From a virus, in IMG/VR virus record IMGVR_UViG_3300025132_000206, positions 1-29,133 of that record: DNA of 29,133 bases. One strand, 5' to 3'. The first letter of the stretch is position 1. Every line of letters starts with the position of its first letter. Made by a program: the position numbers and the translations under genes. The notes under the pieces are model-generated. The model saw only the letters and a list, made by a program, of their open reading frames with translations, made no database searches and was not told where the DNA came from. Shown one piece after another: positions 1 through 29,133 of this stretch.

Positions 1-507
1 AGATCTAGTGAGTTAAGTGTGATCGCAATGCACTCCGATGTATATGCGTATCTACAGCAAGCAGGTTCATTGCAATTCTCATCTACTGCTTTAGCTGCGT
101 CTGGAGCAATCCAGTGGGGTGGCGGTGGAATCGGTCAAACCAAGACCGAAGTTGCATTCTTCAATGGCCTTCGCGTCATTCAAGATGACCTATGCGCTCC
201 AACACTCAACGCAGGTGGTTCTGACCAGTATCCTGTCTACATTCTCGGTGCAGGTGCATTGAACGAAGGTGTTCAGCAAGAGCTAAAAATTGAAAGCGAC
301 AGGAACATCTTAAGTAAGCAAGATGTCATCTCACTTGACTACCACTATGGTTTCCACCTTGGCGGTACGAAGTATAGCGGTGCCGACAACCCAACAAACG
401 CTAACTTATCTACAGCAGGTAACTGGGCTTTGGCTTACAGCGAGCGTAAGATGGTTGATGCTGTGAAAGTTACAGTTAACACACCATTCTCAACTAACAA
501 GGCTTAA
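1..507 (+). CDS. Major capsid protein, C-terminal part (5' truncated by window edge)
   Basis: The reading frame is open from base 1, so the gene begins upstream; the GTG at 19 and ATG at 28 are internal. The visible 168 residues include the stretch around AMHSDVYAYL, then FNGLRVIQDD, then ILGAGAL and a late ESDRNILSKQDV segment. That order matches the C-terminal half of HK97-fold capsid proteins of the gp13-like/coat family as I remember them: a surface-exposed helix, the phrase 'G..VI.DD' and a final acidic segment followed by a beta strand. It would form the icosahedral shell. A terminator follows directly, as expected for a highly expressed gene. The fold family is inferred from motifs. 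Confidence 0.8.
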   Translation, partial: RSSELSVIAMHSDVYAYLQQAGSLQFSSTALAASGAIQWGGGGIGQTKTEVAFFNGLRVIQDDLCAPTLNAGGSDQYPVYILGAGALNEGVQQELKIESDRNILSKQDVISLDYHYGFHLGGTKYSGADNPTNANLSTAGNWALAYSERKMVDAVKVTVNTPFSTNKA

Positions 508-530
508 TTGCTTTTGGAGTAAATATAAAG

Positions 531-558
531 AGGGGAACTGTAAAAAGTTCTCCTTTTT
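531..558 (+). terminator. Rho-independent terminator after the capsid gene
   Basis: The arms AGGGGAACT (531-539) and AGTTCTCCT (546-554) pair over nine positions with one G-U pair, around a six-base loop, and run into TTTTT. A-rich bases before the left arm can extend the pairing into the T tract. It lies 24 bases after the capsid stop codon. Confidence 0.8.
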
Positions 559-571
559 ATTTACTCATTAG

Positions 572-586
572 ACTGAGTTAAGTTAG
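572..586 (+). promoter_or_regulatory. Copy of the recurrent intergenic element ACYNAGTTRAGTWAG
   Basis: The site reads ACTGAGTTAAGTTAG, a full match to the consensus drawn from this window. It lies just after the capsid terminator and 22 bases before the start of the 53-aa ORF. A position directly behind a terminator suggests a promoter or transcription-control element. Confidence 0.6.
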
Positions 587-608
587 GCAAGGTAACTAAG
601 TGATCTCA

Positions 609-770
609 ATGGTTCGCTTTTATCTGTTACCCCGCGACGGTATTCCCACGGAGGTCTTACCAACCTATTATCCATCGATTGTCGATGTTAATGCTCATGA
701 AGCACGTAAAACACGTCGCCGTTTAAAATCACAATATAAAGGTTTAGAAATCATCGCTGTACCACTCTGA
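609..770 (+). CDS. Small hypothetical protein between capsid and connector genes (53 aa)
   Basis: This is an ATG-started frame of 53 residues (MVRFYLLPRDG... ending AVPL). It is rich in Arg/Lys in its second half (ARKTRRRLKSQYKG, about residues 32-45). Its TGA stop shares a base with the ATG of the next gene (TGATG at 768-772), the same coupled arrangement used by the following genes, which is the main reason to call it real. I do not recognise the family. The basic C-terminal half could bind DNA or an acidic partner during head completion, but that is a guess. Confidence 0.65.
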   Translation: MVRFYLLPRDGIPTEVLPTYYPSIVDVNAHEARKTRRRLKSQYKGLEIIAVPL

Positions 771-1291
771 TGTCATTACCAACAACCACAAGTTATGTAT
801 CCAGAGCTGATGCAAACACCTATTTCGCTACTTCTTTTAATAATGAAGCTTGGAACGTCTTAAGCGATGACCAGAAAGATTTAGCTCTACAGGTAGCAAC
901 GCGAAACCTAGAGACTCTTCAGTGGTTCGGTACAAAATGCACAGATACGCAGGCATTGCAATGGCCGCGAGAAGTAGCAGCTAACGGTTCATGCGATGCC
1001 ACCGTTTGCACAACGATCCCCAACCAACTAGTAGAAGCAACTTGTGAATTAGCTCTCAAGCTACATGCTAACCAGTCAGTCATGATAGACGGTCCTGAGA
1101 CTACGACGACAGGTACGTATGTATCCAAAGAAAGATTAGGAGAGTTAGAAGTTGAATATGACGAATACGACGGAGCGAAGAACGTCTCCACTGGCCCCAA
1201 AATCATTGTTCTATTCCCGTGGCTCAAAGATCTTCTCCGTTGTTACGCAAAAGTAGGTAGTCAGTCCATCATGTTAGCGGTTCGATCATGA
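770..1291 (+). CDS. Head-tail adaptor, DnaT-like connector family
   Basis: The protein has 173 residues. The N-terminal part (SYVSRADANTYF, then DQKDLALQVATRNLETLQW) and the phrase LQWPRE are typical of the phage connector family often labelled 'putative DnaT-like ssDNA-binding protein'. These proteins form the first adaptor ring below the portal, comparable to gp6/gp15-type adaptors. The label is historical and no replication role is implied here. Position between capsid and head-closure genes supports the assignment. The start overlaps the preceding stop (TGATG), and the end overlaps the next start (ATGA), so translation is probably coupled. Confidence 0.75.
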   Translation: MSLPTTTSYVSRADANTYFATSFNNEAWNVLSDDQKDLALQVATRNLETLQWFGTKCTDTQALQWPREVAANGSCDATVCTTIPNQLVEATCELALKLHANQSVMIDGPETTTTGTYVSKERLGELEVEYDEYDGAKNVSTGPKIIVLFPWLKDLLRCYAKVGSQSIMLAVRS

Positions 1292-1665
1292 GCAAAATTG
1301 ACGACGTATTTGGTTCTATCCCCGGCCCCTTAGTAACGAAGTGGGGTCAATCCATGACCTTTGTTCGAGTTAGCGGAACCGGAACATATAACCAAACAAC
1401 TGGTGTTGTATCCCCCAATGAGACCAACATTCCAGTCAAAGCAATCATCACCCAAGTTTCTCCAACCGAAGTTGATGGTGTTCTACAAATTAGTGATGCG
1501 AAGATTCTCATTGATGCAGCTCAACTAGGAACGACCTATATCAAGACATCAGATAAGTTCATTTATAAAGCAGAGGGTAAAGACGTCACAGCTAGCGTCA
1601 TCCGAGTCAGTACAGCCCGAGGAGACAACCCTATTTTCTACACTTGCTTTGCGAGGCCACAATAA
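1288..1665 (+). CDS. Head-closure / stopper-like protein
   Basis: This 125-residue protein is beta-rich (FVRVSGTGTYNQTTG..., VKAIITQV, DAKILIDAAQLG, ASVIRVSTARGDNPIFYTCFARPQ). Size and layout match phage head-closure proteins of the SPP1 gp16 / HK97-type stopper class, which seal the connector after DNA packaging. The phrase 'D.K.LI.A.QL' followed by a conversion-like strand is typical of that group. ATG overlaps the previous TGA (ATGA), and its TAA shares a base with the next ATG (TAATG). Assignment rests on position and motifs; a minor head protein of other kind is possible. Confidence 0.65.
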   Translation: MSKIDDVFGSIPGPLVTKWGQSMTFVRVSGTGTYNQTTGVVSPNETNIPVKAIITQVSPTEVDGVLQISDAKILIDAAQLGTTYIKTSDKFIYKAEGKDVTASVIRVSTARGDNPIFYTCFARPQ

Positions 1666-2132
1666 TGCCCAAGCCCATCTCACAACTCATCCCCGATTTC
1701 AGAGAAGCTTTAAAAGAGGGTCTTGAGGAGGCGGCTGGAAATATTGTTGAAGGCTTAATCGAAGACGGACCATATTGGGATGGTATTTTCGCTAGATCTT
1801 GGGAAGTCAAAAAGGGGCAGAGAACTATCACAACGTATCCTGCTAATATGCGTTCCTCAATTAGATCAAGGCAAGCACAAAGTAAACCAGATGACGTAAG
1901 ACCTCTAGTACCTTTTATTCCAAACAACGAAAATCTAGAAGGCTATACCATTGGGAATATGACTCGATACCGTGGTTATGCGATGGATTTATTACCCACA
2001 CCGGTAGGAAGACAAATGGGAAATGCACCAAATAAGACAGCTAGAAAAGACTGGTACCTTCGTTATGTCCAAGGTGGAAGGATGCAAAAGAAATATGACG
2101 AAGCAATGACCAATGTATTTAAGAAGTACTAA
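1665..2132 (+). CDS. Tail completion / neck protein, HK97 gp10-like
   Basis: I chose the ATG at 1665, which overlaps the preceding stop as TAATG, over an in-frame upstream TTG at 1644 that would lie inside the preceding gene. The product has 155 residues. An N-terminal helical segment (FREALKEGLEEAAGNIVEGL, residues about 10-29) is followed by ARSWEVKKG and later YVQGG. The pattern 'SW.V..G' and 'Y...V..G' is typical of the HK97 gp10-like family that completes the tail end joining the head. The end overlaps the next gene as TAATG. Moderately sure. Confidence 0.65.
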   Translation: MPKPISQLIPDFREALKEGLEEAAGNIVEGLIEDGPYWDGIFARSWEVKKGQRTITTYPANMRSSIRSRQAQSKPDDVRPLVPFIPNNENLEGYTIGNMTRYRGYAMDLLPTPVGRQMGNAPNKTARKDWYLRYVQGGRMQKKYDEAMTNVFKKY

Positions 2133-2566
2133 TGACTCTTCAATCCATCCGAGCAATCTACGAAGCCCCAGTCATCGCAGCATTGGGAGCGTTAACCCCT
2201 GCTGTTTCTTGCTACGGAGATAACCAAACTTATACCGACGACGACGCAACAACTGAATATGCTCTCGTTCGAGTTAATTTCACAGGTACGACTGAATTAA
2301 CTTTGGGGATGAGTATGGAGAATCTTAGAGGTGTAGTAATTGTTGAATGTTTCACACCCAAGAACATTGGTCCTGCTAGATCCCAGGAAATGATTACGTC
2401 AGTCATGACAGCACTTAATAATCTAAATACCTGTAACCCACATCCATCAACCGGCAGTTACGGAACAGTGGGTGTGATTAACGGACCTAATTTTGAGGCA
2501 TTAGAAGATCGACCTCATTACATGGCAAGCATTAGCTGTCCTTTCAAAGCAACTCACTTAAGTTAG
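2132..2566 (+). CDS. Tail terminator-like protein
   Basis: The protein has 144 residues. It starts IRAIYEAPVIAALGAL, continues with ALVRVNFTG and LRGVVIVECFTPKN (residues about 44-75), and has a helix with RSQEMITSVMTALNNL. This order, an N-terminal helix, a short three-stranded sheet with 'G.. .V..F.P...G', then a helix and a final strand, matches the lambda gpU / DUF4128-type tail terminator. That protein caps the finished tail tube and joins it to the head. It is placed correctly, just before the major tail protein. The stop codon overlaps a copy of the recurrent intergenic element. Confidence 0.7.
   Translation: MTLQSIRAIYEAPVIAALGALTPAVSCYGDNQTYTDDDATTEYALVRVNFTGTTELTLGMSMENLRGVVIVECFTPKNIGPARSQEMITSVMTALNNLNTCNPHPSTGSYGTVGVINGPNFEALEDRPHYMASISCPFKATHLS
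2552..2566 (+). promoter_or_regulatory. Recurrent intergenic element, copy overlapping the tail-terminator stop
   Basis: ACTCACTTAAGTTAG matches 14 of 15 consensus positions and ends exactly at the TAG stop codon, so part of it is coding sequence. It is the first of two copies placed 1 base apart before the major tail gene. Confidence 0.45.
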
Positions 2567-2567
2567 A

Positions 2568-2582
2568 ATCCAGTTAAGTACT
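2568..2582 (+). promoter_or_regulatory. Recurrent intergenic element, second copy before the major tail gene
   Basis: ATCCAGTTAAGTACT matches 12 of 15 positions, keeping the AGTTAAGT core. It is about 60 bases from the TTG start of the major tail protein, farther than other copies. Confidence 0.4.
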
Positions 2583-2583
2583 A

Positions 2584-2635
2584 GCCCCCGAGTACAACAA
2601 CGCCCCCGATGTTGTTTCGACTCTCTCCTAGAGAG
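2584..2635 (+). other. Structured leader of the major tail gene
   Basis: This leader has two copies of GCCCCCGA (2584-2591 and 2602-2609). A hairpin pairs AACAAC (2596-2601) with GTTGTT (2611-2616) and holds the second C run in its loop. A second small hairpin pairs CTCTC (2621-2625) with GAGAG (2631-2635). There is no strong terminator T tract. A role in mRNA stability or processing of a highly expressed message is possible. Confidence 0.35.
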
Positions 2636-2643
2636 CTAGATTT

Positions 2644-3426
2644 TTGCCAGTTTCTTGCTCTTCGCAAGTTTTGACAGGCACTGACGGAAGCGTATGGTTT
2701 CAACCAGCGTCTACCGAATTTTGCCTGAAAGACTACACTGACTTTCCCGCTGGAACCTCAATCACGGTTCCATCTGATCACGATTTTCGTGTCAACGACC
2801 CTGTTAAGTTCACTGCCCAAGGCACTGGACATATAGACGCAAACCTAACAGCAGGAACGACTTATTACGTTGTTGCTAAAGCTGCGACAACTATTGATGT
2901 ATCCGCATCAGCCGGTGGAACTGCTATTACCCTCGCTGGTGATGGCGGTACTGGTAGTGCTGACTCATCTAATACCGCTGTTAATCACATCAAGATTGAC
3001 TATGCGGAATTTGCTGCTGTTTGTCAGGTCAAGTCATTTACTCTCGATTTATCTCGCGAGGAAATTGACACAACTGTTCTACCCTGCACAGTTAACACCA
3101 CAGGTTCACTCGCTTCATTTAGAACAATGCAAGCCGGGTTTGCTTCGGGGTCTGGATCAATGGAAGTCCAGTTCACAGACGATCAAACCAACCTCGCTAA
3201 CCGTTTACTCGGTAATAGCATGAGGAAGAATCAGGATGGAGCCTCAGTTCGTCTATTTATCAACACTGTTGGTACGACAGCTTCACCAGATTTGAGTGAC
3301 AGCCTTTACATTGAAGCACCAATCTCAATTATGGGATTTAGTTTGAATGTATCCCCAGAGGATGTCATTGTCGGTTCGTTAACATTTAGCCTATCTGGAC
3401 AGCCAACTCACCTATTAGGCAACTAA
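2644..3426 (+). CDS. Major tail (tube) protein with an inserted surface domain
   Basis: The only usable start is TTG at 2644; the frame is closed by a TAG at 2629. The product has 260 residues. The tube-like parts are the short N-terminal stretch and the C-terminal half, including SFTLDLSREEIDTTVL (about residues 131-146) and GSGSMEVQFTDDQ, a pattern typical of tail tube proteins. Between about residues 33 and 107 lies an extra segment with NDPVKFTAQGTG and LTAGTTYYVVAKA. This resembles a small beta domain widespread in phage virion proteins ('GD.V.F...G...P..L..GT.YYVV'), probably displayed on the tail surface. A terminator follows the gene. The tube role is well supported; the insert's function is unknown. 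Confidence 0.8.
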   Translation: MPVSCSSQVLTGTDGSVWFQPASTEFCLKDYTDFPAGTSITVPSDHDFRVNDPVKFTAQGTGHIDANLTAGTTYYVVAKAATTIDVSASAGGTAITLAGDGGTGSADSSNTAVNHIKIDYAEFAAVCQVKSFTLDLSREEIDTTVLPCTVNTTGSLASFRTMQAGFASGSGSMEVQFTDDQTNLANRLLGNSMRKNQDGASVRLFINTVGTTASPDLSDSLYIEAPISIMGFSLNVSPEDVIVGSLTFSLSGQPTHLLGN

Positions 3427-3436
3427 GATAAGTTAT
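3422..3436 (+). promoter_or_regulatory. Recurrent intergenic element, copy over the major tail stop codon
   Basis: ACTAAGATAAGTTAT matches 13 of 15 consensus positions. It includes the TAA stop of the tail protein and precedes the terminator, unlike the copy at 3494, which follows it. Confidence 0.4.
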
Positions 3437-3447
3437 ACGGGAACACA

Positions 3448-3476
3448 AGCCTTCCATACCTGCGGGAGGCTTTTTT
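3448..3476 (+). terminator. Rho-independent terminator after the major tail gene
   Basis: The left arm AGCCTTCC (3448-3455) pairs with GGGAGGCT (3464-3471) over eight positions with one G-U pair. An eight-base loop separates them, and the right arm leads into TTTTTT (3471-3476). Confidence 0.85.
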
Positions 3477-3493
3477 ATGTATATAATTAAATA

Positions 3494-3508
3494 ACTTAAG
3501 TAAGTAAC
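3494..3508 (+). promoter_or_regulatory. Recurrent intergenic element before the tail chaperone
   Basis: ACTTAAGTAAGTAAC matches 12 of 15 positions. It ends one base before the ATG at 3510 and comes after a terminator, so transcription of the chaperone and tape-measure genes probably restarts near here. Confidence 0.5.
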
Positions 3509-3509
3509 T

Positions 3510-3881
3510 ATGGCATTAAGCCTTATCGATGAGCTAAAGAAGGCAGCGAACCTCAAGCCCACGAAGCGCACAGTTGTCTTAACGAACGGAAAAGAAGTCG
3601 AATTTTACTGCGCTCCCCTCACGATGGCTGAGCGTGAAAAAGCCCAAGCGCAAGCTAAGAATCCTGACGACACAAATACTCTCGCTCTCCAATTGTTAGT
3701 CAATAAAGCTCAAAGCAAGACCGGTGAGCGTATGTTTAACGCCAGTCATATCGCGGAGTTAAAGCACTTTTGTAAAGAGCAGGATGTTCAAGCCTTAATG
3801 CTTGCCGTAATTAGTGATGCGGAGGCAGAGGAAGAACCCACCGATATGAAAAGAACTAGAAAAGCAACTACGGAAGGATAA
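3510..3881 (+). CDS. Tail assembly chaperone, G-like
   Basis: The product has 123 residues. It opens SLIDELKKAANLKPTKR and continues VVLTNGKEVEFYCAPLTMAERE, a common pattern in short tail assembly chaperones (a small N-terminal beta domain with 'V.L..G..V....P.T..E'). It ends in a charged tail. Position between the major tail protein and the tape measure is diagnostic for a lambda G/T-type chaperone pair, which coats the tape measure during tail assembly. The gene's 3' end overlaps an open +1 frame (3850-4041) carrying the T-like part, so a fraction may be made as a longer fusion. Confidence 0.75.
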   Translation: MALSLIDELKKAANLKPTKRTVVLTNGKEVEFYCAPLTMAEREKAQAQAKNPDDTNTLALQLLVNKAQSKTGERMFNASHIAELKHFCKEQDVQALMLAVISDAEAEEEPTDMKRTRKATTEG

Positions 3882-3885
3882 TTTA

Positions 3886-4041
3886 ATGATGCTGTCCTTC
3901 GGAGTCGCGAAGGAATTAGGCATGACTCTCCAACAGCTCTACCAAAACATCACTCTCCAAGAGCTGTTAGCGTGGTCTGCGTACTTTTCAATCATCAACC
4001 AAGAGCAGGAAGATGCTATGAAAAAGGCAAGACGACGCTAA
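3886..4041 (+). CDS. T-like second part of the tail assembly chaperone (51 aa, second frame)
   Basis: From the first ATG (a second follows at 3889) the product is 51 residues: a short lead, then KELGMTLQQLYQ, LQELLAWSAYFSI and a basic end. The pattern 'LG....EL...T..E...W.AYF.I' is characteristic of the downstream, frameshift-expressed part of phage tail chaperones (lambda T, and equivalents elsewhere). Its frame is +1 relative to the G-like gene and is open back to 3850, so expression by frameshift within 3850-3881 is possible. Independent initiation at the ATG four bases after the TAA is the alternative. The identification is good; the mode of expression is not settled. Confidence 0.7.
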   Translation: MMLSFGVAKELGMTLQQLYQNITLQELLAWSAYFSIINQEQEDAMKKARRR

Positions 4042-4053
4042 ACTGTTGAAATA

Positions 4054-4068
4054 ACCGAGTTGAGTTAG
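4054..4068 (+). promoter_or_regulatory. Recurrent intergenic element before the tape measure
   Basis: ACCGAGTTGAGTTAG is a full consensus match and ends four bases before the TTG start at 4073. No Shine-Dalgarno sequence is visible in this gap. Confidence 0.6.
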
Positions 4069-4072
4069 ATCG

Positions 4073-7000
4073 TTGGCAATTTACGCAGCCGATATTCAGA
4101 TCAATGTAAAAAATAAAGGCGAACTTCGTACCCTCGAAAGTCGCTTCAAGAAGATTGAGAAGGCAGCGGTCAGTTTAAATCAAACACTTAAAGGTCTTGG
4201 TCGTCGCAACGCAATAAAGGTAGATACTCGCGCTGCAATGTCAGCGATCAGCGCACTCGAATCCCGCATTCGTGGATTAAACCGGTCTGTAAATATCGAC
4301 GCACGTACTAGAGAAAGTCGAAGTGGCGGCGGTTCTGGAGGTGCAGGTCTTCCACTAGCTGCCGCTGCCTTTAGTGGCGGTATGGGTAGACGGGGAATGG
4401 ATTCGTTTGAGCGAATTACTAAGAAGCAGATGGACTATGTAGATCAACGCATAGCTCAAATAGAACAAAAGTTTGATACTCGCGCCTCCAGTGCAACAAA
4501 TCCTGTTGCAGCAAAGATGGCAAAGTTAAAAGCTGAAAGATCTATTTTAGGTAACGAAGCTAGAGCAATACAAAATGATTTCCGGACTAAATTAAAACAA
4601 CAGTCTTTTAGACAGCTAAACCGAGATATTGCGGCAAGCGAAGGACGTTATCAAGATTTATTAGCATCACCACCACCAAAGCCAAGAAGTAAATTTGAGG
4701 GACTTACAAGGCAAACAAGAAAAGCTTGGGTTGATGAGTTACGTGCAGAGAGGGGTTTTGGTAACAAATTAAGAGCACAGATTCCTGATGCTTTTGAAGC
4801 GGGGGCAGGTCCAACTAGGCAGATCGAAGATAAATTAGGAAAGATAAATGAATTAGCAAGAGAACAGGCAAGCCTTAAAAAAGTAGTAGAAGGTGAAGAT
4901 CAAGTTACCGAATCAAGAGTTAAAGGGAATGCTGTCAGAAAAAAGGTAAGAACACTCGAAGACAAGATTGAACAATCCCAAGTCAATGTTGCGAGAACTC
5001 AAGCTAGAGGACAGAAGATAAAGGAAGATTTAACAGCAGCCACGCAGAAGCAAGCCGAAGCTCAGAAGAAGTTCAATACAATGCAAAAACAATTCAATAC
5101 AAGACAGTCAAAACAAAGGACAGCACTTGACTTAGAGAAGCAACTCGCTACGGCAACAGAGGCTAGAGCTAAAGCAAATGCAGAAGTTACTAAATGGCAG
5201 AAAGCACAACAGAAACAGGTTGATCGTTACGGTCCAAATAATATTCGTCGGGATTTTTCAAAACCCGGAGGGGCAATAGAAAAGAGTATTAATAAATTAA
5301 TGGAGGCAGATAAGAAGCTACTGGAAGTCAAAGACAAGATGAAGAATACGGGTAAGGCAGCGGATTGGTCTCAACCTCTAGCAAATTCTAAAAAAGCTCT
5401 AAGTGAGGCTAAATCTGAAACTGCCGCTATAAATAAATTGCTAGACGCGAGTAACAAGCGTTTAGCACAAGGAAATCAAATATTAGATAGAAGGACAGGT
5501 ATTGAAGCGCGTCAAAAAATGATGGGCGCAGCGGGTAGAGGTGCAGCCGCCTCCGCTGCACTGATTCCGGGTGTCGCTCCTCTAGCTGTTGGTGGTTTTG
5601 CGGGTGCAGCAAATGGCGGTGGACTAGCGGGCGGTGCTGTTGGTATTGCGGTAGCGGCAGTAGTCCAAGGTACTGTTGCTCTTGGTAATTTCGTTAGAGA
5701 AGCAACAGTCGCTTCTTCAGAGATGAAGAAAATGGAGCTAGCTTTAACTGGTGTTGTTTCAAGTAATGTGGATTACAATAAGTCATTAAAAGCTGTAGAA
5801 GATATATCAAAAAGTTTAAAAATTCCTCAGAGTAATGTTATAAAAAGTTTTACAAGATTGCAGGCTTCAGCATCAGCGAGTGGGTTTGAAGTTGAGGACG
5901 TAAGTAAAATGATGTCAGGTTTCTCAAAGGCTTTGATAGCAACGGAAGGGGACGCTAAAAATTTCAACGGAGTTATGCTAGCCCTTGGACAGGTCATGGG
6001 TAAGGGAAAAGCGGCTGCGGAAGAATTGAGGGGTCAAATCGGTGAAAGATTGAGTGTAGTTATCCCCGAATTAGCAACATCAATGGGAGTGACAACTAGA
6101 GAGTTGGATAAGATGTTTGAACAAGGAAAAGTAACGGTACAAAATATAGTTGACTTAGGTGATCATTTAGATAAAAAGTACGGACAATCAGCAGCCAATA
6201 TTATAAAGAGTACGATGAATGCGGGAGAGAGATTGAAGTTTAGTATGGATCAATTGAAGTTAACATTAGGTCCAATTTTCATAGAAATAGGAGGCTTTTT
6301 CCAGAATTTAGCGACGACAATAATCGAGTCATTAACACCTGCAATAGCAAAGATAGCGGAATTAATGGGAGTAACCCGTGAAGGCGCAGCTATTAAGTTA
6401 GCTTCTTTGGGTGCTACAGAGATACAGCAAAGGGACGCTGCTAATGACGTATTCAAAAAGAGTTGGATAGATAAAGACCGCTTAAAGGAAGCGTCGATGA
6501 GAGAGGACGGTATGGAGTGGTTAAGAAAACATCAACAAAGCCGAGGTCAACGAAGGTTAGGTATCAGTCCAGCTGATTTAGCAGCTATTCGAGCCTTATT
6601 AAAGACGCAGGAGAAGATGAAAAAATTTGAGGCAATAGTTAAACCTGAAACTTTTGGAGTCGATGGTAAAAAGACAGATGGGCAGGGCATAAGTAAAGAG
6701 GAGGCAACAAGACTTGCAAACTTTGAGAAATTCAAGAAAAACATGCAGATAGAGAGAGACTTTTTAAGAGACAGAATGGAGCAGGGAACTAAGTATGCAG
6801 AGTTTGAAAGGGAAGTTGCGTTGATGATTATTGCCCACGGTGCAGATAAAGAGCAGGCTATTAGAGATGAATTAAAAGCAAAACAGGAATTAGAAGACCA
6901 GTTAAAGAGCGAAGTAGTCACCAGAGGAAAGATCAATGACATGATTGAAGAGAACGATCAGAAATTAAAAGATCTAGTCAATCCATTAAATCAAGTACAA

Positions 7001-7642
7001 GCTGCATCAGACGCAATAGGTTCCGCTTTTGCTGATTCAGTCAGAGATATTGTTTCGGGTACTAAGACGATTGGTGATGCAGTAAGAGATATGTTGCAGC
7101 GAATTGCCGATCATTTCCTTGATGCTGCTGCTGAGATTATGGCTCAACAAGTATCAAACATGTTATTTAAGACAATTGCTAGCGCAATAGGGGGCGGCTT
7201 AAGCAGTCCTGCACCAAATATTCAAACCAATGCCCCCGGAGTTCAGGGCACAATTCACACAGGGATGTGGACTGCTAGTTCAGGAGGATATACAGATAGA
7301 CCTACTAAAACACTTCTTGGAGAAGGCGGTGAAGGGGAATATGTCATCAAAGAGTCTCAGATGGCTGGTGCAATGTCTCGTTGGTCTCAGGGAAATAGAG
7401 GTAAAGCAGTTATCCACGGTAGCGATGGTGGTGTAGGTAGTCATCAAGCCGGTGGTTCATCTGAGGTTGTTGTTAATTACACCGGACCTTCACTTATTTT
7501 CAACGAGCAAGAATATGTTCCTAAGTCTGCGGTTCCTGAGATTATCAATACAGCAGCTCGACGCGGTTCAGAAGCGGGTCAGAGTAAAGTCCTTAGTCAA
7601 CTTAAAAACTCTCGTAGTCAACGCTCGAAATTAGGATTATGA
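4073..7642 (+). CDS. Tail tape measure protein (1189 aa)
   Basis: Start is TTG. The protein sets tail length and is ejected with the DNA. About residues 1-60 form a helical region with IQINVKNKGELRTLE, a common tape-measure opening. Residues about 150-480 are very rich in Lys, Gln, Glu and Ala, as in a long coiled coil. About residues 489-540 are a hydrophobic Gly/Ala stretch that could insert in a membrane. The segment from about 554, with LGQVMGKGKAAAEELRGQIGER (broken here for length: LGQVMGKGKAAA then EELRGQIGER) at about 638-661, matches the conserved tape-measure domain TIGR02675. Near residue 1083, LLGEGGEGEYVI matches the usual C-terminal 'GE.G.E.V' motif. The ATG of the next gene overlaps its stop. 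Confidence 0.92.
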   Translation: MAIYAADIQINVKNKGELRTLESRFKKIEKAAVSLNQTLKGLGRRNAIKVDTRAAMSAISALESRIRGLNRSVNIDARTRESRSGGGSGGAGLPLAAAAFSGGMGRRGMDSFERITKKQMDYVDQRIAQIEQKFDTRASSATNPVAAKMAKLKAERSILGNEARAIQNDFRTKLKQQSFRQLNRDIAASEGRYQDLLASPPPKPRSKFEGLTRQTRKAWVDELRAERGFGNKLRAQIPDAFEAGAGPTRQIEDKLGKINELAREQASLKKVVEGEDQVTESRVKGNAVRKKVRTLEDKIEQSQVNVARTQARGQKIKEDLTAATQKQAEAQKKFNTMQKQFNTRQSKQRTALDLEKQLATATEARAKANAEVTKWQKAQQKQVDRYGPNNIRRDFSKPGGAIEKSINKLMEADKKLLEVKDKMKNTGKAADWSQPLANSKKALSEAKSETAAINKLLDASNKRLAQGNQILDRRTGIEARQKMMGAAGRGAAASAALIPGVAPLAVGGFAGAANGGGLAGGAVGIAVAAVVQGTVALGNFVREATVASSEMKKMELALTGVVSSNVDYNKSLKAVEDISKSLKIPQSNVIKSFTRLQASASASGFEVEDVSKMMSGFSKALIATEGDAKNFNGVMLALGQVMGKGKAAAEELRGQIGERLSVVIPELATSMGVTTRELDKMFEQGKVTVQNIVDLGDHLDKKYGQSAANIIKSTMNAGERLKFSMDQLKLTLGPIFIEIGGFFQNLATTIIESLTPAIAKIAELMGVTREGAAIKLASLGATEIQQRDAANDVFKKSWIDKDRLKEASMREDGMEWLRKHQQSRGQRRLGISPADLAAIRALLKTQEKMKKFEAIVKPETFGVDGKKTDGQGISKEEATRLANFEKFKKNMQIERDFLRDRMEQGTKYAEFEREVALMIIAHGADKEQAIRDELKAKQELEDQLKSEVVTRGKINDMIEENDQKLKDLVNPLNQVQAASDAIGSAFADSVRDIVSGTKTIGDAVRDMLQRIADHFLDAAAEIMAQQVSNMLFKTIASAIGGGLSSPAPNIQTNAPGVQGTIHTGMWTASSGGYTDRPTKTLLGEGGEGEYVIKESQMAGAMSRWSQGNRGKAVIHGSDGGVGSHQAGGSSEVVVNYTGPSLIFNEQEYVPKSAVPEIINTAARRGSEAGQSKVLSQLKNSRSQRSKLGL

Positions 7643-8178
7643 GTATTACAACTTTAGTTGGATTTATTACTCTTAAGGACGCTAGTGGAGACTTTCAAGG
7701 TCGTTATCAAAATGCTAAAAGAGATAGTTATGGTCCGTTATCCGATGAAGAGGGTAATTACGACAGACATAAAGATAATTTTCTTCTTTTCGACGAGGAC
7801 AATAATGGCACAAGTTCAAAGTATTATTTTCTTCCTTTTATTTACCAAGGGGCAGCAAAGAATAGAGCAGGCGATAACCTAGAAGCGGCTTTGGTCTTTG
7901 CTAATAATCAAATCTCAATGAATAGGGTGCAAGAAGCCGTTAAAAATAGGTGGACAGTGCAAGTAGATATTTGTAAGGTCAATCCAACAACTCTTGTATT
8001 TGAGAGGAAATTAACGACTGAGGTATGGCTCGCAGCTTCTCTTTCTTACGATCCAACAACGGTTGAGATTTTACTGAGTTCAGGTATAGACGCGGTGGGA
8101 AGTAACGCCCCGAATCGAGTTTTAACTACTGAGATAGCCGGTCATCTACCTATCACTGGACAGATACGAAATAAATGA
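7639..8178 (+). CDS. Minor tail protein, L-like (tail tip)
   Basis: The product has 179 residues. It is a beta-rich protein with LVFANNQISMNRVQEAVKNRW (about residues 85-105, written here in full family order) followed by VDICKVNPTTL and ending with SNAPNRVLTTEIAGHLP. The phrase 'P.R.....' near the end and the location between tape measure and a K-like gene fit the gpL-like / DUF1833-type distal tail protein. It would help build the tail tip and in lambda carries an iron-sulfur site; no Cys cluster is visible here (a single Cys near residue 111). ATGA overlaps at both ends indicate coupling with the tape measure and the K-like gene. Confidence 0.6.
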   Translation: MSITTLVGFITLKDASGDFQGRYQNAKRDSYGPLSDEEGNYDRHKDNFLLFDEDNNGTSSKYYFLPFIYQGAAKNRAGDNLEAALVFANNQISMNRVQEAVKNRWTVQVDICKVNPTTLVFERKLTTEVWLAASLSYDPTTVEILLSSGIDAVGSNAPNRVLTTEIAGHLPITGQIRNK

Positions 8179-8573
8179 ATCCTTTTCATTTGATTGGACT
8201 TCCTTATCGTCTAGGTGCTGAACCTGAGAAGCATAAGGCGGCTGATTGTTTAACGCTAGCGAAAGCAGTTTTGAAGCACTATGACATTACTAGTCCTTGT
8301 CCTACTAGAAGTTGGTATAGGCGATTAAAGAACAAAGACTATTCAATTTTTAGAGAACAGTTAGAACTTTGGGGAAATAAGGCAGAACACCCTAAGATAG
8401 GTACTGTCGGCCTATGTAAGTTTGATGAAGGGTATGGACTTGCAGTTTATTTCGAAGATGGATGGCTGAATATAACCAACTACGAAGGGTCGGTGGTCAG
8501 TTGGAACCCCGAAGGGGTCTTACCAATAGAAGACTACTATTACCCCAAGAAGTCGAATTTTGTAATCTCTTAG
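8175..8573 (+). CDS. K-like tail assembly protein, NlpC/P60 fold with altered active site
   Basis: The protein has 132 residues. IGLPYRLGAEPEKHKAADCL (residues 7-26) matches the NlpC/P60 opening 'G.PYR.GG......DC.GL', with the expected nucleophile at Cys25. In this family a His follows in a strand usually written 'HVGI.LG.G..LH'. Here the matching segment is GYGLAVYFEDGWLNI, without either histidine. The hydrolase may thus be inactive or structural. In lambda, K is a tail-tip assembly protein. The gene overlaps the preceding one by ATGA and the J-like frame by up to 112 bases. Confidence 0.7.
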   Translation: MNPFHLIGLPYRLGAEPEKHKAADCLTLAKAVLKHYDITSPCPTRSWYRRLKNKDYSIFREQLELWGNKAEHPKIGTVGLCKFDEGYGLAVYFEDGWLNITNYEGSVVSWNPEGVLPIEDYYYPKKSNFVIS

Positions 8574-11500
8574 GTTTATCGGAACAAGAATACTGGTTTT
8601 TTGTAGACAAGACAGAAAGTTATACCGGTAAAAGACCAGAAGCTTACGATTTAGTTCCTGATATTCAAGCCGGACCTGCGAAAGTTTGGGCTATTCAATT
8701 AGTCATCGGTATCGTATTAACAGCTGTCACTTACCTTTTAACACCGAAACCAAAGGAGCCTAGTGGGGGTGGACCTAGTTTAAGAACAGGAGATGCGTCA
8801 GGTCCAAAAAGATTTGCACCTCAAACTGGTTTTGAATCAGTACAGGATTTAGCGGAGTTAGGTTCAATAATCCCTTTAGTCTTTACGAATAAGGATGGGA
8901 AGTATGGAGGGGTAAGGGTTAACACAAAGTTGTTATGGTCACAACTTTTAAGTTTAGGTAAAGGACAACAATTAAAAGGTGTATTTTTACTTTCCTCTGG
9001 AACGTTAGGGGGAACACCTGATTTTGAAGGCTACGCAATTGGAGACACTCTCTTAGAAAATTATATAAACGCGAAACTGGGTCTTTACTATCTAGATGGG
9101 AGTCGAACAGGATCGACAGGCGGTAGATTTCTTAGAAAGAATAGTTCTGGAGATAGAGATCAGTATTCCGAAGGTACTCTAGGCAACGAATCTGGTAATA
9201 GAACTGCTTTACCTTTGGTTTATGTCGATGGTGCGGGCTACTTAGATAATGTCTTTTGTGGAACAAGAACACCCAATACACAAACTCAATTTGGAGTTTA
9301 TGATCCCATCCCTAATGGCAATAAATTTATGTTGCCTTATGAATTAGTACTAAGGCCAGCTGCGTCAGAAAATAAAGCCGATATTAGTATGAAGAGGAGA
9401 AAGCTACAAAGGAGATACCCTAGTTACGCTGCTGTAGTTGCGATACAGAGATCAGGCGAAAGTGAATGGAGAACAGCTACAGGTAGAAATAAGCCTCTTA
9501 GGGTGGGGGATAGAGTCAGGTACAAGATAGCGGGAGCATCTATTACAAAATTTGCAGAATATCCACCTTGGGGTGTAGAAGACGTAAGATCATCTGTCAA
9601 TGCGAGACGAGAGAGTGCGGAAGAGTCTTTAGCAATAGGCGAGCAATATATGGTTGGTACGGCGTTAGGTATATGTGATAAGAAGAATACGAATAATGTT
9701 GTATGGACAGAAGGGGTCTCACTAGTCTTTGAATTTAAGATTATAGAAGCGGGTAAGGTAGATGTATCTTTACCAGATCAAACCCATAATTCATTCAGTA
9801 GATCTGTTATTCAGAAATGTGCTATCGCTACAGTATCAAATAATAAGACATGTGATGTAACAGAAATAGGCATCAAATCGACTGTCTGGAAACAGATATC
9901 AGGTTTTTCTAATGTTAATAGTCATCCCGGTAATTGGGAGTATGGCAAAGAGGGTAAAGTTAAAGAATACGAAGATAGTAACGGTAATATTGGACTAGGA
10001 TCTATTAACAAGTACATAAGACGGCTTAGTTTCTTTTATTTGTATGCGAGGCCGTTAGGTCAACAGGCTAGATGGACATTACTTTCTGAACAGCCATTTT
10101 GTGTTATTGGGAGAACGCCACAACCTCAATATCATTTCATAAGAATTACGCATCCTAGAGGTCAATATGAATTTAGAATAGTACCTGTCGCAGGTAATTG
10201 GATTTTTCAGCAGTATGTCGATCATGCTACAAAAGTGGTCAACAGGTTAGCGGGGGGTTCACAGTTACGGCGATGTGAGGATGTACCTGGGGAGTATGAG
10301 GTCTTTTTCCCTGGTGATAACAACTATTCACTAACGGGTAATAGAGTATCGAATCCAGATTGGTTTTTAAGTGATTTACCCGGTACCGAAAGGGGTCGTG
10401 TTAATGGATTAGATAGTTACGAGTCCGGCAATATCCCAACCAAGATGGGTTGGGACACAGTTGAGGGTCCACTTTATAATCGAGGGGATGACTTTAAAAC
10501 AGGGTCATACGCTGAACTTAAAGTGTCAGGCGAAGACGATAATGAGTACCAGTGGAGGATTATGTGGAAAAGTGGGAGGGACGGTCGTAACTTTATAAAT
10601 TTTGGAACATCAAAGTATATGAACGGGGAGGCATGTAGGAGAGTTAATAATACCTTGAAATATTGTGTAAGTGATCGTCACGACGGTTCTAGTCGTTTTT
10701 ACTCGGTCGTAAAACAAGAATGGCGGCGTGTAAATATAGACGCTACACAAACATACGAAGATAGAGCTGCTATAAATGTGATTTCAGAGAAGGGTAAAAA
10801 TTTAAAATTTACAGTAAAAAGATACACAAAAGGGAATCAAACAGGATATACATGGACCATCTCTAAGAGAGGCAGTGGATTTAAAACCGGTGATAAGGTG
10901 ACAATCCCTATAGCGAATGTGCAAGTTACGCTTATAACTGACTCCCGTAATTTAGTAACGTCTCCTTGGCCTGCGGGGCAAAATCTAAATCCTTATGATG
11001 CTATTTCTGATTACGTCTCATTTGACGCGGAACGTTCGAGTCATTTTGATGGTCCAGAGTGTGAGATTACCTATGTTAACGAACAAATAACAGAGACAAC
11101 GCAACCCTATACAAGGTTGGCTATGGCAGGCTTGAGGCTAAATAGTTCAAAGGAGTGGAGTTCTTTCAGTCAGCTATCTGCGTATATCAAGAAAGGTATT
11201 AAGGTAAAACGTTTAATAAATGATCGAGGTGATGACCCCACTAGGGATAGTAATTGTTCGACTAATCCTCTAGCTGTCCGAAGAGGTGTTGATTGTAATG
11301 GTATGGGCTCATCCAATTTATTCCCTGAGATAGCCTATGCGCTACTAACAGATAGTTTGATTGGTGCGGGAGATTTAGTTGGTGTGGAGTCTGTAGACGA
11401 GGAATCAATGAAGACTGCTGCTAAGTTTTGTCTAGCTAATAATTTTTTCTGGGATGGTGTAATAACAGATAAACAAAATTTAAGAGAGTTTATATATCAA

Positions 11501-12334
11501 CAGGCTTCTTATTGTTTCTTAGATTTCACAATTATAGGAGGACGTTTTTCTCTTGTACCCTCCCTTCCCTATAACAGTGAATTTGAGATTGATGTAACTG
11601 CAAAGCCGAGGATAAAGGCATTATTTACGGACGGTAATATAAAAGATTTAAAAGTATCATTCTTATCTCCCGAGGAAAGGCAACTATTTCAGGCGAACGT
11701 GGTATGGAGAAAGGAGAAAGATAATGGATTTTCAGAGACGCAAGTATTTGAGATGAGGCTTTCAAATAGCGCGGGAGGTTCGTCTAAAGACCCAAGAGAA
11801 ACGTTTGATCTATCTGTATTTTGTACTAACGGTGAACACGCTAAAAAATTTGCAATGTTTGCTTTATTAGTAAGAGAAAAAGTTGATCACGGAATAAAGT
11901 TCACTACGACTCCACAAGCAGCGATGCACTTAATACCGGGTGATTATTTTAGGCTTTACTCAGAATCAACTCATGTAGATAGATTCTCTAACGGTGTTAT
12001 TACTGATCAAGGTGTTATTCAATCTCAGTCAATCATTACGAACGGTCAATCTATTTATTATTGGAAACCAGGGGATGAACAGGTGAAAGGCCCAACACCT
12101 ATTGTTATTTCAGAAGCGACAGGTTTGGCATCTGGAAAATTCAGAGGATGTGTTTTCACAAGGTCTAGAAGTAACATTAATGATCGTGTTTACAAATTAG
12201 AGAGTCTTACTTACGCAGAGGATGGTTTTGTAGAAGTTGCAGGTAGTCATACACCGTTAACGAGCACAGGTTCGTTGGCTGTCTTAGACTGGGATGAAGA
12301 AAATTTTAGGACTACGGGTTTTATTGATGGCTAG
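8462..12334 (+). CDS. Tail tip / central fibre protein, J-like (up to 1290 aa)
   Basis: The protein is the J-like hub that initiates tail assembly and often carries host recognition. After a lead segment (LGLSEQEYWFFVD, about residues 37-50) comes a hydrophobic helix WAIQLVIGIVLTAVTYLL (about 76-93) and a Pro/Lys/Gly linker, a common J N-terminal layout. The central part (AELGSIIPLVFT, about 130) matches the usual 'G..IP.V.G'. The C-terminal third contains CTNGEHAKKFAMFALL and LIPGDYFRLYSES (about 1115-1170), the typical phage-tail type III part. The ATG at 8462 gives a 112-base overlap with the K-like gene. The only other standard start is TTG at 8501; none occurs between that and the conserved part. 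Confidence 0.85.
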   Translation: MAEYNQLRRVGGQLEPRRGLTNRRLLLPQEVEFCNLLGLSEQEYWFFVDKTESYTGKRPEAYDLVPDIQAGPAKVWAIQLVIGIVLTAVTYLLTPKPKEPSGGGPSLRTGDASGPKRFAPQTGFESVQDLAELGSIIPLVFTNKDGKYGGVRVNTKLLWSQLLSLGKGQQLKGVFLLSSGTLGGTPDFEGYAIGDTLLENYINAKLGLYYLDGSRTGSTGGRFLRKNSSGDRDQYSEGTLGNESGNRTALPLVYVDGAGYLDNVFCGTRTPNTQTQFGVYDPIPNGNKFMLPYELVLRPAASENKADISMKRRKLQRRYPSYAAVVAIQRSGESEWRTATGRNKPLRVGDRVRYKIAGASITKFAEYPPWGVEDVRSSVNARRESAEESLAIGEQYMVGTALGICDKKNTNNVVWTEGVSLVFEFKIIEAGKVDVSLPDQTHNSFSRSVIQKCAIATVSNNKTCDVTEIGIKSTVWKQISGFSNVNSHPGNWEYGKEGKVKEYEDSNGNIGLGSINKYIRRLSFFYLYARPLGQQARWTLLSEQPFCVIGRTPQPQYHFIRITHPRGQYEFRIVPVAGNWIFQQYVDHATKVVNRLAGGSQLRRCEDVPGEYEVFFPGDNNYSLTGNRVSNPDWFLSDLPGTERGRVNGLDSYESGNIPTKMGWDTVEGPLYNRGDDFKTGSYAELKVSGEDDNEYQWRIMWKSGRDGRNFINFGTSKYMNGEACRRVNNTLKYCVSDRHDGSSRFYSVVKQEWRRVNIDATQTYEDRAAINVISEKGKNLKFTVKRYTKGNQTGYTWTISKRGSGFKTGDKVTIPIANVQVTLITDSRNLVTSPWPAGQNLNPYDAISDYVSFDAERSSHFDGPECEITYVNEQITETTQPYTRLAMAGLRLNSSKEWSSFSQLSAYIKKGIKVKRLINDRGDDPTRDSNCSTNPLAVRRGVDCNGMGSSNLFPEIAYALLTDSLIGAGDLVGVESVDEESMKTAAKFCLANNFFWDGVITDKQNLREFIYQQASYCFLDFTIIGGRFSLVPSLPYNSEFEIDVTAKPRIKALFTDGNIKDLKVSFLSPEERQLFQANVVWRKEKDNGFSETQVFEMRLSNSAGGSSKDPRETFDLSVFCTNGEHAKKFAMFALLVREKVDHGIKFTTTPQAAMHLIPGDYFRLYSESTHVDRFSNGVITDQGVIQSQSIITNGQSIYYWKPGDEQVKGPTPIVISEATGLASGKFRGCVFTRSRSNINDRVYKLESLTYAEDGFVEVAGSHTPLTSTGSLAVLDWDEENFRTTGFIDG

Positions 12335-12731
12335 CGTACTGTTTCCTAATGTCTCACCTAGCAGTAGAACTTTCACAGCCGGTGAGTACCCTCAAGCTGT
12401 TTTCGAAGCTCAAAACGGAGCTAAAAGTATTATCAGATATGGTAACAAGGCTGTAAATGCTAAGCTATCACTAGGGTTTACTAATGTATCGGATGCTATT
12501 GCTAGTAGTATTTTAGATAATTATGAGAGCGTTAATAGCGACTGGGATTATGTGGTTTTTGGAGATTCTAGAGGTTTACAAGGAATGGAAGAACCTTTAA
12601 GAACTGACGTGAAAGATGTTCCAAGTAAGGGAGCCAAGTGGAGATATGATGGTCCTCCAAAAGTGACTAGCGTACAACCCGGTATCAGTAATGTTTCTTG
12701 TAAATTTGTAGCTTGCTTCGATGGCGACTAG
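12327..12731 (+). CDS. Small tail-tip associated protein (134 aa)
   Basis: The ATG at 12327 overlaps the end of the J-like gene by eight bases, and gives MASVLFPNVSPSSRTFTAGE as the N-terminus. An in-frame ATG at 12294 would extend into J-coding sequence and is less likely. The pattern with FTAGEYPQAVFEAQNG, IIRYGNKAVNAKLSLGF and a late W-R-Y-x-G-P-P is familiar from a conserved small protein located after J in marine cyanophages. I know no established function for it. Location suggests a tip or fibre-attachment role. Confidence 0.7.
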   Translation: MASVLFPNVSPSSRTFTAGEYPQAVFEAQNGAKSIIRYGNKAVNAKLSLGFTNVSDAIASSILDNYESVNSDWDYVVFGDSRGLQGMEEPLRTDVKDVPSKGAKWRYDGPPKVTSVQPGISNVSCKFVACFDGD

Positions 12732-12742
12732 AATAAAAAGCA

Positions 12743-12757
12743 ACTAAGTTAAGTAAG
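12743..12757 (+). promoter_or_regulatory. Recurrent intergenic element before the second tube-like protein
   Basis: ACTAAGTTAAGTAAG is a full consensus match, eight bases before ATG 12766. The gap contains no evident Shine-Dalgarno sequence. Confidence 0.6.
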
Positions 12758-12765
12758 TTTTCGAG

Positions 12766-13233
12766 ATGGCTAGTTTCTACTCAGGACAAGACGGAAAACT
12801 CTTCGTTGATACTAATGATACAGAAAGCGCAAAGGTAAGATCATGGTCCTTTACAGCTAGTCAAGCCGTATTAGAAACAGTTTCTCTAGGTGATACAGAT
12901 AGAACTTTAATTCCAGGCTTAAGAAGTTTAACGGGAAGTTGCAGTATCTATTACTATCAGACCTCGCCGGGTTCAGGTACTCCTACCGGAGGAGTCTCCG
13001 ATTTTGTTACTAAGTTTATAAAGGATGGAGGTAATGCCGGTGGCGACGGTGTAAATGCTAAAAGCGAATCAATAAAGTTAAAACTAGCGATTGATGATGG
13101 AACCAGTGCTATGCGTTACATCGTTTTCTATGCCTACATCACAAGTTTGGCAATGACAAATGCTGTTGGACAAGTTGTATCTGCTGATATTTCTTTTGAA
13201 GGTCATGGAGCACCAACAGGGATTAAGTTATAG
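12766..13233 (+). CDS. Tail tube-like protein (155 aa)
   Basis: The protein has a tube-like layout: YSGQDGKLFVD, then AKVRSWSFTASQAVLETVSLGD and GLRSLTGSCSIYYYQ (residues about 25-66), ending with ISFEGHGAPTGI. The phrase 'W......LE.T.LGD.....PG..S..GS' is typical of TP901-1/lambda V-type tail tube subunits. A tube-like gene this far downstream of the main tail protein, and after J, is not the usual lambda order. It could form part of the tip or a fibre hub rather than the shaft. The next gene follows without a gap (TAG then ATG). Confidence 0.65.
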   Translation: MASFYSGQDGKLFVDTNDTESAKVRSWSFTASQAVLETVSLGDTDRTLIPGLRSLTGSCSIYYYQTSPGSGTPTGGVSDFVTKFIKDGGNAGGDGVNAKSESIKLKLAIDDGTSAMRYIVFYAYITSLAMTNAVGQVVSADISFEGHGAPTGIKL

Positions 13234-14100
13234 ATGGGTATTTATTTTGGTTCAAATGGTCTCGTTGAATTAGAACGAGATACAGCGAGTGATGGTCTGG
13301 TTACTTTATTAGATCCTTCCGATGTCAATGTGACGAAGCGTCGTTTCTCTGTTGACTTTAAAATTAACTCTCTAGTTACAGGCGACAGTGTTGAGATTTC
13401 GACGGTAGATGGATCAACCCTTGAGTTAGTTTCAGGACACAGTTATCCCGATGTTCGTAGGTTTATACATGTTGATGCTGTAGGAGGTATTCGTCTTTAT
13501 GAAACCTTTGAGACTGCGTTATCAGGAACATTTTCAGATGCAAGCGTCTTAGTAACACCCTCGTCAGCAACAGAAGTTCGCATTATTACAAGAAATAATC
13601 GTTATCGGTGTTTAGCCAATATCAAAGATTTTGAGATAACTACGACTAGAGATTCTATCGATTTAACTAATCTGGGAGATAGTTTTAGGGCGCAGTTTGA
13701 TCGTGGACTAATTTCTGGTCAAGGGACTTTAAATTGTTTATGGCAACATGAATATTTGATGTGTGACCCTGAATATTCACAGAACGCGCCTGAATTTCCC
13801 GTTTATTTAGCTCAATTAATTTTAAGGATAGAGCAAGGAGCTGATTTCAAGGGTAGGTTTTACATCCATTACAACGGAACGGGTGAGAGTAGTAGTGTTT
13901 GGTATGAGGCAGATTGTTTAGTATCCAATGTCGCCGTATCGGTTCTAACGGAAGGGGTTATAACAACTAAAATAGACTTTGTAACAACCGGTCCATTTCA
14001 TCTAATGAGTGGTTTTGCAGGATCTTCCCTCTTACAAGAAAGTGGTAGTTATGTCCTACAGGAGGATGGAAGTAGAATAAGTCTTGAGTCTGCGAACTAG
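13234..14100 (+). CDS. Tail protein, possible double tube-like domains (288 aa)
   Basis: The first half begins YFGSNGLVELERDTASDG and continues VTKRRFSVDFKINSLVTGD, a strand order like tube proteins. The second half, with DFEITTTRDSIDLTNLGDSF then GLISGQGTLNCLW (about residues 131-170), repeats the 'LGD....Y..G..SGSG' pattern. I infer two tube-like modules in one chain, as in some baseplate or hub proteins that bridge a sixfold tail and a threefold tip. The final residues (SLLQESGSYVLQEDG) resemble the short repeats common at the ends of phage fibre-anchor proteins. It directly follows the previous gene and is separated from the first long fibre by a site-bearing gap. Confidence 0.55.
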   Translation: MGIYFGSNGLVELERDTASDGLVTLLDPSDVNVTKRRFSVDFKINSLVTGDSVEISTVDGSTLELVSGHSYPDVRRFIHVDAVGGIRLYETFETALSGTFSDASVLVTPSSATEVRIITRNNRYRCLANIKDFEITTTRDSIDLTNLGDSFRAQFDRGLISGQGTLNCLWQHEYLMCDPEYSQNAPEFPVYLAQLILRIEQGADFKGRFYIHYNGTGESSSVWYEADCLVSNVAVSVLTEGVITTKIDFVTTGPFHLMSGFAGSSLLQESGSYVLQEDGSRISLESAN

Positions 14101-14120
14101 AATTAACCTATGATGACCCT

Positions 14121-14135
14121 ACTAAGTTGAGTTGA
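14121..14135 (+). promoter_or_regulatory. Recurrent intergenic element before the first long fibre
   Basis: ACTAAGTTGAGTTGA matches 13 of 15 positions and ends three bases before ATG 14139. Confidence 0.5.
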
Positions 14136-14138
14136 GCT

Positions 14139-16256
14139 ATGCCAGATCTTGAGATTAGCCAGTTACCGGCGTTAGCTGGCTCAGGTTTACAAGCTGCTGA
14201 CCCTATACCTGTCGCGGATATAAGTGCAAGTGAAACTAAGAAGGTAACGACTAAAGATCTAATCCAAAGTGGGGTGAGCTTAATCGATGCTGCCTCCATA
14301 CCGGCTACGGCTCTTAGTTATCCCTTAAGTGCGAATTCAATTATTACTGCCACGATTCTGGATGCGAATGTCACAAATGCGAAGCTAGAAAATTCGAGTT
14401 TTAGTTTTGGGGGAGTGACTGTTGAACTAGGTTCGACTGACGCAACACCAGCTATAGATTTAAGTGATGCTACTGATTACCCTTGCGCGTCTTTAAGCGG
14501 TCAGATTACTAACGCTCAGTTAGCTGGAAGTATTGAAGGTACTAAATTATTAGACACAACTATAACTTATACAAAATTAGACTTAGCAGATGGAATTATA
14601 CCGGGAGTTAAAATCACATCTGGAAGTTTAACATCAACTCAGCTCGGAACTGATTCTGTAACATCAACAGAAATCGCTGCAAATGCAGTAGGGGCAAGTG
14701 AAATAGGAGTTGCAGTTATTACAAATAGTCACATAGCTACCAATACTATTTTAGCCGGAAATATTGCAAATAATGCGATTGGTTATAATGAATTATCTAA
14801 TGATGCAACCGTTAATAGTAATAGAGCTGTATCAACTAATCACATAAGAACTGATGCTATTACTACTGAAAAAATTAATAATTCTGCGGTCACTAATGAT
14901 AAATTAGCAGGTAGTATTGAGGGTACTAAATTATTAGAATCGACGATAACTTCGACTCAGTTAGGTACAAATAGCGTTACAAATATAGAACTTGCTGACA
15001 ACGCTGTGGATACGGCTGCTATTGCTGTTTCAGCCGTGACGGATGCTAAAATTGCTAGTGGTGTAGCGGGTTCTAAGATAACCGATGGTACTATTTTACC
15101 TGTTAAATTAAGCTCGAGTAATTTAGATCGTTCGCTTAATGTAGCTAGTGGGAATCTTGGTATTAATAATGCAGTTACAGGGGGAGCATCAACCGTATCA
15201 GGAATAAGTTACAACAATGAGGGTTTAATTACTTCTACGACTTCTCTATTAGCCAGTGATCTTCCAGAGGCGACAGTAACAGCTATTGGTGCCGTTTCCA
15301 TTCCAGCCGCAGGCGGCTTAGCGGTAACAAATTTAGGTGCGATCAGTATTAATAATACGATTACAGCCGATACCGTTTCTGGTATTACATATAACGCCCT
15401 TGGATTAATTACAGGTACGACAGCTCTAATAGCTGATGATTTACCTGTCGCGACGGCGACGGCTGTTGGTGCGATTAGTGTTCCTACGGCATCAGCTCCT
15501 TTGGCTGTTGATGCTAATGGTGTCTTGTCTTTAGCTGATTCAGGAGTTACTGCGGGTACTTATGAAAAGGTTACAGTCAGTGCTAGTGGAGTAGTTACTA
15601 GTGGTAGTGGTTTAGATGCCGCTGATATTCCAGATTTAGACGCAGCGACGATAACTACAGGTCAGTTTTCGACTGCTCGGATTGCGGATGATGCAATCAC
15701 AATGGATCAAATAGGTAACTATGCAACCTGTTTCATCCAAGAGACTCAACCCGTAATAACAGGTCTGCCAACAGGGGTGAAGTGGTTGCAGGAATCAACA
15801 GGACAGCTAAGGATATTCAACGGAAACTCTTGGTTTAAAGTAGGTTTTGGTCGATTATCAGACGAAAATCTCAGATTTGCGGGTACCTTTAGGGCCGACA
15901 CCGGTGTAATAGTAACCTTAACAACTTTTGGAACGAGTGCAGGTCTAACGGCTGGAGTAGCCATTCCTACCGGTACTACGGAATTAACGGGTGTTTATCT
16001 GGTATGTACTACAGCGGGTAACGGAACTGCTGTTTCAAGCGGAACGTCCTTCGACAACGGTGATTGGATACTTTGCCTTGGTGCTGATGATTGGGATCGT
16101 GTTGATACTTTGAGTGGTGGTGGTTCTGGCGGTGCTAGTGATTTAGATGATTTGACTGATGTAACTATTGTTGCCCCTTCGGCTGGTCAATTTCTTGAAT
16201 ATGCTTCGGATGGACAATGGAAAAACGTTTCTGAAATAGCAGGTGGGACGTATTAA
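14139..16256 (+). CDS. Tail fibre with internal repeats (705 aa)
   Basis: The N-terminus (MPDLEISQLPALAGSGLQAA, DPIPVADISASETKKVT) is a standard phage fibre opening. About residues 120-330 are made of repeats near ten residues long (units such as SLTSTQLGTDSVTSTEIAAN and AGSIEGTKLL). About residues 355-510 hold 60-residue repeats with ASDLPEATVTAIGAVSIP and DDLPVATATAVGAISVP. The end (DLDDLTDVTIVAPSAGQFL) is a small domain found on many phage fibres. The protein probably forms a trimeric fibre for host contact. The repeats are coding and in frame, so they could change length by slippage or recombination. Confidence 0.85.
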   Translation: MPDLEISQLPALAGSGLQAADPIPVADISASETKKVTTKDLIQSGVSLIDAASIPATALSYPLSANSIITATILDANVTNAKLENSSFSFGGVTVELGSTDATPAIDLSDATDYPCASLSGQITNAQLAGSIEGTKLLDTTITYTKLDLADGIIPGVKITSGSLTSTQLGTDSVTSTEIAANAVGASEIGVAVITNSHIATNTILAGNIANNAIGYNELSNDATVNSNRAVSTNHIRTDAITTEKINNSAVTNDKLAGSIEGTKLLESTITSTQLGTNSVTNIELADNAVDTAAIAVSAVTDAKIASGVAGSKITDGTILPVKLSSSNLDRSLNVASGNLGINNAVTGGASTVSGISYNNEGLITSTTSLLASDLPEATVTAIGAVSIPAAGGLAVTNLGAISINNTITADTVSGITYNALGLITGTTALIADDLPVATATAVGAISVPTASAPLAVDANGVLSLADSGVTAGTYEKVTVSASGVVTSGSGLDAADIPDLDAATITTGQFSTARIADDAITMDQIGNYATCFIQETQPVITGLPTGVKWLQESTGQLRIFNGNSWFKVGFGRLSDENLRFAGTFRADTGVIVTLTTFGTSAGLTAGVAIPTGTTELTGVYLVCTTAGNGTAVSSGTSFDNGDWILCLGADDWDRVDTLSGGGSGGASDLDDLTDVTIVAPSAGQFLEYASDGQWKNVSEIAGGTY
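14523..14938 (+). repeat. Widely spaced 32-base repeat in the fibre gene
   Basis: A segment at 14523-14554 encoding AGSIEGTKLL recurs at 14907-14938 with only a few base changes, 384 bases apart, keeping the frame. Confidence 0.6.
15201..15660 (+). repeat. Tandem 180-base fibre repeat
   Basis: Units start at 15201 and 15381, exactly 180 bases (60 codons) apart; a third, more divergent unit lies near 15565 (VTVSASGVVTSGSGLDAADI). Bases differ at many sites while the residue pattern is kept, which indicates an old duplication under protein-level selection. Confidence 0.55.
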
Positions 16257-16260
16257 CTCA

Positions 16261-16275
16261 ACCGAGTTAAGTAAG
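16261..16275 (+). promoter_or_regulatory. Recurrent intergenic element before the second long fibre
   Basis: ACCGAGTTAAGTAAG is a full consensus match, starting four bases after the preceding stop. With TTAACTC just before it, it forms a seven-base inverted repeat (TTAACTC, AACC, GAGTTAA). It is 58 bases from ATG 16334. Confidence 0.6.
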
Positions 16276-16286
16276 CTAAACTTGAA

Positions 16287-16306
16287 ATACCTATGGATAT
16301 AGGTGT
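16287..16306 (+). other. Small hairpin in the leader of the second long fibre
   Basis: ACCTAT (16289-16294) pairs with ATAGGT (16299-16304) around GGAT, and outer A-T and G-U pairs extend the stem to eight. An alternative stem ATGGA/TCCAT overlaps it. No T tract follows, so it is not a simple terminator. Confidence 0.35.
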
Positions 16307-16333
16307 CCATCGCTTGTATAAGCATTAGCAATT

Positions 16334-19306
16334 ATGGCTATCAAGATCACTCTTAAGAACAGTGTCGTTCAAGATTCTGTTCCTACTACTACGCACTTAC
16401 CAGCAGTAGGGGAACTAGCGGTAAACGCGAATATCAATAGTATTGGCGGCTACATGCGAGCCAGTGATGACACTATTGTAAAAATATTTGGCCCTGGATC
16501 AGTTACGACACCGGCAGCCTCAACAACTGCTGCAGGTATCGCTGAATTAGCGACCAGCTCAGAGACAACGACAGGAACAGATACAACCAGAGCTGTAACA
16601 CCAGCGGGGTTAAAAGCTGTTACTGACGCAGAGAGAACGACAAGTAATAGCTCATATATTGGTGCGTCTGGTGGAACATTGACAGGGGCATTAACAATGC
16701 CTAATGGGTCAAATTCTGCGCCAAGTGTGAACTTCGGAGATGCAGATTCAGGTATATTTGGCGGGACAAATACCGTTAGTTTAGCGGCTGGAGGAACAAC
16801 AAGGTTAACTGCTGATACTGGTATAAGTGTTGTTGGTACGTTAGCGGTAACAGGAGCAATAACCTCAACAGCCGATTTAACGATAGCTGATAAAGTTATT
16901 CATTCTGGGGATACTGATACAGCAATAAGATTCCCTGCTGCTGATACGATTTCAGCAGAATCTGGAGGTAGCGAAGCTCTAAGAATAGATAGCTCACAGA
17001 GACTACTTGTAGGACATACAACCTCAATACCTGTAGGAGGATCAGACCCTCGTTTAGTACAAATCAATGCTGTTGACTCTGGTGCTGGTGTTGCGATTTC
17101 AAGGACATCTGCTGATACAACTGCGCCTTATATTTCTTTAGGCAAAGCAAGAGGTTCGTCTATTGGCGATGTTACAGCCGTACAAGAAAATGATGTATTA
17201 GGTACTATTCAATTTGCTGGTGCTGATGGTACAGATCTTCAAACTAAAGCAGCATTAATTAAGGCCGTTGTTGATGGTACTGTTGCTTCTGATGACATCC
17301 CTGGCAGATTAGAGTTCTATACCTTTAACGCAGCGACAGATACCTTAACTGAGCAATTTGAAATCAAGAATGATGGTACTCATACGATTCAAGCTGGAAC
17401 GTTAGCGATCAATGGGGCTGCTGAGACTTTGCTCCACTTGACCTCAAGTGATGCAGGTTCTGGTATTAAGTTGACAGATAACACCTCATATTCTGAGATC
17501 GTAAATAACAACAGTAGTTTAAATATCACTTATGACGGGGGAGCTAGTGGAGGTGGAGGGCACCTCGATTTAATATCAGGAACTGAGACTGTTGCAAGGT
17601 TTACCGCAGCTTGGGGTCATCTAAGGATTGGTAATTCTTCTCTTTGGCCTGCAGGTACTGAGCCTATTTATGTAACGACGTCCAATAGTTCAGGACAGGG
17701 ACTTGTTATTGATGGGAGTGACTACAACAGAAATGTTCGTATAAAGGGTGAGAGTGACATTAGTGGCTCAAATAATTCGGTCTTTTATATTGAGGCAGAG
17801 AACGACGGTAATACAATTGGAAGAATTCAGTTTAAGACTGGTGCTGATAGTTTTCAAAAAGAAGGAAGACTTCTCTTAGAAACATCTGGGGGTAATGCTG
17901 GAGCCGAAACAAGAGTACAAATTGAACCTAATGGGAATGTAGGTATAGGAACGACCTTTGAAGATGGTGATGGAACGACAGTTCCAACGTCTACATTACA
18001 TGTTTCAAGTGCTGAAAGTATAGTAAGAATCGAGTCTACAACTGCGGGAAATGGGTCATTTCTTGATATAAAATCACCTGCTGATGGATTATCTAAAATA
18101 CGTTTTGCTGATACGGATGACGATAATGTTGGGATGATTAGTTATGAACATAGTACTAATAGTATGTTATTTAATATTAACGATGCGACAAAGTTTAGGT
18201 TTGATTCTGGCGGTAAATTCTTATGGAATACTGCTACTTCTGTAGATACAAATAATAGCCCGATTCAGCTAGTAGATCATGATGCTGCGTCTGGTATATA
18301 CATGAAACATACTGGAAATAGACGTTCTCTTATTACTGCTGATTCAGCTAGAGATTCAGCAAACGATCAGATCCTTGGTCTTGTTTCAAGGTGGAATGGA
18401 ACGGGAGTTGCTGCAATGTATTTCCTTACTGGTGATGATGCTACGAATGAAGATAATGGTTCAATTGAACTTCATGTAGCAAGTAATAACACAGACGGAC
18501 TTGTAAAAAGATTTGAGATCAATGAAAATGGTCGCACTCATCTGATGAACGGAGGGGGTGGGGAACTATTAAGACTTACTCCTCAAAATGCTCAGTCTGA
18601 TCCATCGATAAATATCAGATCAAGTTGTAATGGTGGATGTGGAAACAGACTGAGGTTTGAAGATACAGACACTTCATGCGGAAATAATCAAAACTTCGGT
18701 CATATTGAGTGGTACTCACATGATGTCAAACCCACTGGTGGTGCTGATGTTGACGGGCCAGGTGTAAAGTGTCGAATCCTTGGTAGAGCTGACAACGCAG
18801 CCGCCGAGGGAGAGTTCTTATTTCAATTACATAAGGATGGAATAGACACCGCTATCTCTACCGTTTTTAAGATGAACCATGAGGGTGAGATAGGGGCTCC
18901 TGGTCTTGGTACTGGTTCAGGTACAGATGTGGTTATCTCCTCGACGGGTTGGTTAGCTAAAAAGACATCATCTAGGCGTTACAAGAAAAATATTAAAACG
19001 ATTGAGGATTCAGTAGCCGATAAGATTTTAAATTGCAATCCTGTTTGGTTCCAAAGAAATGAAGAGGATGATACATCTTTAGGACATTATGGTTTTATTG
19101 CAGAGGAGATCCATGAAATAGACCCTGCCTTTGTTATCTATGAAGATAAAAGGAAAACATTAGACAGTGAAGGAGATTATGTTTATGAAGATCTACCTGA
19201 GCAAGATTGGTTGCCTGATTCTGTAAAATATACAGATTTCATTCCCCTTCTTGTCAATCTTATTAAGAGACAAGATGCAAGAATCACAGCCTTAGAAGCT
19301 AAATAG
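16334..19306 (+). CDS. Long tail fibre with S74 intramolecular chaperone (990 aa)
   Basis: The N-terminus carries VGELAVNANINS, a virion-anchor motif related to that of later short fibres. AGIAELATSSETTTGTDTTR (about residues 66-85) is a phage fibre repeat. The middle is a long beta-rich shaft with DADSGIFGGTNTVSLAAGG and VQIEPNGNVGIGT. The end starts with SRRYKKNIKTIEDS (about residue 879) and includes LGHYGFIAEEI, typical of the peptidase S74 chaperone domain. That domain assembles the trimer and then cuts itself off, at the Ser of the SRRYK motif by family precedent. The role is host receptor binding. The final residues LIKRQDARITALEAK form the usual coiled-coil end. Confidence 0.92.
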   Translation: MAIKITLKNSVVQDSVPTTTHLPAVGELAVNANINSIGGYMRASDDTIVKIFGPGSVTTPAASTTAAGIAELATSSETTTGTDTTRAVTPAGLKAVTDAERTTSNSSYIGASGGTLTGALTMPNGSNSAPSVNFGDADSGIFGGTNTVSLAAGGTTRLTADTGISVVGTLAVTGAITSTADLTIADKVIHSGDTDTAIRFPAADTISAESGGSEALRIDSSQRLLVGHTTSIPVGGSDPRLVQINAVDSGAGVAISRTSADTTAPYISLGKARGSSIGDVTAVQENDVLGTIQFAGADGTDLQTKAALIKAVVDGTVASDDIPGRLEFYTFNAATDTLTEQFEIKNDGTHTIQAGTLAINGAAETLLHLTSSDAGSGIKLTDNTSYSEIVNNNSSLNITYDGGASGGGGHLDLISGTETVARFTAAWGHLRIGNSSLWPAGTEPIYVTTSNSSGQGLVIDGSDYNRNVRIKGESDISGSNNSVFYIEAENDGNTIGRIQFKTGADSFQKEGRLLLETSGGNAGAETRVQIEPNGNVGIGTTFEDGDGTTVPTSTLHVSSAESIVRIESTTAGNGSFLDIKSPADGLSKIRFADTDDDNVGMISYEHSTNSMLFNINDATKFRFDSGGKFLWNTATSVDTNNSPIQLVDHDAASGIYMKHTGNRRSLITADSARDSANDQILGLVSRWNGTGVAAMYFLTGDDATNEDNGSIELHVASNNTDGLVKRFEINENGRTHLMNGGGGELLRLTPQNAQSDPSINIRSSCNGGCGNRLRFEDTDTSCGNNQNFGHIEWYSHDVKPTGGADVDGPGVKCRILGRADNAAAEGEFLFQLHKDGIDTAISTVFKMNHEGEIGAPGLGTGSGTDVVISSTGWLAKKTSSRRYKKNIKTIEDSVADKILNCNPVWFQRNEEDDTSLGHYGFIAEEIHEIDPAFVIYEDKRKTLDSEGDYVYEDLPEQDWLPDSVKYTDFIPLLVNLIKRQDARITALEAK

Positions 19307-19367
19307 TATTACCCGTAATGTTATTTAAGTAGTTAAGGCTTACACTTTTATTATCTAATTTTCTTTT

Positions 19368-19589
19368 ATGTCTACACTTACAGAACGTCGTGACGAGCGC
19401 AAAGCGGAAGCACAAGCTTTAGCTGATAAATTTAATTCTTTAGTAGAGGAGGGAAAAAAGATTGAAAAATTAAAAGCAGAAGCTCACGCTGAATTTACTG
19501 TAAAAAATGCTCAATATTCAGAATTAGAAAACCTCGTAAAAGAAGAGGAATCTTCTGCCTGTTCTGTTGAGAATGCTCAGCAAGGTTAA
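19368..19589 (+). CDS. Small coiled-coil protein (73 aa)
   Basis: The product is highly charged (Glu, Lys, Ala) with heptad-like spacing from about residue 5 to 60 (TERRDERKAEAQALADKF, EGKKIEKLKAEAHAEF). No catalytic motif is seen. The protein follows the long fibre and could be an assembly factor or a fibre-attached trimerisation piece. I do not recognise a family. It is followed after five bases by the next gene's TTG. Confidence 0.65.
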   Translation: MSTLTERRDERKAEAQALADKFNSLVEEGKKIEKLKAEAHAEFTVKNAQYSELENLVKEEESSACSVENAQQG

Positions 19590-19594
19590 ACTTT

Positions 19595-20185
19595 TTGGCT
19601 ATTATTCGTAACCCTTTTTCGAATGAGATAAAGGGGAGACTAGCCGATATAATAGAGCCTGTTGTTAACAGGATGAAAAAGAATATCAATGTCAGATATG
19701 TAGATAATGCAGCAACCTTTATTGATGCGGAAGCATTGAAGATAAGGGAACAAATGGATGAGTATGATTATGAGAAAGCCTTTGATAATTCAAATTTAAA
19801 GGACTTCTCAAAATTCCTAGAAGATAACAAGTTAGAAGTCGAAAAGGACATTGTTGACGTATTAAAAGCAGTTTTTCCGACCAGCAGTATTGAGTTGAGT
19901 GGTTCTTTTCTATATCCAGATACCGGTTATATGGGATGGCATACCAACCATGATGATCCCTGCAAAAGACTATATATTGTTCATGCAGATGAAGAAAAAG
20001 CTTCTTTCTTTAGGTATGTAGAGGACGGGAATATTATCACTGACTTTGATAATAAAGGTCTTACTATCAGAGAGTTTGATGTTTATGGTACTAAGCCCTA
20101 CTTTTGGCATTGCGTGGGTAGCACATGCAATCGTTTTAGCTTTGGGTTTCGTATCGAAAAAGAAGCTAAGGTAGTACCAACTTAA
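19595..20185 (+). CDS. 2OG-Fe(II) oxygenase-like protein (196 aa)
   Basis: Start is TTG. Residues about 100-187 have the layout of the 2-oxoglutarate/Fe(II) dioxygenase fold: SGSFLYPDTGYMGWHTNHDD, then RLYIVHADEEKASFFRY, then YFWHCVGSTCNRFSFGFR. Likely ligands are His116 and His172, with Arg180 for the 2OG carboxylate. The usual H-x-D pair is H-T-N here, with Asp120 two residues on; this also occurs, as I recall, in marine phage members. A substrate cannot be named. Proline hydroxylation of a virion protein or nucleic-acid repair are family activities, but location within the fibre module favours a protein substrate or a structural role. Residues 1-97 are helical and unrecognised. Confidence 0.7.
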   Translation: MAIIRNPFSNEIKGRLADIIEPVVNRMKKNINVRYVDNAATFIDAEALKIREQMDEYDYEKAFDNSNLKDFSKFLEDNKLEVEKDIVDVLKAVFPTSSIELSGSFLYPDTGYMGWHTNHDDPCKRLYIVHADEEKASFFRYVEDGNIITDFDNKGLTIREFDVYGTKPYFWHCVGSTCNRFSFGFRIEKEAKVVPT

Positions 20186-20199
20186 CTCAGTTAGTTAAT
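20185..20199 (+). promoter_or_regulatory. Recurrent intergenic element, variant copy
   Basis: ACTCAGTTAGTTAAT matches 12 of 15 positions, beginning on the last base of the preceding stop. With the bases before it, it completes the other arm of the palindrome ACTTAACTNAGTTAAGT. It ends three bases before ATG 20203. Confidence 0.45.
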
Positions 20200-20202
20200 C
20201 CT

Positions 20203-20427
20203 ATGGTTCGCAAAATTCTTGACGCAGCCGCTTGTCTAGCTTTGCTTTTAAGTGCTTCACTTGCAGGCGGGTCTTTTCTCCTATACCGGTATATGACTTC
20301 ACCTCAGTTTGAGGAACAGGTAAAAGAGAAAATTATGGGACAGGTCTCAAAGGTAGTGCCTAAATCAATTGAGAAAGGTCTTCCAAAAACAACAGGTATA
20401 GCAATGCCAGCAATCCCTAAGCTATAA
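20203..20427 (+). CDS. Small membrane-anchored protein (74 aa)
   Basis: About residues 8-30 (AAACLALLLSASLAGGSFLLYRY) form one hydrophobic segment after a basic MVRK, so an N-in membrane anchor is likely. The rest is amphipathic (EEQVKEKIMGQVSKVVPKSI) and ends with the Pro-rich TGIAMPAIPKL. A protein with this layout is common next to cyanophage fibre genes as I remember, but no function is established. It might be in the virion or act at the host membrane at infection or lysis. Confidence 0.7.
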   Translation: MVRKILDAAACLALLLSASLAGGSFLLYRYMTSPQFEEQVKEKIMGQVSKVVPKSIEKGLPKTTGIAMPAIPKL

Positions 20428-20446
20428 ACTAGAATAAGGTCACTTA

Positions 20447-20461
20447 ACTAAGTTGGGTAAA
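20447..20461 (+). promoter_or_regulatory. Recurrent intergenic element touching the start codon
   Basis: ACTAAGTTGGGTAAA matches 13 of 15 positions and its last base is the A of ATG 20461. With CACTTA before it, it forms most of the palindrome ACTTAACTNAGTTAAGT. There is no room for a Shine-Dalgarno sequence between site and start. Confidence 0.5.
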
Positions 20462-20796
20462 TGTCGATTACTCCGGGTACCTATAACATTACTTTGTATC
20501 GGCGAAGTGACTGGAGCCAAGAGGTTGTTTTAAAAGATTCTGAAGGCACAGCGGTAAATCTCACCGGTTACTCAACAGCCTGTGAGTTTTGGACGCAAGA
20601 CCGAGCTAAGAAACACTGTGATGTCACGACCACTATTACAGATGCAACTAATGGCAAAGTAACGCTCAGCCTCACAGATTTACAAACAGCCGACTTACCT
20701 GATACCAGTTATTACGATCTGAAACTCACGATTGGTTCTATTTCTGATTATTGGTTGACTGGGACTGTGACCGCTAAAGAAGGATATACAACATGA
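20461..20796 (+). CDS. Fibre or baseplate-associated beta-sandwich protein (111 aa)
   Basis: The sequence alternates strands: GTYNITLYRRSDWSQEVVLK, then GTAVNLTGYSTACEF, then ATNGKVTLSLTDLQTADL and YYDLKLT. The pattern 'Y....RG.....L...G...DLTGY.....R' with a later 'G.. ..L...T..L....Y.YDL' is a family common beside phage fibres (BppU-N-like). It probably links fibres to the tail or forms a small adhesin. It overlaps the next gene by ATGA. Confidence 0.6.
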   Translation: MSITPGTYNITLYRRSDWSQEVVLKDSEGTAVNLTGYSTACEFWTQDRAKKHCDVTTTITDATNGKVTLSLTDLQTADLPDTSYYDLKLTIGSISDYWLTGTVTAKEGYTT

Positions 20797-21044
20797 GCAA
20801 TACAGTCACCGTAAATGAGACAAAAAATACAGTCTCAGTCAATGAAACTACAAATCAAGTAACGGTTACGCAGGGTGCTACTCAAATTGTTGATGTAGTA
20901 ACAGCGGGACCAACCGGCCCAAGTGGTACGGCGGCGGGAGGTCTGCCAACAGGGGGAGACCCAAACAATATTTTGATTAAATCCTCCTATTCAAACTATG
21001 ACACCTCTTGGGCTTCCTCCTTAGATGGTGGAACTTTTAACTAA
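20793..21044 (+). CDS. Short fibre-like protein with a collagen-like GPTGPSG segment (83 aa)
   Basis: The N-terminal part has three similar strands (VTVNETKNTVSVNETTNQV), followed by TAGPTGPSGTAAGG (about residues 38-50), a short collagen-like stretch. The end DGGTFN is like that of the gene at 21521 (DGGDFT). The layout is that of a small trimeric appendage or of a truncated longer fibre. It is coupled to the preceding gene by ATGA. Confidence 0.65.
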   Translation: MSNTVTVNETKNTVSVNETTNQVTVTQGATQIVDVVTAGPTGPSGTAAGGLPTGGDPNNILIKSSYSNYDTSWASSLDGGTFN

Positions 21045-21065
21045 ACCCACTATTTCTTTTTAATC

Positions 21066-21521
21066 ATGGCACGTATTCAACTTAAAAGAGGAACGAAAAG
21101 CAACCTCCCCTCCGCGTCAATGTTAAGCGGCGAGGCGCATTTCACAACTGATCGAGGAACCTTGCATGTTGCAACAGGAGCAACCACTCAATTAGGAATC
21201 GTCCCCCCTGTCGAAGACTTAACGACACTTGCATCTGTTGATGGATCAAACGACCTTCTTTTAATTCACGACAACTCTGAGTCGTCTGGACAGAAAGAAA
21301 AGAAGATAACTTTTTCGGCTTTCAAAACAGCCTTAAATATACCAGCAGCCTCGACTGACGAGAAGGTGTCAGTAGTCAATGGAGGCACAGCGGGGTATAT
21401 TTTTGGGACTGATGGGTCGGATGGAATTCTGCGTATGAATACATCAATGTCTATGACAAAGGATAGTGGTAATGCTTTTGTAACCCTTGCGGTTGGTGAT
21501 GTTGATTTAGGTACTTTCTAA
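21066..21521 (+). CDS. Short fibre protein with an RGT N-terminal domain (151 aa)
   Basis: Residues 1-45 (ARIQLKRGTKSNLP, LSGEAHFTTDRGTLHVATGA) match the N-terminal virion-anchor domain found in many fibres and in the major tropism determinant ('I..RRGT...L....L..GE..F.TD...LYVG'). The following IHDNSESSGQKEKKITFSAF is another common fibre phrase. It likely docks on a baseplate and exposes a small C-terminal head. No copy of the recurrent element precedes it in the 21-base gap. It shares a base with the next start (TAATG). Confidence 0.75.
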   Translation: MARIQLKRGTKSNLPSASMLSGEAHFTTDRGTLHVATGATTQLGIVPPVEDLTTLASVDGSNDLLLIHDNSESSGQKEKKITFSAFKTALNIPAASTDEKVSVVNGGTAGYIFGTDGSDGILRMNTSMSMTKDSGNAFVTLAVGDVDLGTF

Positions 21522-21751
21522 TGCCAAGTCTTCGATTTAAACGAGGCACATCAGACCCTAGTGCCTCTGATTTCAGTACGACAGCGGAATTATTGATCAA
21601 TACTCAGGCGGGTACCTTATTTACAAAGAAGGATGATAATAGTGTGCGTGAAATTGGGAGCAGTACGATCTTGGTAGACGGCGGTAATTTCGTTAATGGT
21701 ACTTCTATTATTTCCGTATCTAACACATTCGATGGAGGCGACTTCACTTAA
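21521..21751 (+). CDS. Very short fibre protein with an RGT N-terminal domain (76 aa)
   Basis: SLRFKRGTSDPSASDF and ELLINTQAGTLFTKKDD match the same anchor domain as the preceding gene, but almost nothing follows it. The end has a repeat-like VDGGNFVNGTS and FDGGDFT. It could be a docking-only subunit or a remnant of a longer fibre. The start overlaps the preceding stop by one base and the next gene begins two bases after its stop. Confidence 0.65.
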   Translation: MPSLRFKRGTSDPSASDFSTTAELLINTQAGTLFTKKDDNSVREIGSSTILVDGGNFVNGTSIISVSNTFDGGDFT

Positions 21752-21753
21752 TC

Positions 21754-23079
21754 ATGCCAACACCTTCGACCAGAACACCAGTCCGAATTGCAAGAGGATC
21801 TTACTCAGATCTAAACGGTTCTATCTCTGATATACAGGAGGGCGAAATTGTATATGCACAGGATGAGGACGCTTGTTATGTAAAAGAATCATCATCACTT
21901 GTCAAAGTCAAAGGTGATGTCGCTGATGACTCGATCACAGAAGCAAAGTTAAACGCAGATAATGCACCAACTAATGACTACGTTTTAACTGCAAAAAGTT
22001 CAGCTAGTGGGGGCTTGACTTGGGCGGCTGCATCGGGGGGAGGAGGTGGCGGACTATCCAGTGATGCACAGCGAAATACAGTAGGTGGAACTAATGCGGG
22101 CGATTCCTTCACAGGGACCGACGCAACAGATAACACTCTGATTGGATATGACGCTGGAACGGACATCACAACAGCAGATAAAAATTCTCTATACGGGTCA
22201 TATAGTGGAGATTCACTTACAACGGGTAGCTATAACACTTGCGTAGGTATGGAGGCTGGAGCAGCTCTCACAACTTCTAGTTATGGAGTGTATGTTGGAT
22301 ACGAGGCAGGTAAAACTTATAGTACAGAAAACCAGTTTGGAGCCTCGGCTCTATGTGTAGGTGGTCAAGCGGGTAAAAATTCTACTGGTGTAAAAAATAC
22401 TTTTATAGGGACAAAATGTGGTCAAAGCTCTGGGTCTGGTAATACGAATTGCTACATGGGTAATGAGACTGCAGGTACCCGAACAGGTAACTTTAACGTT
22501 GGTATAGGAGCCGCAGCATTTCCAACTGGCGGCGACGGTAGTTCAAATTGTGGACTGGGTTTTTACGTTTTTGGCAGTCTTACTTCGGGCTCGGATAATA
22601 CGGCAATTGGAGACAATGCAGGGGGTTTAACTACTGGATCTAATTGCACTATTTTGGGCCATGATGCGGCGGCCAGTTCAAATACAGTCTCTAATGAAAT
22701 AACGATAGGTGATACAAACGTCACTAAGTTCAGATTACCGGGACTTGATGGCTTTCAAATTGATGACAATGGAACAATTGATTTGCCGGGGGCTATAGAT
22801 GAGAACGTATATGAGTGCAGTGGCACAGAACTCGACCCAGATTTAGGGACCGTCCAATACAAGACCTTGGCAGCCAATACCACTCTTACGGAATCCCTTA
22901 CGGCTGGGCAAAGTATGCTTTTAATGGTTGATGATGGTACTGCCTACACAGTCACATGGCCTACGATGACTTGGGTTGGAGGTTCTGCTCCTACTCTCGC
23001 CACATCGGGTTACACCTGTATTGAATTATGGAAAATCGCTAGTACTTTATATGGTTGTCATGTGGGGGATGTTGCTTAA
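21754..23079 (+). CDS. Tail fibre with YadA-head-like repeats (441 aa)
   Basis: The N-terminus has TPVRIARGSYSDLN and IQEGEIVYAQDED, a third version of the anchor domain. After a GGGGGG linker (about residues 93-98), about residues 120-305 consist of repeats of the type NTLIGYDAG, NTCVGMEAG, NTAIGDNAGGLTTGS. These resemble the left-handed beta-roll of trimeric autotransporter heads, so a trimeric fibre is likely. NEITIGDTNVTKFRLPG (about 313-329) is a common closing motif of marine phage fibres. The C-terminal domain may be a receptor-binding tip. Its TAA overlaps the next ATG. Confidence 0.85.
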   Translation: MPTPSTRTPVRIARGSYSDLNGSISDIQEGEIVYAQDEDACYVKESSSLVKVKGDVADDSITEAKLNADNAPTNDYVLTAKSSASGGLTWAAASGGGGGGLSSDAQRNTVGGTNAGDSFTGTDATDNTLIGYDAGTDITTADKNSLYGSYSGDSLTTGSYNTCVGMEAGAALTTSSYGVYVGYEAGKTYSTENQFGASALCVGGQAGKNSTGVKNTFIGTKCGQSSGSGNTNCYMGNETAGTRTGNFNVGIGAAAFPTGGDGSSNCGLGFYVFGSLTSGSDNTAIGDNAGGLTTGSNCTILGHDAAASSNTVSNEITIGDTNVTKFRLPGLDGFQIDDNGTIDLPGAIDENVYECSGTELDPDLGTVQYKTLAANTTLTESLTAGQSMLLMVDDGTAYTVTWPTMTWVGGSAPTLATSGYTCIELWKIASTLYGCHVGDVA

Positions 23080-24128
23080 TGAGAGATCATTTCTTAAGAG
23101 CTAGCGGCGTTCCTTCTAGTGGTGGTAGTGGTAGTTTTGAACGAGGATTTTATGGCGGTACTGGTACTTCATTAGATAGAGATTCTAGTGGTGCAGCTTG
23201 GACGGCGGGAACATGGAGTAGTACTACGAAAAACGAGGCTAATGCCTGGTGTTTATACAGCGTCTCTTCACAAATCAGTTGGTTTACGATGTACTGGAAC
23301 AGTCAGATGGTTCAGGGATTTATTACGGCTAAAGAATTAACTGATGCGGGTGTTCCAAGTGGTGCCAAATTCAATAAATTTTCTACCTATGTCTGGGGAA
23401 AACTTAGCGATAGTTCTTCCGAAAGTGATCGTGTTCATCTACCTTTAGGCATTAGGTGGAATATGTTTCATACGACAGCAAGCTCAACTACTACTAACGA
23501 GCCTGGATACGCTGTTAAGTCAGGTGAGAGTCGAACTCTTTTATATCAGGATAGTGCTACAACACGGTTCCCTCCTTTTAATGATGCTTTTGACTATATG
23601 CAGGACAATCAAAATGGTGCTGATACATGTATTGAAAGTATGCAATTAGAGGGAATTACAAGATATGGTGGAACCACCAGCACTTCTACTGGAACAGGTC
23701 TTCTTGTTGAAATAGATGCAGGCGGTGGAAGTGATAGTTCTGCAAGTCCGTCAAGCTTTTTTACTTGGGATGGAAGTAGTGATGTGATAGTTGAAATCAG
23801 TGGAACTAAAGCAAATTACACTCCACAATTAAGAACTAATTTATATAAAAATAGAAATTGGAAATCTGATGTGGCTAAATATGATGACAGTCGTGATGAT
23901 ACGCACTATGGTTCAACCTATTGGATTGGTAATGGTACGTTGGCAAGTCCTGAACGTCCTTTCTCAATGAATACTACCTATATGGGCGGCAAGAATAAGA
24001 TGTTACATTCTAGTACATCCGAAACTAACGATTGGTATGACATAACTAATTCTGATTGGTCAATTAGTACTCTCGTTCAAAGTGATGCAGACGTTATAAA
24101 TGCACTAAAGTTAGACTACACCACTTAA
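23079..24128 (+). CDS. Putative receptor-binding or fibre tip protein (349 aa)
   Basis: I chose the ATG at 23079, in a TAATGA overlap with the fibre; an upstream in-frame start at 23055 would lie in fibre-coding sequence. The protein is rich in Ser, Gly, Thr, Trp and Asp (GGTGTSLDRDSSGAAWTAG; WDGSSDVIVEISGTKANYTP). It has no membrane segment or known motif that I recognise. The composition and place between a fibre and a fibre-assembly chaperone suggest a beta-rich tip protein. Function is inferred from context only. Confidence 0.6.
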   Translation: MRDHFLRASGVPSSGGSGSFERGFYGGTGTSLDRDSSGAAWTAGTWSSTTKNEANAWCLYSVSSQISWFTMYWNSQMVQGFITAKELTDAGVPSGAKFNKFSTYVWGKLSDSSSESDRVHLPLGIRWNMFHTTASSTTTNEPGYAVKSGESRTLLYQDSATTRFPPFNDAFDYMQDNQNGADTCIESMQLEGITRYGGTTSTSTGTGLLVEIDAGGGSDSSASPSSFFTWDGSSDVIVEISGTKANYTPQLRTNLYKNRNWKSDVAKYDDSRDDTHYGSTYWIGNGTLASPERPFSMNTTYMGGKNKMLHSSTSETNDWYDITNSDWSISTLVQSDADVINALKLDYTT

Positions 24129-24130
24129 TT

Positions 24131-24559
24131 ATGAGAATCGCAAAAATCGATGGTTCAACCATCAAGCAAATTGGAGAGCATAAAGTTCTTTTCCCAAACA
24201 CGTCTTTTAATCGTCTTGGCCCTACTGATAGCTTCTTAAGTGAAAACAACTGTAAGAAAGTTGCTGATGTAACTTACAATCAAGCGACTCAAAAACTGAA
24301 TCCTATAACACCAGTCATAGACGGGGATTACGTTAAGGAATTTGAAGCTGTAACCTTAACGACTGATGAGAAAACAGCAGTAGATAATCAGCAATTAGAA
24401 AAGGTAAGACTAGAGAGAAAGGAGAAATTAAAAGAAACAGATTGGCGAGCATCTAGCGATTTAACCCTTAGCGACGAGTGGAAAACCTATCGTCAAAATC
24501 TCCGTGACATTACGAATCAAGATCCTTGGAATATCACTTGGCCCACTATCCCTAGTTAA
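24131..24559 (+). CDS. Tail fibre assembly chaperone-like protein (142 aa)
   Basis: The C-terminal half contains RLERKEKLKETDWRASSDLT and SDEWKTYRQNLRDITNQ, then WPTIPS. The pattern 'R...L..TDW......L....W..YRQ.LRDI..Q' is that of the phage tail assembly chaperone family (Pfam Phage_tail_APC) found beside fibres. It would assist folding or attachment of the fibre encoded upstream. The first part, IAKIDGSTIKQIGEHKVLFP, is typical for the N-terminal beta portion. Two bases separate it from the preceding stop. Confidence 0.8.
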   Translation: MRIAKIDGSTIKQIGEHKVLFPNTSFNRLGPTDSFLSENNCKKVADVTYNQATQKLNPITPVIDGDYVKEFEAVTLTTDEKTAVDNQQLEKVRLERKEKLKETDWRASSDLTLSDEWKTYRQNLRDITNQDPWNITWPTIPS

Positions 24560-24563
24560 TTAG

Positions 24564-24809
24564 ATGGCATTTTCTACTGACAAGATTGCGACGACATTTA
24601 CTCATGCTGGTCATTCTGTAGATCTGATCAATACTTTGTCGGGTCAAGATACGCTCAATACTGAAGAGAAAGACACTATAAAAAGAAACGTAATCCATTT
24701 GGAGGTTATAAAACAATATACCCACGATTCAGGCTCAACTATCTGGACAACTGAAAATTTCACTGCCATAGATGCAGCAATCACCCTTGGTAAATCCAAG
24801 TATGAATGA
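24564..24809 (+). CDS. Small conserved phage protein (81 aa)
   Basis: The chain has VDLINTLSGQDTLNTEEKDT followed by IKRNVIHLEVIKQY and ends IWTTENFTAIDAAITLGKS. I recall similar proteins after fibre chaperones in cyanophages, where they have no assigned function. It is helical and soluble, without a signal or membrane segment. The last bases overlap the next start as ATGA. Confidence 0.6.
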   Translation: MAFSTDKIATTFTHAGHSVDLINTLSGQDTLNTEEKDTIKRNVIHLEVIKQYTHDSGSTIWTTENFTAIDAAITLGKSKYE

Positions 24810-24997
24810 TTAAAGATTTCGACGAATTTATTATCGTTAATAACGGGATCTATAAAAGAGTAGGTGAAATGGGCAGTATGCTTAAGAGCTGTCCGCATTG
24901 TGGAGATAGATTTTTTACGAAAGAACAAAGGAAGATATGGTGTAGCGCAGCTTGTAAAACGAGAGCGCACAGAAAACGTCAAGAATGCCAACAATAA
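24806..24997 (+). CDS. Small zinc-finger protein (63 aa)
   Basis: SCPHCGDRFFT and WCSAACKTRAHRKRQ give four cysteines spaced C-x2-C-x14-C-x3-C (about residues 29-51), followed by a basic helix. This is a small zinc-binding fold often found in phage and plasmid proteins ('C..CG..F.....+.+..YCS..C+..A.R.R'). It may bind nucleic acid or just be a folding scaffold. It lies among tail genes and is coupled to both neighbours (ATGA before, 13-base overlap after), so it is expressed with virion genes. Target unknown. Confidence 0.65.
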   Translation: MIKDFDEFIIVNNGIYKRVGEMGSMLKSCPHCGDRFFTKEQRKIWCSAACKTRAHRKRQECQQ

Positions 24998-25620
24998 AAA
25001 TACCGGAGATTAAGATACCCACAATTGATATACCTGAGTCGCCTTTCTTTACTGGATATTCCTTAACTGGTCTTGTTCCGGGGTGTCACCTATATCACCG
25101 AGATTTAAAAGTTTCGCGTAATCCTTCATTACTTTGGGCGGATATAAACGGAGTCTCTAATTCATGTCCAGAGGGTCAAATTCCTTCTTATGAACCAATG
25201 CGATATGACCCGGCTCGCATGATTTATACAGAACCTACCAGTACTAAAACAAGTCAGAAACCAGTACAACAAAAAAGACAACTTAAAGCCCCTCCTAAAA
25301 AGAAAAACGAGGAAGAGACTGATAAACCTTGTCCAGACCCAAATTCAAATCTAAGAATTGGATCATTCGCCAATGAGAAGAGGCTAGAGCGCGTTTCCAA
25401 ATTTGAAGTCGTAGAAGGTGACTGCTTACCAGTATGGGAAAAAGTCACGTATGCCGAAACTTATTTTCCCTCCCCCGGTCAAGCTATGAATACGACGGCG
25501 ACTGCACTTTTAGCTGTATCGGCCCCGCTAATTCTCAACGCAATCAAACCTATCGTAAAAAATCTAATTAAGAAACTTACTGGGAAGAAGGAAGAGAAGA
25601 AGAAGTCTTCTGAAACGTAG
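24985..25620 (+). CDS. I-P-rich putative virion protein with a C-terminal hydrophobic segment (211 aa)
   Basis: It begins with the repetitive IKIPEIKIPTIDIPESP. The centre has GCHLYHRDLKVSRNPSLL, YEPMRYDPARM, a Lys/Pro-rich linker (about residues 85-112) and RIGSFANEKRLERVSKFEV. The C-terminal part ATALLAVSAPLILNAIKPI (about 172-190) is hydrophobic, then strongly basic. This architecture recalls a protein common in marine cyanophages, usually listed as a hypothetical or structural protein. It could be membrane-associated. It ends the plus-strand block and overlaps the convergent gene by 44 bases. Confidence 0.65.
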   Translation: MPTIKIPEIKIPTIDIPESPFFTGYSLTGLVPGCHLYHRDLKVSRNPSLLWADINGVSNSCPEGQIPSYEPMRYDPARMIYTEPTSTKTSQKPVQQKRQLKAPPKKKNEEETDKPCPDPNSNLRIGSFANEKRLERVSKFEVVEGDCLPVWEKVTYAETYFPSPGQAMNTTATALLAVSAPLILNAIKPIVKNLIKKLTGKKEEKKKSSET

Positions 25621-26221
25621 ATTCTAATTTGTGCGTATGGGGTAATACTTGGTTTGGTACAGATGTAATGACGATATTTTTGCAACTTACTGCATCTTCT
25701 CCTACGAATTTGACTCCGAGTTTCATTTGCTCGGCGCAGACTTTAAGTCTCGACAAATTGACCTCTAATTTTTTAGCCTTCAACATGAACTCTTGAGTTT
25801 GACGATGTGTTCTAGCAGCAGCTAAACATTCATCATTAAATTTCTTTCCTAATGGTATTTGGAAACTAAGCGTCGCACCGTAGTTGAGATTAAAAGTTGT
25901 TTGATCTAACCTTTCTTGTTCAGCTACATAAAGTACGCGACCTGGATTAATTAAATTACCATCATCATCTTCTCTTGTGTCATAAATATTTGTTCTAGTT
26001 TTAGTACTTCTTGGTAAGGAAAAGTTCTCTCCTTGGGTAACAAAAGGAGTGAACGCTAATGTAGGTAATTGGCATTGTATTCCATTGCTATACCGGTGTG
26101 TTGGGAAATTTCCATTGATCGTTTGATAACCATTATTTATAACTGTTCCGCTACTAGATGCACTAGGGGAGCTAATCGTATTGTTCGCTAAAACTGGACT
26201 GCTAAATAGTATTAAACTCAG
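25577..26221 (-). CDS. Secreted hypothetical protein; start codon unresolved
   Basis: The frame continues upstream to an ATG at 26395, but that extension is the opposite phase of the preceding gene, is Arg/Ser-rich and looks like shadow. Conserved-looking sequence starts at about 26253 with FKHLFSLSLILFSSPVLAN, a signal peptide. No ATG, GTG or TTG lies in frame nearby. A CTG (26221-26219) overlaps the upstream TGA as CTGA, in the place of the ATGA used at other junctions of this operon; I set the boundary there. The mature part has QCQLPTLAFTPFVTQG, NLNYGATLSFQIPLGKKF, and a helical region with three cysteines. It resembles, from memory, proteins of marine cyanophages with unknown function. 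Confidence 0.6.
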   Translation of the reverse strand: MSLILFSSPVLANNTISSPSASSSGTVINNGYQTINGNFPTHRYSNGIQCQLPTLAFTPFVTQGENFSLPRSTKTRTNIYDTREDDDGNLINPGRVLYVAEQERLDQTTFNLNYGATLSFQIPLGKKFNDECLAAARTHRQTQEFMLKAKKLEVNLSRLKVCAEQMKLGVKFVGEDAVSCKNIVITSVPNQVLPHTHKLESTFQKTSSSLPSSQ

Positions 26222-26652
26222 TGAGAAAAGATGCTTAAACTGGTCTGCGTAGTTTCGGTGTTGATCGTTCTCTGGACTGTGGAAACTGCGTCGAGACCGG
26301 GAGCGAGGAAATTTTCGACGAGTGAAAAGGCATCGCCAGAACCAGGATTCGCTAATGTCCATTGAGGTTTGTTGTCGATGTCTGGTGTCACCCATCTAAA
26401 TGAAACACCTCCAACAGATTGTGATTCTGTGTAGATAGCGTCGGGTGAGATGGATTGCCCAGATACAAGTTTTATGCCAGAACCCTGTGCCTGATAGGAA
26501 TAGCCACTGCGAAAATTCTGAGTCACCACCGTCTCGACTATCGTTTGAACACTGCGAGACGAACTTTCCATCTGGCCTGTCGTGAAGCGGGGAGTAATAC
26601 TTCCAGCTTTGACAGGTGAGATAAAAACTAGTAGGAATAACCATTTCGTCAT
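26218..26652 (-). CDS. Secreted hypothetical protein (144 aa)
   Basis: MTKWLFLLVFISPVKAGS is a clear signal peptide, probably cleaved after AKA-like VKA. The mature chain is Ser/Thr/Gln-rich, with VQTIVETVVTQNFRSGYSY and VSFRWVTPDIDNKPQWTL. I recall proteins like this in cyanophages, with no assigned role. The start overlaps the stop of the tiny membrane gene (ATGA), and its TGA overlaps the unresolved start of the next gene. A virion or periplasmic location is inferred. Confidence 0.7.
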   Translation of the reverse strand: MTKWLFLLVFISPVKAGSITPRFTTGQMESSSRSVQTIVETVVTQNFRSGYSYQAQGSGIKLVSGQSISPDAIYTESQSVGGVSFRWVTPDIDNKPQWTLANPGSGDAFSLVENFLAPGLDAVSTVQRTINTETTQTSLSIFSH

Positions 26653-26744
26653 CTGTGTATATCGATGTAATGCTTATACATTAAAAAGCTAGCAATTAAA
26701 TAAAGGACTATAACGAGGAGACCGATGAGTATAGGTAAAGGCAT
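26649..26744 (-). CDS. Tiny single-span membrane protein (31 aa)
   Basis: Reading minus, ATG at 26744 overlaps the stop of the upstream gene (TGATG), and the TGA at 26649-26651 overlaps the ATG of the next (ATGA). The product starts MPLPILIGLLVIVLYLIASF and ends with a short basic MYKHYIDIHR. Nearly all of residues 4-22 is hydrophobic, so it is a single transmembrane helix. Precise coupling on both sides is the evidence that the frame is translated. It could be a holin- or spanin-related piece, a partner for the secreted neighbours, or a host-membrane effector; the family is unknown. Confidence 0.65.
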   Translation of the reverse strand: MPLPILIGLLVIVLYLIASFLMYKHYIDIHR

Positions 26745-27271
26745 CAGTCGATTTCGAGTGTTATTGAGCTTTGCATCGTCGCAGTTGTACCCGCACCCAT
26801 GTCGCTGAGAGATACTGACATTGCTTGATCTGATGCAAGACTCATGGTGACAGATCCGGGGTCTCCGCCGGAAATAGCTGTGACATCAGAGAAAATTGGA
26901 AGTGCCGTGATCACACCATCAGTGACTGTCCCTGAAAGTAGAGCTGGCTGAGCGTCACCCTCTAGATAAGTTTCTTGCACAGACCATGAATCCCCTGCTG
27001 TAGTAACGGCGAAACTCGTGTCATAGTCTATGGTTGGGATACCGTCTGTTATCGCTGCATCAGACAAATCTAAACTACCTATTGCATTAGCTACAGAATT
27101 AGCTGTTGGTGTAACATTTGATCCTTGCAAACTTACTGTCGTTCCAACTCGATTACTGGTTGTCGATGCACCAAGCGTACTCACCGAAACAACTGACTGC
27201 ATGGTGTGAGTAATGTCGGCTCTCGCAGGGGAAAGGATAAATACCAGTGGAAAGAGTAGTAGGTGTTTCAT
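26744..27271 (-). CDS. Secreted beta-rich hypothetical protein (175 aa)
   Basis: MKHLLLFPLVFILSPARADI is a signal peptide, with probable cleavage before DI. The mature part is acidic and Ser/Thr/Ala-rich with strands (ITHTMQSVVSVSTLGASTTS; SVTMSLASDQAMSVSLSD), with repeating small-residue patterns and no cysteine. I recall similar 'ADITH..QSSV.L.V' proteins from marine cyanophages, of unknown function. It overlaps the preceding gene by ATGA and the tiny membrane gene by TGATG. Confidence 0.7.
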   Translation of the reverse strand: MKHLLLFPLVFILSPARADITHTMQSVVSVSTLGASTTSNRVGTTVSLQGSNVTPTANSVANAIGSLDLSDAAITDGIPTIDYDTSFAVTTAGDSWSVQETYLEGDAQPALLSGTVTDGVITALPIFSDVTAISGGDPGSVTMSLASDQAMSVSLSDMGAGTTATMQSSITLEID

Positions 27272-27582
27272 TGAAGTTTGCCGTCGGGTCCGATATTTCT
27301 ACCAGTTATAGGATCTTTACGAGATTTGGTGTTGTCTCGGGTCTTACCATTACCCGGTTTTTTAGTCTTAATGTTGGTTACGCTTGAAAGGACTTGGCTG
27401 AGGAGACCCGCCGCAAAAGTCGTGTCTATGACTCGGGTTGTGTTAGTTGAGAGGTATGAATATGATATGACCCCTAAACACCAAACCAAGATTATGCTGC
27501 AAAAGAGGTTTGCTAACAGAGACGGTTTTTCTTGTTCGTCTTTTTCTTTTTCTTCTTGGGGTACTTCTTGGTAGTCATCCAT
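27268..27582 (-). CDS. Two-span membrane protein, holin-like candidate (104 aa)
   Basis: The N-terminus is acidic (DDYQEVPQEEKEKDEQEK), then comes LLANLFCSIILVWCLGVISY (about residues 22-41), then a second, weaker hydrophobic stretch FAAGLLSQVLSSVTNI (about 56-71), and a basic tail (KTKKPGNGKTRDNTKSRKDP). Two spans with a charged N-terminus and a basic C-terminus in about 100 residues fit a class II-like holin, but other small phage membrane proteins look alike and no endolysin is visible in this window. Its start is directly next to a copy of the recurrent element that reads on the other strand. Confidence 0.6.
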   Translation of the reverse strand: MDDYQEVPQEEKEKDEQEKPSLLANLFCSIILVWCLGVISYSYLSTNTTRVIDTTFAAGLLSQVLSSVTNIKTKKPGNGKTRDNTKSRKDPITGRNIGPDGKLQ

Positions 27583-27583
27583 T

Positions 27584-27598
27584 CCCTAGTTGAGTAAG
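27584..27598 (+). promoter_or_regulatory. Recurrent intergenic element within the minus-strand operon
   Basis: CCCTAGTTGAGTAAG matches 14 of 15 positions on the plus strand. It lies in the 38-base gap before the minus-strand gene starting at 27582. Its direction is thus opposite to the genes around it, unlike all other copies. Confidence 0.5.
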
Positions 27599-27620
27599 TA
27601 CTTAAATACTCTAGCAAAAG

Positions 27621-27773
27621 CTAAATAGGTTGGTCTTCCTCGGTTTCGTCGGTGGTCTTGCGATGGAGCTGCTGTTTATGACGATCATGCTCTTCAGTTA
27701 ATTGAAGGAAAATATCTTTGACTTTCTCCTTAAACTTCTCGTCTTCACTTTTAGTCTTCTTTTCCGAGTCCAT
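27621..27773 (-). CDS. Small charged protein (50 aa)
   Basis: Reading minus from ATG 27773, the product is MDSEKKTKSEDEKFKEKVKD followed by IFLQLTEEHDRHKQQLHRKT and a short acidic end. It is almost entirely Lys, Glu, Asp, Gln and His and should be helical. It overlaps the preceding gene by 23 bases in another frame, and the translation of a protein-like, charged helix with no stops supports it. No family recognised. Confidence 0.55.
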   Translation of the reverse strand: MDSEKKTKSEDEKFKEKVKDIFLQLTEEHDRHKQQLHRKTTDETEEDQPI

Positions 27774-27972
27774 GATTATACAAAAGTATGCCGATTAACG
27801 ATCTATAGTCTTTTATGCCCTCAGCAATTTTTTCTACTTGTATCATATCTTCAGAGTCCATAAACTTGTTATTTATATCTGAAGTTTTATGTAGATCCTC
27901 CTTAAGAAATTCAAGATCAGAAATGGCTTCGAGAAGTTTTTCTTGCCATTTGGTTCGTAAGGATGCGGTCAT
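27751..27972 (-). CDS. Small helical protein, first gene of the minus operon (73 aa)
   Basis: The chain TASLRTKWQEKLLEAISDLE continues FLKEDLHKTSDINNKF and DMIQVEKIAEGIKDYRSL, with regular hydrophobic spacing and no Cys. It is likely a helical bundle. There is no helix-turn-helix that I can recognise. It is the first gene leftward from the regulatory gap shared with the recombinase, a place where phage regulators are often found, but the sequence does not show that role. Confidence 0.6.
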   Translation of the reverse strand: MTASLRTKWQEKLLEAISDLEFLKEDLHKTSDINNKFMDSEDMIQVEKIAEGIKDYRSLIGILLYNHGLGKED

Positions 27973-27995
27973 TGGATTAATACGATAAGGTTTTA

Positions 27996-28011
27996 ATACA
28001 TACGTATGTAT
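27996..28011. promoter_or_regulatory. Perfect 16-bp palindrome, candidate operator
   Basis: ATACATACGTATGTAT is a perfect palindrome in the 148-base gap between the diverging minus operon and the recombinase. It lies 24 bases before the start of the 73-aa gene. Twelve of its bases (28000-28011) recur with one change at 28089-28100. A dimeric regulator's binding site is the simplest reading; an attachment-site arm is the alternative. Confidence 0.5.
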
Positions 28012-28056
28012 CGAACTTTTCCTGTCGCCTTCTAGTTAACCCGTCATAGGATTAGT

Positions 28057-28085
28057 TTGACTGAAAGCGACTAGGAAAATAGATT
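28057..28085 (+). promoter_or_regulatory. Sigma-70-like promoter for the serine recombinase
   Basis: TTGACT (28057-28062, five of six -35 bases) is followed after exactly 17 bases by TAGATT (28080-28085, four of six -10 bases). The expected transcription start, near 28092, falls inside the operator-like site. Confidence 0.55.
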
Positions 28086-28088
28086 CAT

Positions 28089-28100
28089 ATACGTAAGTAT
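28089..28100 (+). promoter_or_regulatory. Second ATACGTAWGTAT site, overlapping the recombinase transcription start
   Basis: ATACGTAAGTAT differs at one base from 28000-28011 and is 89 bases from it. It is placed just after the -10 element, where a bound protein would block transcription. Confidence 0.4.
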
Positions 28101-28120
28101 TATTGCTATAAGCTCTTTTA

Positions 28121-29133
28121 ATGTCAAATACAGTTTTGCCCCAAATAGTCGGTTATGCGAGAGTCAGCACGTCTGCGGGGGAACAGATCTCTGCGCTAGA
28201 AACCCAGAAAAGCAGATTAAAAAGTGCGGGTGTTCAAAAGATATTTACTGATGTTGAAAGTGGCCGAAGTAATGACAGACAGGCTTTTAATGACTTACTT
28301 CAACTAATTGATAAAAGAGCAATTAAAGAAATCGTTGTTACTAGGTTTGATCGACTTGGAAGAGACGCGGCTTTTGTCGATGCTGCTCTAGTTTTAGCGT
28401 CAAAAAAGAGCGTCGTAATTAGAACAATTGATACAGGAGTTGTAGATACTCAATCACCAACCGGTTTCTTAATGTCTCGAATCTCAACCAGTCTTGCGGA
28501 GATGGAAAGCAAGATGTTGAGCATGAGAGTTAAAAAAGCTCTCGACCAGAGATGGAAAGATGGGAAGATACCACGAAGTAAAATTCCTTGGGGTTATCAC
28601 AGAGTTAGATATGGAGATAAGTATCGTCTAGAAATTCATCCAATCGAGGGGGAAAAGGCAAGAAAGTTCTTAGAAGCTTTAAAAGAAAACGGATATAGGT
28701 GTCATAGAACACTCAAGGAATTTGGTGATTTTCCGCTAGCTAGAGTATCTAGTGTTAAGAAATGGATCTATAACCCTGTATTGAGAGGAGGTATTGGTTT
28801 CGACAAAATAAATAATTTCCAGTACAAAAAAGTAATCTGGGATCAGCATGAACCTCTAATTAGGCATGAAGACTGGTTCGTAATCAAAAGGACTATGGAG
28901 TTTAATACAAAAGCATGGGGAGCAAGTGCAAAAGTGCAGCCAAAACTTCTTACCGGTTTAGTTATTTGTTCCAGGTGTAATAACCGCTTGGGCTATGTAT
29001 CCCGTAAAAAGGAGACACATGCTTACGCTTTACGTTGTAACTTTCTTAAGTGCGATGCTTATGCGAAAAGAGTAAACGCAAAAATGATCGTAGAGGCTAT
29101 TAATAAGGCTTTAACAAAACGATCAAAAGAATT
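28121..29133 (+). CDS. Large serine recombinase (integrase), 3' truncated by window edge
   Basis: From ATG 28121 the frame is open to the end (337 residues visible). VGYARVSTSAGEQISALETQ (residues 10-29) is the catalytic-domain opening; Ser16 is the nucleophile, with Arg14 near it. VTRFDRLGRD (about residues 73-82) and the helix with LAEMESKMLSMR follow. The recombinase domain (IPWGYHRV, RTLKEFG, WIYNPVLRGG) and a zinc ribbon with CSRC and a later RCNFLKC are present, as in large serine integrases. It cuts and rejoins attP and attB for integration. Zn-ribbon and domain order exclude a small resolvase. The rest of the C-terminal part lies outside the window. Confidence 0.92.
   Translation, partial: MSNTVLPQIVGYARVSTSAGEQISALETQKSRLKSAGVQKIFTDVESGRSNDRQAFNDLLQLIDKRAIKEIVVTRFDRLGRDAAFVDAALVLASKKSVVIRTIDTGVVDTQSPTGFLMSRISTSLAEMESKMLSMRVKKALDQRWKDGKIPRSKIPWGYHRVRYGDKYRLEIHPIEGEKARKFLEALKENGYRCHRTLKEFGDFPLARVSSVKKWIYNPVLRGGIGFDKINNFQYKKVIWDQHEPLIRHEDWFVIKRTMEFNTKAWGASAKVQPKLLTGLVICSRCNNRLGYVSRKKETHAYALRCNFLKCDAYAKRVNAKMIVEAINKALTKRSKE

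Follow-up and report, generated by a model that had tools for sequence, protein, structure and literature searches.

The locus described here raises the question of how a coding frame displaced by one base from the gene before it comes to be translated. In the window, which is the whole 29,133-nucleotide stretch of viral DNA that was analysed, a G-like gene (3510..3881, + strand) is followed by a T-like frame (3850..4041, +) that lies +1 to G, opens right after a TGA (3847-3849) and runs to the stop codon 4039-4041. This arrangement had been pointed out in a first-pass annotation of the sequence, and it is confirmed by direct reading of the open frames and by matches of the T peptide to PHROG 26456 (E 2e-9; a family without named function) and to the tail family PHROG 337 (E 4e-5). 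In the window and each of its relatives L001-L019, 20 sequences in all, G is followed by a T frame; in two of the 20 the contig end truncates the sequence. It appears that this phage, an uncultured tailed virus, shares with many aquatic relatives a way of making the long form of a tail-assembly helper protein in which ribosomes skip one base forward at the sequence AAAAG, where other related phages slip one base backward at the same codon.

Genomic context of the G/T pair

The G-like gene starts with ATG, ends with TAA at 3879-3881 and encodes 123 amino acids, which would correspond to the short form of a tail assembly chaperone; its product matches PHROG 20784 (E 5e-27), a family without named function. 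Just 5' of it lies a candidate major tail protein (2644..3426, +; a weak match to PHROG 1407, E 0.0025), and just 3' of T a clear tape measure protein (4073..7642, +; PHROG 2335, E 4e-34; Pfam TMP_3, E 4e-26), so that the pair occupies the usual position of tail assembly chaperone genes. The listed start of the tape measure frame at 4073 is a TTG, and the peptide LAIYAADIQ is found from there in many close relatives. A second major-tail-like protein is encoded at 12766-13233 (+), with E-values (PHROG 10528, 3e-7; PHROG 1407, 3e-6) better than those of the candidate at 2644-3426.

Relatives and the frame of T

Relatives were collected by seven scans of viral contigs and range from near identity to less than 30%. 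Four of the seven scans returned the best 80 of a longer list, so the counts describe the sample fetched and not the whole collection. The 298 records gave 237 distinct junctions once 55 duplicates, 5 records without T and 1 without G had been left out. T lies in the +1 frame in 135 of these, in the -1 frame in 102 and in the frame of G in none. Clustering at 85% identity yielded 78 representatives (45 +1, 33 -1) of 235 junctions, the 2 of 237 without an assigned slip site being omitted. A second set, drawn from the clades of AG-345-A17 and MED4-184, comprised 163 records, from which 32 duplicates and 2 records without T were removed. A search of a genome contig collection matched 82 stretches, none of which was confirmed as a relative. 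Named relatives are KBS-S-2A, S-2L, AG-345-A17, MED4-184, MED4-117, P-HS2 and S-H1. G is labelled 'hypothetical protein' in the records of KBS-S-2A, MED4-184, MED4-117 and S-H1, and among the named records viewed a separate gene is annotated over T only in S-H1; the result thus shows how the second chaperone product should be annotated.

An invariant proposed slip sequence

The slip site of each +1 junction was assigned to the earliest AAAA lying in frame within the open part of T; neither the GAY before it nor the G after it entered the search. All 135 distinct +1 junctions nevertheless share the cassette GAY-NNN-AAA-AG[C/A/T], present in the window as GAT ATG AAA AGA (3843..3854, +). The proposed slip site within it, AAAAG (3849..3853, +), shows no change at its five positions in 89 close pairs, and its AAAA is the only one in frame in the G part. 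Elsewhere in the loci of the 45 +1 representatives (stop-to-stop frames of at least 100 amino acids), 82 of 59,429 codons begin an in-frame AAAAG. The comparison of homologues that the first-pass annotation had recommended therefore does reveal a conserved slip sequence. That annotation rightly noted that the overlap holds no classical heptamer of the X_XXY_YYZ type, and it overlooked AAAAG after GAT ATG; its placing of the shift within 3850-3881 holds for entry into the new frame, but not for the slip site, since AAAA (3849-3852) begins one base earlier. For the window, -1 slippage of the classical kind was rejected, the T frame being the wrong one and the heptamer absent.

The distant clade of AG-345-A17 extends this picture, as all of its 60 distinct junctions are +1 with AAAAG (AG-345-A17 itself is common to the set of 135). 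In 46 of the 60 the overlap is only 5 nt (AAA AGY stop), so that the shift must fall within two codons, at the AAA AGY before the stop; 46 of the 60 also have no ATG, GTG or TTG in the first 25 codons of T. The +1 junctions of both sets together supply almost 200 different natural examples that share an unchanging core. A ban on A as the last base of the codon preceding AAA was considered and discarded: it holds in 135 of 135 junctions of the main set and fails in the AG-345-A17 clade, where this codon is TTA in at least 25 of 60. The G at the fifth position looks held as a nucleotide, because the residue after the slip lysine is restricted to A, V or E (codons starting with G) in the 45 +1 representatives and is N, R, I, K, A, E, V or S in the 33 -1 representatives.

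The -1 junctions carry sites of another kind. An X_XXY_YYZ heptamer is present within 72 nt of the stop in 100 of 102, as A AAA AAC (38), C CCA AAA (35), C CCA AAG (16), A AAA AAA (10) or G GGA AAG (1), and the two remaining junctions carry CCC AAG AAC. S-H1 is -1 with A AAA AAC. In the clade of MED4-184, all 69 distinct junctions are -1 with NNA AAG; MED4-184 (L299) and its relatives L381-L460 have NNA AAG GAA TCY TAA in place of the full heptamer, perhaps a single-tRNA -1 site of the A_AAG type.

Coding constraint across the junction

The phase of substitutions was followed across the junction in 132 of the 135 +1 sequences (3 lacked flank), which form 89 close pairs. Upstream of the slip site (-60 to -10), 104, 49 and 346 of 499 substitutions fall at G codon positions 1, 2 and 3, respectively, and downstream (30-59 nt) the figures become 177, 79 and 25 of 281, position 1 of G being the wobble position of T. 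The phase flips at the slip site, and T is under coding constraint from there on. The 64 pairs of the -1 set behave as their own frame predicts (97, 27 and 259 upstream; 3, 122 and 36 downstream). Within the +1 overlap, where 85 pairs provide 25 changes, 17 of the 25 are synonymous in T, 3 in G and 4 in the third frame.

The encoded peptides agree with this boundary. When eight G proteins are aligned, +1 and -1 members alike have the slip lysine in one invariant column, and the register of the fused peptide is shared by both types (DMK-ALKAELKKDN in +1 and DPK-ILSAELRKDN in -1 relatives, DMK-ELEKQLRKDN in the window).

Proposed mechanism

The locus very probably encodes a tail assembly chaperone of the lambda G/GT type, whose fusion form would arise by +1 slippage of peptidyl-tRNA-Lys from AAA 3849-3851 to AAA 3850-3852. 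Most ribosomes would produce the 123-residue G protein, while a fraction would shift when AAA 3849-3851 occupies the P site and AGA 3852-3854 the A site. Once peptidyl-tRNA-Lys had re-paired with AAA 3850-3852, decoding would continue with GAA (3853-3855), CTA and GAA into T, whose codons from 3853 on would supply the C-terminal part of a 176-residue GT fusion containing ...PTDMK-ELEKQLRKDN.... Re-pairing one base forward is perfect on the AAA_A at 3849-3852, and AAA_A is present in every junction of the main +1 set (135 of 135) and of the AG-345-A17 clade (60 of 60), which have one junction in common. If the roles described in lambda apply, the tape measure protein would be bound by G alone, and the less abundant GT fusion would bring in the tail tube protein.

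The signals that commonly assist such shifts have been considered as well. Codons AGC, AGA and AGT are used 18.9, 12.1 and 12.1 times per 1000 in these loci and are not rare by usage; since AGC is not rare, a hungry-codon model is without support. Slippage driven by the zero-frame stop was rejected, because the distance from the opening of T to the stop varies from 5 to 68 nt in the 135 +1 junctions; in the window AAA and the stop are 30 nt apart. Judged by the usual marks of the +1 frameshift class, the site has neither an A-site codon that would be slow by its usage nor an adjacent stop. Shine-Dalgarno-like strength upstream shows a modest excess (mean best -7.5 vs -5.3 in synonymous shuffles), which reaches a level of 0.05 or below in 6 of 45 +1 and 2 of 33 -1 representatives, and the acidic codons GAG and GAA account for much of this signal. 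Structure 3' of the site (8-90 nt) has a mean z of -2.94 in the -1 set and is weak in the +1 set (mean z -1.45, 14 of 45 below -2), and a stretch further downstream gives -0.45 and -0.29. In the window a hairpin is predicted at 3873..3900 (+; stem 3873-3880/3893-3900) that would cover a Shine-Dalgarno-like AGGA; it is weak (z -1.37), as 21 of 200 shuffles fold as well. Covariation was sought in 16 close sequences of the window group, whose consensus fold consists of other pairs, none of them changed on both sides.

Alternatives to a +1 ribosomal shift

The first-pass annotation had left the choice between recoding (+1 or -2) and reinitiation. The relatives support recoding and favour +1; -2 slippage and reinitiation are both much less likely. 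Slippage by -2 would enter the same frame with one added residue (DMK-R-ELEKQ), and the Shine-Dalgarno-like signal of the +1 set does peak about 11-17 nt upstream of AAA, a placement that in E. coli is usually tied to backward shifts. Phage Mu reaches the identical frame by -2, according to the available text of PMC5009743. Such a movement is nonetheless improbable here, because it would place an AGN-reading tRNA on AAA, or in the window tRNA-Lys on UGA, which on inspection pair poorly, whereas pairing after a +1 step is perfect; furthermore, the added residue would disturb the register that the +1 fusion shares with the -1 relatives. Slippage of RNA polymerase on AAAA with loss of one A would provide an mRNA for exactly the fusion that a +1 ribosomal shift yields. 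A run of four is short for this, known cases involving longer runs of A or T, and neither the invariant following G nor the upstream GAY would be expected, which makes it the most improbable of the readings considered. The sequences themselves show the relation of the two frames, their conservation, the invariant AAAAG and the constraint on T; the ribosome rather than RNA polymerase as the shifting agent, +1 rather than -2 as the step, the efficiency of the shift and the chaperone role are deduced.

Reinitiation or coupled initiation would instead produce a free T protein of 51 or 50 residues and no fusion. Both T-frame ATGs that had been reported at 3886 and 3889 (3886..3891, +) are indeed present, AGGA (3875..3878, +) lies 7 nt before the first, and the two ATGs are kept in 18 close relatives (L001-L018). 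Among the -1 representatives, an ATG precedes the T core in 23 of 33, in 10 with a Shine-Dalgarno-like element. However, the conserved T-frame peptide starts about 12 residues upstream of the ATG, also in relatives without an ATG there, which include L019, KBS-S-2A, S-2L and AG-345-A17, and the pattern of substitutions in the overlap is that of the T frame. AGGA itself falls within the codons of a conserved T-frame Lys-Asp, and KBS-S-2A has AAGGAT followed by AAT CTT CTG, with no ATG; in relatives the columns of both ATGs mostly hold other residues, Leu among them. The 45 +1 representatives divide into 3 with an ATG and a Shine-Dalgarno-like element (the window included), 10 with an ATG lacking such an element, 12 with only GTG or TTG, again lacking it, and 20 with no such codon before the T core. 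Reinitiation therefore cannot explain the expression of T throughout the family, and the two ATGs are very unlikely to replace the shift in the window, where a free T protein made besides the fusion is possible.

The fusion product as a probable tail assembly chaperone

The +1 fusion was compared with tail chaperones at the level of profiles and predicted structure. PHROG 344, 'tail assembly chaperone', is matched by relatives of G, at best with E 2e-6, and the window's own fusion, P0002, is absent from these matches. A read-through fusion, P0007, aligns across the junction with the profile of PHROG 14766 (224 positions; 34-158 to 41-161, E 2e-7), whose members, like D6PII1 below, may be uninterrupted frames or annotated frameshift products. 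Profile searches against the sequences of PDB chains gave 0 matches at E of 1 or below, and the NCBIfam search gave no useful match. The fusion model has a mean pLDDT of 77 and a pTM of 0.47, with blocks from residue 121 on at 84-92. It is matched best by D6PII1, an unnamed viral protein of 179 residues (170 columns, E 1e-10, TM 0.55, rmsd 10.3), and it also matches the tail assembly chaperone of RcRhea (E 1.6e-5, 169 columns, rmsd 10.6); its best PDB match, a weak one, is 2ob9, the HK97 tail assembly chaperone (E 0.005, probability 1.00, TM-score 0.35 on the query). The model has a helix at residues 113-122, whose codons lie 5' of the ATGs and which would be lost with a start at 3886. These similarities suggest a tail chaperone role for the G and GT products.

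Probable changes of direction within the family

The distribution of +1 and -1 junctions was placed on a tree of the 78 representatives built with the junction residues omitted. At least 4 of the 7 label changes that this tree requires are forced by well-supported branches. Removal of five long rows lowers the requirement to 5 changes (at least 3 forced), and the AU test then rejects monophyly of the +1 members (p 0.0015). Quick trees of the separate parts, based on few columns, give 10 changes with 2 forced for G and 4 changes with 1 forced for T, so that a single origin is still compatible with the T tree. The pair L246 (+1) and L269 (-1) has nearly identical G and distant T parts, the T part having likely been swapped in together with its frame by a recombination breakpoint at the frameshift site. 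Accordingly, some of the switches are likely due to recombination at the site rather than to local indels, a circumstance that may affect the tree test on the joined alignment.

On balance, AAA_AG[C/A/U] probably represents a distinct, stop-independent +1 class, and the direction of the shift probably flipped several times between +1 (AAA_AGN) and -1 (C_CCA_AAR, A_AAA_AAM) at the same codon. Under this reading, which is held with less assurance than the +1 slip itself, the repeated flips at one codon would mean that the fusion protein is kept by selection while the recoding mechanism is exchangeable. The matched +1 and -1 relatives provide a natural experiment on the direction of frameshifting.

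Comparison with known recoding systems

Tail chaperone shifts of -1, -2 or +1 occur in different tailed phages, -2 adding one residue (PMC5009743, available text). Lambda gpG/gpGT and the general -1 class, including KBS-S-2A and S-2L, resemble the window in the order major tail protein, G/T, tape measure protein and in the design of a short protein with an out-of-frame C-terminal extension reached by a shift near the end of G; they differ in using an X_XXY_YYZ heptamer or similar, where the window has AAA_AGA and a +1 frame. The T frame is +1 to G, as in the window, in halovirus HSTV-2 ('very likely +1') and in Mu, although Mu shifts by -2, unlike the step proposed here, and HSTV-2 is likened by frame only (same source). 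A P-site tRNA that moves one base forward, as proposed for the window, is described in the available parts of PMC5009743 and PMC10885494 for CCC_UGA of the Listeria phages PSA, A118 and A500 and for CUU_UGA of prfB; these sites adjoin a stop codon (that of PSA cps does not), whereas the window site lies 30 nt from one. The yeast sites Ty1 CUU_AGG_C, EST3 CUU_AGU_U and Ty3 GCG_AGU_U are internal +1 sites whose A-site codon begins with AG, as here, but they are eukaryotic and linked to a scarce A-site tRNA and weak P-site pairing (PMC5009743, in part), while AGC is common in these loci and re-pairing is cognate. Four identical bases, such as AAAA here, form the 'four' forward motif listed by PRFect as a +1 class, and the accessible part of that report (PMC10885494) describes neither the invariance of AAAAG nor a switching of direction.

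Frameshifted tail chaperones, +1 shifts included, are therefore already known, and what appears new from the sequences is the internal AAA_AGN site together with repeated changes of direction in one family. Neither this site nor switching within a family was found in the accessible parts of the open-licence literature (PMC5009743, PMC10885494, PMC3711429, PMC2784084, PMC12859696, PMC12846349); Xu et al. 2004 and Baranov et al. 2006 may hold related cases. Internal +1 sites have been called 'notoriously difficult to spot' (PMC5009743, available text), and the -1 shift of another chaperone family has been described as a conserved 'frozen accident' (PMC12846349, available text).

Other genes of the window

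Two further genes of the window deserve mention. The product of the frame at 16334-19306 (+), 990 residues long, carries at its C terminus an S74 'chaperone of endosialidase' domain, which is also a feature of self-cleaving tail fibres or spikes. The frame at 28121-29131 (+), which runs off the window, encodes a serine recombinase/integrase-like protein (Pfam Resolvase, E 3e-28; PHROG 95 integrase, E 1e-39), suggesting a temperate phage or an invertase.
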